A stretch of DNA of 64,000 bases from contig NZ_JAUSMX010000006.1 in NCBI RefSeq assembly GCF_030646115.1, positions 1 to 64,000 on the forward strand. Direction: 5' to 3'. Of this stretch, positions 1-64,000 are shown one piece after another (position 1 is the stretch's first letter; every line of letters starts with the position of its first letter). The stretch is from Fluviicoccus sp. GTDB lineage: Bacteria; Pseudomonadota; Gammaproteobacteria; Pseudomonadales; Moraxellaceae. The notes under the pieces are model-generated. The model was not told the DNA's origin and ran no database searches. It worked only from the letters and a program-made list of their open reading frames with translations. The position numbers and the translations under genes were made by a program.

Positions 1-3000
1 AACCGCTGATTTCACGTGCGGTGATATCGGCGATGGTCTGGTCGTTCGCCATCACCGTGTAGTTACCGGCATCCGCACCACTGACCGTATAGCCCACGTT
101 CACCGTCTTGGTTCCACCGACATTCTTGTCTAGGAAGGAGCCGCTGGTGATCAAGGACAGGTCATCACCGCCCAGCACGCCGCTCAGGCTGCCAGTGGTT
201 ACCGCTGCGGTGGTCGCGTCGTAGACCTTGCTGTCCGCAAAGATCGATGCAGAAATCGATAGCGGCGTAATATCCGCAAAGACCGTTTCAGTTCCCGTCA
301 ACGCATAGTTGGCCGCATCAAAACCCAACAACTCGTACCCGACAGCAACCTGCTTGCCAACTCCGGCATTCTTGTTGTCAAAAGCCCCAAACCCACTAAC
401 CAGCACCTCATCCGAACCAATGACACCTTCCAGCACCCCGGCATTCACAATCGCCGAAACACCGCCATCGTAAACCTTGTTCTGCGCCGTCGAGCCCGAA
501 ATACTCAGCCCCTTGGGCAAGATAGCCGCCGTCAGGGTATCCGCATCTACCGACAACACATAATTCAACTGATCCACGCCAGACAAAGCATAGGTGGCAT
601 AAACCTGTTTGCCTGTTCCGGCATTCCTGTCCTCAAAAATGCCAGATGCGGTCAGATCTAGCGAATCACCGCTCACCACCCCGCCCAAAACACCGGTGAC
701 ATCCGCCGCCACACCGCCGTCATAAACCTTGTCTGCCGCAACCCCGGTCACACTCAGGATTTTCGGGTCAATCGCCAAGGTGCCGGACTGATAACTGATG
801 TCGTATCCTTGTTGGGAGGAATACAACCCGGAGACCGAAATCTGGTACAACCCGACATGACGGGCCCCTTGGGAGTCACCGCCATACACCTCAACGCCCA
901 ACAAGGTATCCAGGTTAGGGGTTGTCGAAAAAGAAAGCCCGTTCCCACCGGCATAGTTGCTGCCGTCATAAGTAATGGAGTGGCTATTGGCCGTCACGGT
1001 AAGGGCTTGCAGGAAGTTGCGCAGCAGGGGCATCGATTGCCCTTCATAAATCCGCCACACGGCCTTGCTGCCGCCATCCTGGGCAATATCCCAACCCGCC
1101 GTCGAGAAGGTGTCACCCTTCATCATCTCGTCCGTGGTGCGACCAAAACTGGATCCGTCATCCGGGGTCACGCCCATGTCATAGAAGGAAGAGGCAACCG
1201 TGGAACTGGCGCCAGTGTTACCCACCAGCCCGCCGAGCATCGATACCCCCGACACGGTCACGGAGGCATAGGAATTCAGAATCGTTCCCGCGTTCTCACC
1301 CACCAGGCCGCCCAGTACGTTGCCGCCAGTGACACTGCCAACGGCATAGCTGTTGCTGATTTTCCCCGAGAGTGAATTGAAGCCGACCAGACCACCCGCA
1401 CCCATGGCTGAAGACGTCCCGTCAAAGCCGGTAACTTCACCGGCAAAATAACTGGTGTCAATGGTGCCGTCATTCTGGCCCACCAGGCCGCCAATGTAGC
1501 CATTCGTGCCAACCACCTTGACGCTTGGCGCTACGAAGGCAAGGGCATAACTGCCCTTGATGCTGCCCGTTGAGGCATTCATGCCGACCAAGCCGCCGAC
1601 ATAAGCGGAGCCTTGCACGAAGCTCATCGATTCACTGTCACGAATGACGCCGGAGTTGTAGCCGACCAGCCCGCCCACGTAGGAAGCGTTATCCAGATTA
1701 CCGCCGAACACATCCTCAATGGACAGGTAGCCGCTGGCCGCGCCGATAGTGCCGGAGTTGCTGCCCGCTACTCCGCCCGCCGAAAAAATATTGATCCCAG
1801 CGGAATTATCTACCTTCACATACAGCTCACCGTAAACGTTCTCAAAGAGACCGGTACTGACTGAATTGGAGCCAACCACACCGCCGATGTTGCTGATGAA
1901 TCCACCAGGGGTGGGATTGAATATGGACACCGGCCCGGTGCTGAACAAACGGCCGCCGCCCAGCAGCCTGACACTGCCTTGGTTTTGGCCCATCAGTCCG
2001 CCGATATTGAACTGGAAGCCCGACGAATCTGAAATCAGGTTCTCGGAAGTCACGGTGACGCCGCCACCGTTGATGTCGGTCAGGATGCCGGACAGATCCA
2101 TATTCCCGGTATTGGAGCCGACCTGGCCGCCAACAGCAGACACCGTCGTCCCTTCCCTGCCCAGGACTACCACATCCCCGGACGCCGTGCTGCTGTAGAC
2201 GGCACCGGCCGGAACCGGACCGCTGGCAACCCTCGCCGATGAGCCCGAAATCACGCCATGGTTATACCCGACCAGACCTCCGATGTTGTACGCACTGCCG
2301 CCATTGGCTGTTACCGACACCAAACCGGAGGCATCACTGGCGCTCAGATCAGCCGTATTTTCCCCAACCAGCCCCCCCGCATTTTCAATAACACGCGTGA
2401 CATCGGGCGACCCCAAGGTCACATCTCCTCTGGCATGGATATCGCTAAGCGCCCCCTTGCTGAAACCGACACCGCCGCCGACACCGGAAATGCCACTACC
2501 CATCACCGTCACAGATTGATCTGAAAGCGCCTGGCTCAGAGTCCCGCTATTGGCCCCGGCGATACCGCCCACATACCGGATATCACCGCCCGGTGTTTCA
2601 TTGACCACCAGCACCTTGCCGGCGCTGTAGGCATTCTTGTCATCCTGCAGAATGGCACGCAGGTCATTGCCGCCGATCAGGCCGCCAATCTGGCTGAGGG
2701 TGGACGTGTTGTTGTCCGGACTCACCGAAGCCGTCACCAATACGCTGCCTCCCAGAACCGGCAAGGCGTTCAGCAATCCCGAATTGTCCACATCGCCTGC
2801 ATTCAGGCCCAGCAGGCCGCCAACAGAGGATACTGTCCCACCGTTAACCAGACCCGCGCTGACATTGCCCGTCGCCAGGCTGTTCAGAACCAGGTTGGAG
2901 TTTCGGCCTGCCAAGCCGCCCACATTGGCCACCGAAGTAAATGCCGCATCGCCAATCACCATAACTTCGGAAGCAGACGAACTTTCGGCAATCACCCCGT

Positions 3001-4816
3001 TATTCAGCCCCACCAGACCGCCAATGTCGTTCAGGTTGAAAATATCCGGATTGCTGATAGCCAGCACCTGGCCATTTGAGGAACTGCCTTGAACCAGACC
3101 GTCATTGACCCCGACCAGGGAGCCGGTGGACGAGGTACCGATAATGCCCGCCTTTTCCAGATGGACATGACGGATTTCGCCGGATGACCGTGCAAAAAGA
3201 CCGACATCAGAAGTCGTGGGAAGATTGATGGTCAGATTCAGGATCGAGTGTCCCAACCCGTCAAACGTCCCGGCAAAGGGACTGGCGGCAGTTCCCAAGG
3301 GAGTAAAACCAGCGCCCAGATTCCAGCCGCTGGTGGCGGCAGCCTCGATATCGTTGGCCAGCGCAAAATACAACTGACGGCCGTCCAGCGCCTGCAGCGA
3401 CTCAATGTCATGGATCAGGGCATAGGCATTGCCGCCTATTTTCAGGGAAGCATTGATGCCGGTGAGGGTGATGCTGGCCCCTGCGCCAAGACTGTAACGC
3501 CCTTCACCACCCAGCGCCGGATTAAGGGTCAGACCGGCGCTTTTGCCGTCCGCCACAATGTCACTGTTGATGCGGATGTCGCGCTCGGCATCCAGGGTCA
3601 GGGTGGTGTCCGCACTCCAGGCCACCAGGTCATTAATAAAGATATCGCCGTTGCCGGCCGAAACGCCATCCGTATTGCGGATGGTGACTCCGGTGTTGTT
3701 CAGGGAGGTGGACAACTGGCTGCCCGAAATATCGCCGCCACTCGCTGACACCACGAAGTCGACCGGATCAATCAGCCAGACGCCGGTGCTACCGGCCTCT
3801 GCTTTGGTGGTGACGCGGGCCTTGTCCGTGACCTTGACACTGGCGGCGGAGGTTTCGATAAATCCACCCTGACCGCCATTCGGTGCGGAGGCGTCCAGCA
3901 CACCGTCCAGCACTACTTCACCGGACTCCATATCGCCCATCAGGCGAATCACTCCGTTCCGATTCTCCAGCGTTCGCGCTTCAATCACGCCGTCATGATT
4001 GACCACTGCCCGCGAGAGCCGGTCAGCGCCTTCCGCTGTCAGCAGCACCTGACCGCCGTCGGCCTGAATTAGACCATGGCTGGCCACCAGCGCGTCCAGG
4101 CTGCCCTTGTCTACGGTCAGGCCAACCAGCGACCCGTTGTCAAGTTGCAGGGTGACCGCATCCCCGGCCGCCAGATTGACGGACCCGGACGGGGAAACCA
4201 ACGAGCCGTCGTTGTTGACCGTGGCCCCCAGCAAGGCGATGTAGCCGCCTTTCGTCGTCTCGATCCGCCCCTGATTACTTACTGCGGCGGTTGACGTTCC
4301 TGCAAAACGGAAATTACCGGCCATGAAATCGGTATTCGACAAACCCAGCGTGGAAGCCGTAAGCGCCCCCACCGAAACCTGAGCCTGATGACCGAACAGC
4401 ACCCCGTTAGGGTTTATGACAAAGACCTGCCCGTTGGCATTCAGCGCCCCGAGAATCTGGCTGGGATTCTGCGAAATCACCCGGTTCAGGGCAATAGAGC
4501 CGGCATCCGGCTGGACAAAGCTAACAGACTCCTGCGCGCCGATGCTGAAGTCCTGCCAGTCAATGGCCAGTTTTCCGGTTTGCTGGGTCACGGTCATTTG
4601 TGAGCCGCTCTGCCCGATGTTGCCGCCTCCGGCCGTCACCACCCCGCCGACCGGCAAAGCCTGCGCTGCTCCGCCCGCCAGCAGCAGGGAGGTCAGGGTC
4701 AGCACACGGCCGCTCTTGCCGCGGCTGCGGGCCGTTTCAGCGACAGGAATCCAGAGGTTGTGCACCGCGCTCCAGACCAGACGGTAAGCGCGATTCAGGC
4801 AGGCGTGACGGCTCAT
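1..4816 (-). CDS. Two-partner-secretion (TpsA) filamentous adhesin with GLUG and MBG/YDG repeats, 3' end missing
   Basis: This is a very large exported adhesin of the filamentous haemagglutinin type, probably secreted by a TpsB partner that is not in this window. Translating by eye from the ATG at 4816 gives about 1,605 open residues to the left edge. Residues 1-35 form an extended signal peptide region (NRAYRLVWSAVHNLWIPVAE), followed by a hydrophobic stretch ending near ALPVGG. Residues about 53-300 match the haemagglutination-activity (TPS) domain, with NPNGVLFG. From about 520 to 1,210 there are roughly 18 GLUG-type units of the form GGLVGxNxG. From about 1,300 onward come at least three 80-residue MBG/YDG units, each with KVYD, a G-x-L-x-G-V core and a DKNAG-like motif. 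AAGGGAG sits just upstream of the start. Family and secretion route are established knowledge; the ligand is unknown. Confidence 0.9.
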   Translation of the reverse strand, partial: MSRHACLNRAYRLVWSAVHNLWIPVAETARSRGKSGRVLTLTSLLLAGGAAQALPVGGVVTAGGGNIGQSGSQMTVTQQTGKLAIDWQDFSIGAQESVSFVQPDAGSIALNRVISQNPSQILGALNANGQVFVINPNGVLFGHQAQVSVGALTASTLGLSNTDFMAGNFRFAGTSTAAVSNQGRIETTKGGYIALLGATVNNDGSLVSPSGSVNLAAGDAVTLQLDNGSLVGLTVDKGSLDALVASHGLIQADGGQVLLTAEGADRLSRAVVNHDGVIEARTLENRNGVIRLMGDMESGEVVLDGVLDASAPNGGQGGFIETSAASVKVTDKARVTTKAEAGSTGVWLIDPVDFVVSASGGDISGSQLSTSLNNTGVTIRNTDGVSAGNGDIFINDLVAWSADTTLTLDAERDIRINSDIVADGKSAGLTLNPALGGEGRYSLGAGASITLTGINASLKIGGNAYALIHDIESLQALDGRQLYFALANDIEAAATSGWNLGAGFTPLGTAASPFAGTFDGLGHSILNLTINLPTTSDVGLFARSSGEIRHVHLEKAGIIGTSSTGSLVGVNDGLVQGSSSNGQVLAISNPDIFNLNDIGGLVGLNNGVIAESSSASEVMVIGDAAFTSVANVGGLAGRNSNLVLNSLATGNVSAGLVNGGTVSSVGGLLGLNAGDVDNSGLLNALPVLGGSVLVTASVSPDNNTSTLSQIGGLIGGNDLRAILQDDKNAYSAGKVLVVNETPGGDIRYVGGIAGANSGTLSQALSDQSVTVMGSGISGVGGGVGFSKGALSDIHARGDVTLGSPDVTRVIENAGGLVGENTADLSASDASGLVSVTANGGSAYNIGGLVGYNHGVISGSSARVASGPVPAGAVYSSTASGDVVVLGREGTTVSAVGGQVGSNTGNMDLSGILTDINGGGVTVTSENLISDSSGFQFNIGGLMGQNQGSVRLLGGGRLFSTGPVSIFNPTPGGFISNIGGVVGSNSVSTGLFENVYGELYVKVDNSAGINIFSAGGVAGSNSGTIGAASGYLSIEDVFGGNLDNASYVGGLVGYNSGVIRDSESMSFVQGSAYVGGLVGMNASTGSIKGSYALAFVAPSVKVVGTNGYIGGLVGQNDGTIDTSYFAGEVTGFDGTSSAMGAGGLVGFNSLSGKISNSYAVGSVTGGNVLGGLVGENAGTILNSYASVTVSGVSMLGGLVGNTGASSTVASSFYDMGVTPDDGSSFGRTTDEMMKGDTFSTAGWDIAQDGGSKAVWRIYEGQSMPLLRNFLQALTVTANSHSITYDGSNYAGGNGLSFSTTPNLDTLLGVEVYGGDSQGARHVGLYQISVSGLYSSQQGYDISYQSGTLAIDPKILSVTGVAADKVYDGGVAADVTGVLGGVVSGDSLDLTASGIFEDRNAGTGKQVYATYALSGVDQLNYVLSVDADTLTAAILPKGLSISGSTAQNKVYDGGVSAIVNAGVLEGVIGSDEVLVSGFGAFDNKNAGVGKQVAVGYELLGFDAANYALTGTETVFADITPLSISASIFADSKVYDATTAAVTTGSLSGVLGGDDLSLITSGSFLDKNVGGTKTVNVGYTVSGADAGNYTVMANDQTIADITAREISG

Positions 4817-4991
4817 GGGCAAACTCCCTTTGGATAGCCAGGAAAGGCAATCGGAAAACCTTTTCCTATGGCGCAGGCAAAACAGGACGGCGACCCCGGA
4901 ACGCATGCAGCCGTGTGCCGGAGTCAGGACAAATATTTCCTGATTCTAAAGGAGAGAAAGGCTTTGGAGAATGGCATTCAGACGGAAAACC

Positions 4992-5025
4992 AAAAAGCCC
5001 CGGGCCGTTACCGGTCGGGGCTTTT
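4992..5025 (-). terminator. Intrinsic terminator after tRNA-Ala
   Basis: A perfect 10-bp stem (4993-5002 with 5016-5025, AAAAGCCCCG/CGGGGCTTTT) lies about 40 bp beyond the tRNA 3' end. It is followed on the minus strand by T residues. It separates the tRNA from the adhesin gene downstream and is nearly symmetrical, so it could act in both directions. Confidence 0.8.
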
Positions 5026-5062
5026 CAGGAGGTTTCCGGCAACATCGGGAAACCGGGATATT

Positions 5063-5138
<76 letters not shown>

Positions 5139-5170
5139 GTCAGAATCATTCGGGTGACTCCGGAAGGTGG

Positions 5171-5198
5171 ATTTTAGCCAAAAAAACCCCCTTGCCAA
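5171..5198 (-). promoter_or_regulatory. Predicted sigma-70 promoter of tRNA-Ala
   Basis: On the minus strand TTGGCA (-35, 5193-5198) is followed after 16 bp by TAAAAT (-10, 5171-5176). The expected start is near 5164, giving a leader of about 26 nt before the mature tRNA end at 5138. It lies between the cyclase stop codon and the tRNA. Confidence 0.6.
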
Positions 5199-5212
5199 GC
5201 CCCTTCGCCGAA

Positions 5213-7444
5213 TTACTTGCTGTGATGTTCAAAAACCCCCATCCAGTCATCCGGCAGCGTGGCGTGACGCAACTGGGGAATACGCTCCAGATACATCTTG
5301 TACAAAATTCGATCAGGGTCGCCCTGATGCAGTTCGCGCAGTATCTTCTCCGCGTCATCCCACTCGCGGCTGTAATAATGATCCAGGGCGCGGTTGTAGG
5401 ACTCAATACGGCTGCGGCGGCTGTCACTGGCATCCTCAACGCGGCAGACCGGCTCATACACACACACCGGCTCACGCTTGCCCTTGACGATGATCTTGTC
5501 CACCAATCGGTACAGGAACATCGGCGCCAGATCGTAGGTGCCCTCACCCACCAGCAACTTGACGCCATAGAACTTGGTCAGCCCTTCCAGGCGCGACCCC
5601 AGGTTCACGGCATCACCGATCACGGTATAGGTCCGCCGATACTGGGATCCCATGTCGCCCACATTCATGAAACCGGTGTTGACGCCGATACCGATATTGA
5701 TTTCCGGCAGGTTGCGGGCCGCAAAGACCGGCTTCAGCTCATCGGCCGTCCGCTGCATCGCCATGGCCGCCTCAATGGCATGTTCGGCATGGTTTTCATC
5801 CGGCAGCGGCGCATTCCAGAACGCCATCACCATGTCGCCGACATATTTGTCGATGGTGCCGTTGTGGGCAAAGATCACCCCGGTAATCGGTGTGAAGAAA
5901 TCATTCAGCAACTGTTTGAGGCGATTGGCCTTGAGCCCTTCGGAAATGGTGGTAAAACTGCGAATATCGGAGAAAAGCACGGTCATGTGCCGCGACTCGC
6001 CCTCCATACCTGCCATCTGGCTGTTCATCAGAATCTGGTCCACGTGCGCCGGCGGCACATATTGCCCGAACAGGGTCTTCATCTCCCGCTTCTGGATATT
6101 GGCCTGCAGGAAACCATAGCTGATGTTGAAAATGGCAATGACTATCGTCGACAGCATCAGGATGGAAAGCGGCGTGTCGTAGTGGAAATGCTTCCAGAAC
6201 ACCAGATTTCCCAGGGTCAGCACCGCCAGCCAGCCCGCCGAAACCACCAGCATATAGCCGGGTTCCAGACGCGGCAGCACCAGTACAAAAGCCAGGCCGG
6301 AAATCAGCAGCAGGGTGAATGTCAGGCCCGGCTCCCAGTCCGGACGATAATAGGAATAGTTGGCGGCATCCGTACTTTGCAGGATGACATCAATAAGATT
6401 GGCATGGACTTCCACCCCCGGAAAACCGGTTTCCAGCGGCGTGGTCCGCAAGTCGGACAACCCCAGCGCCGAAGTACCTACCAGCACAATGGCCCCCTTC
6501 AACGAAGAAATAGCCTCTGGACTGCGCAGCACCTTGGTGGCGGAAAGATACGGGTAGCTGAAACTCTTGCCCTTATATGGAATCAAGGCGAGTCCGGATT
6601 CGTCGGTAAAAACCCGGCTCTTGCCCAGCGTCAGCGACTCCAGCCTCAGGTTGCCGCCGGAGTTGACCGTCTGCATCTGGATGAAGGGGGCTTTCAGGTA
6701 TTGCCGCGCCATCTCCAGCGCCAGCGAACTGTAAAGTCCGTTCTCGTAGCGCAGCACCAGCGGCGACCGGCGAATGATGCCGTCCCCATCCGGCAGGGTG
6801 CTGATGAAGCCGGCGCCGGATGCCGCGCTGGCAAAAACCGGCAGCATCCCGGTGAAATCTTTCATCCGGTTCACCGTCAGCCGGTCGCCTTCCTTGCCGT
6901 CCAGGGGAAAGAACGGCGGTGGCAGCTTGCCCGAATGGGTGCCTTCGTTATGCAGCAGGTAGCCAATCACGGTCCGCTCGCGCATGGCGCCCGCAAACCG
7001 GGCATCGGCATCCATGGCCTCCACCAGTTGCGATAATTCAGCACTGGCGGACGGTGACAAGCGGCCGGTATCCAGCAAGCGTGTAGCGGGATTTATTTCA
7101 GGCTCGGAGAAAACCACGTCGAATCCGATCACGGCAGCGCCCTGCTTCTTCAGGGCATCCACCAGATCAGCCACCCGTGCGCGTGACCAGGGCCAGCGCC
7201 CTTCCTGCTTCAGGCTTTCCTCATCAATATCGACAATGACGATGGGCGGCCCCTGGGGACGATCCGGCGTGAAGGCCCCGAAGCGCCAGTCATAAACAAT
7301 GGTGTCCATGCGCTGGAACACGCGATCGGCCAGACTCCCCGGCTTGTTCAGCGTCACCAGCTCGGCCACCAGGAAGAGTCCCAGAATCACCAGCCCCATC
7401 CACACCGGAAATATCCTGAGTTGTTGTTTTATCCAGTTCAACAT
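5213..7444 (-). CDS. CHASE2-domain class III adenylate/guanylate cyclase
   Basis: A membrane-bound class III nucleotide cyclase of 743 residues that probably makes cAMP in response to an extracytoplasmic signal. An N-terminal membrane helix (about 12-32) leads into a periplasmic CHASE2 sensor (about 40-345, with VDIDEESL, WPWSR, GFDVVF). Three closely spaced helices follow (about 372-445), and then the cyclase domain (about 480-660). LFSDIRSF and YVGDMVMAFWNAP supply the two metal-binding aspartates. TVIGDAVNLGSRLE supplies the asparagine and arginine of the active site and the aspartate usually linked to adenine selection. The C-terminal 70 residues carry no domain I recognise. It is divergent from the hybrid kinase at 7637. 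ATP rather than GTP as substrate is inferred from these residues. Confidence 0.9.
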   Translation of the reverse strand: MLNWIKQQLRIFPVWMGLVILGLFLVAELVTLNKPGSLADRVFQRMDTIVYDWRFGAFTPDRPQGPPIVIVDIDEESLKQEGRWPWSRARVADLVDALKKQGAAVIGFDVVFSEPEINPATRLLDTGRLSPSASAELSQLVEAMDADARFAGAMRERTVIGYLLHNEGTHSGKLPPPFFPLDGKEGDRLTVNRMKDFTGMLPVFASAASGAGFISTLPDGDGIIRRSPLVLRYENGLYSSLALEMARQYLKAPFIQMQTVNSGGNLRLESLTLGKSRVFTDESGLALIPYKGKSFSYPYLSATKVLRSPEAISSLKGAIVLVGTSALGLSDLRTTPLETGFPGVEVHANLIDVILQSTDAANYSYYRPDWEPGLTFTLLLISGLAFVLVLPRLEPGYMLVVSAGWLAVLTLGNLVFWKHFHYDTPLSILMLSTIVIAIFNISYGFLQANIQKREMKTLFGQYVPPAHVDQILMNSQMAGMEGESRHMTVLFSDIRSFTTISEGLKANRLKQLLNDFFTPITGVIFAHNGTIDKYVGDMVMAFWNAPLPDENHAEHAIEAAMAMQRTADELKPVFAARNLPEINIGIGVNTGFMNVGDMGSQYRRTYTVIGDAVNLGSRLEGLTKFYGVKLLVGEGTYDLAPMFLYRLVDKIIVKGKREPVCVYEPVCRVEDASDSRRSRIESYNRALDHYYSREWDDAEKILRELHQGDPDRILYKMYLERIPQLRHATLPDDWMGVFEHHSK

Positions 7445-7636
7445 GTCACCGACCCCCGCCCTTTTCAGTCATAGTATCCCGTCGGAGAATTATCGCCTAG
7501 CGTCTGCTCTCGCCTTTCAATATATGTTAGCCTCTGGCGAATAATATCGTGAAGCCGTTCATGGCCGTCATTATCCGCGCCATGCGTCAGCGCCCCTGAT
7601 ATCCACCCCCTGGCAATAGGACGGAATCCAACAGGC

Positions 7637-9811
7637 ATGTCTTGGCAATTCTCCTTCTGGGCAACCCTGTCGCTGGGCTTCTCGTTTGCATTGTGTTTCT
7701 GGCCTTGGCTGCCCCGCCGCATTCCAGCCGGTCTGCGGCTGCGCGCCGGCAGCCTGCCCTTGGGCATGGTAGCGCTGGTTGGCGTCAGCATTTTGTTCCA
7801 TGACTTGCCTTCCGTCACGCTAGCCTTTGCCTCACTGCTGCCACTGCTCAGCGCCGCCGAACTGCTCCGTTTTCGCTGCCATCCGTCCCAACCGGACGGC
7901 AAGGGTTGGCAAACCGGCTTGGCCGCCCTGCTGGTGCTGTCTCTGGCCACCTTGTTTGTCGGCGTTCGAAGAGCCTATCTTCTGGCAGGGTTCCTGCACG
8001 TTTCCGGTTTCATGATCCTGAGCGGCTGGCTCTTTACCAGCGGGTCCCTTCAACGGCCCAATGCACGCTTCTTCTTGCTGGGCCTGCTGATGGTCATGAC
8101 GGGCGCTTGCTCCCTGCTGGCGGGAAACTCGGCCAACTGGCCGGCCTTGCGATACACCGGCCTGGCCGTATCATGCCTGGCCGCATTAACCCTGCTATGG
8201 TCCATCGAGATGGACGGGCTTCAAGATTTGACGGAGCAGGATCAGCAGCCCCCCCCCACGGACACTCACGCGGCCGACCAGCAGCAACTGTTCATGTCCA
8301 TCAGTCACGACATGCGAACTCCGCTCAGCGGCATACTCGGCATGACTGAGTTGCTGCTGGAAACACCTCTGACCCCCGTGCAGCGCGAGTATGGCCAGAC
8401 CATCCAGTCCTCAGGTAATGCCCTGCTGCATGTCCTCAACGACCGGCTCGAAGTGTCCGGTCAGTCCCAGCAGTCGCCCACCATCCTCGAAGAAGTCTTC
8501 GACCTGTCGGAATTGCTGGGCTATTGCCTGGATCTGTTCAAGACCCACGCCGATGAAAAACAGCTGGAGCTGATCGGCTACCTGGATACCGCCCTGCCCC
8601 GCCAGGCCATGGGCGACGTGGTGCACCTGCGCCAGATCCTGTCCCGCCTTATGCACAACGCCTTGCGGTTCACTGATATAGGTGAAGTGGTGGTCAGCCT
8701 GAAAAGCGCCATCTGGCAAAACGAACTGGCCATCCAGTTCAGCGTGCAAGACACCGGCATGGGCATGAGCGCCGAGCACCTGCACGCTCTCTTCGAGCCA
8801 GGCAACACCATCCGCACCAGCAACATCTGGCACATCGGACCTGATCTGGCGACCTGCCGGAAACTGGTCAAGGAAATGGGCGGGGAACTGTCTGCGGAAA
8901 GCCAGCCTGGGCAGGGCTCGACACTGTGGTTTGTCCTGCCCATGAAAACAGCGGCAGGGGTCGGCTCTGACACCACCACCGAGTTCATCGCCACTTTTTC
9001 CGGCAAGCGCCTGCTGGTGGTCGATGACAATCGCACCGTCAGCCGGGTGCTGGCGGAACAGGCCGGGCAATGGGGCATGCGTGTAAGCACCGCCGAAAGC
9101 GGCACTGAAGCCCTGGCCGTGGCTCGCAATGCCGCCAACCTCGGCCAGCCGTTTGACGTCATCATCATGGATTACCAGATGCCGGGCATGAGCGGCCTGC
9201 AACTGGGGGCGCGGCTGAAGGAGGACCCGCTGATCACCAACGATGTGATCCTGATCATGCTGACGGGCCTGCGGCACAACAACATCCATACCTTGGCGCG
9301 CAATGCCGGCATTCACCGCGTCATCAGCAAGCCGGTCACCAGCCGGCAACTGCGTCAGGCTATCAGCCAGGAGCTGCGGCGGCTGGAAGGCATTACGCAA
9401 CCGGAAACCGGCGGTGACGTTTCTGCCCGGCTGGGCAAGCTTAAGGTGTTGATTGCCGAAGACAACCAGCTCAGCCAGAAAGTGATTCGCGGCATGATGC
9501 AGAAACTGGGTGTGGACAGCACACTGGTCAGCAACGGGCGGGAAGCCGTACAGGCCGTGATGCGCGACCATTACGACCTGGTGCTGATGGACTGTGATAT
9601 GCCCTATGTGGACGGTTACGCCGCCACACAGGAAATACGCCAGTGGGAAAAGCAGCAGCAACGCAAGCCGCTGCCCATTCTGGCGCTCACCGCGCACATC
9701 CTGGATGAACAAAAGCAAAAGGCCTTCAAAGCCGGCATGAATGAGCACCTGAGCAAGCCGATTGAGCTCTGCGACCTGCAGAACGCGCTGATCCGCTGGT
9801 CAAAGGAATAA
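7637..9811 (+). CDS. Hybrid sensor histidine kinase with two receiver domains and a degenerate ATP lid
   Basis: A 724-residue membrane protein. Residues about 1-195 contain six or seven hydrophobic segments and no large periplasmic domain. The HisKA domain begins near 215 with the phospho-accepting histidine in ISHDMRTPLSG. In the ATPase domain the N box (MHNALRFTD) and G1 box (DTGMGM) are present. The glycine-rich G2 lid, normally GTGLGLA, reads HIGPDLAT, so ATP binding or autophosphorylation may be impaired. Receiver 1 starts near 457 (VVDDN, MDYQMPGMSG, SKPV) and receiver 2 near 604 (AEDNQ, MDCDMPYVDG, SKPI), and both keep the aspartate and lysine. No output regulator lies next to it. Its stop codon is one base from that of the convergent gene at 9813. 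An AACAGG ribosome site precedes the ATG. Confidence 0.9.
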   Translation: MSWQFSFWATLSLGFSFALCFWPWLPRRIPAGLRLRAGSLPLGMVALVGVSILFHDLPSVTLAFASLLPLLSAAELLRFRCHPSQPDGKGWQTGLAALLVLSLATLFVGVRRAYLLAGFLHVSGFMILSGWLFTSGSLQRPNARFFLLGLLMVMTGACSLLAGNSANWPALRYTGLAVSCLAALTLLWSIEMDGLQDLTEQDQQPPPTDTHAADQQQLFMSISHDMRTPLSGILGMTELLLETPLTPVQREYGQTIQSSGNALLHVLNDRLEVSGQSQQSPTILEEVFDLSELLGYCLDLFKTHADEKQLELIGYLDTALPRQAMGDVVHLRQILSRLMHNALRFTDIGEVVVSLKSAIWQNELAIQFSVQDTGMGMSAEHLHALFEPGNTIRTSNIWHIGPDLATCRKLVKEMGGELSAESQPGQGSTLWFVLPMKTAAGVGSDTTTEFIATFSGKRLLVVDDNRTVSRVLAEQAGQWGMRVSTAESGTEALAVARNAANLGQPFDVIIMDYQMPGMSGLQLGARLKEDPLITNDVILIMLTGLRHNNIHTLARNAGIHRVISKPVTSRQLRQAISQELRRLEGITQPETGGDVSARLGKLKVLIAEDNQLSQKVIRGMMQKLGVDSTLVSNGREAVQAVMRDHYDLVLMDCDMPYVDGYAATQEIRQWEKQQQRKPLPILALTAHILDEQKQKAFKAGMNEHLSKPIELCDLQNALIRWSKE

Positions 9812-9812
9812 C

Positions 9813-10835
9813 TCAGGCTTCAGCGGCAAAGCCGGAGAATTCCGGCACATTCTCCGGCAACAACGTCTTCAGCTCCATCGACCCCGTTTTCAAGACTGCC
9901 ACCCGCTCCTGATTGCGACGACGGAACAGCACCAGTTCAGCTTGGGCAAACGGCGTCACCTTGACCACGGAGCGCCCACCGGAAGGATGATCGGCATGCC
10001 AGGCCATCCAAGGCGTAATACGCGGATTCTGCCCGTCCACCAAGACTTCCAGACCATATTCCGGATTCAGAAAAGTCACCCGCCAGCGGTAATTGTCCAG
10101 TGACTCCAGGCGGTGGCGAAAACTGCCCGCCAGACTGTCAAAGGCATAACGACGCCCGCGCAGTTTCAGGCAGGCCATGCCCAGATACGGGCTTTTCAAC
10201 CGCCCCAAACTCAGTCGCGTGTTGAAGCCGTAAAAACCGGCTCCGCTTTCCCCGTCAAAATGACTGCATTGCCCGGCGGCAAATTCGTGCGGATAACCGT
10301 TGCCCCAATAATGTGTATTTGTCAGCGCGAAACTTCCCGTCAACGCCAGCTTACCGGCAGCCAGCCGCCCTTCTGCAGCCATACCGCCATCACTGACGCG
10401 AATTCCATGCCTCGGCCACGGCAACTCATACCCGAAATTTCCGGCAGACTGGTCTGGGCGTTGCAGACGCATATCCCAAGCTGCGGCGGCTTCAGCCGAA
10501 TGCAGCTTGCCACGCAAGCGGTTGCGCGAAACCTCGACAAATGAACCGGAGCCGAAACTGAAGGTAAAATGTTCCCAGTCGGCAATTTTCTTCAGTTGCC
10601 GGTGATGCAACTCCGTCATGCTTTCACGTTCCACCACACATTGACGGCTGCCGCTGACACGGTCAAAGCACATCAGCGCCACCTCAACCAACCCGTTGCC
10701 GCGCCATAGCGGCCTGAAGGTCACATGCTTGAGAATGAAGGCATAACGCCCGTCCGCACTCTCCCCCCGGAAGTCATGGGTCTCATACAGGCCGCCACGG
10801 GTGGCCATTATCTGGAGTCGGGATGTCAGCGCCAT
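9813..10835 (-). CDS. Uncharacterised protein, possibly lipocalin-like (tocopherol cyclase/CrtC fold)
   Basis: A 340-residue protein without a signal peptide or membrane helix. I do not recognise a defined family with certainty. Alternating hydrophobic strands and aromatic-rich turns suggest an all-beta fold. The segment around residues 190-250 (THYWGNGYPHEFAAGQCSHF, then GFYGFNTRLS) recalls the conserved region of tocopherol-cyclase or carotenoid-hydratase-like double lipocalins, where a NWG..FPHEW..GQ pattern is typical. That similarity is my inference from a short motif. It lies 36 bp downstream of the exported protein at 10872 on the same strand, so the two probably form an operon. An alternative start ten codons downstream (ATG at 10805) is possible. 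Confidence 0.6.
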   Translation of the reverse strand: MALTSRLQIMATRGGLYETHDFRGESADGRYAFILKHVTFRPLWRGNGLVEVALMCFDRVSGSRQCVVERESMTELHHRQLKKIADWEHFTFSFGSGSFVEVSRNRLRGKLHSAEAAAAWDMRLQRPDQSAGNFGYELPWPRHGIRVSDGGMAAEGRLAAGKLALTGSFALTNTHYWGNGYPHEFAAGQCSHFDGESGAGFYGFNTRLSLGRLKSPYLGMACLKLRGRRYAFDSLAGSFRHRLESLDNYRWRVTFLNPEYGLEVLVDGQNPRITPWMAWHADHPSGGRSVVKVTPFAQAELVLFRRRNQERVAVLKTGSMELKTLLPENVPEFSGFAAEA

Positions 10836-10871
10836 ACTGGAAGTTTTTCCGGATGAATACAGGGTTCAGGC

Positions 10872-11912
10872 TTAATAACCGAATTGCGCTTCAAGCCTGA
10901 GGGTCATGGACGGTGTCCGGTCCCAACGGGTATTGCGCGACCAGGTCAGGTGCGGCTCAATTTCATAATAAACCCAAGGCCGCCAAAAGGATTGCCGATA
11001 AAGGACAAATACGCCCCGGGTACTTATCGACCAGTCAGGTTGCTGGACACCGTCAAAGGTGAATCCGTAACTCAAGGCTTTTTGCGAGCCTAGCCGATGC
11101 AGCAGCACCCAGTCCTGCCCCCAACGCATGCCAGTGGACTCCGGCTCAATCTGCCGGTATTGGAGCACGCTGGCAACCTTGAATACCGAATTGTCATCCA
11201 GCGCCCGCTCCAGGTCCAACCCGGTCAGGGCGCGGCCCTCTTCCTTGACTCCATAACGAAGTGTTTCGGTAAAACGGACCAGGGAAGAGTCGCTGAGCCG
11301 CCAGAGCCGTTGCGCCCGCACCCGGGCGTAAAGGTCCGGCGTGGAATGCACACCGATATCAAAGGAGTATTTGACCCGCGAGGCCAAGTCGGGAATCCAG
11401 CGAATGGCGGCGCTGGTCCGGGGATCAGAATTAACCGCTTCCACCGCTGAGTGCAGGAGATCTTCTTCATCGCTGACTACCAGACGAATCCGCTTGCGGG
11501 CATTGGGCAATACGGCTATGGCCCGAAAAGCGGCTCCGGTATGAAAACCCAGATTCTCATCCCATTTCTGGTAGGTGACAACGCGAAGCCGCATGCGGGC
11601 ATCATCAGGGCCGTACCAGCCGCCAAACAATCCGTCAAACCATTGCGCTGCCGAAGTCGTGCGGCCGGACAGCATGCAGTGCTGGTCATCCAGCCAGCCC
11701 ATGAAGCGTCCCTCGGCATCGCGCTGGATACAGTCCCGGATCGGCCCCGCGACTGAGGCCTGTGGTCCGGACGTCTCAACATTGGCACTGACGACGGGAG
11801 CTGCCGCAACCGGAGCGGAAACCGGCTCATCGGCAACGGCAGTGAGCGCATGCCCCATGACAACAACCGCCAGCACAGCCAACCCCGTCCTTTGAATTTG
11901 AAAACACCCCAC
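10872..11912 (-). CDS. Exported protein, probable outer-membrane beta-barrel, function unknown
   Basis: A protein of about 346 residues with a signal peptide (hydrophobic core LAVLAVVVMGHALTAVA, cleavage probably near VADEP). The mature part is rich in alternating polar and aromatic strands (YSFDIGVHS, LYARVRAQRLW, LVRFTETLRYG, VLQYRQIEP) and ends in LRLEAQFGY. A terminal aromatic residue is typical of outer-membrane barrels. I chose the GTG at 11912 because AAGGGGG lies five bases upstream and it places the signal peptide at the N terminus; the ATG at 11945 is open in frame but has no ribosome site. First gene of a two-gene unit with 9813. No family is recognised. Confidence 0.6.
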   Translation of the reverse strand: MGCFQIQRTGLAVLAVVVMGHALTAVADEPVSAPVAAAPVVSANVETSGPQASVAGPIRDCIQRDAEGRFMGWLDDQHCMLSGRTTSAAQWFDGLFGGWYGPDDARMRLRVVTYQKWDENLGFHTGAAFRAIAVLPNARKRIRLVVSDEEDLLHSAVEAVNSDPRTSAAIRWIPDLASRVKYSFDIGVHSTPDLYARVRAQRLWRLSDSSLVRFTETLRYGVKEEGRALTGLDLERALDDNSVFKVASVLQYRQIEPESTGMRWGQDWVLLHRLGSQKALSYGFTFDGVQQPDWSISTRGVFVLYRQSFWRPWVYYEIEPHLTWSRNTRWDRTPSMTLRLEAQFGY

Positions 11913-11993
11913 AGACACCCCCTTGCTGATATTGAGGTTCAGCATAACGACTGCCACGGGTCAGTCACAAGGGGTTATCGCCCTTCAGAAATG

Positions 11994-12022
11994 AAAAAGC
12001 CCCCATTATCAGGAGGCTCTTT
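11994..12022 (-). terminator. Terminator downstream of acyl-CoA dehydrogenase
   Basis: On the minus strand AAAGAGCCTCC pairs imperfectly (G:T wobbles) with GGGGGCTTTTT around a 7-nt loop and ends in five T residues. It is placed just after the stop codon at 12045. Confidence 0.6.
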
Positions 12023-12044
12023 CAACCAAAACTACCGCCGAAGA

Positions 12045-13823
12045 TCAGGCAAAGTAGTCCATATCGAACTGCATCACGCTGTCCGCACCGGCCTTGATGG
12101 TGGCAATGCGGCTGGTCAGCTCGGGCAACTGACGGGTGACAAAGAACCTGGCCAGCTTGAGCTTGTCGATGTAGAACGTGTCGCTCTTGCCGGCTGCCGC
12201 CTTGGCCAGCTTCGCCCACATGTAGGCAAAGCTCAGCAGGCCGAAAGCGTGCATGTAGTCCACAGCGGCGGCGTTGATTTCATCCGGGTTGACCTTGGAC
12301 TGCTCAACCACCCACTGCGTGGCGGACTCAATCTCATCCGCAGCCTGGGCCAGCGCCACTCGCATGAAGTCGAGCGAGGCGTCACCGGCCAGCGTCTCGT
12401 TGAAGGCGCGGATTTCGGCCAGATAGGACGCCACGAAGACGCCGTCGTTCTTGGCCACCTTGCGGCCCATCAGATCGTGCGCCTGCACGCCGTTGGTGCC
12501 TTCGTAGATTTGCGCGATACGGGTATCGCGCACCCACTGTTCCAGGCCCCATTCACGAATGTAGCCATGGCCGCCCAGCACTTGCTGGCCTTCGATGCAG
12601 TTTTCCAGACCCTTGTCGGTCAGGTAAGCCTTCACTACAGGCGTCAGCAGCGCGACACGGTCGGCAGCAGCTTTGCGCACAGCGGGATCTTCGCTGTATT
12701 TGTTCAGGTCCAGTTGCTGGGCGGCATAGATGGCGAAGGCGCGGCCGGCTTCGTTGTTGGCGCGGATCTTCAGCAGCATGCGGCGGACATCCGGATGCAC
12801 CAGCAGGCTGTCGGCGTTCTTCTCGGGCATCTTCACGCCGGTGGCGGAACGGCCTTGCAGACGGTCACGGGCATAGGCAGCGGCGTTCTGATAGGCGGCT
12901 TCGGAAGCGCCCAGACCCTGGATGCCCATCGACAGGCGCTCGTAGTTCATCATCACGAACATGGCTGCAAGGCCTTCATTGACCTTGCCGACCAGATAGC
13001 CCTTGGCGGCGTCGAAATTCATGACGCAGGTGGCAGAGCCCTTGATGCCCATCTTGTGCTCGATGGAACCGGCGGCCACCGTGTTGCGTTCACCCAACGA
13101 ACCGTCCGCGTTGACATGGAACTTCGGCACCAGGAACAGCGAGATGCCGCGCGAACCGGCCGGAGCGTCCGGCAACTTGGCCAGAACCAGGTGAATGTGG
13201 TTGTCGCACAGGTCGTGCTCACCACCGGTAATGAAGATCTTGGTGCCGGAAATGAGGAAGGAACCGTCGGCTTGCGGCTCAGCCTTGGTGCGGATGATGC
13301 CCAGGTCGGTGCCGGAATGCGGTTCGGTCAGGCACATGGTGCCAGCCCATTCGCCGGAGTACATCTTCGGCAGGTAGAGGTTGTTCAGTTCCGCCCCGGC
13401 ATGCTGGGTCATGGCCATGCCCGCGCCGATGGTCAGCAGCGGATACAGGGTGAAGGACGGGTTGGTGGCGAACAGCATTTCATCGGTCAGCACGGTGACC
13501 ATTTTCGGCATGGCCTGGCCGCCAAATTCCTCTTCCGCACCCAGACCGATCCAGCCGCCTTCGGCGTATTGCTTGAAGGCTTCCTTGAAACCCTTCGGGG
13601 TGGTGACCACGCCGTTGTTGAAGGTGCAGCCTTCTTCATCACCGGAACGGTTGATGGGCAGCAGCACGTTTTCACTGAACTTGGCCATTTCTTCGAGAAT
13701 GGCGTTGACGGTGTCCAGATCGACATGGCTCATGGCCGGGTTGGCCTGCCAGAATTCGTTGGCGTTGAAGACTTCGTCCAGCACGAAACGCATGTCGCGG
13801 AGGGGGGCTTTGAACAGGGGCAT
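12045..13823 (-). CDS. Acyl-CoA dehydrogenase, long (about 600-residue) type
   Basis: A 592-residue FAD-dependent acyl-CoA dehydrogenase, catalysing the first step of beta-oxidation (alpha,beta-desaturation of acyl-CoA). The middle domain has the FAD-binding signatures LTEPHSGTDLG and KIFITGGEHD. The C-terminal helical domain has GGHGYIREWGLEQWVRDTRI followed by IYEGTNGVQA, whose glutamate is the expected catalytic base. A further 130-residue C-terminal extension (DASLDFMRVA to the end) is typical of the long proteobacterial subfamily. It is paralogous to the gene at 13984, with the same start motif ALYKAPLRDM / PLFKAPLRDM. TGAGGA precedes the ATG. Chain-length preference cannot be told from sequence. 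Confidence 0.93.
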   Translation of the reverse strand: MPLFKAPLRDMRFVLDEVFNANEFWQANPAMSHVDLDTVNAILEEMAKFSENVLLPINRSGDEEGCTFNNGVVTTPKGFKEAFKQYAEGGWIGLGAEEEFGGQAMPKMVTVLTDEMLFATNPSFTLYPLLTIGAGMAMTQHAGAELNNLYLPKMYSGEWAGTMCLTEPHSGTDLGIIRTKAEPQADGSFLISGTKIFITGGEHDLCDNHIHLVLAKLPDAPAGSRGISLFLVPKFHVNADGSLGERNTVAAGSIEHKMGIKGSATCVMNFDAAKGYLVGKVNEGLAAMFVMMNYERLSMGIQGLGASEAAYQNAAAYARDRLQGRSATGVKMPEKNADSLLVHPDVRRMLLKIRANNEAGRAFAIYAAQQLDLNKYSEDPAVRKAAADRVALLTPVVKAYLTDKGLENCIEGQQVLGGHGYIREWGLEQWVRDTRIAQIYEGTNGVQAHDLMGRKVAKNDGVFVASYLAEIRAFNETLAGDASLDFMRVALAQAADEIESATQWVVEQSKVNPDEINAAAVDYMHAFGLLSFAYMWAKLAKAAAGKSDTFYIDKLKLARFFVTRQLPELTSRIATIKAGADSVMQFDMDYFA

Positions 13824-13850
13824 GATGAATCCTCATTGAACACGTTGACT

Positions 13851-13916
13851 GTAGGTCGGGCTTCAGCCCGACACTCACTGGCGTCAAGGGTAAGTCGGGC
13901 TGTAGCCCGACCTACA
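13851..13916. repeat. REP-like palindromic element pair in inverted orientation
   Basis: Copy A (13851-13873) reads GTAGGTCGGGCTTCAGCCCG followed by ACA. Copy B (13894-13916) is its near-exact reverse complement, with one internal change, ending CCTACA. Each copy is itself a small hairpin. The GTAG head followed by a palindrome is the hallmark of REP elements mobilised by RAYT transposases. A third copy at 30013-30035 is identical to the reverse complement of copy A. Confidence 0.8.
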
Positions 13917-13930
13917 TGAAAACATTCAGA

Positions 13931-13959
13931 AAAAAGCCCGCAATCAACGCGGGCTTTTC
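13931..13959 (-). terminator. Intrinsic terminator after the second acyl-CoA dehydrogenase
   Basis: Stem AAAAGCCCGC (13932-13941) pairs with GCGGGCTTTT (13949-13958) around a 7-nt loop and is followed by a run of T on the minus strand. It ends transcription from the gene at 13984, so the two dehydrogenases are probably separate transcripts. Confidence 0.8.
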
Positions 13960-13983
13960 TCAATTCAACCGATTATCTCAAAA

Positions 13984-15771
13984 TCAGAATGCAAAAGCAT
14001 CCGCCGAGATTTGGTTGAGCGTTTCCAAGCCGGAATCGATGATCTCGATGTGGGCCTTGGTGCGCGGCAGAATCTTCTTGAAGTAGAACTGCGCGGTTTG
14101 CACCTTGGCCTTGTAGAAGGCGGCATCGCCTTCACCGGCGGCCAGCTTGTCCTGGGCAACCTTGGCCATCCAGGCCCACAGGTAAGCCATGGTGACATAG
14201 CCGGAGAACATCAGGTAATCCACGGCAGCGGCACCGACTTCGTCGGCATTGCCCATGGCCTTCATGCCGACACGGGTGGTGACATCGCCCCACTCCTTGT
14301 TCAGCGCGGCCAGCGGACGCACGAATTCGGCCATGGCGGCATTGCCTTCCTGGGCGGCGCAGAACTTGTGCACGACTTTGGTGAAGTTGCGCAGCAGTCC
14401 GCCCTGGGTTTGCAGGACCTTGCGGCCCAGCAGGTCCAGCGCCTGGATCTGGGTGGTGCCTTCGTACAGCAGGGCAATACGGGTGTCACGGACGATCTGT
14501 TCCATGCCCCATTCACGGATGAAGCCGTGACCGCCATAAACCTGGACACCGGCGTTGGCGGCTTCATAACCGACTTCGGTCAGGAAGGCCTTGGCGATCG
14601 GGGTCAGCATCGACATCATGTCGTCAGCGGCCTTCTTGTCTTCGTCAGACGCAGAGCCTTCCAGCGTGTCAGAGAAGGTGGACAGCCAGTACACCATCAG
14701 GCGGCCGCCTTCGGCAAAGGCCTTCTGGGTCAACAGCAGCTGGCGCACGGCGGGATGCACGATGATCGGGTCGGCTTCCTTCTCGGGAGCCTTGGGGCCG
14801 GTCAGCGAACGCATGGCCAGACGGTCCTTGGCGTACAGCAGCGCGCCCTGGAACGAACCTTCGGCGGCGCACACACCTTGCAGCGCAGTGCCGACACGGG
14901 CGGTGTTCATGAAGGTGAACATGCAGTTCAGGCCCTTGTTGGGGGGGCCGATCAGGAAGCCGGTGGCTTCGTCGAAGTTCATGACGCAGGTGGCGGAAGC
15001 CTTGATGCCCATCTTGTGCTCAATGGAGCCACACTTCACGCCGTTGCGCTCACCGGAGCCGGGCATGAACTTGGGAACCAGGAACAGCGAGATGCCCTTG
15101 GTGCCCTTGGGGGCGTCCGGCAGGCGGGCCAGCACCACGTGCACGATGTTCTCGGCCATGTCATGCTCACCGGCGGAGATGAAGATCTTGTTGCCGGTGA
15201 TCTTGTACGAGCCGTCAGCCTGCGGTTCGGCCTTGGTGCGAATGAGGCCCAGGTCGGAACCGGCGTGCGATTCGGTCAGGCACATGGTGCCGGTCCACTC
15301 GCCCGACACCAGCTTGGTCAGGTACGTTTCTTTCTGTTCGTCGCTGCCGTGGGCGGCAACAGTATTGATGGCGCCGTGCGACAGGCCGGGGTACATGGAC
15401 CAGGACCAGTTGGCGGTGCCGGTCATTTCGCTCATGGCAATGCCCAAGGAAGGAGGCAGGCCTTGGCCGCCTTGTTCCACCGGAGCAGCCAGCGAACCCA
15501 GACCCAGTTCGACGAACTTGGCGTAGGCTTCCTTGAAGCCGGTGGGGGTGGTGACCACGCCATCGTCAAAGCCGCAGCCTTCTTCATCACCGGAGCGGTT
15601 GATCGGGGACAGTTCGTTCTCGGAGAACTGGGCGCCGGTTTCGAGGACGCTGTTGACCAGGTCACGATCCACTTCCGCAAAATGGGGAAGGGACTTGTAG
15701 TGGTTTTCCACGTTCAGCACTTCGTGCATAACGAACTGCATGTCACGGAGGGGAGCCTTGTACAATGCCAT
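13984..15771 (-). CDS. Acyl-CoA dehydrogenase, long type, paralogue of 12045
   Basis: A 595-residue flavoprotein of fatty acid beta-oxidation, in the same long subfamily as its neighbour. The FAD-binding motifs are LTESHAGSDLG and KIFISAGEHD. The C-terminal catalytic region has GGHGFIREWGMEQIVRDTRI and LYEGTTQIQA with the catalytic glutamate. The extra C-terminal domain (about residue 460 onward) is present. GAGAGG lies eight bases before the ATG. A candidate TetR-type operator at 15895 lies about 125 bp upstream, so fatty-acid-responsive repression is plausible but unproven. Tandem duplication with later divergence is the simplest origin of the pair. Confidence 0.93.
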   Translation of the reverse strand: MALYKAPLRDMQFVMHEVLNVENHYKSLPHFAEVDRDLVNSVLETGAQFSENELSPINRSGDEEGCGFDDGVVTTPTGFKEAYAKFVELGLGSLAAPVEQGGQGLPPSLGIAMSEMTGTANWSWSMYPGLSHGAINTVAAHGSDEQKETYLTKLVSGEWTGTMCLTESHAGSDLGLIRTKAEPQADGSYKITGNKIFISAGEHDMAENIVHVVLARLPDAPKGTKGISLFLVPKFMPGSGERNGVKCGSIEHKMGIKASATCVMNFDEATGFLIGPPNKGLNCMFTFMNTARVGTALQGVCAAEGSFQGALLYAKDRLAMRSLTGPKAPEKEADPIIVHPAVRQLLLTQKAFAEGGRLMVYWLSTFSDTLEGSASDEDKKAADDMMSMLTPIAKAFLTEVGYEAANAGVQVYGGHGFIREWGMEQIVRDTRIALLYEGTTQIQALDLLGRKVLQTQGGLLRNFTKVVHKFCAAQEGNAAMAEFVRPLAALNKEWGDVTTRVGMKAMGNADEVGAAAVDYLMFSGYVTMAYLWAWMAKVAQDKLAAGEGDAAFYKAKVQTAQFYFKKILPRTKAHIEIIDSGLETLNQISADAFAF

Positions 15772-15894
15772 GATGATGACCTCTCTGGTGCTTGGGTCGC
15801 CTTCCTGCAGAGGAAAGCGGCTACGATTTGTCGACAGACGGAAAAGCGGTGACGTAGTGTAGAAACTGCTCGGTTCTCAACCTAGCTATTTTCA

Positions 15895-15908
15895 TGACCG
15901 CCCGGTCA
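15895..15908. promoter_or_regulatory. Candidate TetR-family operator TGACCG-CC-CGGTCA
   Basis: A perfect 6+6 inverted repeat with a 2-bp spacer lies in the 313-bp gap between the dehydrogenase start (15771) and the lipoprotein gene (16085). Operators of this shape are typical of TetR-family regulators, including those that control fatty-acid degradation genes in betaproteobacteria. The regulator is not encoded nearby, so the assignment is an inference. Confidence 0.45.
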
Positions 15909-15960
15909 CATCTTTATCCATCCGGTGTTTTTCCCAAAATCATTGTCCATGGCCGGAATG

Positions 15961-16000
15961 ATTTGTGCGCCTGAACAAATTCATTTTTGTCCAAGACAAA
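15961..16000. promoter_or_regulatory. Two adjacent inverted repeats with TTTGT/ACAAA arms
   Basis: ATTTGT-(8)-ACAAAT at 15961-15980 and TTTGTC-CAA-GACAAA at 15986-16000 lie one after the other about 100 bp upstream of the lipoprotein gene. Both use the same arm sequence, which suggests a pair of binding sites for one regulator. No regulator family is assigned. The rest of the gap 15772-16084 shows nothing else I can name. Confidence 0.3.
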
Positions 16001-16084
16001 CCTTCATCAGCGATATAACTTCATCAACTGTCCGAAGCGGCGGTTTATGGTACAGTCCGGCAAATTTTCCGGAGAATACCCACG

Positions 16085-16525
16085 ATGAAATCGCACGCCT
16101 TGATTCCGATGCTGTTGTCAGCCAGCCTGCTGAGTGCTTGCGGCACCATGAATATGGCCCCTGCGACCGGCGGCGCTCCCCGGCCTGCCTTTAAAGACAC
16201 CATGGCGGGCATGGCCACGGTCAGTTCGCTGATGGTGGCGCTGGAACTGAAGCGTCAACGCACTCAGGAAACCCTGAAGACCCAGAAATCTTCCGACGGC
16301 ATCGCCAAATATCAGTCCCGCCTGTCGGCCATCGACAGCATCAAGGGCAATCTGGTGAATTACTCCACCGGGCAGCTGTCGCTGGGCGACCGCATTTCAC
16401 TGGTCACGGCTTCGACCGATATTGCGAAGTCGAAGCTGCCGGATTACGGCGATATCATCAATATGCTGGGTACGCTGGGGCAAGTGCTGCTGACGACGCA
16501 GGCGCAGATGAAGGCGGGGCAGTAA
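16085..16525 (+). CDS. Small lipoprotein, function unknown
   Basis: A 146-residue protein with a clear lipoprotein signal: positive N terminus, hydrophobic core and lipobox LLSAC, with the acylated cysteine at residue 19. The mature part is mostly helical and rich in Lys, Gln, Ser and Thr (ELKRQRTQETLKTQKSSDG, then SRLSAIDSIKGNLVNYSTG). A weakly hydrophobic end contains IINMLGTLGQVLL. I recognise no family. GGAGA precedes the ATG. It stands alone, followed by intergenic repeats, and may be regulated through the inverted repeats at 15961-16000. Confidence 0.75.
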   Translation: MKSHALIPMLLSASLLSACGTMNMAPATGGAPRPAFKDTMAGMATVSSLMVALELKRQRTQETLKTQKSSDGIAKYQSRLSAIDSIKGNLVNYSTGQLSLGDRISLVTASTDIAKSKLPDYGDIINMLGTLGQVLLTTQAQMKAGQ

Positions 16526-16528
16526 GAG

Positions 16529-16628
16529 AAAACCCCGGCACTTCGTGCCGCCCCCTTTCCAAGGGGGCTATCAACTTACAGCACGCCCCCTCGGAAAGGG
16601 GGCCGACGGCGCAGCCGGAGGGGGGGTT
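16529..16628. repeat. Long inverted intergenic repeat (CCCCTTTCC-AAGGGGG units)
   Basis: A unit with a GGCAC-TTC-GTGCC hairpin and CCCCCTTTCCAAGGGGG (16529-16568) is followed by a similar unit in opposite orientation (16584-16628). Together they can fold into one large stem. A related unit occurs at 29757-29800 after plsY. They may act as terminators or mRNA stabilisers. The remaining bases to 16777 show no gene. Confidence 0.6.
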
Positions 16629-16777
16629 TACGCCCCACTTATTAACAAAGAATGGCTTCCCCCAACTCTGCAAAGCCTCTCCCTCAATCCTCCCCAATCT
16701 GGCACAGGACTTGCTGCTTTACTGGCTAGACGGCCCCCGGCCGCACCACAGCAACCCAAAACCAAGGGGATTTCCAG

Positions 16778-18049
16778 ATGTCGCCGACACACACATCCCT
16801 GCACCACCCCATGACAGCACTGGTTCTCACCGCCGGAGGCGCGCGCGGCGCCTATCAGGCCGGAGTGCTCAAACGCATCAGTGAACTGCCGTCGCTGGCC
16901 AACCGCCCTGCCCCGTTTCCGATCATTACCGGTGCATCGGCGGGCGCTATCAATGGCGCAGCAGTCGCCGCTCATCACGACAACTTCCGGCATGCCGCCC
17001 AATTACTGGTCAAGCTCTGGTCCAACCTCCAGGCGTCGGATGTCTATCGCACCGACTCCGCCGCCATGGCCCGCAATGCCGGGCGACTGGCGCTGGATTT
17101 CACGCTGGGCGGCCTCACCGGGGCCGGGCGGGTGCAGTCGCTGGTGGACTCCACGCCACTGTTCGGTTTTCTGGGCCGTCATCTGCAACTGGACGGTATC
17201 CGCCGCGCCGTCCGTGAAGGCGGTTTGTACGCGTTCGGCGTCACGGCCACCGGCTACCACTCCGGGCGCGCCTTCACCTTTATTGAAGGCAAGGACGGCC
17301 ATCCGCTGTGGAACAAGAGCCGACGGGTTGCGCTACGCGCGGAAATGACCCTGCCACACATCCTGGCGTCGGCGGCTATTCCCATCGTCTTTCCGCCCGT
17401 GGAGCTTTCCACCGGCAACGGCAACGCCTATTTCGGCGATGGCGCCATGCGCTTGATCACACCGCTGAGCCCAGCCATCCGCCTGGGCGCTGAACGGCTG
17501 CTGGCCATTGGCGTGCGTTGCCAGGAATCGGCGGACAGCCTCTTACGCTCCGAACTATCGTCCGGGGAGGATTTCATCAGCGACCTGAAACGGCCGCCGT
17601 TGTCGCAAATTTGCGGCACCCTGATGAACGCTATTTTCCTCGACCATCTGGACGCCGACCTCGACCACCTGAAACGGATGAATGCCTTTGTCGGCGCTTA
17701 CCAGAAGCTGGCAGCCTCGGTGCCCGCCCTGCCCTCCGAGCCGGACCACGAACCGATGCGTCAGGTGACACCACTGGTGATTTCCCCTTCCGCCGATATC
17801 GCCATCATCGCCAAGACGCTGGAACACCGCATGCCGCGCAGCGTGCGCTACCTGATGGACGGACTGGGCACGCCGGATGCTCAAAGCGCCGACCTCAGCA
17901 GCTTCCTGTTGTTCGACTCCGCCTTTACCCGCGAGTTGATCCAGCTGGGCTATCGCGATGCGGCGCAACGCATTGATGAAATCGAGGCCTTCCTGCGGGA
18001 ACCTTCCAAACCGGAAGAACGCAGCCCGCAGGAATCGCAGGTGGCCTGA
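16778..18049 (+). CDS. Patatin-like phospholipase
   Basis: A 423-residue patatin-family lipid acyl hydrolase. The oxyanion-hole loop is GGARGAYQAGVL near residue 20, the nucleophile elbow is GASAG (GxSxG), and the catalytic aspartate is in DGAMR near residue 225. This Ser-Asp dyad is the family signature. There is no signal peptide, so it is probably cytoplasmic or membrane-associated. After about residue 290 there is a helical extension (HLKRMNAFVGAYQKL) and a basic-acidic tail, which resemble regulatory extensions of the family. AAGGGG eight bases before the ATG supports this start; the internal ATG at 16811 is an alternative. The substrate is unknown. Confidence 0.88.
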   Translation: MSPTHTSLHHPMTALVLTAGGARGAYQAGVLKRISELPSLANRPAPFPIITGASAGAINGAAVAAHHDNFRHAAQLLVKLWSNLQASDVYRTDSAAMARNAGRLALDFTLGGLTGAGRVQSLVDSTPLFGFLGRHLQLDGIRRAVREGGLYAFGVTATGYHSGRAFTFIEGKDGHPLWNKSRRVALRAEMTLPHILASAAIPIVFPPVELSTGNGNAYFGDGAMRLITPLSPAIRLGAERLLAIGVRCQESADSLLRSELSSGEDFISDLKRPPLSQICGTLMNAIFLDHLDADLDHLKRMNAFVGAYQKLAASVPALPSEPDHEPMRQVTPLVISPSADIAIIAKTLEHRMPRSVRYLMDGLGTPDAQSADLSSFLLFDSAFTRELIQLGYRDAAQRIDEIEAFLREPSKPEERSPQESQVA

Positions 18050-18157
18050 AGCATGCCGCTTGGAATCCGGGAGGACGGGGTCTATGCTGATCGTTGGCCG
18101 GAGTCCTTCGGGCTTTGCGAGCCTTGTCCGCCACCCTATTATCCGTGAGAGTGCGCC

Positions 18158-20836
18158 ATGACCACGCCCGACCCCCATGCCCCCTTGCGGGACGACGTAC
18201 GCCTGCTGGGCAGCCTGTTGGGTGACACCCTGCGCCAGCAGGTCGGCCAGGCCATTTACGACAAGGTGGAAAGCATCCGTCGCTTGGGCAAGCAAGCCCG
18301 CGACGGCGACCCGGAAGCCACCCGCCAGCTTAACCAGACTCTTGCCGCCCTCAGTGACACCGAACTGCTGCCGGTGGCGCGCGCCTTCACCCAGTTCCTC
18401 AACCTCGCCAATATTGCCGAGCAATACCATCGGGTGCGCCGCCGCCGCGCCTGGGAGCTGGTGGAAAACGCCTCGCCGCAACCCGGCTCCATCCGCGAAC
18501 TGTTTCCCCGCCTCGCCTCGTCCGGCATTGGCCCGGATGCCTTGTGGGAAGCGGTGCAGCAACTGGATGTGGAACTGGTGCTGACCGCCCATCCCACTGA
18601 AATCAGCCGCCGCTCGCTGATCCAGAAATACGACCATATTGCCGAATGCCTGGAAACGCTGGACCAGCAACGGCTGACACCGGTGGAGCGCCAAGCCCTG
18701 CTGGGCAAGCTGAAGCGTCATGTCATCGCCGCCTGGCATACCGACGAGATCCGCCGCCATCGCCCCACACCCGTGGATGAGGCTAAATGGGGCTTTACCG
18801 CCATTGAGCAAACGCTATGGCACACCATTCCGCAATTCCTGCGCGAATTCGACGCCTCCGTGTTCCAGCACACCGGCCGACACCTGCCGCTTGATCACGC
18901 ACCCATCCGCTTTGCGTCGTGGATGGGCGGCGACCGCGACGGCAACCCCAATGTCACTCACACTGTTACCGAGGAAGTGCTGCTGCTCTCGCGCTGGCAG
19001 GCTACCGACCTCTATTGGCGGGATATCGATGCCCTGCGTTCGGACCTGTCGATGCAGGATTGCAGCCCGGCGCTGCGGGCGGCGGTGGGTCCGGATTGCC
19101 GCGAGCCCTACCGCGAACTGCTGCGTGACGTGCGCGACCGTCTGGGACGCACCCGCGACTGGGTGGAAGCGCGGCTGCGCGGGGAGACACCGGAAGCCCC
19201 CGGCATCTACCGTCAGGCCGAAGAGCTGCGGCAGCCACTGATGTTGTGCTACGAGTCGCTGATTGCCTGCAACATGCGTGACATTGCCGATGACGAACTG
19301 ACAAACATCCTGAGGAGGCTGGCCTGTTTCGGGCTGGAACTGCTGAAGCTGGACATTCGCCAGGAATCGGGACGCCATGCCGAGACGCTGGACGCCATTA
19401 CCCGCTACCTGAAGCTGGGCTCCTATCTGGACTGGGATGAAACCCAGCGCCGGGCCTTCCTGCTAAAGGAACTGGACAATCCCCGCCCCTTACTGCCACG
19501 CCAGCTGCAGGCCGGGCCGGATGACGCCATCAGTTCGGCCAACGTTCAGGAAGTGCTGGCGACCTTCCGCGTGCTGGCGCAACAACCCTCGGAGGCGCTG
19601 GGCGCGTATGTGATTTCCATGGCCCGCCAGGCCAGCGATGTACTGGCGGTAATGCTGCTGCAGAAGGAAGCCGAAGTCCCACAGCCGCTGCGGGTGGTGC
19701 CGTTGTTCGAAACGCTGGCCGATCTGGACCGGTCAGCGGAGTGCCTGGACGCGCTGCTCTCGGTCGACTGGTACAAGACCGCCATCCGGGGGCATCAGGA
19801 AGTGATGATCGGCTATTCCGACTCCGCCAAGGACGCCGGCTTCCTCACCGCCAACTGGGCGCAATACCGGGCGCAGGAAAGCCTGACCGCCGTGGCGCAG
19901 CGGCATGGCGTGAGGCTGACGCTGTTTCACGGGCGTGGCGGTTCGGTCAGTCGCGGCGGCGCACCCACACACCAGGCGCTGTTGTCGCAACCGCCGGGAT
20001 CGGTGGCGGGGGCCATCCGGGTGACGGAACAAGGGGAAATGATCCGCTTCAAGTTCGGCATGAAAGACATTGCCTTGCGCAACCTGGAACTCTACGCCGC
20101 CGCCACGCTGGAAGCGACGCTACTGCCCCCGCCCGCCGCCAAACCGGAATGGCGGGAGCTGATGGCGCGCATGACGCAAACCTCACTGGCGGTGTACCGG
20201 GAAACCGTGCGTGACGAGCCAGAATTCATCCGCTACATGCGCACCGTGACGCCGGAGCAGGAGTTGCAAATGCTGCCGCTGGGCTCACGTCCGGCGCGGC
20301 GTCAAACCAATGGCGGCATCGAGTCGCTGCGGGCCATTCCGTGGGTGTTCGCCTGGACACAGGTACGGCTGATGCTGCCCGCTTGGCTGGGCACCGGTCG
20401 GGCGTTGAATACAGCCATGGCCGACGGTTATACCCCGGTCATCCGCGATATGCGTCAACACTGGCCCTATTTCCAGACCCTGCTCGACATGCTGGAAATG
20501 GTGCTGGCGAAGTCGGACTCGGCCATTGCCGCCTATTACGAGGTGCACCTGACCACCGACCCGGCGTTGCAGGCCTTGGGGACGCTGTTGCGGGCGCGGC
20601 TGGAAAAAACGGTGGGCATCCTGCTGAACGTCACGGAACGCAAGCAGTTGCTGGAGCTGGCCCAAGTGCTGAAGCGGTCAATTACAGTACGCACACCCTA
20701 TGTGTTGCCGCTGCACATGTTGCAGGCGGAATTGATGAAGCGGCGGCGCGAGGCCGGAGGAGAAACCACTATTCACGATCATGCGCTGATGGTGACGATC
20801 GCGGGCATTGCGGCGGGGTTGCGGAATACGGGCTGA
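18158..20836 (+). CDS. ppc: Phosphoenolpyruvate carboxylase
   Basis: Converts phosphoenolpyruvate and bicarbonate to oxaloacetate, refilling the citric acid cycle. At 892 residues it has the usual bacterial length. Diagnostic motifs are LTAHPTEISRR with the catalytic histidine, GGDRDGNPNVT, GYSDSAKDAG, and FHGRGGSVSRGG with VTEQGEM, which line the active site. The C terminus is LRNTG, the conserved ending of the family. It stands alone 109 bp after the patatin gene and 93 bp before cca on the same strand. Confidence 0.98.
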   Translation: MTTPDPHAPLRDDVRLLGSLLGDTLRQQVGQAIYDKVESIRRLGKQARDGDPEATRQLNQTLAALSDTELLPVARAFTQFLNLANIAEQYHRVRRRRAWELVENASPQPGSIRELFPRLASSGIGPDALWEAVQQLDVELVLTAHPTEISRRSLIQKYDHIAECLETLDQQRLTPVERQALLGKLKRHVIAAWHTDEIRRHRPTPVDEAKWGFTAIEQTLWHTIPQFLREFDASVFQHTGRHLPLDHAPIRFASWMGGDRDGNPNVTHTVTEEVLLLSRWQATDLYWRDIDALRSDLSMQDCSPALRAAVGPDCREPYRELLRDVRDRLGRTRDWVEARLRGETPEAPGIYRQAEELRQPLMLCYESLIACNMRDIADDELTNILRRLACFGLELLKLDIRQESGRHAETLDAITRYLKLGSYLDWDETQRRAFLLKELDNPRPLLPRQLQAGPDDAISSANVQEVLATFRVLAQQPSEALGAYVISMARQASDVLAVMLLQKEAEVPQPLRVVPLFETLADLDRSAECLDALLSVDWYKTAIRGHQEVMIGYSDSAKDAGFLTANWAQYRAQESLTAVAQRHGVRLTLFHGRGGSVSRGGAPTHQALLSQPPGSVAGAIRVTEQGEMIRFKFGMKDIALRNLELYAAATLEATLLPPPAAKPEWRELMARMTQTSLAVYRETVRDEPEFIRYMRTVTPEQELQMLPLGSRPARRQTNGGIESLRAIPWVFAWTQVRLMLPAWLGTGRALNTAMADGYTPVIRDMRQHWPYFQTLLDMLEMVLAKSDSAIAAYYEVHLTTDPALQALGTLLRARLEKTVGILLNVTERKQLLELAQVLKRSITVRTPYVLPLHMLQAELMKRRREAGGETTIHDHALMVTIAGIAAGLRNTG

Positions 20837-20929
20837 GTTATCCGATGAGTGCTTTACCAGGCCAGGCCGGATATCATCCGGCCACGAACACGCGCGCAAG
20901 CGCCTATCAAGACCTGGGAGTAACACACG

Positions 20930-22186
20930 TTGGAAGTCTATCTGGTTGGCGGCGCTGTCCGCGACGCCCTGCTCGGCCGCCCGTTCACTGAGCGTGACTG
21001 GGTGGTGGTCGGAGCCACGCCGGAAAACCTGCTGGCGCAAGGCTACAAACCGGTGGGCAAGGATTTCCCGGTCTTCCTGCACCCCGACACCGCTGAGGAA
21101 TACGCCCTCGCCCGCACCGAACGCAAATCCGGACACGGCTATCACGGCTTCATCTGCGACGCTACACCCTCCATAACGCTGGAAGAAGACCTGCTGCGCC
21201 GTGACCTTACCATCAACGCCATGGCGCAAACGGCGGATGGCCGCATTGTCGACCCCTACGACGGCTTGGCCGACCTTAACAACCGCGTTTTGCGGCATGT
21301 CTCGGCTGCTTTTGGTGAAGACCCGCTGCGCGTGTTGCGCGTGGCCCGCTTTGCCGCACGTTATGCCCTGCTCGGCTTCACCATTGCCCCGGAAACGCTG
21401 GCGTTGATGCAAACCATGGTCGCTGCAGGTGAAATCGACCACCTGACGCCGGAACGCGTCTGGCAGGAAACGCACAAGGCGCTGGCTGAAGACTCCCCGG
21501 CCGTCTACATCGAAGTCTTGCGCGCCTGCGGGGCGCTGTCGCGGCTGTTCCCGGAAATCGACGCCCTGTTCGGCGTGCCGCAACGCGCGGAATTCCATCC
21601 GGAAATCGACACTGGCAAACATGTCCTGATGTGCCTGGAACAGGCCGTGAGGTTAGGGGCGAACGTGCGCGTCCGCTTTGCGGTGTTACTGCACGACCTG
21701 GGCAAGGGCGTCACTCCGGCCGACATGCTGCCGCGCCATATTGAACACGAGCATCGCGGCGTGCCGCTGGTGCAGGCTCTGTGCGCTCGCTACAAGGCAC
21801 CCAGGGATTATCAGCAACTGGCGGAAATCGTTTGCCGCTATCATCTGGACGGGCATCGCGCAACCGAGTTGCAAGGCAAGACCTTGTGGCTGAAACTGCG
21901 CGACATGGATGCCCTGCGACGCCCCGAACGCTTCGCTGAATTCCTGCTGGCCTGCGAGGCCGATGCACGCGGCCGTCTCGGCTTCGAGAACCGTAACTAC
22001 CCGCAACGGACCTATTTCAGCCAAGCGCTGGACATCGCCATGGCCGTGACCCCCCAACACCTGCCACACCGTGAATCGCTGGACGGCAAAGCCTTGGGCG
22101 ACGCCCTGGCCCAGGCACGCATTCACGCCCTTAACCGTTTTCGCAAGGAACACCATGAAAACAGCAGCCGACTCTGTGAGGACTGA
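20930..22186 (+). CDS. cca: CCA-adding tRNA nucleotidyltransferase with HD domain
   Basis: Adds or repairs the 3' CCA of tRNAs without a template. The N-terminal catalytic domain has [13 protein letters not shown], the RDWVVVG strand, [10 protein letters not shown] and [14 protein letters not shown]. The C-terminal HD phosphohydrolase domain ([16 protein letters not shown]) identifies the multifunctional gammaproteobacterial/betaproteobacterial type with phosphatase and phosphodiesterase activities. It has 418 residues, the usual length. The start is a TTG preceded by GGGAG eight bases upstream; no better ATG exists before the catalytic glycine loop. Its end overlaps the next gene by 32 bp. 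Confidence 0.97.
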
Positions 22187-22940
22187 TCCCCGCCTCGCCC
22201 TGATTACCGGCAGCGCCCGGCGCGTGGGGGCGGTGATTGCCGAAACCTTGCATGCGCGGGGCTGGACGGTCTTCATCCACTACCGCCAGAGCGAAGCAGA
22301 AGCCTCCGCCCTCGCCGCCCGGTTGAACAGCCTGCGGCCTGACAGCGCTTGCATCCTGCAAGCCGACCTCAACCGGCCGGAGGCCCCGCAACAACTGGCG
22401 GAACGGGTGCTGGCCCTGACCGGCGGCAAGCTGGACGCCCTGATCAACAACGCCTCCAGCTTCTATCCCACTCCGGCCGGCTCCGCCACCCTCGACCAAT
22501 GGGACGACCTGTTCGCCAGCAACGCCCGCGCGCCGTTCTTCCTCAGCCAGGCGCTCAGCCCGGCGCTGGCGGCCTGCCGGGGCAGCATCGTCAACATCGT
22601 CGACATCCACGCCAGCCGGCCCTTCCGTGACTATCCGGTGTATTGCATGGCCAAGGCGGCGCTGGCGATGATGACACGCGCCTTGGCCAAGGATCTGGCG
22701 CCGCGCGTGCGGGTCAACGGCGTCGCCCCCGGCGCCATCCTCTGGCCGGAAGAACACAGCGAATCGGTGATCGATCCCGCCGTGCAGGCCAAAATCCTGT
22801 CCGGCGTGCCCCTGGGCCGCCTGGGCGCCCCGGAAGACATCGCCCGCACCGTCGCCTTCCTGGTAGAAGACGCCCCCTACATCACCGGCCAGATCATCGC
22901 CGTGGACGGCGGCCGCAGCCAGACACTGGGCGAGGAATGA
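22155..22940 (+). CDS. Pteridine reductase (PTR1/FolM-type SDR)
   Basis: A 261-residue short-chain dehydrogenase that probably reduces dihydropteridines or dihydrofolate with NADPH. The cofactor loop TGSARRVG has the TGxxxRxG form characteristic of pteridine reductases rather than the usual TGxxxGxG. The catalytic YxxxK is YCMAK near residue 160, and VDGGRSQ closes the domain. The start at 22155 lies inside the end of cca, with AAGGAA just upstream, so the two genes are translationally linked. The open frame continues further upstream, but only as overlap with cca. folB and folK at 28-29 kb serve the same pathway. Confidence 0.85.
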
Positions 22941-23041
22941 GCCACAAAAAAGTCACCGGCTAACCCTTATATGGCCTATGGTCTTTGGCCGGGGCGGCCT
23001 ATACTCAAGGGATAATGTGTCTTATAACAAGGAGCCTGCTG

Positions 23042-24562
23042 ATGTTTGAATCCGCTGAAATCGGTCACAAGATTGAAAAGGCCATCTATAAAAATGAAGA
23101 GCCTGCGCTGCGTGAAGCCCTGCTCGACGCCCAGTTTGAAATGAAGGAAAAGGGTGCGTTTCCAGTCGTCATACTTATTAACGGCGTGGATGGCGCAGGC
23201 AAAGGTGAAACCGTCAACCTGCTCAATGAATGGATGGACCCCCGCCTCATCACCACCCATGCCTTTGGTGAAGCCTCCGACGAGGAACGTGAGCGGCCAC
23301 GCATGTGGCGCTACTGGCGGGCCCTGCCGCCCAAAGGTCGTATCGGCATTCTCTTCGGCTCATGGTATACCGAACCCATTGTCGGCCGGGTCAGCGGCGA
23401 ACTGAAGTCGTCTCAACTGGACCAGCAGATTGAGGACATTGTCCACTTCGAAAAAATGCTGGCGCATGAAGGTGTGCTGCTGCTGAAATTCTGGTTTCAT
23501 CTCTCCAAGGGCAAGCAGGAAAAGCGCCTCAAGCAGCTCGAAAAAGATCCCAAAACCCGCTGGCGTGTCACGGAGCATGACTGGGACAACTTTAAGTGCT
23601 ATGACCGTTTCCGCGAAATTTCCGAGCATGTCCTGCTGGAAAGCAGCACCGGGGAAGCGCCCTGGCTGGTGGTGGAAGGCGAAGACCCGTATTACCGCAG
23701 CCTCACCGTCGGCAAGCATATCCTCTCGAATATCCGCGCCAGGTTGGACCGCAACAAGATTCCCGCTACAGTGCCTGCTGCCGATGTAGCGCCGTTGCTG
23801 CCGCCCATTGATAACCTGCAGATTCTGGACACGCTCACGCTGGATCAGGAACTCTCCAAGAGTGACTACGAAGAACAACTGGAGGCCTTGCAGGGGCGTC
23901 TTAACCTGCTGACTCGTCATCCGGAGTTCAACAACCACAGTGTCATTGCCGTTTTCGAGGGCAACGACGCCGCCGGCAAGGGCGGCAGCATCCGCCGCAT
24001 CACCGCTGCGGTCGACGCCCGTCATTTCAGCATCATTCCCGTCGCCGCCCCTACGGAAGAAGAACGCGCCCAGCCCTACTTGTGGCGTTTCTGGCGGCAC
24101 GTGCCGCGCAAGGGCCGCATCACCATTTTTGACCGCTCGTGGTATGGACGGGTGCTGGTGGAACGAGTGGAGGGTTATTGCTCGGAAGCGGACTGGATGC
24201 GCGCCTACAGTGAAATCAACGACTTCGAGGAACAGCTCGCCGAAAACGGCGTCATCATGGTCAAATTCTGGCTGGCCATCAGCAGCGAGGAGCAGCTGAA
24301 TCGCTTCAAGGAACGGGAGCAAGTTGGCTTCAAGCGTTTCAAGATTACCGACGAGGACTGGCGCAATCGCGACAAGTGGGGGCAATACGTCCATGCCGTC
24401 AGTGACATGGTGGACCGCACCAGCACCGCTACCGCGCCCTGGACGCTGGTCGAAGCCAACAACAAGTATTTCGCCCGCATCAAGATCATGAAGACCCTGT
24501 GCGACGCCATTGAGGCGCGTCTGGGCAAGGACAAAGAAAAAGAGAAGGACAAAAAGAAGTAA
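23042..24562 (+). CDS. pap: Polyphosphate:AMP phosphotransferase (two-domain PPK2, class II)
   Basis: Uses polyphosphate to phosphorylate AMP to ADP. It is 506 residues long with two fused PPK2 domains. Domain 1 has Walker A GVDGAGKGE near residue 45, but at the Walker B position it reads FGSWYTEP, without the aspartate and arginine. Domain 2 has both GNDAAGKGGSIRR and FDRSWYGR and is therefore the likely catalytic half. The C terminus is a lysine/glutamate-rich tail. AAGGAG seven bases before the ATG at 23042 decides the start; the frame is open further upstream. A single-domain PPK2 is encoded at 49710. Confidence 0.92.
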   Translation: MFESAEIGHKIEKAIYKNEEPALREALLDAQFEMKEKGAFPVVILINGVDGAGKGETVNLLNEWMDPRLITTHAFGEASDEERERPRMWRYWRALPPKGRIGILFGSWYTEPIVGRVSGELKSSQLDQQIEDIVHFEKMLAHEGVLLLKFWFHLSKGKQEKRLKQLEKDPKTRWRVTEHDWDNFKCYDRFREISEHVLLESSTGEAPWLVVEGEDPYYRSLTVGKHILSNIRARLDRNKIPATVPAADVAPLLPPIDNLQILDTLTLDQELSKSDYEEQLEALQGRLNLLTRHPEFNNHSVIAVFEGNDAAGKGGSIRRITAAVDARHFSIIPVAAPTEEERAQPYLWRFWRHVPRKGRITIFDRSWYGRVLVERVEGYCSEADWMRAYSEINDFEEQLAENGVIMVKFWLAISSEEQLNRFKEREQVGFKRFKITDEDWRNRDKWGQYVHAVSDMVDRTSTATAPWTLVEANNKYFARIKIMKTLCDAIEARLGKDKEKEKDKKK

Positions 24563-24578
24563 CCACGCCGGGTGAAAC

Positions 24579-24610
24579 CCGTCCTGAATGGCGCAAGGCC
24601 TTCAGGACGG
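24579..24610. terminator. Hairpin between convergent genes
   Basis: CCGTCCTGAA (24579-24588) pairs perfectly with TTCAGGACGG (24601-24610) around a 12-nt loop. It lies exactly between the stop codons of pap and the convergent hydrolase. There is no T tract, so the termination role is inferred from position. Confidence 0.5.
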
Positions 24611-24620
24611 CTCCGGATAC

Positions 24621-25412
24621 TCAGCCCGCCACCAGACGTTCCCGGAAAAATCCCAGCACCCGCTCCAGCGCCTGTACGGTCGGATGCCCTTCCCGGTCCA
24701 CCAGATGCCGGGTCAGCACTGAATGGGCACTCAGCGGCAGACCATGCGGATTGAACGGCTCCGAATTGATTTCGATGGCCTCAAAACCCTCTCCCAACTC
24801 ATCGTGCAGGCGCTCGAACTTGGCCTTGGGGCACATCAGGTCATGGGTAAAGCGCAGCCCCAGCACCTTCAGGTCCTCTTGCTGAACCCGGATTTTCACC
24901 GTCTCCAGCTCTGCAGGCGAGATATGCAGACCGGCCCGCGCCTCGGCGGTGGCCCCGATCGGCAGGGACGGCTGACACATCACCGGCGCCAGCACCGACG
25001 GCTCTACCGCCAGCGCCAGCGCGAAGTTTCCGGTGAAACACATGCCCAGCGCCCCGACGCCCGGCCCGCCGCAACGCTCATGGGCATAACGGCAAAGGCT
25101 GCGCAGCATGTCGGCCATGGGGCCGGAACTGTTGGCCTCGAAGGCGGCAAACTCGCGGCGGATGCAGGCGCGGGCAATCTGGGTGGCGGCATAGGTTGCA
25201 CTGAACGGCTTGCCCGGCGTACCGAACAGACTGGGCATGAACACCGTGAATCCAGCGTCCGCCACCTTGGTCGCAAATTCCGCCACCTCGGGGTAGATAC
25301 CCGGCACCTCGTGCATGATCACCACGCCGGGTCCACTGCCGCGCACATACAATGGCCAGTCCTCACCCAGATAACGGAAACCTTCCTCAATAAAGCCCGG
25401 CAGCGACATCAT
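24621..25412 (-). CDS. Dienelactone hydrolase family protein
   Basis: A 263-residue alpha/beta hydrolase of the dienelactone hydrolase (DLH) family. The nucleophile elbow reads GMCFTG, giving a cysteine nucleophile as in true DLH enzymes. VIMHEVPGI near residue 33 forms the oxyanion-hole strand, and the C-terminal histidine is probably in VDREGHPTV. No signal peptide. AGAGGA precedes the ATG. No aromatic-degradation genes are nearby, so a role in chlorocatechol breakdown is not supported, and the substrate is unknown. The 246 bp upstream hold a large hairpin (25610-25640) and no convincing gene. Confidence 0.85.
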   Translation of the reverse strand: MMSLPGFIEEGFRYLGEDWPLYVRGSGPGVVIMHEVPGIYPEVAEFATKVADAGFTVFMPSLFGTPGKPFSATYAATQIARACIRREFAAFEANSSGPMADMLRSLCRYAHERCGGPGVGALGMCFTGNFALALAVEPSVLAPVMCQPSLPIGATAEARAGLHISPAELETVKIRVQQEDLKVLGLRFTHDLMCPKAKFERLHDELGEGFEAIEINSEPFNPHGLPLSAHSVLTRHLVDREGHPTVQALERVLGFFRERLVAG

Positions 25413-25609
25413 GAAATCCTCTGGATATTTTGCCCAAGGTTACCCTGAAATCCCCGACGGGCGTTGCGGAATCGCGTCTTATTCGACGTGAAGCGTGAAT
25501 TGTCCAGCAGAATCACCATGCAATAGGCGTGACCGTACAGCTTGGTGACTGTCCGCAGGACCATAAAAACGATCGGAGAGAGCTGGGGAATGCAGCGTGA
25601 CATCTGATC

Positions 25610-25640
25610 GGTGTGTCCTGACGCATAGTCAGGACACACC
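25610..25640. terminator. Strong perfect hairpin, possible terminator
   Basis: GGTGTGTCCTGAC (25610-25622) and GTCAGGACACACC (25628-25640) form a 13-bp perfect stem with the 5-nt loop GCATA, directly after the START gene that ends at 25659. There is no T run on either strand, so it could be a rho-assisted terminator or an mRNA end-protecting structure. The rest of 25413-25658 contains only an unconvincing short open frame. Confidence 0.5.
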
Positions 25641-25658
25641 GGCGGGCAGAGGATGCCC

Positions 25659-26327
25659 TTACTGGTAAAGCGGCTCGCGGATGGAGGCCACCCGTGCGGT
25701 CTGGAAACGCGGCTCGGCAATGACAGACTTCAGTGCTTTCAGCGAATTATAGGGGTGTTCCTGAATCAGCAGATTGACCAGGCTCGCCGGGAGGTTGCCG
25801 CCGGGATCGGCATGGCCGGTCATGGTGATCTCCACCTTCCCGTTGCCCACCGGCTTGAACAGCCAGCTGCCCTGGACCACCGGCATGTTCAGATTGCCGG
25901 TGCGGGGGGCATATCCGCCCACGGTATTGCTGTCAATGCGCACCACCATGGTCTGCGGGTCCTGGATGATGCGTCCGGCCACAACAGCCTCCCGATCCTT
26001 GAACGGCCAGGGAAAATCGGTCACGACACGGATCACGAATGACATGCTCTCGTCGTTGCGCTTCAGGGTTTCCACTTCACTGGTGCGATACAGCCAGCGG
26101 CTAGCGGCCTCGGTATCAGCAATCAGCCCGACGATGCTGTTGAGGTTGCTGCTGACGGTCGTCACCGCCTTGAAACCATGCAGGGGACTGCCGGGCACCT
26201 CATAGGACCAAACCCGGATACCGTCCTTGTTCAGAACCAGTTTCATGTCAGCAGGACGGCCGCCGGCATTCGCTGTGGCGCCAATCATCGTCAGCCAGAA
26301 CATCGTCAGCAGGGTCAACAGTTTCAT
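25659..26327 (-). CDS. Exported START-domain lipid-binding-like protein
   Basis: A protein of about 222 residues with a signal peptide (MKLLTLLTMFWLTMIGATA, cleavage near ANAGG) followed by one START/SRPBCC domain. START domains bind hydrophobic ligands in a helix-grip cavity; a periplasmic location is inferred from the signal. Motifs shared with the three paralogues at 42.8-45.3 kb are KDREAVV (DRD in the others) and the C-terminal HADPGGNLPASLVN followed by an amphipathic helix. The start at 26327 has GGAG upstream and places the signal peptide correctly. It is monocistronic, ending in the hairpin at 25610. The ligand is unknown. Confidence 0.85.
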   Translation of the reverse strand: MKLLTLLTMFWLTMIGATANAGGRPADMKLVLNKDGIRVWSYEVPGSPLHGFKAVTTVSSNLNSIVGLIADTEAASRWLYRTSEVETLKRNDESMSFVIRVVTDFPWPFKDREAVVAGRIIQDPQTMVVRIDSNTVGGYAPRTGNLNMPVVQGSWLFKPVGNGKVEITMTGHADPGGNLPASLVNLLIQEHPYNSLKALKSVIAEPRFQTARVASIREPLYQ

Positions 26328-26459
26328 GAGGAAAGCTCCCGTACCGGTCAGCACGTTTTTCATCCAATTAAAGGCAGGCCGATATTAGAGGTACTCCCGT
26401 ACAAAAAACAGTGTCATTTGTCAGTTGGGCAGCTACGAGTGTATACAAATTGTTTAGCG

Positions 26460-27047
26460 TCAGACCAAACCCAGCGCTTTCAGCTTGAGGATGGCCTGGG
26501 TGCGGTCCCGTACTTCCAGCTTTTCCAGAATCATGGACAGGTAGTTGCGAACCGTACCGGCGCTGAGTTGCAGCGCCAAGGCGATTTCCTTGTTCTGCTT
26601 GCCGGCGCACAACTCCCGGATAACCGCCAGCTCGCGACGAGTAAACAAAGCCGGCTGCCGTCCGCCCGCCGGCTCCACCTCGCCCCCGGCCGCAACGGTA
26701 CGAATCACGGCAACCAAGCCCGCCTGATCGATGTCCTTGAGCAGGCAGGCTTGCGCTCCGGCCGATCGGCCCTGCGCCAGCGTCACCGGCTCGTCAAAGG
26801 TGGTCAGCAACACCACCGGCGTCTCCAGCCCGCAGCAACGCATCTGCCGCACGGCTTCAAGACCATTCATGCGCGGCATGCGGATATCCATCAGCACCAC
26901 ATCCACAGGCAGCCCGGGTAACAGGGCCAGGCATTCTTCCCCGTCGGAGGCCTGGCCCACCACATCAATATCGGCTTCGAAGCCCAGCAAGGCGACAATG
27001 CCCCGCCGCACCAAGGCTTGGTCGTCCACCACCAGCACGCGGATCAT
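26460..27047 (-). CDS. NarL/FixJ-type response regulator
   Basis: A 195-residue DNA-binding response regulator. The receiver domain has VVDDQ, the phospho-accepting aspartate in LMDIRMPRMNG, and LTTF. The C-terminal LuxR-type helix-turn-helix is GKQNKEIALALQLSAGTVRN. The ATG at 27047 overlaps the kinase stop codon as ATGA, with GAGGAG eight bases upstream, so it is translated in tandem with its kinase. The pair resembles DesK/DesR or NarX/NarL-like systems. The target genes are unknown. A lone regulon clue is the adjacency to folate genes and to a START protein. Confidence 0.92.
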   Translation of the reverse strand: MIRVLVVDDQALVRRGIVALLGFEADIDVVGQASDGEECLALLPGLPVDVVLMDIRMPRMNGLEAVRQMRCCGLETPVVLLTTFDEPVTLAQGRSAGAQACLLKDIDQAGLVAVIRTVAAGGEVEPAGGRQPALFTRRELAVIRELCAGKQNKEIALALQLSAGTVRNYLSMILEKLEVRDRTQAILKLKALGLV

Positions 27048-28210
27048 GTCAGGCACTCCTCGGGAAATTCAGCCACCAGCCGGAATCCTTCACCGGTCGG
27101 GCCGGCCTGTAAATGGCCGCCCAGCTCGGCTACCCGCTCTTCCAGGCCACCCAGCCCGAGACCAGAACCGAACTCAGCCAGGCGCACCATCCGGCCGTTA
27201 TCCTGCACTTCCATACGGATGCCGCCGTGGTCATCGCGCCGCAGGATCACCCGCATCCGGCTGGCATCACTGTGCTTCAGGGCATTGGTGATCGCCTCCT
27301 GTACCACCCGCAGCAGGCAGGAAGCCAGTTGCGCATCCAGCATCAGCAGTTCGCTGTCGATTTCCACATCGTATTTGAGGTAGGGGATATTGGCCAGCAT
27401 CCGCTCCAGCAGCTCTCCAAAGTCGGACTGGTCCTGTCGAAGCTGCAGCAGCGTGGCGCGCACATCCTCAAACAGGTCACGGGCCAGATCGCGCGCCTGT
27501 CCCAGTTCGGGGAGTGCAGCATCGGGCAGCTTTTTTTCCAGCACCTGCAGCTGCATGGTCAGCGCTACCAGATGATGGCCCATCTGGTCGTGCAGGTCGC
27601 GGGCAATGCGGGTGCGCTCATTGCGGGCCACGGCCTCGGTCAGCAACTGTTGGGTGGCGTGCAACTGGGCATGGGCAGTGGCGGTTTCCTGATGCGCCTG
27701 CCATTCGTCGATATTGCTGGAAGCCATATACCACAGGGCGCTCTGCGCCAGCAGCAGGTAGATGGCGAAAGGAATGGGGGGCAGCGCCTGCTGCAGCACA
27801 GTCACCGCCAGTGAAGTAATCACGATCACCCCGATGGCCAGCGGCGCCGCGAAGCGGTTCATCAACGGCGCCATATTGACCATCAGGAAGACCAGAAAGA
27901 ACCCCTGGGTCGGCGTCAGGGATAGCCTGGCGGCCAGCGCACAGGCACTGCCGTAGGTAATCACCACCATGCCCCAGATCACCGGGTCACGGTTGTCGCG
28001 CTGCCAGCGCTTGGTGGTGACGAGAATCCAGAACAGGCGCACCAGCGCCATGGCCGGCCCGATCCCGCTCAGCGCCAGCAACAGCAGGGACGGACTGTCC
28101 TTCTGCTCCATCGCCGCCGTGCCCAGCTGCCAGACACCCAGCAGCCAGCCCAGCATCCCTAGCACAATGATCACCGGCTGGCGGCGCAGGAACGGGATGG
28201 CGTCATACAT
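27044..28210 (-). CDS. Sensor histidine kinase, HisKA_3 (NarX/DesK) type
   Basis: A 388-residue membrane kinase that pairs with the regulator at 26460. Five or six hydrophobic segments fill residues about 10-170 with little periplasmic sequence, which suggests sensing within the membrane, as in DesK. A coiled linker then leads to the HisKA_3 box RTRIARDLHDQMGHHL with the phospho-accepting histidine. The ATPase domain has EAITNALKHS and, after a short DNGRMV, a GSGLGLGGLEERV lid. The ATG at 28210 overlaps the end of folK by 8 bp; an upstream in-frame extension would run further into folK and is unlikely. Confidence 0.9.
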   Translation of the reverse strand: MYDAIPFLRRQPVIIVLGMLGWLLGVWQLGTAAMEQKDSPSLLLLALSGIGPAMALVRLFWILVTTKRWQRDNRDPVIWGMVVITYGSACALAARLSLTPTQGFFLVFLMVNMAPLMNRFAAPLAIGVIVITSLAVTVLQQALPPIPFAIYLLLAQSALWYMASSNIDEWQAHQETATAHAQLHATQQLLTEAVARNERTRIARDLHDQMGHHLVALTMQLQVLEKKLPDAALPELGQARDLARDLFEDVRATLLQLRQDQSDFGELLERMLANIPYLKYDVEIDSELLMLDAQLASCLLRVVQEAITNALKHSDASRMRVILRRDDHGGIRMEVQDNGRMVRLAEFGSGLGLGGLEERVAELGGHLQAGPTGEGFRLVAEFPEECLT

Positions 28211-28691
28211 GGCCTGTCTCCGCCAGCTCCACCCGGCGCAGCCGGTCGGAGGGGAGAAAGCCCCGCCAATGCTCAGCAAAGGTCAGGCCGGTCAGCGGAT
28301 GCCGCTCGCCACCCGCCAGATCGGATAACGGCTTGAGGACATAGGCCCTCTGCAGCAGTTCAGGACGCGGCAGCTCCAGCCCATCAAAATGACCGCAAAG
28401 GCCCTCATACAACAGGATATCGATATCAATCACCACTTCCGGACGCCCCCGCTCCCGCCCCAGTCCGGTCTCGATATCCCGCAACAGGACCCTCAACTCC
28501 GGCACCGGCAGCCGAGTATCCAGGTCCACCACCAGGTTCAGGTAGGGACCGCCCGGGGCGCCTTCCGCCTCGCTTTCATAAACCGGCGAACAGCGCAGAT
28601 CGGGAAACTCCCGCCGCAGCAGCGCCAGCGCTGACCGTAGCGAAGCCTCGCGCCGACAGTTACTGCCCAGGCTCAAATAGACGCGGGGCAT
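28203..28691 (-). CDS. folK: 6-hydroxymethyl-7,8-dihydropterin pyrophosphokinase
   Basis: Transfers pyrophosphate from ATP to 6-hydroxymethyl-dihydropterin in folate synthesis. The 162-residue protein begins YLSLGSNC, the family's ATP/pterin loop. It has SPVYESEA and the magnesium-binding DIDILLYE. The region before this reads RGRPEVVIDID, where most family members have RW-x-PR-x-LDLD, so it is a divergent variant. The ATG at 28691 has GAGG upstream and overlaps folB by 32 bp. The last 8 bp overlap the histidine kinase gene. Confidence 0.93.
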   Translation of the reverse strand: MPRVYLSLGSNCRREASLRSALALLRREFPDLRCSPVYESEAEGAPGGPYLNLVVDLDTRLPVPELRVLLRDIETGLGRERGRPEVVIDIDILLYEGLCGHFDGLELPRPELLQRAYVLKPLSDLAGGERHPLTGLTFAEHWRGFLPSDRLRRVELAETGHV

Positions 28692-29043
28692 GCTTGTCGC
28701 CTCGTTCAATGATCAGGCCGACACTGTCGGCGGCAGGCAGAGCGGCGGGTTTGGACAAGGTCAGCTTCAGCCAGGACACTCCGAATTCCTCCATCAGCAA
28801 CCCGGCAATGCGCTCCGCCAGCGTTTCCACCAGATGCCATTCATTATGGGCAATGAACTCGGTGAGCCGGTGCGAAACCTTCTTGTAGTCCAGGGCATGA
28901 TTGATATCATCGGTTTCGGCGGCGCGGCGGATATCCACCGCCATTTCCAGATCCACATGGATCGGCTGGCGAATGCGCTTCTCCCACGAGAAGATACCGA
29001 TCACCGCCTCAACCCGCAGGTTGCGAATATACAGAATATCCAT
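28660..29043 (-). CDS. folB: Dihydroneopterin aldolase
   Basis: Cleaves 7,8-dihydroneopterin to 6-hydroxymethyl-dihydropterin, the step before FolK. The 127-residue protein has the family pattern: IRNLRVEAVIGIFSWEKRIRQ with the conserved G-x-x-x-x-E, the DINHALDYKKVS segment, LVETLAERIA and LTLSKPAAL with the catalytic lysine. The start at 29043 matches the usual N terminus. It is the first gene of the folB-folK-kinase-regulator run and is divergent from plsY, a common arrangement. Confidence 0.95.
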   Translation of the reverse strand: MDILYIRNLRVEAVIGIFSWEKRIRQPIHVDLEMAVDIRRAAETDDINHALDYKKVSHRLTEFIAHNEWHLVETLAERIAGLLMEEFGVSWLKLTLSKPAALPAADSVGLIIERGDKHAPRLFEPGQ

Positions 29044-29060
29044 CGTCGACCACGTCAGCC

Positions 29061-29089
29061 TTGCTTTCACCGTAATCCGGCATTATAGA
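29061..29089 (+). promoter_or_regulatory. Predicted sigma-70 promoter of plsY
   Basis: TTGCTT (29061-29066), a 17-bp spacer and TATAGA (29084-29089) lie 36 bp before the plsY start codon, in the short divergent gap with folB. Confidence 0.5.
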
Positions 29090-29124
29090 TTGCCACACTC
29101 CGTTTCCATCAGCGATTCTGCAAA

Positions 29125-29745
29125 ATGTCCGATGTCCTTCCGTTTGTCCTGCTGGCCGTGGCTTATCTGCTGGGCTCCGCATGTTCCGCCATCCTGGTCT
29201 GCCAAGCCCTGAACCTGCCCGACCCCCGCACCCAGGGCTCCAACAACCCCGGCGCCACCAACGTCATGCGTATTGGCGGCAAGGGCCCGGCGCTGATGAC
29301 ACTGGCCGGCGACATGCTGAAAGGGGTACCGCTGGTCTTGCTGGCCAAGCACTGGGGGCTGTCAGGCGATCTGGTCAGCGCCATCGGCCTCGCGGCCTTT
29401 CTGGGCCACTTGTATCCGGTATTCTTCCGGTTTGAAGGCGGCAAAGGCGTCGCGACCGCGCTGGGTGTGCTGCTGGCGCTGGACTGGCAACTGGGCCTCG
29501 CGGTCATCGGCATCTGGCTGGCAACATTCGCCCCGTTCCGGATCTCGTCCCTGGGATCGCTGGTAGCCTTTACGGCTGCCCCCGTACTGGCCTGGTATCT
29601 GACTCCCGTCTATATGCTGGGAGTGGTCGGCATGAGCGTTTTGTTGATTGCCAGGCACAAGGCGAATATCAAGGCGTTGCTGAAGGGGGAAGAGAAGCGG
29701 TTTGGCAGTAAAAAAGAAGAACAGTCCGAGGAAGGCAACAACTGA
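29125..29745 (+). CDS. plsY: Acyl-phosphate:glycerol-3-phosphate acyltransferase
   Basis: An integral membrane enzyme that acylates glycerol-3-phosphate from acyl-phosphate, the first step of phospholipid synthesis. It is 206 residues long with about five membrane helices. The three conserved motifs are present: GSNNPGATNVMR, the FEGGKGVAT glycine/lysine loop, and the C-terminal RHKANIKALLKGEE segment. The last 15 residues are a charged tail. The folB/plsY divergent arrangement near tsaD is widely conserved. Confidence 0.96.
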   Translation: MSDVLPFVLLAVAYLLGSACSAILVCQALNLPDPRTQGSNNPGATNVMRIGGKGPALMTLAGDMLKGVPLVLLAKHWGLSGDLVSAIGLAAFLGHLYPVFFRFEGGKGVATALGVLLALDWQLGLAVIGIWLATFAPFRISSLGSLVAFTAAPVLAWYLTPVYMLGVVGMSVLLIARHKANIKALLKGEEKRFGSKKEEQSEEGNN

Positions 29746-29756
29746 CTCCCCCACTG

Positions 29757-29800
29757 AAAAAACCCCGCCGCTTTGCGGCTGCCCCCATTCCAAGGGGGCA
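29757..29800. repeat. CCCCCATTCCAAGGGGG intergenic repeat, terminator-like
   Basis: An AACCCC-GCCGC-TTT-GCGGC hairpin followed by a CCCCC/GGGGG palindrome matches the unit at 16529. Its position right after the plsY stop suggests a terminator role. Confidence 0.55.
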
Positions 29801-29829
29801 AAACACTAAAGCCCGCCGTCCGCAGCCAA

Positions 29830-29990
29830 CTGTTTGAGCCACATGCCTTCGGCAGAAACGATAACGCCGCCTGACAAGGCGGCGAAAACCTTAACGGAAG
29901 GTCCGCGAGTTTTGGCGAAGGACACGGTTTTGGTGACTTTTGCCAAGACAAAAGTTACGCCCGCGGCAGGCGGATGACTCAATCCAAAAA
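29830..29990. repeat. Degenerate intergenic repeat block between plsY and tsaD
   Basis: This 160-bp stretch contains a GCCGCC/GGCGGC hairpin (about 29865-29885) and a minus-strand open stretch reading TFVLAKVTKTVSFAKTRG. Short peptides of this look recur as spurious ORFs in many proteobacterial intergenic repeats. I treat it as repeat-derived and not as a gene. With the neighbouring repeats it fills the 300-bp gap 29746-30045. Confidence 0.4.
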
Positions 29991-30012
29991 ACCACTTATT
30001 AAACAACGGCAT

Positions 30013-30035
30013 TGTCGGGCTGAAGCCCGACCTAC
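30013..30035. repeat. REP-like element, third copy
   Basis: TGTCGGGCTGAAGCCCGACC followed by TAC is the exact reverse complement of the copy at 13851-13873. It lies 10 bp after the tsaD stop codon. Confidence 0.8.
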
Positions 30036-30045
30036 AGACACAACA

Positions 30046-31059
30046 TCAAACCGCCGGCAACTCCACCATCGGCCACCTCGGCCTTACCGACACCGCCAAA
30101 TTCTCCCCCTGCCCCGCCAACAACCGCTGACACCCCGCAAAAGCAATCATCGCCCCGTTATCCGTACAGAACACCGGCGACGGATAAAACACCTCCGCCC
30201 GCCGCCGCTTCGCCAAATCCTGCAGCATCGCCCGCAACCGCAGGTTGGCGCTCACTCCGCCCGCCATCACCAGCCGCTTCAGCCCGGTCTGTTTCAACGC
30301 CCGCTCGCACTTGCGCACCAGCGTATCCACGATCGCCGCCTCAAAGCTGGCGCAGATATCCACCGTCTTTTCCGGATAATCCGGCGTGTTCTCAATCACC
30401 AACCGCACCGCCGTCTTCAAACCGCTGAAGGAGAAATCCAGGCCTGGCCGGTCCATCATCGGGCGCGGCAGGGCAAACGCGTCCGGATCCCCCTGCAAGG
30501 CCAGTCGCGCCACCTGCGGCCCGCCGGGATACTCCAGCCCCAGCATCTTCGCTACCTTGTCAAAGGCCTCCCCGGCCGCATCGTCCACGCTCTCACCCAG
30601 CAAGGTGTAACGACCGATGCCATCGACTTGCAGCAACTGCGTATGCCCGCCCGACACCAGCAACGCCACAAAGGGAAAGTCGGGCTTGTTGGCTTCCAGC
30701 AACGGCGCCAGCAAATGCCCTTCCATATGGTGAACGCCGATGGCCGGCACATTCCACGCATAGGCCAGCGTGCGCCCCATCACCGCGCCCACCAGCAGCG
30801 CCCCGGCCAGACCGGGACCGCTGGTATAGGCAATGCCCGTCATATCTTCCGGCTTGCTGTCCGCCGCCTCCATCACCTCTCGCAGTAACGGCGCCAACTT
30901 GCGCACATGGTCGCGGGAGGCCAGTTCCGGCACCACGCCGCCGTAATCGGCATGCAGCTCAATCTGGCTGTAAAGCCGGTGCGCCAACAGGCCCAGCTCG
31001 CTGTCATAGACCGCAACACCGGTTTCATCGCAGGATGTTTCAATGCCGAGTACACGCAT
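30046..31059 (-). CDS. tsaD: tRNA N6-threonylcarbamoyladenosine synthase catalytic subunit
   Basis: Transfers threonylcarbamoyl to A37 of ANN-decoding tRNAs, with TsaB and TsaE. It is 337 residues long, the usual size. The N terminus is [12 protein letters not shown], and the metal-binding HHMEGH motif is near residue 110. [11 protein letters not shown] and [10 protein letters not shown] complete the ASKHA-fold signatures. The ATG at 31059 begins the conserved domain exactly; the frame stays open upstream into the rpsU promoter region but without homology. It is divergent from rpsU, the classical arrangement. Confidence 0.97.
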
Positions 31060-31107
31060 GGGAAAAGGGTCTCCGTCGGGGGCCGCGATTTTAACGGAAC
31101 GGCGCGC

Positions 31108-31136
31108 TTGCCGGTACGCCTTTCTTTGCGTAGAAT
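31108..31136 (+). promoter_or_regulatory. Predicted promoter of the rpsU-dnaG-rpoD operon
   Basis: TTGCCG (31108-31113), an exact 17-bp spacer and TAGAAT (31131-31136) lie about 55 bp before rpsU. The leader contains a small hairpin CCTGTA/TACAGG (31146-31165) followed by TTTT, which could attenuate transcription; that role is speculative. Confidence 0.6.
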
Positions 31137-31191
31137 TACCGCCTTCCTGTAACTGTGAGTACAGGTTTTCCAACTCAAAGGTGAGATGTAA

Positions 31192-31407
31192 ATGCCCCAA
31201 GTCAAAGTCAAAGAAGGCGAGCCGTTTGACGTAGCTCTGCGCCGTTTCAAGCGTTCCTGCGAAAAAGCAGGTGTACTGGCTGATGTTCGCAAGCGCGAAT
31301 TCTATGAAAAGCCCACTCAAGAACGCAAGCGCAAGAAGGCTGCCGCCGTCAAGCGTTACGCCAAGAAACTGGCTCGCGAATCGGTGAAAATCACCCGCAT
31401 GTACTAA
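31192..31407 (+). CDS. rpsU: 30S ribosomal protein S21
   Basis: A small basic ribosomal protein needed for translation initiation and for 16S anti-Shine-Dalgarno positioning. The 71-residue sequence carries the family core [20 protein letters not shown], then [28 protein letters not shown] precedes the ATG. First gene of the macromolecular synthesis operon linking translation, replication and transcription. Confidence 0.98.
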
Positions 31408-31468
31408 GCATGCCCGGCGGTTGCTGCACCCTTTGAATGTGAACGGATAAATTTTTCAGGACGGTGAT

Positions 31469-31915
31469 ATGTCTGCCTTGAAGGCCCGGCTGACCGAAGC
31501 AATGAAAGACGCGATGCGCGCCAAAGATTCCGCGCGCCTCGGTGTCATTCGAATGGCGCTGGCGGCCCTCAAGCAAATCGAAGTTGACGAACGAGTCGAA
31601 CTGGACGATGCCCGCGTATTGGCCGTCCTGGAAAAACTGATCAAGCAGCGCCGGGAATCTGTCGCTGCTTATCAGTCCGCCAATCGTGCCGACCTGGTTG
31701 CCCAGGAACAGTCCGAAATAGCGGTTCTGGAAGTATTTCTCCCCGCCCGGCTCTCGGACGAGGAAGTTGACAGCCTGATTGCCGCCGCCATGGCGGAAAC
31801 CGGCGCCACCACCGCTCGCGACATGGGCAAGGTTATGAACCTGTTGCGCCCGCAAATTGCCGGCCGCGCTGACGGGGCCGAGGTTTCCAAAAAGGTCAAG
31901 GCCAAGCTCGGCTGA
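31469..31915 (+). CDS. GatB/YqeY domain-containing protein
   Basis: A 148-residue helical protein of the YqeY family, which resembles the tRNA-binding tail domain of the amidotransferase subunit GatB. Typical sequence includes LTEAMKDAMRAKDSARLGVI at the N terminus, then KQRRESVAAYQ and MGKVMNLLRPQIAGRADG. Its cellular role is not established. Its insertion between rpsU and dnaG is common in betaproteobacteria. AGGACGGTGAT precedes the ATG. Confidence 0.93.
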   Translation: MSALKARLTEAMKDAMRAKDSARLGVIRMALAALKQIEVDERVELDDARVLAVLEKLIKQRRESVAAYQSANRADLVAQEQSEIAVLEVFLPARLSDEEVDSLIAAAMAETGATTARDMGKVMNLLRPQIAGRADGAEVSKKVKAKLG

Positions 31916-31979
31916 TCGCTGTTAACCCCCGCAGCACTTTGCTACTTTACTGATTCTTTCTGACTGACGGCATTTCCCT

Positions 31980-33833
31980 ATGGCAGGCCGCATTCCCCAA
32001 TCCTTCATTGATGAAGTGCTGCACCGCACCGATATCGTCGATCTGATCGGGGCGCATGTCCGCCTGAAGAAATCCGGCAAGAATTATTCCGCCTGCTGCC
32101 CGTTCCACAACGAAAAGACCCCTTCCTTCACCGTCAACCGCGAAAAACAGTTCTATCACTGCTTCGGTTGCGGAGCGTCCGGCAACGCCCTCAGCTTCCT
32201 GATGCAATATGAACGCCGCGAGTTCATGGACAGCCTGGAATACCTGGCGCAAAAAGGCGGCCTCACCCTGCCGGAAACCAGCCAGGACCACAAGGAAGAA
32301 CGGGCATCACGACAGCCGTTGTACGACATGCTGGACGCCGCCGCCAAATTCTACGAAGAACAACTGCGCCAGCACCCGCAACGCGAACGCGCCACCCAGT
32401 ACCTCCGCCAGCGCGGACTGACCGGACAAGTCGCCAAAGACTGGCGGCTGGGTTACGCCCCGCCCGGCTGGGACAACCTGCTGCGCGCCCTCGGCAACTC
32501 CCCGGAAGAAGTCGCCCTGCTGCTGCAGGCCGGACTGATCATTTTCAATGAACAACGCAACTCGCATTACGACGCTATGCGCGAGCGGGTCATCTTCCCC
32601 ATCCGTGATTTCCGGGGCCGCATCATGGCTTTTGGCGGCAGGGTGCTGGACGACAGCAAGCCCAAATACCTGAACTCACCGGAAACCCCGGTGTTCCACA
32701 AGGGCGAAGAACTCTATGGCCTGTTTGAAACGCGCCAGGCGCGCCAGGACCTGAAACGGGTCGTCGTCGTTGAAGGCTACATGGACGTCATCGCCATGCA
32801 TCAGGCCGGATTGCCGTTTGCCGTCGCCACCCTGGGCACCGCCACCAGCACCACCCATGTCGAGCGCCTGTTCCGCAGCGTCCCGGATGTGATTTTCTGC
32901 TTTGACGGCGACGAGGCCGGACGGCGCGCCGCCTGGAAGGCGCTGGAGTCCGCCCTGCCTGCGCTCAAGGACGGCGTCAGCGCCGGTTTCCTGTTCCTGC
33001 CGGACGGGCATGACCCCGACTCGCTGGTGCGTGAAGAGGGCCTCGACGCCTTCCGCAAACGCCTGGATGAAGCCGAGCCGCTCGCGGATTTCCTCTTCCG
33101 CCATCTTTCCGAAGGCCTGCGCCTGGACTCCCTGGAAGGACGCAGCAGGCTGGCCAGCCATGCCTCGCCGCTGCTGGAAAAAGTACCCAAAAGCCTGTTC
33201 CGGCAATTGCTCTGGAAACGGCTATCCGAGATGACCGGCCTCCATGTCGGGGCCGAAGAGTCCGCGCCCATGCCTGAGCGCAAGCTCCCGGCCGCCTCAC
33301 CCTCCGCTTTTCGCAAAGCGCCGGATGATGACGATGACGAAGGCTACAGCCGCCCGATGATCACGCAGCCGGTCCGTGCGGTGTACCAGTCGCGCCCGCC
33401 GCAAACCCCGCGCGGGCGGCACACGCTTTCGCTCAGTGACCGCGCCATCCAGTTGCTGCTGCAGAAACCGGAAGCGGCCCTGACGCTGAACCTGGAGCGC
33501 CTGGAACACCACCTGCCGCTGGAAGCCGCGCTGCTGCTGACGGTGGTCCGCTTTCTGCAACAGGATGCCGCACCCAGCGGCATGGCCCTGCTGGGAGCCT
33601 GGGAGGGGAGCCTGGAAGGTGGCCGCTTGAAGCGCATTGCCGAGGATACGAATTTCATCCCGTCACTGGATGTGGAAGGTGAGTTGACCGGCATCATTAC
33701 CCAACTGGCCATTCACACCCTGAAGGAAAAGCTGGAAGAAACCCACAGCCTGGGGGCCATTCAGCAACTGAAAACACAACTGCGGGAACTGGAAGCGGAA
33801 CTGCGGGAACTGGACAACAACCGTCCGGGTTGA
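31980..33833 (+). CDS. dnaG: DNA primase
   Basis: Synthesises RNA primers at the replication fork. The 617-residue protein has the N-terminal CHC2 zinc-binding domain (CCPFHNEKTPSF, then FHCFGCG-like HCFGCGASG), the RNA polymerase core, and a TOPRIM motif VVVEGYMDVIAMHQAG with the acidic DGDEAGRRA. A low-complexity acidic linker (near residue 440, DDDDDEGYSRP) leads to the C-terminal DnaB helicase-binding domain. Between YqeY and the ATG there is no clear ribosome site, so its translation may be weak, as is usual for dnaG. Confidence 0.98.
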   Translation: MAGRIPQSFIDEVLHRTDIVDLIGAHVRLKKSGKNYSACCPFHNEKTPSFTVNREKQFYHCFGCGASGNALSFLMQYERREFMDSLEYLAQKGGLTLPETSQDHKEERASRQPLYDMLDAAAKFYEEQLRQHPQRERATQYLRQRGLTGQVAKDWRLGYAPPGWDNLLRALGNSPEEVALLLQAGLIIFNEQRNSHYDAMRERVIFPIRDFRGRIMAFGGRVLDDSKPKYLNSPETPVFHKGEELYGLFETRQARQDLKRVVVVEGYMDVIAMHQAGLPFAVATLGTATSTTHVERLFRSVPDVIFCFDGDEAGRRAAWKALESALPALKDGVSAGFLFLPDGHDPDSLVREEGLDAFRKRLDEAEPLADFLFRHLSEGLRLDSLEGRSRLASHASPLLEKVPKSLFRQLLWKRLSEMTGLHVGAEESAPMPERKLPAASPSAFRKAPDDDDDEGYSRPMITQPVRAVYQSRPPQTPRGRHTLSLSDRAIQLLLQKPEAALTLNLERLEHHLPLEAALLLTVVRFLQQDAAPSGMALLGAWEGSLEGGRLKRIAEDTNFIPSLDVEGELTGIITQLAIHTLKEKLEETHSLGAIQQLKTQLRELEAELRELDNNRPG

Positions 33834-33914
33834 ACGGCACAGGATGTGCATTGCTTTTTTTACAGGCGCAACAAGCCCGAAAATCGTGCGGATTATCCCC
33901 ATTTTCCAGCGGCG

Positions 33915-33923
33915 TGCTATAAT
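33915..33923 (+). promoter_or_regulatory. Extended -10 promoter before rpoD
   Basis: TGC-TATAAT (33915-33923) is a perfect -10 box with the extended TGn element, 33 bp before the rpoD ATG. No good -35 is visible, which fits an extended -10 promoter. It would allow rpoD expression apart from the upstream operon. Confidence 0.55.
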
Positions 33924-33955
33924 TCCACTCTTGCCTGCACCACCGAGAACCATCA

Positions 33956-35827
33956 ATGAGCAACGAAAAAGAGACGCAGACCACCTCGCAAGTAGCTGCC
34001 CTCATTGCACGCGGCAAAGAGCAAGGCTATCTGACCTACGCCGAACTCAATGACCACCTTCCGGAATCTATCACCGAAACGGAACAGATAGAAGACATTG
34101 TCCAGATGCTGAACGATTTGGGCGTCCCCGTGCACGAGCGTGCCCCGGAAGCCGACGATCTGCTGCTGGAAGAAACCCCGGATGCCAGTGACGACGAAGT
34201 CGCCGCCGAAGAAGCCGTTGCCGTACTGACCTCGGTGGAAACCGAGCCCGGCCGCACCACCGACCCCGTGCGCATGTACATGCGCGAAATGGGCACCGTG
34301 GAACTGCTGACCCGGGAAGGCGAAATCGCCATCGCCAAGCGCATCGAGGAAGGCATTCGCGATGTGCTGCACGCCATGGCGCACTGGCCCACCTCCGTCT
34401 CCGGCGTCATTGCCGACTATGACCGTGTCGGCGCCGGCGAACGCCGCCTGGCCGACATCCTGGTCGGCTACCTCGATCCGGAAAGCGATGTCATTCCCGT
34501 GGTGGTTGAAGAACTGCCCGAGGAAACCGACGCCGAACCCGCCAAGGCCGCCGATATCGATATCGACAGCGAAGAAGCCGAAGGCAGCGACGAGGAAGAT
34601 GAAGTCGAGTCCGGCCCCGATCCCGAGATCGCCCGCGAACGCTTTACCGCCCTGCGCAACCAGCTGGACGCCACCAACGCTGTCCTGGCCTCGCACGGCC
34701 GCGCCAGCGCGGAAGGCCAGCAGGCGCTGGCGCAGTTGGCCACCGTCTTCATGATGTTCAAGCTGACCCCGCGCGTGTTCGACGCCCTGAGCCAGGACAT
34801 CCGCAGCTTCCAGGACCAGATCCGCGCCCAGGAAAAGGCGATCATGATTGCCTGCATCCGTCGCGCCAAGATGGACCGCAAGACCTTCATCACCACCTTC
34901 CCTGGCCACGAGACCAACATGGCCTGGGTGGACAGCCAGATCGCAACCGGCAAGCCTTGGGCCACTGCCCTGGAAGCCCAGCGGGAAAACATCCTCAAGG
35001 CGCAACGCGAGTTGATTGCCATTGAAGAGCAATACGATGTCCGCGTCGCGGAAATCAAGGACATCAACCGCCGCATGTCCATCGGCGAGGCCAAGGCCCG
35101 CCGCGCCAAGAAGGAAATGGTGGAGGCCAACCTGCGTCTGGTGATCTCGATCGCCAAGAAGTACACCAACCGTGGCCTGCAATTCCTCGACCTGATCCAG
35201 GAAGGCAACATCGGCCTGATGAAGGCGGTGGACAAGTTTGAATACCGTCGCGGCTACAAGTTCTCGACCTACGCCACCTGGTGGATCCGTCAGGCCATCA
35301 CCCGCTCCATCGCCGACCAGGCGCGCACCATCCGCATTCCGGTGCACATGATTGAAACGATCAACAAGATCAATCGTGTTTCGCGCCAGATGTTGCAGGA
35401 AATGGGCCGCGAGCCGTCGCCGGAAGAGCTGGGCGAACGCCTGGACATGCCGGAAGACAAGGTGCGCAAGGTGCTGAAGATCGCCAAGGAACCCATCTCG
35501 ATGGAAACCCCGATCGGCGATGATGAAGACTCCCACCTGGGCGACTTCATTGAAGACACCACCATGATTTCCCCGGTGGAAGCCGCCACGGCGGAAGGCC
35601 TGCGCGAGGCCACCCGTGAGGTGCTGGCCAACCTGACCCCGAGGGAAGCCAAGGTGCTGCGCATGCGTTTCGGCATCGACATGAACACTGACCACACCCT
35701 TGAGGAAGTGGGCAAGCAGTTCGACGTCACCCGTGAACGCATCCGTCAGATTGAAGCCAAGGCGTTGCGCAAACTGCGGCATCCGTCGCGATCGGAACAC
35801 TTGCGGTCGTTCCTCGACAACGACTGA
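33956..35827 (+). CDS. rpoD: RNA polymerase primary sigma factor (sigma-70)
   Basis: The housekeeping sigma factor, 623 residues. Region 1.1 is at the N terminus, and region 1.2 is [20 protein letters not shown]. The non-conserved region includes a strongly acidic stretch ([17 protein letters not shown], near residue 205). Region 2 holds [20 protein letters not shown] and [10 protein letters not shown], and region 4 holds the helix-turn-helix [20 protein letters not shown]. It ends the macromolecular synthesis operon with a strong terminator 5 bp after the stop. Confidence 0.98.
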
Positions 35828-35831
35828 AGCC

Positions 35832-35858
35832 AAAAGGGCGCCGCAAGGCGCCCTTTTT
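35832..35858. terminator. Bidirectional intrinsic terminator after rpoD
   Basis: AAAAGGGCGCC and GGCGCCCTTTT form an 11-bp perfect stem with a GCAA tetraloop and T5 on the plus strand. It also lies just after the stop of the convergent gene at 35869 and can serve both. Confidence 0.9.
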
Positions 35859-35868
35859 CATGGTGCGC

Positions 35869-36156
35869 TTATTGCGCCCCGTTCATCTCGAATTCCTTGA
35901 GAATCTTTTCCGTCTTCGCATTCGAAATCTTGTGGATAAGCTTCTGCGCCTCATGCTGGTCGCGCAGCGTCTTCGACATGGTAATCGTCGAGCCGACCGT
36001 GAACAACGACCCCATCATCAGATAACCCTTCATCCAGATATCCACCGGCAGCATGAAGATGCCGAAGCCCAGCGCCCCTACGGAAATGGCAAAGCAAAGC
36101 TTGACAAAGAAGATCCAGGACGAAGAGTCCTGCTGAATGTTTTGTTCGTTGAACAT
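35869..36156 (-). CDS. YiaA/YiaB-type two-helix membrane protein
   Basis: A 95-residue protein with two membrane helices (about 13-35 and 45-62) separated by the short loop WMKGYLMMG, followed by SKTLRDQHEAQKLIHKIS. The W..KGY...G.....S...SK..RD pattern matches the YiaAB two-helix domain, here as a single module where E. coli YiaA has two. The family function is unknown. A cytoplasmic charged tail of about 30 residues follows the helices. Confidence 0.7.
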   Translation of the reverse strand: MFNEQNIQQDSSSWIFFVKLCFAISVGALGFGIFMLPVDIWMKGYLMMGSLFTVGSTITMSKTLRDQHEAQKLIHKISNAKTEKILKEFEMNGAQ

Positions 36157-36250
36157 GATATGGTCCCGCCCTTGTGAGATAAGGCCCCGGTTCTGGCCGG
36201 TGGCACGTTACTTCAGGTAATGCGGCTTTCATGCCAGACCGGCACAAAAT

Positions 36251-36267
36251 ATAAATTCCAAATTTAT
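36251..36267. promoter_or_regulatory. AT-rich inverted repeat, candidate operator
   Basis: ATAAATT-CCA-AATTTAT is a perfect 7-3-7 inverted repeat in an unusually AT-rich stretch (about 36245-36300) of the 213-bp gap between the YiaAB gene and the sigma-54 regulator. A binding site for an autoregulator is plausible. Promoter boxes cannot be chosen with confidence. Confidence 0.35.
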
Positions 36268-36369
36268 CATATACTTGCATTCTGCATGATGACTTATGCT
36301 CTAGGATCGGCTACATATTATGCCTGCCGGCCTTCAGTAAACGTCGGCCACAATCACAAGGAGCGCATC

Positions 36370-37917
36370 ATGGGGCGACTGTTCCCGACATCGACGCTGA
36401 GCAAGGTCCGGGCCATTGGCGATCTGGGCTACGCCAACCCGTTTACCGGGGAACGCATCCGGCTGGAACGGCTGATCCTGGGCGACCATGCCCCGCTGCA
36501 CGACCTCTGGATCATGCAGCCGGGACAGCGGGAACCCAGCCCGCACCTGGCCGCGCTGACCCGGGCGGGTGAGGACTGCATCGCCGCCGCCCTGAGCCGG
36601 CTGAACACGCTGTCGAGCGTGGATGACGCCTCCTGGAAACTCTATGGCGACGTGGCGATGTACGTTCTCTATTACCGTGTCGAAAATGCCTTTTTCCAGA
36701 TACTGTCCACACCAGACGCCAACCCGGTGCGCATGCCGTTCTGGCCGGGCTTCCTGCGGGACTGGCGGCAACTGATCGGCCCCACGCCACTGGCGGATGA
36801 CCCGCAGTTCTCCCCGGAACATTTGTTCGCGCTGTGCTTCCAGATCCGCCGGGCATTCCACTTCACCTACCGCGCCATCTTCGGTACGACCCAGTTGTCC
36901 GCACAGTTAAGGGCTGATGTCTGGAACTCCATATTCACCCATGACCTGCGCCGCTACCGGCAGGGGCTGTTCCGGCGGATGCAGGAAATCTCGACACTGG
37001 TGCTGGGACCGTCGGGCACCGGCAAGGATCTGGTGGCGCAGGCCATCGGGCTGTCCCGCTATATTCCCTTCAACGCCGGCCAGCAACAGTTCGAAGCTGA
37101 TTATCATCATTGCCACCAGCCGGTTCATCTGGCCGCCCTGCCCGCCACCCTGCTGGAAAGTGAACTTTTCGGACATCGGAAAGGCGCTTACACAGGCGCC
37201 ATCAGTGATCGCAGCGGCTATCTGGAAACCCGGCATGCCTCGCAAACCGTCTTTCTGGACGAAATCGGGGAGCTGCCGCCGGAGATTCAGGTAAAATTGC
37301 TGAGGGTGTTGCAGAACCGCACTTTCCAGCGACTGGGCGACAGCAGCCCGCGAGAATTCCACGGCAAGATTGTCTCCGCCACCCATCAGGACTTGGGCGA
37401 GGCTATGGCTACCGGGCGCTTCCGCGAAGACCTCTACTACCGCTTATGCTCGGACATCATCCAGACGCCGTCACTGGCCATGCAGTTGCAACAGAAGCCG
37501 GAAGAACTGGAACACCTGCTGCAGACGGTCAGTCTGCGCCTGATGGGACCAGAGGCGGCTGACGCCCTGACCGCAGAGGCATCTGAGTGGATACGCACAC
37601 ACCTGCCTGCCCACACTTGGCCGGGCAACATGCGCGAGCTGGAGCAATGCGTACGCAGCATTCTGATTCGGGGCGCCTATAATCCGCCCAAGCGGCGGCA
37701 GGCCGCCAGGGACAGCGGCCCCAAGGCCGAACTGGCGGATATGATTCTGGCGGGCAGCCTGACGCAGACGGAGTTGACCAGCCGTTACTACGCGCTGGTC
37801 TATGCGCAAACCGGCAGTTATGAGGCAGCAGCCCGCAAGCTGGGCACCGACTGGCGGACCGTTAAGGCCAACCTGGACACTGACTTCCTCAGCGCGTTGA
37901 AACCGGGATCAGCTTGA
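36370..37917 (+). CDS. Sigma-54-dependent transcriptional activator with an unrecognised N-terminal domain
   Basis: A 515-residue enhancer-binding protein. The central AAA+ domain has Walker A GPSGTGKD near residue 215, the sigma-54 contact loop GAYTGA (the common form is GAFTGA), Walker B VFLDEIGEL, and the arginine-containing FREDLYYRL. The C terminus has a Fis-like helix-turn-helix (GSYEAAARKLGTDWRTVKAN). The first 190 residues are neither a receiver, GAF, PAS nor ACT domain that I recognise, so the signal is unknown. AAGGAG seven bases before the ATG at 36370 fixes the start. Its 3' end overlaps the convergent desaturase gene by 29 bp. Confidence 0.88.
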   Translation: MGRLFPTSTLSKVRAIGDLGYANPFTGERIRLERLILGDHAPLHDLWIMQPGQREPSPHLAALTRAGEDCIAAALSRLNTLSSVDDASWKLYGDVAMYVLYYRVENAFFQILSTPDANPVRMPFWPGFLRDWRQLIGPTPLADDPQFSPEHLFALCFQIRRAFHFTYRAIFGTTQLSAQLRADVWNSIFTHDLRRYRQGLFRRMQEISTLVLGPSGTGKDLVAQAIGLSRYIPFNAGQQQFEADYHHCHQPVHLAALPATLLESELFGHRKGAYTGAISDRSGYLETRHASQTVFLDEIGELPPEIQVKLLRVLQNRTFQRLGDSSPREFHGKIVSATHQDLGEAMATGRFREDLYYRLCSDIIQTPSLAMQLQQKPEELEHLLQTVSLRLMGPEAADALTAEASEWIRTHLPAHTWPGNMRELEQCVRSILIRGAYNPPKRRQAARDSGPKAELADMILAGSLTQTELTSRYYALVYAQTGSYEAAARKLGTDWRTVKANLDTDFLSALKPGSA

Positions 37918-38809
37918 CCGCTTTCCCATAACCCTCCGGGAAAACCTCGCGCCCGCCCATGGTCAGCAGCAAGGGACTTCGCGCCAGCAGCTCGTCCTTT
38001 TTCAACTCCCACAGGCGCTGGTAGCGATAGAACGGCACCAGCGGATACAGGTGATGCATCAAGTGGAAATTCTGGGATAACAGCAGCGGCGTCCAAAACC
38101 ATTCCTGACCCAGGCGGATGCCCGTCGCCTGATACGGATTTTCCGCATGCGTGGCGCGATAGGGCCAGTGCGGTATGTAGTCAAAGACAAAAGCCAGCAG
38201 CATGCAGGCAATGCGGCCGGGCACAAACCACAGCCAGAACAACCACTCCGCCCAGCCCTGCCACAACAGCACGCCAAAGAACAGCGCACCGGCCGCAATG
38301 GACCAGCACATCTCGACCACTTCAGCGCGACTGCGCGTGTTCAGCCGCTTCAAGTACCACAGGAAATACCAGCCGTCCATGCACACCCAGCGCAAGGGCA
38401 GCAGCCACTTCGAACCCTGCCCGGCCCAGTGATCGGGGTCGTGACCATCATGATCGTTGGCAAAGCGGTGATGCTGCATGTGAACATAACGGAAAGCACG
38501 GAACAGCGGCGCCGGGGCAAAAGCCATGATGCTGAAACGGCCCAGCACTTCGTTGACCGCACGTATGGAACTGATGGAGTTGTGCGAGGCCTCGTGAAAG
38601 ACCGAAAAGAACCAGAAGGCGGCGACTCCGCTCAGCAAAATACACACCGGCAGCGGCAGGACACCTGAGGTACCGGCGACAAAAGATGTCGTCCAAAGCA
38701 CCAGCGCCACGACAAAAAGCACCAGTGTCGGCCAGGCAAACATGGGACGCCGGTGGAGGGCTTGCCACTCATCGGATGTGACGGGCTTCACATTATCAGT
38801 TGCTTGCAT
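37889..38809 (-). CDS. Membrane fatty acid desaturase-family protein
   Basis: A 306-residue di-iron membrane oxygenase of the fatty acid desaturase/hydroxylase superfamily. The three histidine clusters are HEASHN, HMQHHRFAND and, near residue 240, HLMHHLYP. Several hydrophobic pairs (about 28-75 and 180-215) give four or more membrane helices. Length and histidine pattern fit acyl-lipid desaturases, but carotenoid-modifying relatives cannot be excluded. AGGGGG nine bases before the ATG at 38809 makes it a better start than the GTG at 38815. It is divergent from the AraC regulator at 38931, which is a natural candidate to control it. Confidence 0.85.
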   Translation of the reverse strand: MQATDNVKPVTSDEWQALHRRPMFAWPTLVLFVVALVLWTTSFVAGTSGVLPLPVCILLSGVAAFWFFSVFHEASHNSISSIRAVNEVLGRFSIMAFAPAPLFRAFRYVHMQHHRFANDHDGHDPDHWAGQGSKWLLPLRWVCMDGWYFLWYLKRLNTRSRAEVVEMCWSIAAGALFFGVLLWQGWAEWLFWLWFVPGRIACMLLAFVFDYIPHWPYRATHAENPYQATGIRLGQEWFWTPLLLSQNFHLMHHLYPLVPFYRYQRLWELKKDELLARSPLLLTMGGREVFPEGYGKAVKLIPVSTR

Positions 38810-38930
38810 AACCACTAACCCCCTGTTAAAAGTCTCCTTGCGGCGGCTGGATTATGAGCAGTCCCTGCATCCGAAAGAATAACCAAAACACCGCTTTCGC
38901 TGCGTATAACGCCGGAACTGGACGGATCAC

Positions 38931-39887
38931 ATGGATACACTGAGTGAAATACTGGCGGATATCCGCTTTGTGGAAGGTCACTACTATCAATGCCGGTTGG
39001 GCGCTCCCTGGCATTTGTCAATGCCGGCCAACGGACGGATATGCTTCTATATCGTCACGCAGGGCCATATCTGGCTGAAACTGGATAACCTGGCCGCTGT
39101 TGAGGTCAAGGCCGGAGAGATACTGGTGCTGCACGCGGCCGTGCGGCACAGCCTTCACAGCGACGCGGCATGTCGTGAGTTATCCGGCATTAATCCGGAT
39201 ACCCTCAACGGACTTGAGCAGCCCTACGGCACCCTGACGCTGGGGGGCGCGGGTGAGCCGACGGCCATTGTTCACGGCAGCGGCAAGCTGGCCGGGGGCC
39301 GCGACACCCTGTTGCGCGCCCTGCCAACGTTTATCCACGCCCCCATCCCCTTGGGTGACACCGGGGCATGGCAAAACGTACTGCCGCTGCTGATTGAGAA
39401 CGGGACCAAGGATTACCGGCAGGGTCGGGCCGTGATGGTCAACCGGATATGCGAATTACTGTGGACCGAATGCGTGCGCAACTATGTGTCTTCGCTGCCC
39501 GTGGCGTGTCAGGGCTGGCTGAGGGCAATGCAGGATCGTTATGTGTGTACCGCATTGGGGAAAATGCATTCGGAACCGGCTTATCCCTGGACAGTTCCGG
39601 AGCTGGCGGCGGTTTCAGGACTGTCACGCTCCGCCTTCGCCGCCCGCTTCGGAGAAGTGATGAATGAAAGCCCGCAGGCTTATCTGACCCGGCACCGTAT
39701 GCAGATCGCGGCGCAGTTGCTGGTGGAAAGTTCGCTCTCGATCACGGTTATTGCCAACCAGGTCGGTTACGGTTCGGAAACCGCCTTCAGCCAGGCCTTC
39801 AAGCGGGAAATGGGCAAGAATCCGTCACAATGGCGGATTGTCATGCGTCAGGATGGTAAAGACAACCGGACTCCGACCGCGGCCTGA
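38931..39887 (+). CDS. AraC-family regulator with cupin_6 sensor domain
   Basis: A 318-residue transcription factor. The N-terminal cupin-like domain (about 1-190) opens WHLSMPANGRICFYIVTQGH, typical of the AraC cupin_6 group. The C-terminal double helix-turn-helix (about 215-305) has VPELAAVSGLSRSAFAARF and the conserved IANQVGYGSETAFSQAFKRE signature. The 121-bp gap to the divergent desaturase gene is the likely shared control region. The effector is unknown. Confidence 0.9.
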   Translation: MDTLSEILADIRFVEGHYYQCRLGAPWHLSMPANGRICFYIVTQGHIWLKLDNLAAVEVKAGEILVLHAAVRHSLHSDAACRELSGINPDTLNGLEQPYGTLTLGGAGEPTAIVHGSGKLAGGRDTLLRALPTFIHAPIPLGDTGAWQNVLPLLIENGTKDYRQGRAVMVNRICELLWTECVRNYVSSLPVACQGWLRAMQDRYVCTALGKMHSEPAYPWTVPELAAVSGLSRSAFAARFGEVMNESPQAYLTRHRMQIAAQLLVESSLSITVIANQVGYGSETAFSQAFKREMGKNPSQWRIVMRQDGKDNRTPTAA

Positions 39888-39894
39888 AACTGTT

Positions 39895-40779
39895 TCAGGT
39901 CAATGCATCGCTTTCTGAATTCGCGGGGGTATCTCCCAGAAATGATGTGACCGCCTCCGCAACCGCATCGACATCACCATCCAGATGCAAATGATGCCCC
40001 CCAGGCAAACTGACACTGGTCAAATACCGGTGCGCCTGTAACCTAGCTTCATAATCCGGCCGGTTGAACGGCAATCCCTGTTCTGCCATGACCAGCAGGG
40101 TCGGCGTTTCAATGGCGGCCAGATACTGGCAAACCTGGGCCTCCGTCAGCCGGATCGGTGAGTCCAGCCGCAAACGGCGATCAGTGCGCCAGATATAGCC
40201 GCCTTCCACCGTCTCGACACCGCGCTCACAAAGTATCCGGGCAGCGGCCTCGCTGACCGGCACCAAGCCCTGCATGCGGGCGCGCACTGCCAGCGCCAGA
40301 TCTGCAATGACCCGGGGAGGCTTGTCAAAAGTCTGTTTTTGCAACAACGCGCCACGCAGGATGGCAGGAGCGGCCTCCGGGGTTCCGGTAAACGGCCCGA
40401 AACCCTCAATCAGCACCAGTTTTTCCAAGCGCTCCGGCAAGGCGGCGGCAAACAGGGTGGAGACGCCCGCCCCCATGGAGTGCCCCATCAGGGTGAATCG
40501 CGACCATCCGGCCAAGTCGGCTACGGCCAGCACATCGTCGACATGATCCACAAAGTGATAACGGATTCCCGGCGTCCGATGATCACTGAGACCATGCCCG
40601 GCAAAATCCATGGCTACGATATGATAGTCCGGCAGTAACGGCGCCAAACGGTCAAAGGTGGCGGCATTGTCCAGCCAGCCATGCAGGGCCAGCAGCGGCG
40701 GCAGGGCCGGATCATGCCAGCAGCGGGCGGCGATGGTCCGCCCCTGTATACTGAACTTACGCTCCAACGGCTCCGGCAT
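39895..40779 (-). CDS. Alpha/beta hydrolase
   Basis: A 294-residue cytoplasmic alpha/beta hydrolase. LHGWLDNAATFD forms the oxyanion loop, GHSMGAG carries the nucleophilic serine near residue 98, and the histidine is probably in LPGGHHLHLDGD near the end. It resembles MhpC/serine-hydrolase-like esterases, but no substrate can be given. It starts inside the stop codon of the SRPBCC gene (TAATG, one-base overlap), so it is the last gene of the operon that begins at 42624. Confidence 0.88.
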   Translation of the reverse strand: MPEPLERKFSIQGRTIAARCWHDPALPPLLALHGWLDNAATFDRLAPLLPDYHIVAMDFAGHGLSDHRTPGIRYHFVDHVDDVLAVADLAGWSRFTLMGHSMGAGVSTLFAAALPERLEKLVLIEGFGPFTGTPEAAPAILRGALLQKQTFDKPPRVIADLALAVRARMQGLVPVSEAAARILCERGVETVEGGYIWRTDRRLRLDSPIRLTEAQVCQYLAAIETPTLLVMAEQGLPFNRPDYEARLQAHRYLTSVSLPGGHHLHLDGDVDAVAEAVTSFLGDTPANSESDALT

Positions 40780-41213
40780 TACAACGACTTCCGCGCCAGC
40801 TTCTTCAGGCCCATTTTGATGCCTTGCGCCAGACCAACCTTCACCATCGGCCCCAGCAACGGCACCGCCCCACGGAAAACGATGGTGTAATGAAGCCGCG
40901 TTCCACCGTTATGCGGTTCAAAACGCATCACGCCCAAATGGTCATTGATGGGCGACATGGCGCTGGTGACTGTATATTCAATCCGTTCATCAGGGATATA
41001 CACCGTCACCGTTTCCTCCACCGGCGGCAGCGGGAACGCGGAGAGCTTGCGCACCGAACCGACCCCGTTCAGGTATTCCTGGCCGTCGCGGATGCGGGTG
41101 ACCTTGAACGGGAAAAAGATTTGCCCCAGGTTGTTGTGATCACCCAGCCAGTTGAAAATCTTGGCCACGGGCTGGGGGAAATCCTGAACAATGGAAATAT
41201 GCTGTAATTTCAT
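40779..41213 (-). CDS. SRPBCC-family protein
   Basis: A 144-residue protein with the START/Bet v 1-like helix-grip pattern of polyketide-cyclase/dehydrase-type SRPBCC proteins: FPQPVAKIFNWLGDHNN at the N terminus, LPPVEETVTVY in the sheet and TRLHYTIVFRG before the last helix. It has no signal peptide. The ATG overlaps the NfeD stop codon (ATGA). Members of this family bind small hydrophobic ligands; the role here is unknown. Confidence 0.8.
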   Translation of the reverse strand: MKLQHISIVQDFPQPVAKIFNWLGDHNNLGQIFFPFKVTRIRDGQEYLNGVGSVRKLSAFPLPPVEETVTVYIPDERIEYTVTSAMSPINDHLGVMRFEPHNGGTRLHYTIVFRGAVPLLGPMVKVGLAQGIKMGLKKLARKSL

Positions 41214-41662
41214 GGGGCCTCCTCAGGCTGCTTTTCGATGGTCAAAATCATCTCATGGACACCGGTCACCCGCACGTGGGCGCCGGCAGGCAACTCCTGG
41301 CTGCAGCTCACCTGCCACCAGCTATCGTCAATATTGATACGCCCCTGACCGTTGGTGACCGGCTCAACCAGCACCGACTTCCGGCCGATCAGGTGACGGG
41401 TGCGGTTGTTAAGGCTGCTGGCGGCATCATGCGGGCCGGGCCGGGCGCTACGGCGCAAGTTGTACCAGACCGCCAGCGCCAGGCAGCCGGCAGCGGCAAA
41501 GCAGATCCACTGCACATACAGATTGCCCACCAGCCAAGCCACTGCTGCTGTCGCAAAGGCGGCCGGGGCCAGACAGAGGAAGAAAAAGGTCCCGCTCAGC
41601 ATCTCAATGATCAGCAGCGCGAATCCAAACGCCAGCCACCACATCCAGGGTTCAGTCAGCAT
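41210..41662 (-). CDS. NfeD-like membrane protein
   Basis: A 150-residue short NfeD protein: three hydrophobic helices (about 5-70), then a C-terminal OB-fold domain with GRKSVLVEPVTNGQGRI and WWQVSCSQELPAGAHVRV. Short NfeD proteins are typically paired with an SPFH/band 7 protein, as here, with only 5 bp between the genes. The pair is thought to shape membrane microdomains. Confidence 0.93.
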   Translation of the reverse strand: MLTEPWMWWLAFGFALLIIEMLSGTFFFLCLAPAAFATAAVAWLVGNLYVQWICFAAAGCLALAVWYNLRRSARPGPHDAASSLNNRTRHLIGRKSVLVEPVTNGQGRINIDDSWWQVSCSQELPAGAHVRVTGVHEMILTIEKQPEEAP

Positions 41663-41667
41663 CAGGC

Positions 41668-42624
41668 TTACTCCCTGAACAACGGACCGGGCTGGCGGGC
41701 GGCGGGCGGCTGCGGCGCCTTGTTGTGCAAGTCTTTCAGCAAGTCGCTGATGCCACCCAGCGAGCCGATGACCGCAGACGCCTCCAGCGGCATCATCACC
41801 AGCTTGTTGTTGGGGCTGGCGGCAATGGCGCCCAGTGCATCTATATATTTCTGCGCCACGAAGTAGTTCACCGCATTCAGATCCCCGCGGGCAATGGCCT
41901 CGGAAACCACCAGCGTCGCCTGGGCTTCCGCCTGCGCCTGGCGCTCACGGGCTTCCGACTCCAGGAACACCGCCTCCTTGCGGCCTTCGGCCTTGAGGAT
42001 TTGCGCCTGCTTCTCGCCCTCGGCAATGAGGATTTCGGCTTGCCGCCGCCCTTCCGCTTCCAGAATCTGCGCGCGCTTGGTGCGTTCGGCCTTCATTTGC
42101 GAGGCCATGGCGTCAATCAGGTCGTGGGGCGGCGTAATATCCTTGATTTCCACCCGCGTGATCTTGATGCCCCAGGGATTGGTGGCCTGATCGATGGTGG
42201 TCAGCAACTGGGCGTTGATCTGGTCGCGCTGGGACAACATGCTGTCCAGCTCCATGGAGCCGATGACGGTGCGGATGTTGGTCATGGTCAGGTTGCGGAT
42301 GGCATATTCCAGGTTGCTGATTTCATAGGCCGCTTTGGCCGCATTGATGACCTGGTAAAAACACACCGCATCAATGGTGACCATGGCGTTGTCACGGGAA
42401 ATCACTTGCTGCGGGGGGACATCCAATACCTGTTCCATCATATTCAGTCGGTGACCGATCCGGTCAAAAAACGGCATGATGAAATGCAGGCCGGGGGGCA
42501 GGGTCTTGGTGTAACGTCCGAAATTCTCCACCGTGCTTTCGTAACCCTGCGGCACCTGTTGCACCGCCTTGAACGCCAGCACCACCACAAAACCCACAAA
42601 AATCATGACTGCCAGACTACCCAT
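41668..42624 (-). CDS. SPFH/band 7 protein, paraslipin type (QmcA-like)
   Basis: A 318-residue membrane-anchored stomatin-like protein. One N-terminal helix ([15 protein letters not shown]) is followed by the band 7 domain ([19 protein letters not shown] to VEIKDITPP) and a long alanine/glutamate-rich coiled coil (about 175-240, with repeated [19 protein letters not shown]). Such proteins oligomerise into membrane rafts and pair with NfeD. It begins a four-gene overlapping operon. GGGAG precedes the ATG. Confidence 0.93.
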
Positions 42625-42749
42625 ATCCCACTCCCTTTAACCAGGCCAACCCCATGGTGGCAACCTCAACTGAATAATCGGGATAGAAGGCAGGGTCAAG
42701 CGTTATTTCGCTCTCCCACAGCTAGCAGGAATGGAAAACAGGTGGCAAG

Positions 42750-42769
42750 GGCGGGCCGGACAGCCCGCC
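42750..42769 (-). terminator. GC-rich hairpin after the first START gene
   Basis: GGCGGGC and GCCCGCC pair around a 6-nt loop just beyond the stop at 42779. TTTT occurs several bases further on the minus strand. A terminator role is likely but not certain. Confidence 0.45.
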
Positions 42770-42778
42770 GGACTGGAT

Positions 42779-43489
42779 TTACTCGGTGATGCTGAACAAC
42801 GGCGGGTCCGAGGCTTCGCTGTAATACGGCAACTGTACCATGCGTTGCAAACCCACCATGGACACATAAGGCGCACTGCGCTGGACAAAATTGATGGTCC
42901 AGGCGGGTATGGTTCCACCTGGATCAATATAGCCCTCCGCTTCCAGCCGGGTCTTGTCCTTGCCCACCGGGGTAAACTTGATGGTCATGTCCTGCGCCAG
43001 CACCCGGGTGAGGCCTTTTTGCGGCGGCATGAAATCCGGTGCTGCGCGCAGGCGATGCATCATGAAGCCTTTTTTGGCGGAATAAGGCTCAATGGAGACA
43101 TGCACCACGGAATCACGATCCGGCACGGTCAACGGGGCGTTATACACTTGGTAATAGTAATACTCGGTATTGGACACTTTTTTCAGCAGCCGCGACTCCT
43201 TGGTTTCCCAGAACCAGCGCTTGATGTTTTCCACATCGTAATGGACCCGCGCCACGGCATCCAGCGAGCCGTCAATCAAGACTTCCAGCTTGAAGGAACG
43301 GATGCGCTTTCCGTCTTCCTGCTTGGCCCAGGTCTTGATGTTACGGATATTGTCGGTGCGCACCAGATACCAGTCCTTGTATGACTTCTCCACCCGCATG
43401 TCCTTCAAGTCGTCATCGGCGGCCGATGAAACAGTGACTGTACAAGAGGCCGCCAGCAGCAACAGCAAAGCAATTTTTTTATGGTTCAT
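42779..43489 (-). CDS. Exported START-domain protein, tandem paralogue 1
   Basis: A 236-residue protein with a signal peptide (MNHKKIALLLLLAASCTVTV, cleavage near SSAADDD) and one START domain. The three tandem paralogues share DIRNIKTxxKQ-like and KRIRSFK motifs, a central EYYYY-x2-YNAP, DRDxxxH, and the C-terminal DPGG-x2-P-x-W-x-x-NFVQR followed by an amphipathic helix, and two of them (this one and 44625) end in ITE. Lipid binding in the periplasm is an inference from the fold and signal. The start at 43489 places the signal peptide correctly; the frame is open upstream without homology. Its own promoter is likely, given the 184-bp gap before it. Confidence 0.85.
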   Translation of the reverse strand: MNHKKIALLLLLAASCTVTVSSAADDDLKDMRVEKSYKDWYLVRTDNIRNIKTWAKQEDGKRIRSFKLEVLIDGSLDAVARVHYDVENIKRWFWETKESRLLKKVSNTEYYYYQVYNAPLTVPDRDSVVHVSIEPYSAKKGFMMHRLRAAPDFMPPQKGLTRVLAQDMTIKFTPVGKDKTRLEAEGYIDPGGTIPAWTINFVQRSAPYVSMVGLQRMVQLPYYSEASDPPLFSITE

Positions 43490-43635
43490 CAAGGGACTCC
43501 GCAAGGCTGCGGGACCTGCATCAAGGCAAGTCCTGTTTTCATTATTATTCGATGTACGACAGCACTCGCCGTACCGTTTCAGGCTAGCACAGACAATCGG
43601 GGATTGTCGAAAAAACGAGAGGGATGATGCGAAGG

Positions 43636-43663
43636 AGGCGAACCGGAATACGCCGGTTCGCCT
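43636..43663 (-). terminator. Perfect 11-bp hairpin after the second START gene
   Basis: AGGCGAACCGG (43636-43646) pairs with CCGGTTCGCCT (43653-43663) around a 6-nt loop, ten bases beyond the stop codon at 43674. There is no T tract, so it is either a rho-dependent or an mRNA-stabilising structure. Confidence 0.5.
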
Positions 43664-43673
43664 GTAGCAGGGC

Positions 43674-44378
43674 TTACTGGGCAAAGGTGAACGGGGAAGG
43701 TGCAGTGGGCTCGGTGTACATCGGCAATTTTGTCATGCGGGACAGACCAACCATAGACACATAGGGCGCACGGCGTTGTACGAAATTAATCGCCCACACC
43801 GGCGCCAGTCCGCCCGGATCAACATAACCTTCAAATTCCAGCAAGGTCTTGCCCCCGCCTTGCGGGGTGAACTTGACGTTCATTTCCTGCGCGGTGACCC
43901 GCACCAGACCCGGCACCATGGGAATGTAATCCGGAACCGCGCTGACCTTGAGCATCATGTGACCTTTGCGGGCGGTGTAAGGCTCAACGATGGCATGCAA
44001 CACTGCGTCACGGTCAGGCAAGGTTGCCGGGGCATTGTAACGGGCATAATAATAGTATTCCGTATTGGATACTTTTTTCAGCAGCTTCATTTCCTTGGTT
44101 TCATAAAACCACTTTTTATAGTTTTCGACATCAAAGTGAATGCGGGCCAGCGTTTCCAGCGAGGCCTCAAATTCCGCCTCCCCCTTGAACGAACGGATAC
44201 GCTTGCCGTCTTCCTGCTTGCCAAAGGTCTTGATGTTGCGGATGGAGTCGTTACGTATCAGCTCCCAGTCCCCCTTGTCGCCACGTGTAGCGCGCAATTC
44301 GCGCAGATCGTCATCGGCCGCCAGGGCCGGTTGCACCAGAGCCGCCAGCAACCCAGCCGCCATTAATGTTTTTTTCAT
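43674..44378 (-). CDS. Exported START-domain protein, tandem paralogue 2
   Basis: A 234-residue secreted START protein with signal peptide MKKTLMAAGLLAALVQPALA before ADDDLRELR. It shares NTEYYYYARYNAP, DRDAVLHAIVEPYTARKG and DPGGLAPVWAINFVQRRAPY with its neighbours and ends FTFAQ. GAGGTG precedes the ATG. A 246-bp gap with a strong terminator separates it from the third paralogue, so each copy is probably transcribed alone. Different N-terminal sequences but closely similar domains suggest duplication followed by functional divergence. Confidence 0.87.
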   Translation of the reverse strand: MKKTLMAAGLLAALVQPALAADDDLRELRATRGDKGDWELIRNDSIRNIKTFGKQEDGKRIRSFKGEAEFEASLETLARIHFDVENYKKWFYETKEMKLLKKVSNTEYYYYARYNAPATLPDRDAVLHAIVEPYTARKGHMMLKVSAVPDYIPMVPGLVRVTAQEMNVKFTPQGGGKTLLEFEGYVDPGGLAPVWAINFVQRRAPYVSMVGLSRMTKLPMYTEPTAPSPFTFAQ

Positions 44379-44573
44379 GTTTCACCTCAGTTAAAGGCAC
44401 GGGATGTATCAATCGGGGGGGGCATTCTGCCCCATGCAAGACGTCTGTCCATGACCATGCGACGCGATTGATATGCGCCAGAGCCAACTCCCTGATCGTA
44501 AGGAATTAAATAGCCCGCCCTTTGCGGAAAATCAAGCCCGGCCATCTGATGCTGATGCCCGGTGAACCAATAT

Positions 44574-44605
44574 GGAAAAGGCCGGAACGAAGTCCGGCCT
44601 TTTCC
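44574..44605 (-). terminator. Intrinsic terminator after the third START gene
   Basis: GGAAAAGGCCGGA (44574-44586) pairs perfectly over 13 bp with TCCGGCCTTTTCC (44593-44605), loop ACGAAG, twenty bases after the stop at 44625. The rest of 44379-44573 shows no gene. Confidence 0.85.
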
Positions 44606-44624
44606 ATTGTAATAACATCAAATT

Positions 44625-45329
44625 TTATTCGGTGATTGCAAACGGTGAAGGGTCGCTGTCCCGGTACGAGGACATGCTGACCATGCGCTGCAGGCCGAGC
44701 ATGGTGCTGTAAGGGGCATTGCGCTGCACAAAGTTCATCGCCCAGCTTGGCACCATGCCGCCCGGATCCACAAAGCCTTCGGCTTCCAGATGCGTCTTGT
44801 CGCGGGAAACCGGCGTGAAGCGGATGGTGATGTCCTGAGCCTGGACACGCACCAGGTTCGGCTGCGGCGGCATGTAGTCCGGCACGGCATTGACCTTGAT
44901 TTCCATGAAGCCCTTTTTCGGGGTGTAGGGGTCAACCACGGCATGCAGGATGGCATCGCGGTCCGGAGTGGCCACCGGCGCATTGTAGGACATGTAGTAG
45001 TAGTATTCGCGATCAGACACTTTCTTCAGCATGTGGGAGTCCATGGTCTCCCAATACCAGCGCTTGATGTTGTCCACATCAAAGTGGACACGAGCCACTT
45101 TTTCCATGGAGCCGTCAATGGTGGCGTCGATCTTGAAATGAATGCGCTTGCCGTCTTCGGTTTGCTTGATGTACGTCTTGATGCTGCGGGAGGCATCGTT
45201 CTTGACCAGCTGCCACTCATTGCGGTTCGACTCGGAACGAATATCCTTCATGTCGTTATCGGCGGCAGCCGCCCATGGAGAGACAACGCCAACCGCGACA
45301 CCCAGCATTAACGTAGACAACAGTTTCAT
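44625..45329 (-). CDS. Exported START-domain protein, tandem paralogue 3
   Basis: A 234-residue START protein with signal peptide MKLLSTLMLGVAVGVVSPWA, cleavage near AAADND. It carries DREYYYYMSYNAP, DRDAILHAVVDPYTPKKGFM and DPGGMVPSWAMNFVQR and ends FAITE. GGGGG lies upstream of the chosen ATG at 45329; an in-frame start five codons earlier is possible. It is transcribed towards the other two paralogues and ends in its own terminator. The 234 bp between it and the GspE-like gene show nothing else. Confidence 0.86.
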   Translation of the reverse strand: MKLLSTLMLGVAVGVVSPWAAAADNDMKDIRSESNRNEWQLVKNDASRSIKTYIKQTEDGKRIHFKIDATIDGSMEKVARVHFDVDNIKRWYWETMDSHMLKKVSDREYYYYMSYNAPVATPDRDAILHAVVDPYTPKKGFMEIKVNAVPDYMPPQPNLVRVQAQDITIRFTPVSRDKTHLEAEGFVDPGGMVPSWAMNFVQRNAPYSTMLGLQRMVSMSSYRDSDPSPFAITE

Positions 45330-45563
45330 GACAACCCCCAGCACCCGTGGTGCAATCCGTACAGTTCACCCCGAAAGCCAGCTCCAGCCGGCGCGCCGGT
45401 CGCAAAAAATCTCGGACCGGACTCAAGTATCATAGTCATCCGGACTGTGCAAACCGAGATGCGATTCACAATCGGTCAGAGCAGCGACGGGATGCCGCTT
45501 TTTCGGGACAAACGGCTTATCAGGGCGTCAGGCAGGCTGACGTCCCGCAAACACGGACTCCCG

Positions 45564-47339
45564 TCAAGACAACGGCGCGACCCGCAATATCTCCTCAATG
45601 GTGGTCTGCCCCGCCGCCACCTTCTGCGCCCCCGCGATCCGCAACGGCAGCATTCCTTCGCGCCAGGCCTGATTCTTCAGATCGGCCAGCGAAACATTCT
45701 CGGCAATCTTTTTCTTGAGATCGTTGGATAACAGCATGATCTCATAGAGGCCCAGCCGTCCAAGGTAACCCGTATCCCGACACTCCAGACAGCCTTTGGG
45801 GCTGAAAATCCTTTCCGGCATGGGGGCTTTCCAGGGGTTGGTCAATTCCTGCCAAGCCTGCGTGTCACAAGGAATTTCCACCTTGCAATGCGGGCAGAGC
45901 GTGCGCACCAGACGCTGCGCCATGACGCCCAGCACGGTAGCTGAGATGAGGAAGGGCGGCACGCCCAAATCAATCAGGCGGGTGACGGAGGACGGAGCAT
46001 CGTTAGTGTGCAGCGTCGACAACACCAGGTGACCGGTGAGCGCCGCCTGGATGGCCATGTCCGCCGTTTCATAATCCCGGACTTCACCCACCATGATAAT
46101 GTCAGGGTCCTGGCGCATCAGGGCGCGGATACCCTCGGCAAAACTGAGGTCAATGCCGTGATGCACCTGCATCTGGTTGAAGCTGGGCTCCACCATTTCA
46201 ATCGGGTCTTCGATGGTGCAGACATTGACTTCGTCGGTGGCCAGTTGTTTCAGGGTGGAATAGAGGGTGGTGGTTTTGCCGGAGCCGGTGGGGCCGGTCA
46301 CCAGGATGATGCCGTTGGGCTCCTGCACCATCTTTTGCCATTTATCATAATCGCTGCCGGTCAGCCCCAGCTCCTTGAAGCCGCGCACCAGCACATCCGG
46401 ATCAAAAATCCGCATCACCAGTTTTTCACCGAATGCGGTGGGCAGGGTGGAAAGCCGCAACTCAATTTCAAAACCCTTGGTATTGCGGGTTTTCAACCGC
46501 CCGTCCTGCGGCTTGCGTTTTTCCGCCACATTCATGCGCCCCAGAATCTTGATCCGGGACACCACCGCGTTCATCACCTGGGTAGGGAATTCGTAAATAT
46601 TGTGCAACACGCCGTCAATACGGAACCGCACCCTGCCCCGTTCGCGGCGTGGCTCCAGATGGATGTCGCTGGCGCGCTGGTCAAAGGCGTATTGCAGCAG
46701 CCAGTCCACGATATTGACAATATGCTGGTCATTGGCGTCGGGAGACTGAAGATTGCCCAACTCCAGCAATTGCTCAAAATTGCCGATGGAGCCGGAACCG
46801 GCGCTGACTGAATCGCTGTTGCCGGCGCCCTCAATGGCGCGGGCCAGCTTGTAGAACTCGATGGAGTACCTATGCAGATGCGCCGGATTGGTCACCACCC
46901 GCTTCAGCGACTTGCCCTTGAGTGTGTGCTGGAGGTTTTCCTCCCATTCACTGTGAAAAGGCTGAGCGCTGGCAATCACTACCTCGTCCCGAAGTACCTG
47001 AACGGCCAAGATGCCGTGGCGCTCTGCGAAGGCATAACTCATCACCTCGGTCACTTCGGCAGCGTTGATTTTCAGAGGGTCGATGTGGAACAGCGGCTGA
47101 CCGGCCTTTTCCGCCAGCCATGCCGTCAGGACATCGAGATCCAGTTTGGCCTCGGGCTTTTTGATATCCACAAATCCGAACTGGGCGATCATCTGCAACG
47201 GGTGCCAATGCAGCTTGTCGCGGGTTCGGGCAGTAGTTGCCACCAGATTGGCATCACGCTGGCTGATTCGGCCGTCCTTGAGCAACTCGTCCAGGCACCA
47301 GCGGGTATCAACACGGAAAGAAAAGGCGGTTTTTTTCAT
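45564..47339 (-). CDS. GspE/PilB-type secretion or pilus ATPase, orphan
   Basis: A 591-residue AAA+ ATPase of the type II secretion/type IV pilus superfamily. The N-terminal part (about 10-110: CLDELLKDGRISQRD, then HPLQMIAQFGFVD) resembles the GspE/MshE N domain, known in some members to bind c-di-GMP. The ATPase domain has SDIHLEPRRERGRVRFRIDG, Walker A GPTGSGKTTT near 350, the Asp box and Walker B IIMVGEVRD near 418. The C-terminal zinc motif is CPHC...CLEC. No pilin, platform or secretin gene is nearby, so the partner machinery is elsewhere. The ATG at 47339 matches the family start; the frame is open upstream. It is divergent from the c-di-GMP enzyme at 47558. Confidence 0.9.
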   Translation of the reverse strand: MKKTAFSFRVDTRWCLDELLKDGRISQRDANLVATTARTRDKLHWHPLQMIAQFGFVDIKKPEAKLDLDVLTAWLAEKAGQPLFHIDPLKINAAEVTEVMSYAFAERHGILAVQVLRDEVVIASAQPFHSEWEENLQHTLKGKSLKRVVTNPAHLHRYSIEFYKLARAIEGAGNSDSVSAGSGSIGNFEQLLELGNLQSPDANDQHIVNIVDWLLQYAFDQRASDIHLEPRRERGRVRFRIDGVLHNIYEFPTQVMNAVVSRIKILGRMNVAEKRKPQDGRLKTRNTKGFEIELRLSTLPTAFGEKLVMRIFDPDVLVRGFKELGLTGSDYDKWQKMVQEPNGIILVTGPTGSGKTTTLYSTLKQLATDEVNVCTIEDPIEMVEPSFNQMQVHHGIDLSFAEGIRALMRQDPDIIMVGEVRDYETADMAIQAALTGHLVLSTLHTNDAPSSVTRLIDLGVPPFLISATVLGVMAQRLVRTLCPHCKVEIPCDTQAWQELTNPWKAPMPERIFSPKGCLECRDTGYLGRLGLYEIMLLSNDLKKKIAENVSLADLKNQAWREGMLPLRIAGAQKVAAGQTTIEEILRVAPLS

Positions 47340-47557
47340 GATCGTTGTACAAGCCTCGGGATATGCTCCGGAATATAACGCCGGACGCGCCGCCACACGG
47401 TGATCCCGTCTGTCTTTATTTTGTGTTTTTCCTCTTTTTGGGATAGAAATACACCTGCAAGGATGCCTTGCCGGAAATTGACAGCAACCTCCGGACAATC
47501 CGAAAACAAGAACAGCAATCGGCATCGCCTGGCTGACACATCAGACTTTAACAGTGA

Positions 47558-49588
47558 ATGATCATGCGCCAATGGCTGGAATCCCTCCGCATCCCGAAAA
47601 AGCTCTGGCTTTTTCATCTGGTCACCGCCCTGACCTCGGGGCTGGTCGCCGCCGGCATCATGCTGCTGACGGTGTGGCATATTGCCCGGGGCAATGCGGA
47701 AGCCGATGCGGGCGTCAAGGCGGCGATCATTGCCGACAATATCCTGCCCTCCCTGCAGTTCCGCGACCCGGAGGTTGCCGCTGAAATCCTGAAGGGCCTG
47801 AGCCGGGACAAGAACGTGCTGGACGCCCGTGTCATTGAGGCGGACGGACAGGTGTTTGCGGAGTTCGTCCCGAACAACGCCGGCAGCCGTCTGCGCCAGT
47901 CAGGCAGCAATGTCATCCGCACCTCAATTCCGCTGCTGGACGAGCGGATCAACGTCGGCCGGGTGGAGCTGGTCACCAGCCTGGACAACGTCTACCGGGA
48001 AACCGGCTTTTATACGCTGGCCATTGCGGTCGCGATGCTGGTGTCACTGCTGGTCGGCAGCGGGTTGATGATGTTGCTGCAACGCTCCATTACTGTTCCG
48101 CTGACCAGGTTAACGCAATTAATGAAGCGGGTTTCCGAACGCAATGACTACACACAGCGGACCGAAGTCAGCACCAGTGACGAACTGGGTGAACTGGGGC
48201 TGAGCTTCAACCACATGCTGGAACAGATCCAGGAGCGGGATACGGCGCTGGGGCATGAACTGAACGAACGGCTGCGGGCCGAGGAACAACTGGCGCATCT
48301 GGCGCATCATGATCCGGTCACGGGCTTGCCCAACCGTCACTATTTCCGCAAGTGCACCCAGGAACTGGAGCGGGTCCAGGGGGCGTCCGGCAACCCGCCC
48401 GCCCTGCTCTTCATCGATCTCGACAACTTCAAATTCGTCAATGACAGCTTTGGCCATGACTGCGGCGACCAGTTGCTGACCATCGTTGCCGACCGACTGC
48501 TGAGCGCCGTGCGCTCCAATGACGAAGTGGTGCGCTTCGGGGGCGATGAGTTCGTGGTGCTGCTGCTGAATATCCGCGAAACCGCCATCGCCCTGCAACT
48601 GGCTGAAAAAATCCGGCTGGTGCTGACCCAGCCGCTGATGCTGAACAGCAAGGAGTTTGTCGTCACCTGCTCCATTGGCGTAGCGGTGGCGCCCATGCAC
48701 GGCCGCACCGCCGACGAACTGCTGCAAAATGCCGATGCCGCCATGTACCACGCCAAGAGCGGCGGCAAGAACGGGGTCAAGCTGTGGGAAAACGCCATGA
48801 CCGGCCAGTCCACCCTGCGCTTCTCCATGGAGTCCGACCTGCGTCACGCCATAGAACGCAATGAGCTGGAAATCCACTACCAGCCGATTGTGGAACTGTC
48901 CAACCGCCGGATGGTGGGTATGGAAGCCCTGCTGCGCTGGAAACACCCCGAACTCGGCTTCATCTCCCCGGTCGAATTCATCCCGGTCGCCGAGGACAGC
49001 GGCCTGATCCTGGGCATTGGCGAGTGGGTGATGCAGATGGCATTCCATCAGGTTGCGGAATGGTCACGCGAATACGGCCCGCTGTTCATTGCCGTCAATG
49101 TCTCGGCGCGGCAGTTCCGCAGCGCCGACTTTGTCACCCGCACCCGCGAGTTGGCCGTGATCAGCGGCCTGGCCCCGGACCAGATTGAACTGGAACTGAC
49201 CGAATCCATGGTGATGGGCCACACCGGCGAGGCGGTGCGGATCATGCAGGAACTGGTGGACAGCGGCTTCGGCCTGTCACTGGACGATTTCGGCACCGGC
49301 TATTCCTCGCTGTCCTACCTGAAGCGTTTTCCCCTCGACAAGCTGAAAATCGACCGCAGTTTTGTCAGCGACCTGCCGGATGATCCGGAAAGTGTCGCCA
49401 TCGCCAAGGCCATTGTCGGCCTGGCCGCCACGCTGGGCATGCGCGTGGTCGCCGAAGGCATCGAGACGCCCGAACAGGCCGACCTGCTGCTGGGGCAGGA
49501 ATGCCGTTACGGACAGGGGTATTTTTTCAGCCGGCCGCTGCCCGCCGACCGGCTTCCGGCGTTCATCCTCAGCAACCGGGCCGCATGA
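47558..49588 (+). CDS. Membrane GGDEF-EAL protein, apparently bifunctional in c-di-GMP turnover
   Basis: A 676-residue c-di-GMP enzyme. Two membrane helices (about 15-38 and 150-180) flank a periplasmic CHASE8-like sensor of about 110 residues. A HAMP domain (about 180-235) is followed by the cyclase domain with RFGGDEF near residue 327. RSND, five residues before it, is an intact product-inhibition I-site. The phosphodiesterase domain begins near 450 with EALLRW and keeps NVSARQF, ELTES, DDFGTGYSS, KIDRSF and EGIET, so all catalytic residues are present. Both activities are possible. The second ATG (47564) could also serve as the start. It is divergent from the GspE-like ATPase. Confidence 0.93.
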   Translation: MIMRQWLESLRIPKKLWLFHLVTALTSGLVAAGIMLLTVWHIARGNAEADAGVKAAIIADNILPSLQFRDPEVAAEILKGLSRDKNVLDARVIEADGQVFAEFVPNNAGSRLRQSGSNVIRTSIPLLDERINVGRVELVTSLDNVYRETGFYTLAIAVAMLVSLLVGSGLMMLLQRSITVPLTRLTQLMKRVSERNDYTQRTEVSTSDELGELGLSFNHMLEQIQERDTALGHELNERLRAEEQLAHLAHHDPVTGLPNRHYFRKCTQELERVQGASGNPPALLFIDLDNFKFVNDSFGHDCGDQLLTIVADRLLSAVRSNDEVVRFGGDEFVVLLLNIRETAIALQLAEKIRLVLTQPLMLNSKEFVVTCSIGVAVAPMHGRTADELLQNADAAMYHAKSGGKNGVKLWENAMTGQSTLRFSMESDLRHAIERNELEIHYQPIVELSNRRMVGMEALLRWKHPELGFISPVEFIPVAEDSGLILGIGEWVMQMAFHQVAEWSREYGPLFIAVNVSARQFRSADFVTRTRELAVISGLAPDQIELELTESMVMGHTGEAVRIMQELVDSGFGLSLDDFGTGYSSLSYLKRFPLDKLKIDRSFVSDLPDDPESVAIAKAIVGLAATLGMRVVAEGIETPEQADLLLGQECRYGQGYFFSRPLPADRLPAFILSNRAA

Positions 49589-49709
49589 AACCCGAAGTCG
49601 GAAATCACTCCGGGATACGCCATTTCCTTGCTGGAAGTATGGAAATAACAGGACTATCATTCTTGGAATACGTTCTTTTTCATCCCATTAACTTCTAACA
49701 GGACTAACC

Positions 49710-50894
49710 ATGGTCAACCGGAATTCACCAGCCCCCACCCCCGTAACCGATACACCTGAAACCACCGCTGCACCGGTTCCCCGCCGACGGACTCCGCGAA
49801 CCCGCCGGGTCGCGGCGGGAGACATTTCTCCTGTACTGACCACCGAACGCATTGAGCAGCATACGGTTTCAGAAACCACGAGCGCCGCCATCGACGCCCA
49901 ACGGGCTGCACTTCAGGATATTCTGTCCCGCTCCGGCGGCGCGGATGCCTCGGACATCATCTCCACCTTGAAAGACCTCCTGGCCGGCGCCTCTCCGGAT
50001 GAAGCCGCCGCCCTGCGCGACCTGCTGACCGGCAAGGAAAACCAGGAAACCCCGAAGCTGCCCGAGCGTGCGGATGACGAACTGACCAATGAATGGCGCG
50101 ATGGCGGCTATCCTTACCGCAACCTGATGCTGCGCAAGAACTACGAAAAGCAGAAATACCAACTTCAGGTTGAACTTCTGAAGCTGCAGGCCTGGGTCAA
50201 GGAAACCGGCCAGCGGCTGGTCATCATCTTTGAAGGCCGGGATGCTGCCGGTAAAGGTGGGGCGATCAAACGCTTCATGGAACATCTCAACCCGCGCGGC
50301 GCCCGCGTGATTGCACTGGAAAAACCAACCCCGACCGAAAGCGGCCAGTGGTATTTCCAGCGTTATGTGCAGCACCTGCCGACCGCCGGAGAGATCGTAC
50401 TGCTGGACCGTTCCTGGTATAACCGCGCCGGGGTCGAAAAAGTCATGGGCTTCTGCACCACTGAACAGTACAACGAGTTCATGCGCCAGACCCCCGAATT
50501 CGAACGCACGCTGGTGCGCAGCGGCATCCATCTCATCAAGTTCTGGTTCTCGGTCAGCCGTGGTGAGCAACGCCGCCGTTTTCGCGAGCGCCAGGTGCAC
50601 CCGCTCAAGCACTGGAAGCTGTCGCCGATTGACCTGGCCTCACTCGACAAATGGGAAGACTACACCCAGGCCAAGGAAGCCATGTTTTTCTACACGGACA
50701 CCGCCGACGCCCCGTGGACAGTCATTAAGTCCGACTGCAAGAAACGGGCGCGACTGAACGCCATGCGCTATGTGCTGCATAAACTGCCCTATACCGAAAA
50801 GGATGCCACACGTATCGGACCGGTAGACCCGTTACTGGTCGGGCGGGCGCATGTGGTCTATGAGCGCGGCGAACACGCCCACCCCTTGCTTTGA
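49710..50894 (+). CDS. ppk2: Polyphosphate kinase 2 (PPK2, class I-like)
   Basis: A 394-residue single-domain PPK2 that probably transfers phosphate between polyphosphate and nucleoside diphosphates. The first 100 residues are a low-complexity, Pro/Thr/Ala-rich extension without a recognised domain. The core has Walker A FEGRDAAGKGGAIKRF near residue 175, Walker B LLDRSWYNRAGVEKVMGF, the lid region RRRFRERQVHPLKHWKLSP and DTADAPWTVI. All catalytic elements are intact, in contrast to domain 1 of the protein at 23042. AGGA precedes the ATG. Confidence 0.93.
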   Translation: MVNRNSPAPTPVTDTPETTAAPVPRRRTPRTRRVAAGDISPVLTTERIEQHTVSETTSAAIDAQRAALQDILSRSGGADASDIISTLKDLLAGASPDEAAALRDLLTGKENQETPKLPERADDELTNEWRDGGYPYRNLMLRKNYEKQKYQLQVELLKLQAWVKETGQRLVIIFEGRDAAGKGGAIKRFMEHLNPRGARVIALEKPTPTESGQWYFQRYVQHLPTAGEIVLLDRSWYNRAGVEKVMGFCTTEQYNEFMRQTPEFERTLVRSGIHLIKFWFSVSRGEQRRRFRERQVHPLKHWKLSPIDLASLDKWEDYTQAKEAMFFYTDTADAPWTVIKSDCKKRARLNAMRYVLHKLPYTEKDATRIGPVDPLLVGRAHVVYERGEHAHPLL

Positions 50895-51069
50895 CCCTGA
50901 AGTCGGGACTTCACGGCCTCCGGCCCCTGGGAACGGGGGCTGCTGGTGTCAATTCCGGCCATTCTGACCCAAACGCCCGCAAAGACGGCGAAAATAGTCA
51001 AGGCAGCCACCCCGCGCCCGCACTACAATCGGACCCACCTTCCCCCTCTAAGGCTTGGACGAAAACAAG

Positions 51070-52059
51070 ATGAACTGCCTGAAGAAAACCCTGGCTGCCT
51101 GCCTGCTGCCACTGGCGCTGCTGGCCGCCGTTCCGGCCATGGCCGCCCCCAACCTGCCGCTGTTCAACTCCATCCTGAACCAGGAGCGCGCCTGGGCCGG
51201 TTTGCAAACCAAAACCGTGATGGTGGACGGTATCAATGCCTCTTATAGCGAAGGCGGCCCGGCTGACGCCCCAAAGGTGTTGCTGATCCACGGCTTTTCC
51301 GGCTCCCGCGACAACTGGAACCGGGTGGCGCACCAGCTGACCAAGCGCTACCACGTTTATGTGCTCGACCTGCCCGGCCACGGCGATACGTCCGCCCCGG
51401 ACAGCTTTGATTTCCAGCTGGCCAACCTGATGGAGTTCACCCGCAAATTCGTCACCACCTTGGGCATTGAAAAGAACCTGAACGTGGCGGGTCACTCCAT
51501 GGGCGGCTCCATTGCCGTGCTCTACAGCGCCATGTACTTTCTGGAAGTGCACAGTGTGCTGCTGGTCGATTCGGCGGGCGTCTACGCCAACACCGGCAAG
51601 TCGCTGATGAACGACCCGAAATCACTGGCCAACCTGTTGGTGCGCAAGCCCGGTGACCTGAAGAAACTGCTGACCCAGTACGCCATGTATGACGCACCGC
51701 TGCTCCCTGATGAGATTCTGGAGGCTCAGGAGAAAGTGCAGATGGATCACCTGAAATGGCACGAAAAGCTGATGGCCACTCTGCAGGAACAAATGAAATG
51801 GTACACGCCGGACACATTCCAGCTGGCCGTGCGCAGCATTGAGGCTCCCACCATGGTGATCTGGGGCGAGAAGGACGCCATTATCGGGGTCGAAGCGGCT
51901 GAAGAACTGCGCAAGGGCCTGAAGAAACCGGAGTTGCTGATCCTGAAGGATGTCGGCCATACCCCGATCCTGGAAGCGGACCAGATTGTCTCCGCCGCCT
52001 ACCTGCGCTTCCTCGACAAGTCCGTTGCCATCCCCAACCCCTTCGCCCCCAAACCCTGA
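51070..52059 (+). CDS. Exported alpha/beta hydrolase
   Basis: A 329-residue hydrolase with a signal peptide (core CLLPLALLAAVPAMA, cleavage before APNL). The catalytic triad is visible: LIHGFSGSRDNW for the oxyanion hole, GHSMGGS with the nucleophilic serine near 140, WGEKDAIIG with the aspartate, and VGHTPILE with the histidine. It resembles periplasmic lipases/esterases and haloperoxidase-like hydrolases; the substrate is unknown. The start ATG at 51070 follows a weak ribosome site; a TTG five codons earlier is possible. It lies 13 bp before the next gene. Confidence 0.87.
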   Translation: MNCLKKTLAACLLPLALLAAVPAMAAPNLPLFNSILNQERAWAGLQTKTVMVDGINASYSEGGPADAPKVLLIHGFSGSRDNWNRVAHQLTKRYHVYVLDLPGHGDTSAPDSFDFQLANLMEFTRKFVTTLGIEKNLNVAGHSMGGSIAVLYSAMYFLEVHSVLLVDSAGVYANTGKSLMNDPKSLANLLVRKPGDLKKLLTQYAMYDAPLLPDEILEAQEKVQMDHLKWHEKLMATLQEQMKWYTPDTFQLAVRSIEAPTMVIWGEKDAIIGVEAAEELRKGLKKPELLILKDVGHTPILEADQIVSAAYLRFLDKSVAIPNPFAPKP

Positions 52060-52072
52060 CCGGAGACTGCCC

Positions 52073-53065
52073 ATGCACCCCGTTGCCGCGCAACTGCTTG
52101 ACGCCCATACCACCCACGTTCTCGCCCAACTCTCCGGCGATGCCCTGGCGGAAACACTGGATCGTGAAGCCGGCGCCTTTCTCGACTGGCTGGACGCCCG
52201 CCCGCTGCAGAGCCTGGTTACCGCCGACCGCGTCTTCAGCCTGGCGCAGGAGCGCGTGCTAGACAGCGAACCGGCCCCGGCGCTGATCGCTGAAATCGTC
52301 GCCATCTTCAAGGATATCTGGAACAGCCCGGTCAACGAAGACACCTATATTCACCAGATCATTGAACACAAGCATTACACCGCCATCGTCGAGAATATTG
52401 CCAGTCGTGACAAGCTGCGCAATGACCTGATCCACACGGTCGTCGGCAACCCCATTTACGGCCGCCTGCTCTCCGATGTCATCTATGACGCCATCAGCGA
52501 CTACATGGTGCAGAATCCGATCACCAAGAATGTGCCGGGCATGGCCTCGCTGATGAAGATGGGCAAGGGACTGGTGGAAGGCGCGGGCGGAGCGGCCGTC
52601 AAGGGTTACCTGCAGAAGAACATTCAGGTCATTGTCGGCCGCAGCGAAAAAACCATCCAGAACCTGCTCGATGCCCGGCAAATCCATCAGGTGGCCGAGC
52701 AACTGTGGCACAAGTCGCGGGCGCTGCCGCTGTCCACGCTGCGCCAGTATTTCGGTGAAAAGGACATTGACCAGCTTTCCTACATCATCGAGGAAGCCTG
52801 GAACCACATCCGGCGCACCGATTACGTCCGGGCGCAAGTGAAAACCGGCATCGACAGCTGGTTCTCCCGCAACGGCAGCCGCAACGCCTCGGCGGTGCTG
52901 GCGGATCTCGGCATCAGCCGCGAACTGCTGCTGGCCGAAATCCGCACCACCGGCGGCGTCATTGTCAACGAAATGGTCGCCTCCGGCTTTGTGGAAAAAC
53001 GGATACGCGAACAACTCTCCGCCTTTTATGGCGGCGAGGCTGCGGGCAAGCTGCTGGGCGCCTGA
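52073..53065 (+). CDS. Conserved-looking helical protein of unknown function
   Basis: A 330-residue soluble protein with no signal peptide or membrane helix. I do not recognise it. The composition and long amphipathic stretches indicate an all-helical fold. Notable segments are a tyrosine/aspartate-rich part near residue 140 (YGRLLSDVIYDAISDYMVQN), a glycine-rich turn GKGLVEGAGGAAVKG, and a C-terminal half with WNHIRRTDYVRAQVKTGID. GGAG precedes the ATG, and only 13 bp separate it from the exported hydrolase upstream, so the two are probably cotranscribed. No catalytic motif is evident. Confidence 0.7.
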   Translation: MHPVAAQLLDAHTTHVLAQLSGDALAETLDREAGAFLDWLDARPLQSLVTADRVFSLAQERVLDSEPAPALIAEIVAIFKDIWNSPVNEDTYIHQIIEHKHYTAIVENIASRDKLRNDLIHTVVGNPIYGRLLSDVIYDAISDYMVQNPITKNVPGMASLMKMGKGLVEGAGGAAVKGYLQKNIQVIVGRSEKTIQNLLDARQIHQVAEQLWHKSRALPLSTLRQYFGEKDIDQLSYIIEEAWNHIRRTDYVRAQVKTGIDSWFSRNGSRNASAVLADLGISRELLLAEIRTTGGVIVNEMVASGFVEKRIREQLSAFYGGEAAGKLLGA

Positions 53066-53090
53066 CGCGCCCGGGCTGAGAGCGGGCGCG
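53066..53090 (+). terminator. GC-rich hairpin after the helical protein gene
   Basis: CGCGCCCG (53066-53073) pairs with CGGGCGCG (53083-53090) right after the stop codon, followed by a short CTTTATG. A weak terminator or mRNA end structure is likely. Confidence 0.5.
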
Positions 53091-53176
53091 AGCCTTTATG
53101 CGGTCAAAAGATGACACCGGACCGATTTCCGCTTAGCATCAGGGCATTCTCCATGCCCTGACTGCCGGATGCAATT

Positions 53177-55699
53177 GTGAGGCTGCCCGACCGCTTACTG
53201 CACCAATATCCCCGAAGTACAACCGGACTGGTGCTGGCGGGTGTCTGCTTGTCCGCCACCATCGCCGTGGTGCTGGCCTATCAACCGGAAATCGCCCGGC
53301 AACGCCAGCAGGCGGACCAGCACCGGCAAGACCTCGCGGATCAGGTGCGTCATGACCTCTCCTTGCGCTTCGCCACGGTTCATCAGCAGGTCCACAACCT
53401 GGGAGGCTTGGTCGGCAACCAGTTCCCGCAACCGGCGGTGGTCGAAAACACGTTGCTGGCTCTGCTGAAAGCCTCACCGCCCGGCCACATTTACGGTATG
53501 GGTGTCTGGTACCGCCCCGGTGAGGTCCGGGGCTTTCCGGGCGGGCTCTACGGCCCATACGCCTACTACCCTGACAATGCTGAAGCCATCCTGACCCGGG
53601 AGTGGATGACCCCCGCCTACAATTACCCCGCCCGGGCCTGGTATGCCCTGATCGCCTCCGGCCGGGGCGATATCCGCTGCACCGCCCCCTATTGGGACCA
53701 GCATCAGGTGTTCCTCTCCTGCGGCAAATCGTTCCCCCCCGGTGACGCCAACCCGCGCGGCATGGTCAGTGTGGACATGGTGCTGCCGCAACTGAACCTG
53801 ATGCTGAAGCAGCTGGGAACACCGCAGCAGGAAACCCTTTTTCTCACTCATGGCGCGAACCTGCTGGCGCATCCGGACGCCGAGGCGATGGTGCTTGAAG
53901 CCCGCCGCCTCCGTCCCGCTGTCAACAGCCTTTTGGATCTGCCTGCCTCTGCGGCCATGGCGCGACTGCCGTCCACCGGAAACTGGGATGAATACCGTCA
54001 GACACTGGATTACGGCTGGGAACTGCATATCGTCAGCCGGAAATCGTGGCTCAATTCCGGGCTGAACGTACTCTACCAGCGTATCGGGTTCTGGCTGGTG
54101 ATGATCTGGCTGGCCGGAGCACTGATGGATGCCGTCTGGCTCTACACCACCCGTCACATGCGCACCGCACTCAACCGTAATTTGTCCTTGCGCAACGCCC
54201 TCAGCGATGCTGTGCCTTCCGGGGTTTTCCTGTGCGATGAGGAACAACAGATTGTCTGGGCCAATCCCGCCTTTTACCGGCTGGCCGGCGATACGCCGCT
54301 GCCTGCACCGCTGACCGCCCTGACGGATACCGAGGACCACAACAGGATCCGCCAGTTGTGGGAGGCCGCCGCCACGCAGGACACCCCCGCCTCGGGCGAA
54401 TTCCGCCTGGCCCGGGACGCCGACTGCTGGGTGCATTTGCGGCTGGTGCGCGTCAAACCTGATGAAACTCACGGCTCCGGCATGGCCGGCACCATTGATG
54501 ACGTCACCGAGCGCCGCAATACCGAAGAAGCCCTGCGCCTGGCCAAGGATGAAGCGGAAAAGGCCAGCCGCGCCAAAGGCGACTTTCTGGCTACCATGAG
54601 TCATGAAATCCGCACCCCGATGAACGGGGTCATCGGCATGGCCAACCTGCTGCAGGAAAGCGGACTCAACACCGAACAGACCGAATACGCCCGCACCCTG
54701 CAAAGCTCGGCCGGAACGCTGCTGAAAATCATCAACGACATTCTCGACCTGTCCCGCATCGAGGCCGGCAAATTTCCGATTGAGCAGCATCCGTTCCGCT
54801 TGCCGGAACTGGTGGGCGAAGTTTTATCCCTGCTTCAGCCGCTGGCCGCGCAAAAAGACATCGACCTGGACTCCGGGCTGCCCTCCGACCTGCCGCCGGT
54901 GGTCATTGGTGATGCAGACCGCGTCAAGCAGGTGTTGCTGAACCTGATCGGCAACGCCATTAAATTTACCGACTCGGGCAGCGTCACGCTCAGTGTCACG
55001 GTCAGCGAACCGGCCAACCAGCGGGCCTGCCTGAGCTTTCATGTCATCGACACCGGCATCGGCCTGTCGCTGGATCAACAGTCGCGCATCTTCACGCCCT
55101 TCACCCAGGCGGACAGTTCCACCACCCGACGTTATGGCGGCACCGGGCTGGGTCTGGCAATTTGCCGACACCTGATTGCGCTGATGGGCGGGGAAATCCA
55201 TTGCTACAGCGAACCCGGTGAAGGGGCTCACTTCTGGTTTGACCTGGAGTTCCCGCTGCCGCAAACCGGCAGCCCGGCCGCCGGGAACCAGGCCGACGCT
55301 ACGCCACGCGCCTTGCGCGCCAACGCCCGGGTCTTGGTCGTGGAAGACAACCCCGTCAACCTGCAAGTCGTTCTGGCCATGTTGAAGAAGCTGGGCCTGC
55401 ACCCCGAACATGCCGGTAATGGCGAGGATGCCCTGTCCCGTCTTACCCAGGAAAGCGAATGGGACCTGGTGCTGATGGATTGCCAGATGCCGGTGCTGGA
55501 CGGTTTTGACACCACCCGCCGCTGGCGCGCTCTGGAAAGTTCCGCGAGCCGCCCGCGACTGCCGATTGTGGCGCTGACCGCCAACGCCATGCGCGGCGAT
55601 GCTGAACGTTGTCTGGAAGCGGGCATGGATGCCTACCTCAGCAAGCCGCTGACGCTGGCGGCGCTGACGGCCGAACTGGGCCGATGGCTGGCGGCGTAA
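53177..55699 (+). CDS. Hybrid sensor histidine kinase with extracytoplasmic sensor, PAS and receiver
   Basis: An 840-residue membrane kinase. A first helix (about 13-32) and a second (about 295-320) enclose a Cache-like periplasmic sensor of about 260 residues. A PAS-like domain follows (about 335-455). The HisKA domain has [15 protein letters not shown] near 474 with the phospho-accepting histidine. The ATPase keeps LIGNAIKFTDS, DTGIGLS and [14 protein letters not shown] receiver domain near 718 has VVEDNPVN, the aspartate in LMDCQMPVLDG and SKPL. The start is a GTG with a weak GGA site; no ATG lies before the first helix. No response regulator gene is adjacent. Confidence 0.9.
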   Translation: MRLPDRLLHQYPRSTTGLVLAGVCLSATIAVVLAYQPEIARQRQQADQHRQDLADQVRHDLSLRFATVHQQVHNLGGLVGNQFPQPAVVENTLLALLKASPPGHIYGMGVWYRPGEVRGFPGGLYGPYAYYPDNAEAILTREWMTPAYNYPARAWYALIASGRGDIRCTAPYWDQHQVFLSCGKSFPPGDANPRGMVSVDMVLPQLNLMLKQLGTPQQETLFLTHGANLLAHPDAEAMVLEARRLRPAVNSLLDLPASAAMARLPSTGNWDEYRQTLDYGWELHIVSRKSWLNSGLNVLYQRIGFWLVMIWLAGALMDAVWLYTTRHMRTALNRNLSLRNALSDAVPSGVFLCDEEQQIVWANPAFYRLAGDTPLPAPLTALTDTEDHNRIRQLWEAAATQDTPASGEFRLARDADCWVHLRLVRVKPDETHGSGMAGTIDDVTERRNTEEALRLAKDEAEKASRAKGDFLATMSHEIRTPMNGVIGMANLLQESGLNTEQTEYARTLQSSAGTLLKIINDILDLSRIEAGKFPIEQHPFRLPELVGEVLSLLQPLAAQKDIDLDSGLPSDLPPVVIGDADRVKQVLLNLIGNAIKFTDSGSVTLSVTVSEPANQRACLSFHVIDTGIGLSLDQQSRIFTPFTQADSSTTRRYGGTGLGLAICRHLIALMGGEIHCYSEPGEGAHFWFDLEFPLPQTGSPAAGNQADATPRALRANARVLVVEDNPVNLQVVLAMLKKLGLHPEHAGNGEDALSRLTQESEWDLVLMDCQMPVLDGFDTTRRWRALESSASRPRLPIVALTANAMRGDAERCLEAGMDAYLSKPLTLAALTAELGRWLAA

Positions 55700-55710
55700 C
55701 CTGACCCGCA

Positions 55711-55744
55711 ACAAAAACGCCGTCACAAAGGACAGCGTTTTTGT
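55711..55744. terminator. Bidirectional terminator between the kinase and amtB
   Basis: ACAAAAACGC (55711-55720) and GCGTTTTTGT (55735-55744) pair perfectly, giving T runs on both strands. It lies between the convergent stop codons. Confidence 0.8.
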
Positions 55745-55760
55745 CAACACAACCAGCGGA

Positions 55761-57071
55761 TCAGTTGAGGTCGTAACCCCGCTCTTCATGCAGCACCAGA
55801 TCCAACCCTTCGCGTTCCTCATCCAGGCTGACCCGCAAGCCACCGGTCATGATGCCGGTCACTTTCAGCAGTCCCCAGGTCAACGCCGCCGAATACAGGC
55901 CGATCACGACAATACCAGCCAGTTGTATGCCCAACTGGCTGCCGATGCTGTCATGCCCGGCGGCAAAACCCTGGCCCGAAAAAACGCCCAGCGCCGGACT
56001 GCAGAAAATGCCCGCCAGAAAGGTGCCGAGAATGCCGCCGACACCGTGCACCGGAAATACATCCAGCGAGTCGTCGATTTTCAGCGTCTTCTTGATCAGC
56101 TGGGTCATGAAGAAGCAGACCACGCCCGCCAGCAGGCCGATCACCAGTGCGCCGCCTGGACCCACCACCCCTGCCGCACCGGTAATGGTGCCCAGACCGG
56201 CCACCATGCCGGTGACGATACCCAGCACTGACGGCTTGCCGAACTTGATCCATTCACAGGCCATCCAGGTCAGCGCCCCGGCAGAGGCGGCAATGTGCGT
56301 CACCATCAGCGCCATGCCCGCCGCACCGTTGGCTGCCAGCGCCGAACCGGCATTGAAGCCGTACCAGCCGACCCACAGCATCCCGGCGCCGGTAACCGTC
56401 ATGGTCAGGTTGTGCGGCGGCATGGCGATCTTGCCAAAGCCATTGCGCGGGCCCAGCACCAGCGCCGCCACCAGCGCGCTGACACCGGCCGTGATATGAA
56501 CCACCGTTCCGCCCGCAAAATCGATCAGGCCGCGCTGGAAAAACCAGCCGCCACCCCAGACCCAATGCGCCACCGGCACATAGACAGCCACCGTCCAGAG
56601 CAGGCTGAAAACCAGCATGGCACCGAATTTCATGCGCTCGGCGAAAGCACCGATGATCAACGCCGGAGTAATGATGGCAAACGTCATCTGGAACGCCGCA
56701 AACACGACCTCCGGAATATCGCCGGTCATCGATTCCTTGTTCATGCCGTCCAGCATCAGCCGCGACAAGCCACCGATCCAGTCATTGGCGCTGCCGCCGG
56801 AGGTAAACGCCAGGGAATAGAGCCCGATCATCCATAACAGGCTGACCGACGCGGCGATGGCGAAGCAGGCCATCAAAATGGAAAGCACGTTCTTGGTGCG
56901 CACCAGGCCACCATAAAACAGCGCCAGTCCGGGCAGGGTCATGAACAGAACCAGCGCGGTGGCGGTAAGTATCCAGGCCGTATTGCCGCTATTCACGGCA
57001 GGAGCGGCATCAGCAAGGGCGGCCGGCGACAGCAACAGCAGCGCCGGGCCCAGCAGGCGACGAGGCAGCAT
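55761..57071 (-). CDS. amtB: Ammonium transporter
   Basis: Imports ammonium across the inner membrane and is gated by the PII protein GlnK. It has 436 residues, with a signal-peptide-like N terminus (LLGPALLLLSPAALA) and about 11 membrane helices. The conserved pore histidines appear in DFAGGTVVHITAG and in FPVHGVGG. GGLVRTKNVLS and GAFAERMKF are family signatures. The C-terminal tail HEERGYDLN is the conserved ending that contacts GlnK. GGGAGAG precedes the ATG, 15 bp after the glnK stop, so the two form an operon. Confidence 0.97.
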   Translation of the reverse strand: MLPRRLLGPALLLLSPAALADAAPAVNSGNTAWILTATALVLFMTLPGLALFYGGLVRTKNVLSILMACFAIAASVSLLWMIGLYSLAFTSGGSANDWIGGLSRLMLDGMNKESMTGDIPEVVFAAFQMTFAIITPALIIGAFAERMKFGAMLVFSLLWTVAVYVPVAHWVWGGGWFFQRGLIDFAGGTVVHITAGVSALVAALVLGPRNGFGKIAMPPHNLTMTVTGAGMLWVGWYGFNAGSALAANGAAGMALMVTHIAASAGALTWMACEWIKFGKPSVLGIVTGMVAGLGTITGAAGVVGPGGALVIGLLAGVVCFFMTQLIKKTLKIDDSLDVFPVHGVGGILGTFLAGIFCSPALGVFSGQGFAAGHDSIGSQLGIQLAGIVVIGLYSAALTWGLLKVTGIMTGGLRVSLDEEREGLDLVLHEERGYDLN

Positions 57072-57086
57072 CGTCTACTCTCCCGA

Positions 57087-57593
<507 letters not shown>

Positions 57594-57628
57594 CTAGACT
57601 GCCCGCCACAATTTTCAGGGACGCCTTC

Positions 57629-59536
57629 ATGACACCTATGCTCAATGCCGCTTGGTTAGACGCCATGCTGGAAGCCGAACGCCACGACGAAGCGCTGGAC
57701 CTGCTTAACGCCGCCCTGGAAGCACAACCCGATAACGCCCGGCTCTATGCCCTGCGCGGCGACTTCTGGGCTAGCGCCTGGCATCACCGTGAAGCGGCCG
57801 AGGACTGGGAAACCGCACTCTCCCTCGATCCGTCTTTGCATGAGGTGCAACTGCAACTGGCGCTGCTGGAAATAACACGCCCCTACCGGCTGGCCGACGG
57901 TGGCAATGATGACGGGTTTGAGGATGATGACGGGCTGCCGGACGAGGATGTGTGGCCTGACGAAGAGGAAAATGAAGCGCAAGTGCAGCGCATGCTGCAG
58001 GAAGCACTGGAGGCCGGAACCGGGGGTGCGGCCTTGCTGACCGGTGACGAAACCGCCCTCGACGGCGGGGACTGGCCGGGTGAGGATGACAGCGACTTTT
58101 TTGAATTCCGCAGTGAAGACAGCCTGCGCGCTCAAGGCCTGACCCGCTTGCAGAAACTGGCCGACAACAGCCTGCTCAGCGAAGCCCAACTCCTGCATGC
58201 GGTGACAGCGCTCAGCGAAACCGCCTGGCTGCCCTGGCACGCCCTGGATCTGGTGCAGCGGGGACTGACCGCCAACCCGGCCTCCCCGGCCCTGCAGCGC
58301 GCCCGGGTAGCGCTGTGGATCAGCCTGGCTACCGACCTGGGTGACGCGGGCGAGGATGTGCCTGTGGGCTACTCCGCCGACCTGACCGGCAACCTCTACC
58401 ATCCGGTCAGCGCCGCCACCGCCCTGCAATATGGCGACGGCCTGCCTGCGGAGGCCTGGGATGCCGATCTTTACGAGCGCCGGGCGCAGCTGCATCGTCT
58501 GCTCGGCGACCACGCCGCCGCCGCGGAGGACTTCAATCATGCCGCCCGCTGGGTGGAAAGCCTGGCCGGCTGCACTGACAGCGAAGACGGAGACGCCGTT
58601 GGCAGCCGTCTGCAGCAGTTACAGGCTGAAATTGCGGTCTGTCAGGGCGGTGACAGCGCCTTGATTGCCGCACGGCAGCAACACATGCAGGATACGCTGG
58701 CCAAATTGGCCGACATGCAGCAGTCGCTGGGCGTCGCGGCAGATCAGCCGCAGGACGGGGACGAGAACGTCATGTTGGATGAAGCCCGTGACGCCGCTCT
58801 CGACTACATCGACACCATTGGCCACGATCCGCTGCAGGATGCCGACTATGTCACTGAAGTCCTGGCGCAAATTCCGGGTATTGCGGACGCCATCCTGCAA
58901 ACGCTGGAAAACGAGCCTTATGATTTCCGGAACCTCACCGAACGGGAGCTGTTTGAGCGGGTGGGCGACGCCGACGCCCAGTTGTACGTCGCGGAACGGG
59001 CCGCCTTTGTCCGTCAGGGTTTTGCCACCATCGGCTGGATGGAACTGCAATCATTGAGCCGCCGCATCGGCAAGCCGGCCGTTCTGGATCTGCTGCTGTC
59101 GCCGGACCAGACCACCGCCGGGCTTTGCTTTGTGCTGGGAGGCGTCCCTACCCGGGAAGTGCATACCGTTTTTGCAGACAGTGGCAGCCTGTCACATGCC
59201 ACCCTGCGCGGCCGCAGCGCCGGTTGGACACCCGCCCCCTTCCGGCAGGCGCACCTGCCGCCCGAAACCCCGCTGGAGCTGCTGCTGCGCCTGCATGACA
59301 GCGCCGTCAGCCTGCACATCGCCGAGAGCGGCGAGCAGCCGGTGCTGCTGCACCCGTCACGCCTGCCGGAACAGTTCGACCAGCTGCGGCAGCAGCGCCA
59401 CGAGGCGCGCCTGGCGCAGGGCTTTCATGACGCCGAGGTGCGGGGATACAGCGGGGAACATTACCGGGCCGGCGGGCAAGCGCTGCGTGAGGCGCTGGCG
59501 GCGCATCTGGCGCGCTTGCGCCCGCGCACTCACTAA
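57629..59536 (+). CDS. Acidic TPR-containing protein, function unknown
   Basis: A 635-residue cytoplasmic protein. The N terminus (about 10-75) contains two TPR-like repeats (EALDLLNAALEAQPDNARLY and EAAEDWETALSLDPSLHE). A highly acidic linker near residue 95 (GFEDDDGLPDEDVWPDEEEN) follows, then further helical repeats (about 180-330). The C-terminal third (about 500-620) contains a different, unrecognised domain with LCFVLGGVPTREVHTVFADS and LHIAESGEQPVLLHPSRLPE. CAGGG eight bases before the ATG at 57629 sets the start. It faces the methyltransferase gene tail to tail with 5 bp between them. No function is claimed. Confidence 0.75.
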   Translation: MTPMLNAAWLDAMLEAERHDEALDLLNAALEAQPDNARLYALRGDFWASAWHHREAAEDWETALSLDPSLHEVQLQLALLEITRPYRLADGGNDDGFEDDDGLPDEDVWPDEEENEAQVQRMLQEALEAGTGGAALLTGDETALDGGDWPGEDDSDFFEFRSEDSLRAQGLTRLQKLADNSLLSEAQLLHAVTALSETAWLPWHALDLVQRGLTANPASPALQRARVALWISLATDLGDAGEDVPVGYSADLTGNLYHPVSAATALQYGDGLPAEAWDADLYERRAQLHRLLGDHAAAAEDFNHAARWVESLAGCTDSEDGDAVGSRLQQLQAEIAVCQGGDSALIAARQQHMQDTLAKLADMQQSLGVAADQPQDGDENVMLDEARDAALDYIDTIGHDPLQDADYVTEVLAQIPGIADAILQTLENEPYDFRNLTERELFERVGDADAQLYVAERAAFVRQGFATIGWMELQSLSRRIGKPAVLDLLLSPDQTTAGLCFVLGGVPTREVHTVFADSGSLSHATLRGRSAGWTPAPFRQAHLPPETPLELLLRLHDSAVSLHIAESGEQPVLLHPSRLPEQFDQLRQQRHEARLAQGFHDAEVRGYSGEHYRAGGQALREALAAHLARLRPRTH

Positions 59537-59541
59537 AGCCG

Positions 59542-60195
59542 CTAGCGGGATGCGTAAAACCGGACCGTGCGGAATTCGTCGAATTCATCCAGGTCCGGCC
59601 AAGTGGTGGCGGCGGCTTCTGCCTCACTGTTGAAGGCGGGATGGTCGAAGTCCCTGACCCGTGAGTCCGCCACCAGCACCCGGTCCGCCCTGCTCAGGAA
59701 CTCATCCAGAAAAAAACGGTTACTGCGGTCATAAAGCACGTCGGCAGCCAGCAGCACATCCACGCGTTCGTCCAGAGCAAAAAAATCTTCCAGATAAGTC
59801 AGCCTGACACCGTTGAGCCCGGCGTTGGCACGGCAGGCCGCCAACGCCAGCGGATCGATGTCACAGGCAATGACTTCTGACGCTCCCGCCAGCACCGCCG
59901 CTAGCGCCACCACCCCGGAGCCCGCCCCAAAGTCCAGCACCCGCTTGCCGCGCACGGTTTCCGGATGATCCAGCAGCCGGCGCGCCATGGCCAGGCCCGA
60001 CGCCCAGCAAAAGATCCAGTACGCCGGTTCACGCCAGATTGCCTGCATCTCATCACTGGACATCGGCGTCCGCGGAAAATCCGGACTCAGCAGCCACAGG
60101 CGGACTTCTGGCAATCCGGGAGCGGTCTGGGCTTGCAGACGGGCGGAAGGCAGGGTCTGGCGCAGGCGTAATTCCAGTTCGGCAGGAAAGTTCAT
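59542..60195 (-). CDS. Class I SAM-dependent methyltransferase (METTL16/20-type fold)
   Basis: A 217-residue methyltransferase. The SAM-binding motif I is VLDFGAGSGVVALAA near residue 85, followed by the acidic motif II ACDIDPLALAACRANAGLNG and motif IV LLAADVLYD. The pattern DIDPLA...NAGLNG and ADVLYD resembles protein lysine methyltransferases of the ETF-beta (METTL20) group or nicotinamide N-methyltransferase-like proteins. The substrate is therefore probably a protein or a small molecule, and I cannot choose between them. It lies 51 bp upstream of (before) the TonB receptor stop on the same strand, possibly read as its downstream partner. Confidence 0.8.
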   Translation of the reverse strand: MNFPAELELRLRQTLPSARLQAQTAPGLPEVRLWLLSPDFPRTPMSSDEMQAIWREPAYWIFCWASGLAMARRLLDHPETVRGKRVLDFGAGSGVVALAAVLAGASEVIACDIDPLALAACRANAGLNGVRLTYLEDFFALDERVDVLLAADVLYDRSNRFFLDEFLSRADRVLVADSRVRDFDHPAFNSEAEAAATTWPDLDEFDEFRTVRFYASR

Positions 60196-60246
60196 TGGCG
60201 GGTCCGGGGCGGGAAAAATACATTTTAAACCGGAACGGCCCTGCCG

Positions 60247-62400
60247 TTACCAGTTCCACTCACCGCCCAGCCGGGCGTTGACGCCTTCATCCGGGTTGCC
60301 GCCTTCAGCATTAAAGAGGGAAGGAACAATATTGCGCCGATCCAACAGGTTGCGGACATCCAGCCACAGACGCTGCCGCCCCTGACGATGCTCCAGATGC
60401 AGGTCCGCCCGCCAGTAATCGGGGGCGGACACCACCGGCAGCTGCGCCAGATGGTCGGTCGTAGTGCGGTCCAGCTGGCCGCGCAGATTCAGCCACAGGC
60501 TCAGGCCGCCGTCCCACTCACGCCCCGCACCCAGATTCAGGATGTTCTGCGGAAAGGCTGAATAATCATCACCGCTGTTGGTGTTGCGGCTGCGGGTATG
60601 GGACAGGTTGCCGCTGTACAGCCACCCGGCGCGGCGGAAACTATGACTCAACTCCACTCCCCACGCTTCATTGCCACCGGTATTCTGGTACTGGCTGACC
60701 GTCTGGTTGACCGGATTCAGGACAATGCCGTCAACCCACTGGCTGTGGAACAGCGTCAGCTCACTGTCCTGCGCCATGCGGTAATGTTGCAGGATCAACT
60801 CCAGGGTGCGGATGGTTTCCGGCCGGATTTCAGGATTGGCCATCTGCTGCGAGCCCGGGCCGGAGCCATAGCGCTCGGCGGCGCTCGGAGCGCGGAACGC
60901 CTCGTTGTACAACAGCTTGCCCGACCAGTGCTCCCCCCCCTGATACACCAGCCCCAGTCGTGGCGAGGTGGCCGTTCCCACGTCCGAATACTGGTCCAGA
61001 CGCCAGCCGTACACCGCGCTGAGCCGGTCATTGAGCAGACTGCGCGCCTGGAACGTCAGGTAATCAATGCTGCGGCCGACGTTGCCGAACGGGGTATCAA
61101 TATCCACATAGACCTGACCGTTAACGCCGATGCGGCGCACATCGGCTTTGCCAACCGCCAGCGTGTCGCGGCCAACGCCGATCGCCCATTGTGTGCGGAT
61201 ACGGCGGTCTTCATTGGTCAACTTCACCGAAACGCCGGTGCGGCTGTCCCGGGTAAACTGGTAAATGGTGTGAGGGCAGAAAACCGGTAAGGCATTGGCC
61301 TGGGACAGGCTGGTGCGGCAAGGCAAAACACCGCTGTCGGTCGTCGGGAACGTGGTGGGGTAAGCGCTGAAATCGAAGGCCCAGGTCTGTTCCGCCTGCC
61401 ACCGCCAGATATCCAGCGTCAGCGCCAGATCATTGTCCAGGAGTCGCTCGTATTTGAGACCCAGCAAGCCAAAGGAGGATTCTTGGGAGCCGGTGTCGCG
61501 GTCGGCGGCCAGGCTCAGACTCTGCAGGACCATCTTGCGGCGCAGGGGCGGATAGAACTGGACGCCCACTCCCGGAAAGTCTTCACTGCGGTATTCATCG
61601 GCATAAAGCTTCAACTGAAGCAGCCCCGAGGACGCTTCGCGATTACCCAGATCCAGATGCACAAAACCGGCCTTGTCATTCTCCCGGTACTGCCGCTCGC
61701 TGGTCGCGGGCGCACCGGTGGCCGGATCATGATAGCCATACGCCAGGTCACGATCGCCATGACGGGTCAGGGCAGCCCCCAGCCTGACGCTTCCGCCGTC
61801 AAATTCGTCAACCTGCCGCAACGATACGGCGGCATCGCCGTAGCTGCCGCCCTGCACCCGCACCCTTGATCCTGTTTCCCCATCGCGGCGGGTCGTCAGC
61901 GCCAGCACGCCGTGAAAGGCGTCGCTGCCATAAAGCGTGCTGCCGGGGCCGCGAATCATCTGGATGCCGCCCAGCAGGTCGGGGGACAGATAGGGTAGGT
62001 CGTAAGCACTGGTGGCATAACTGAAGTTGTTGAGCGGAATACCGTCCAGCAGGATGGCCATGCCGCGCACGGAAATTTCATTGGCATAACCGCGCACCGC
62101 CACCATCCGCGCCGAGTTCAGCGAAGAATAGACCGCCACTGACGGAATCTGCTCCAGCGCCTCCTCCACCGAGCGGGCTGCGCGGCGCTCCCAGTCGGCC
62201 GGACGCAACACTGAAATGGATGCCGCTGTGGTTGCAATGTTGCTCTCGAAGGGAGACGCCACCGACACCTGCAACTCCATCAGCGATTCCAGCGACAGGT
62301 CAAACACCGAGTCCTGCCCGCCAGCGGCCGGCGCGCTCAGGGCCAGGCCCGCCAGGCACAGCCAAGGCGGACTCCGGCGCACCGGGGGCCGACCGGTCAT
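60247..62400 (-). CDS. TonB-dependent outer-membrane receptor
   Basis: A 717-residue receptor. It has a signal peptide (core [15 protein letters not shown]), then the segment [20 protein letters not shown], which marks the receptor group that begins DLSLEELM. The plug domain follows ([52 protein letters not shown]), then a 22-strand-type barrel ending RLGGEWNW with a terminal aromatic residue. The start at 62400 overlaps the stop codon of the upstream kinase as ATGA, so the two proteins are made together. The ligand is unknown; no siderophore or cobalamin genes are nearby. Confidence 0.93.
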
Positions 62401-64000
62401 GGCGCCCGCCGCTGGATGCTGCGCGGCCGCAACCACTGCCCCAGCATGGTCCGCAACTCCTGACGCTTGAACGGTTTGGCCAGGATATCGTTCATGCCCG
62501 ATTCCAGGCAGGCCGCGCGCTCCTCGGCCAGCACACTGGCCGTCACCGCCAGGATCGGCACCGGGCCCAGACGGCGTTCCTGTTCAAACTCCCGATAGCG
62601 ACGGGTGGCCTCAAAGCCATCCATTTCCGGCATCTGGCAATCCATCAGCACCAGATCATAACGGTGGCGCTGCATGGCGTGCAGCGCCTGCAAACCGTTC
62701 ACTACCACGTCGACCTCGCAGCCCATGCCGCTCAGCATGGCGCGCATCACTTCCTGATTGGTCGGGGTGTCTTCGGCCAGCAGCAGGCGGAAGCCCCGGA
62801 ACAAGTCAGCGGGCTCGGCAACCGGTAAGCGGGGACTGCCGTTGGCGGCCTCGGGCGGCGGAGCCGCTGTCAGGGGCAGGGCCAGACGGATGCGAATGGT
62901 AAAAATACTGCCTTCGCCTTCCTGGCTGAAAAGGCGGATGCTGCCGCCCATCATTTCCACCAGTTGCTTGACGATGGCCAACCCCAGACCGGTGCCGCCG
63001 TAACGGCGCGCATGGGAACTGTCAGCCTGGACAAAGGGCCTGAACAACTGTGACTGCATCTGGTCGTTGATGCCGATCCCTGTGTCCCGCACCTGGAATT
63101 CCAGCACCGGCTGGCTGGCGTCCACGGACGACAGCGCCAGGGTGATCTGGCCGTTTTCAGTGAATTTGAGGGCGTTGCTGACGAGATTGATCAATACTTG
63201 CCGCAAGCGGCTGGGATCGCCGCGCAGACGCCGGGGCACCTCCGGCATGACTTCCCGCACCAGCACCAATCCCTTGCGATGGGCTGGCTCGCCCAGCAGG
63301 CTGACGACATCGTCCACCACCTGCACCGGATCAAAATCCAGCGACTCCAGCACCAGATGCCCGGCCTCGATCTTCGAGAAATCCAGAATATCGTTGAGAA
63401 TGCTGAGCAAGGCCTCGCCGCAACCATAAATGGTTTCCACATAACGGCGCTGGGTGCTGTCCAGCCGCGTGCCCAGCAGCAGTTCGGACATGCCCAGCAT
63501 GCCGTTCATGGGCGTCCGGATTTCATGGCTCATGGTGGCCAGAAACTGCGACTTGGCGCGATTGGCCGTCTCGGCCACTTCCTTGGCGTGCTTCAGTTCG
63601 TCCGTGCGTTGCGCCACAAGTTGCTCCAGGCCTTCCCGGTGCTGCTTCAGCTCGTGATCACGCAACTCGATCTGTTCCAGCATATCGTTGAAACAGTCAA
63701 TCAGGTGACCCACTTCATCATTGCCGCTGAAGTTGGCGCGCAAGGCGTAATTTTTCTGCGTGGAGACTTCTTCGGCGGTGCGCGCCAGATCCAGAATAGG
63801 CTCGGTCACCACCTTGCCCAGCTTCAGGCCCAGAAACGCCGCCAGCAGCAAGGCCAGCAAGGCCAGCAGCGCCAGGATCGTCATGTAGAGCGCCAGCTCT
63901 GTCCACAACGGGCGGATGTCCGCATCCAGGTGCAGGTAGCCGATCTGCTCATTTTCCAGGTGGATGGGCTCACGCAAGTGCAGCCGTCCGGCCAGCCAGG
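62397..64000 (-). CDS. Hybrid sensor histidine kinase, N terminus beyond the right edge
   Basis: An open frame of more than 530 residues that enters from the right edge, so the true start is not in the window; an internal TTG at 63977 could only be a false start. The visible part has the end of a periplasmic domain ([13 protein letters not shown]), a membrane helix ([13 protein letters not shown]), a HAMP linker, HisKA with [15 protein letters not shown], the ATPase boxes [16 protein letters not shown] and [13 protein letters not shown], and one receiver with [19 protein letters not shown] and AKPF. Its stop codon overlaps the TonB receptor start (ATGA). Confidence 0.9.

Follow-up and report, generated by a model that had tools for sequence, protein, structure and literature searches.

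A radiation of START-domain proteins with predicted export signals in Fluviicoccus and Agitococcus (Moraxellaceae)

INTRODUCTION

The closest described counterpart of the proteins considered here is the STAR-related lipid transfer protein of Xanthomonas axonopodis (PDB entry 3qsz), a minimal bacterial START protein, which has the same fold as one of our proteins (paralogue C, below) and shares with the copies in our genome the core residues RD, PDYLP, VR and PGG-x2-P-x-W-x2-N. What sets our case apart is that 36 of the 40 copies form a separate radiation, while the other genomes of a phylum-wide sample have zero to two START domains by Pfam. The eukaryotic proteins PCTP/STARD2, STARD4, STARD5, STARD10 and CERT have the same helix-grip fold, which in them encloses a lipid cavity; they are not known to be secreted, and the bacterial copies differ from them in having predicted export signals. 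MlaC-type periplasmic phospholipid carriers differ from START proteins in fold and gene context; their role resembles that in an explanation weighed below, envelope-lipid homeostasis. The Methylococcus proteins BstA, BstB and BstC, as presented in the relevant portions of PMC10942540, also handle hydrophobic molecules as envelope carriers of a Gram-negative bacterium, but they have other folds (BstB resembles PhnD) and bind sterols.

As to copy number, an excerpt of the same paper gives 15 STARD proteins for mammals (PMC10942540), and an excerpt of another gives 28 START genes for japonica rice (PMC8455945).

RESULTS

Three consecutive START genes and a fourth copy

The genome of Fluviicoccus sp. 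(Moraxellaceae, related to Agitococcus) has 3.89 Mb in 39 contigs and is 97.7% complete. The window, a stretch of 64 000 nt from one contig, carries three consecutive START genes, transcribed from the minus strand in the order A-B-C, and a fourth gene, D:

START paralogue A: 44625-45344, minus strand; GTG start, an ATG at 45329 being equally possible; signal peptide predicted by rule.
START paralogue B: 43674-44378, minus strand; Pfam START match; signal peptide predicted by rule.
START paralogue C: 42779-43489, minus strand; taken from an ATG, the longest ORF reaching to 43684; signal peptide predicted by rule.
START paralogue D: 25659-26363, minus strand; member of a subfamily that is older than and distinct from that of the triplet; adjacent to a DesK-like two-component system; signal peptide predicted by rule.

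Protein A is 52% identical to B, 57% to C and 25% to D; within the triplet pairwise identities are 52-58%. The Pfam START model (PF01852, cut-off 22 bits) is passed by B (23.0) and C (27.7), while A (21.4) and D (20.5) stay narrowly below; the family is settled by the predicted folds of C and D. The AlphaFold models of both (mean pLDDT 89.9 and 85.2) are START folds. For the C model the best PDB match by VIA-align 2 was 3qsz (Z 23.9, rmsd 1.8 over 179 residues, 27% identity), with further matches to StarD4 (Z 20.4), ceramide-bound CERT (2e3r, Z 19.7), the myristate-bound START domain of ACOT11 (6vvq, Z 18.1) and PCTP (1ln1, Z 17.3), as well as to StarD5, StAR and MLN64. Among the 50 PDB entries listed the first 38 are START proteins, if one counts seven entries of the silkworm carotenoid-binding protein, which we take to be of this family. 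The D model also had 3qsz as its best match (Foldseek, E 2.4e-16), and a profile of 17 paralogues from the genome, searched against PDB sequences, detected 3qsz (E 9.6e-26) along with STARD10 and PCTP. According to PDB titles, START proteins of known structure accommodate a single lipid in their cavity: ceramide in CERT, phosphatidylcholine in PCTP, myristate in the ACOT11 START domain. The original prediction of three consecutive START genes with signal peptides, plus a more diverged fourth copy, was thus borne out by Pfam, by the folds of C and D and by a home-made signal peptide rule.

This rule, on which predicted export rests throughout, was passed by A, B, C and D and by 32 of the 40 copies in the genome; the remaining eight have a hydrophobic N-terminal segment but fail on positive charge, cleavage motif, hydrophobicity or a charge within the segment. 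A loose lipobox pattern occurs in two of the 40 copies, C and one other, C having AxA-type sites too.

Some motifs had been singled out as shared by the triplet. All three proteins of the triplet do have the EYYYY motif. Across an alignment of 81 family rows, RD (of DRD) never varies and DPGG-x2-P-x-W hardly does, but since RD and PGG-x2-P-x-W are also found in Xanthomonas 3qsz, these residues mark the START domain and not the triplet.

Each of the three genes had also been said to end in its own hairpin, as follows:

Hairpin after A: 44572-44607, minus strand; z -5.0, U-rich 3' arm.
Hairpin after B: 43636-43663, minus strand; z -4.4, without U tract.
Hairpin after C: 42750-42769, minus strand; weak, z -1.8, without U tract.

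The first two are clear, while for the third 11 of 200 shuffled sequences fold equally well. At most A would have a terminator of its own, its stem being the only one with a U-rich run; a consensus terminator scan listed none of the three hairpins and gave one site elsewhere, compared with 3.5 expected by chance. No Rfam family was matched in positions 40000-48000. A search of a plasmid collection returned 11 records, all with <60% identity.

Copy number in the genome and in relatives

The four genes noticed originally turned out to be 4 of 40. A profile of 21 copies from the genome had 40 matches in it (49 candidates scored), and for all 40 an open frame was recovered, the longest ORFs measuring 211-301 aa. 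The Pfam model matched 18, with 15 above the cut-off; Pfam therefore undercounts. The picture of a triplet with one diverged copy, though the genes do exist, was incomplete: A and C predate the split between genera, and D is from another, older subfamily (see below).

With the 21-row profile we observed 28 matches in Agitococcus lubricus (genome G004) and 30 matches in Agitococcus sp. (genome G019); both totals include one split gene that is counted as two matches. Two incomplete genomes of the genus Agitococcus had 23 matches (completeness 74%) and 12 matches (88%), and three genomes of other genera had 5, 6 and 4. A 17-row profile matched 89 of 199 genomes of the family, our genome included; outside its genus and Agitococcus the highest count was six (at most the best 14 candidates per genome). 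By Pfam, START domains were present in 20 of 369 gammaproteobacterial genomes, ours included, leaving 349 without a match, and ours was the only one with more than four (best eight of its candidates scored). In the phylum sample 28 of 398 genomes, again with ours among them, had a Pfam match, with zero to two START domains per genome in all others than ours (best seven of its candidates scored).

The statement that most bacteria have few START domains thus holds. Each of the proteins is an ordinary START domain; a set of forty with predicted export signals is unusual in comparison with every genome set sampled, and the number is above the figures quoted for mammals and rice. Among the papers listed by searches of open-licence PubMed Central, we found no report of such an expansion.

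Phylogeny and age of the radiation

When 116 rows, taken from nine genomes, were placed in a quick tree, 84 rows (36 from our genome, 26 from Agitococcus sp. and 22 from A. lubricus) formed one group with 99% SH-aLRT support. In a careful tree, rooted on the outgroup, 81 rows of this clade were separated from six outgroup rows by a branch with 100/99 support. Three Agitococcus pieces of at most 150 aa were left out, as were three clade rows of at most 200 aa (hence 81 instead of 84); the copies of genomes G030 and G061 entered neither tree. Among the matches listed for the 199 family genomes, those to the radiation scored at least 253 bits in the two genera, ours and Agitococcus, and at most 181 bits in other genera.

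Eleven strongly supported orthologue groups join copies of our genome with Agitococcus copies; one of them unites A with G004_C32_5335 and G019_C43_435448 (100/98). C falls into a twelfth, less certain group (96/78) with one copy of A. lubricus and two of Agitococcus sp., while B is unplaced in the tree and has no supported orthologue in these two genomes. On this topology A and C had already arisen when their genus split from Agitococcus, and the START radiation is, judging from the trees, an old family that has been kept. Pairwise identities of the 36 clade copies are 26-63% with a median of 41 (630 pairs). Some genus-specific pairs exist, e.g. two neighbours on contig C15.

The original prediction had proposed a phylogeny as a check for recent duplication, and the outcome speaks against it: forcing A, B and C into one clade, a hypothesis that was set by that prediction before the tree was built, costs 40 log units (p-AU 0.003), and in the tree both A and C are grouped with copies from Agitococcus. 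We rejected a recent tandem duplication of the triplet.

Four copies, D included, are outside the expansion clade; three of these group with Agitococcus copies and one only with a copy from genome G012. D has an orthologue in A. lubricus (group support 89, quick tree) and is placed by phylogeny in a different, older subfamily than the triplet.

In each of eight strands of the domain one face is more hydrophobic than the other (mean +1.35 versus -1.50, the faces being picked by that same measure). With ‘inward’ defined as the more hydrophobic parity of a strand, and not from coordinates, divergence from one orthologue group to another was greater at inward than at outward positions (within-minus-between identity 0.305 versus 0.196; Mann-Whitney p 0.012, the alignment columns not being independent); within-group identities were 0.72 and 0.70, respectively. 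Positions singled out in this comparison include 55, 57, 114, 116, 127, 166 and 180. This is the pattern expected for diverged ligand-facing residues, although it is suggestive only.

Neighbourhoods of the triplet and of D

The genes adjacent to the triplet and to D are as follows:

SPFH / Band 7 protein: 41668-42624, minus strand; conserved neighbour.
NfeD-like protein: 41210-41662, minus strand; conserved neighbour.
SRPBCC (Polyketide_cyc2) protein: 40779-41213, minus strand; conserved neighbour.
Alpha/beta hydrolase: 39895-40779, minus strand; a similar gene follows SRPBCC in both Agitococcus genomes.
T2SSE-type secretion/pilus ATPase: 45564-47525, minus strand; adjoins SPFH in G012.
LuxR-type response regulator and DesK-like histidine kinase: 26460-28279, minus strand; beside D.

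In A. lubricus and Agitococcus sp. the orthologues of A and C precede genes for SPFH, NfeD, SRPBCC and alpha/beta hydrolase, as in the window; on their other side, genes for an ABC ATPase and for a permease of FtsX type are present. In genome G012 the T2SSE-type ATPase gene (product with 81% identity over 487 residues) is separated by 36 bp from that for SPFH (72% identity), and the locus T2SSE-SPFH-NfeD-SRPBCC has no START match in it. In two more relatives the SPFH gene is without START within the 3.9 kb examined; the SPFH protein of the window was found in three of nine genomes searched (E 1e-60). Either the START genes entered an existing SPFH neighbourhood or they were lost in G012. The originally noted association with SPFH/NfeD is conserved in two Agitococcus genomes, but it is confined to a single locus; of the 36 copies in the expansion clade, 33 are located elsewhere. 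The kinase beside D has DesK as its best solved relative, and a similar regulator/kinase pair is located beside the D orthologue in A. lubricus.

Neighbourhoods of other copies

A five-gene START array on contig C5 of our genome (188460-192497) follows an acyl-CoA dehydrogenase gene; a similar acyl-CoA dehydrogenase-type gene is found on the same side of a six-gene array in Agitococcus sp. and of a five-gene array in A. lubricus (one long ORF between). In Agitococcus sp. the gene for alkane 1-monooxygenase AlkB (8f6t, E 5e-159) is located ∼220 bp before a START gene. Genes for flavin monooxygenases (PF00743) are at most three genes away from START genes in our genome and adjoin a START pair in Agitococcus sp. 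One START gene of our genome adjoins a gene for a GMC oxidase; of the NCBIfam models, that for cholesterol oxidase fits this enzyme best, with 498 bits against a model cut-off of 850. Several copies are located among the housekeeping genes FtsH, LipB and HemE, named by eye from sequence starts.

We observed a weak enrichment of lipid-catabolism genes beside START genes, 15/113 near versus 21/257 far in our genome (p 0.09), 7/60 versus 8/97 in A. lubricus (p 0.33) and 12/54 versus 7/89 in Agitococcus sp. (p 0.015), values that are inflated and partly circular, since most seeds of the test were drawn from START neighbourhoods. When Pfam families were compared between 112 near genes (within two genes) and 112 of 204 far genes (at least five away), there was little difference among the 25 commonest families; TetR had 6 near versus 3 far and Pyr_redox_2 had 6 versus 2. 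A common functional theme of START neighbours was rejected, with near and far Pfam counts being similar and the family-based test being weak and seed-biased.

Of the 15 FA_desaturase/AlkB genes of our genome, 2 are no more than two genes away from a START gene of the expansion clade. By eye, copy numbers of START and FA_desaturase/AlkB are unrelated across 58 genomes, ours included; e.g. G012, G016 and G028 have 13, 10 and 10 FA_desaturase/AlkB genes versus 3, 1 and 2 Pfam START matches. That these numbers do not track each other is an observation against a role in carrying growth substrates.

DISCUSSION

We see roughly an even chance that the START radiation provides periplasmic carriers of diverse hydrophobic growth substrates. 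The radiation of small single-domain START proteins began in a common ancestor of Fluviicoccus and Agitococcus, and the copies were retained and diversified afterwards. Each copy would most likely reside in the periplasm as a helix-grip carrier with one hydrophobic molecule per cavity, moving its cargo between the outer membrane, the inner membrane and envelope enzymes; the likeliest cargoes would be hydrophobic growth substrates and their first products, such as fatty acids, alkanes, long-chain alcohols and esters. Different copies could be tuned to different ligands or be under different regulators, so that their functions may differ from one another. Copy number, the fold of two copies, the common origin of the 36, the age of A and C and the conserved synteny are results, and export rests on the signal peptide rule; carrier action, ligand classes and division of labour among copies are what we infer here. 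The periplasmic-carrier reading is based on the export signals and on the nearest named relative, A. lubricus, which, as stated in the part of PMC7012980 concerned with it, can use Tweens for growth and carries alkB; its first description, in the reference list of that paper, has ‘lipolytic’ in the title. Further points in its favour are the high copy number, the single clade with Agitococcus, the lipid-bound structures among the fold matches of C, the divergence of the presumed inward positions and single loci with AlkB, flavin monooxygenase or acyl-CoA dehydrogenase genes near START genes, while the weak enrichment of lipid-catabolism genes and the copies among housekeeping genes speak against it.

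A less likely explanation, and the main rival, is envelope-lipid homeostasis, with the START proteins carrying phospholipids or other envelope lipids between membranes in MlaC-like fashion, and with separate copies for different lipid species or stresses. This would fit the immediate neighbours of the triplet better than substrate carriage does: SPFH, NfeD and SRPBCC, which suggest membrane upkeep and not feeding, are beside A and C in three genomes, and the ABC ATPase and FtsX-type permease flank the same START genes in Agitococcus. The DesK-like sensor pair beside D, likewise in A. lubricus, and the presence of PCTP among the fold matches of C point in the same direction. However, the SPFH loci of G012 and of the two more relatives are without START in the stretches described, most sampled Gammaproteobacteria have no Pfam START at all (with the undercount of 18 versus 40 seen here), and the copy number would be left unexplained.

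It is improbable that the proteins are ligand buffers or sensors, which would capture hydrophobic toxins or signals in the periplasm, or show them to regulators, instead of shuttling nutrients. Regulator genes are somewhat more frequent near START genes, with TetR at 6/113 near versus 4/257 far in our genome (p 0.049) and TetR plus AraC at 4/60 versus 0/97 in A. lubricus (p 0.02), values uncorrected for many tests and obtained with seeds that were partly START neighbours; with the longest ORFs of the 40 copies at 211-301 aa, however, there is no space for a fused signalling domain.

We consider even more improbable an amplification without specialization, i.e. near-neutral duplicates or a dosage effect. 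Genus-specific pairs, such as the neighbours on contig C15, and the split copies in both Agitococcus genomes are as expected from it; set against these are the low identities among the clade copies, the open frames in 40 of 40 copies of our genome and the orthologue groups, eleven strong ones and that of C, shared with Agitococcus.

Least probable are carriers of home-made hopanoids or sterols, which are among the ligands suggested originally: StAR, StarD4 and MLN64 are among the fold matches of C and a cholesterol-oxidase-like GMC oxidase gene adjoins one START gene, but a search of the 97.7% complete genome for squalene-hopene/oxidosqualene cyclase (PF13249) gave 0 matches, which makes such lipids unlikely ligands. 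The missing cyclase bears on home-made lipids, and external sterols remain compatible with it.

Returning to growth substrates, one could speculate, with some doubt, that dozens of ligand-tuned START shuttles, each paired with its own substrate, would connect entry at the outer membrane with inner-membrane enzymes such as AlkB, in a way that might be compared to solute-binding proteins serving soluble nutrients. A 2013 review (PMC3664771) describes the part of active transport in alkane uptake as unclear. Little is known of the way in which molecules insoluble in water get across the periplasm, and the family of some forty diverged START copies with predicted export signals, which has an Agitococcus member adjoining AlkB, offers a tractable set for testing soluble carriers.

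Split START gene in Agitococcus and START gene neighbourhoods

The following features, in the window and in loci cut from other genomes (L-numbers), were considered:
L101 6716-7379 and L090 237-900: START gene broken into two frames, Agitococcus
L130 483-3879: T2SSE-type ATPase, then directly SPFH-NfeD-SRPBCC, relative G012
Window 37889-38815: fatty-acid desaturase/AlkB-family gene
Window 26460-28279: pair of a histidine kinase resembling DesK and a response regulator of the LuxR type, adjoining START gene D
L089 5667-7414: similar kinase/regulator pair, adjoining the D orthologue in Agitococcus lubricus

In the tree, the split START copies of two Agitococcus genomes were almost the same (branch lengths 0 and 0.007), while the remaining START orthologues of these genomes, unlike the split copy, were clearly diverged; a recent exchange of the split gene between the two genomes is possible.

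We observed that the G012 locus and window 40779-47525 have a gene neighbourhood in common, one of pilus/secretion ATPase and membrane-organiser genes.

START proteins are also encoded in Bacteroidetes/Bacteroidales metagenome-assembled genomes (L045-L059; two loci apiece in three assemblies), with 25-31% identity to the family and N termini that, judged by eye, are signal-peptide-like.

The desaturase/AlkB-family gene is one of 15 in its own genome, the top count among the 58 genomes searched (this one included).

The kinase/regulator pair near D is possibly a membrane-state sensor controlling a lipid carrier.
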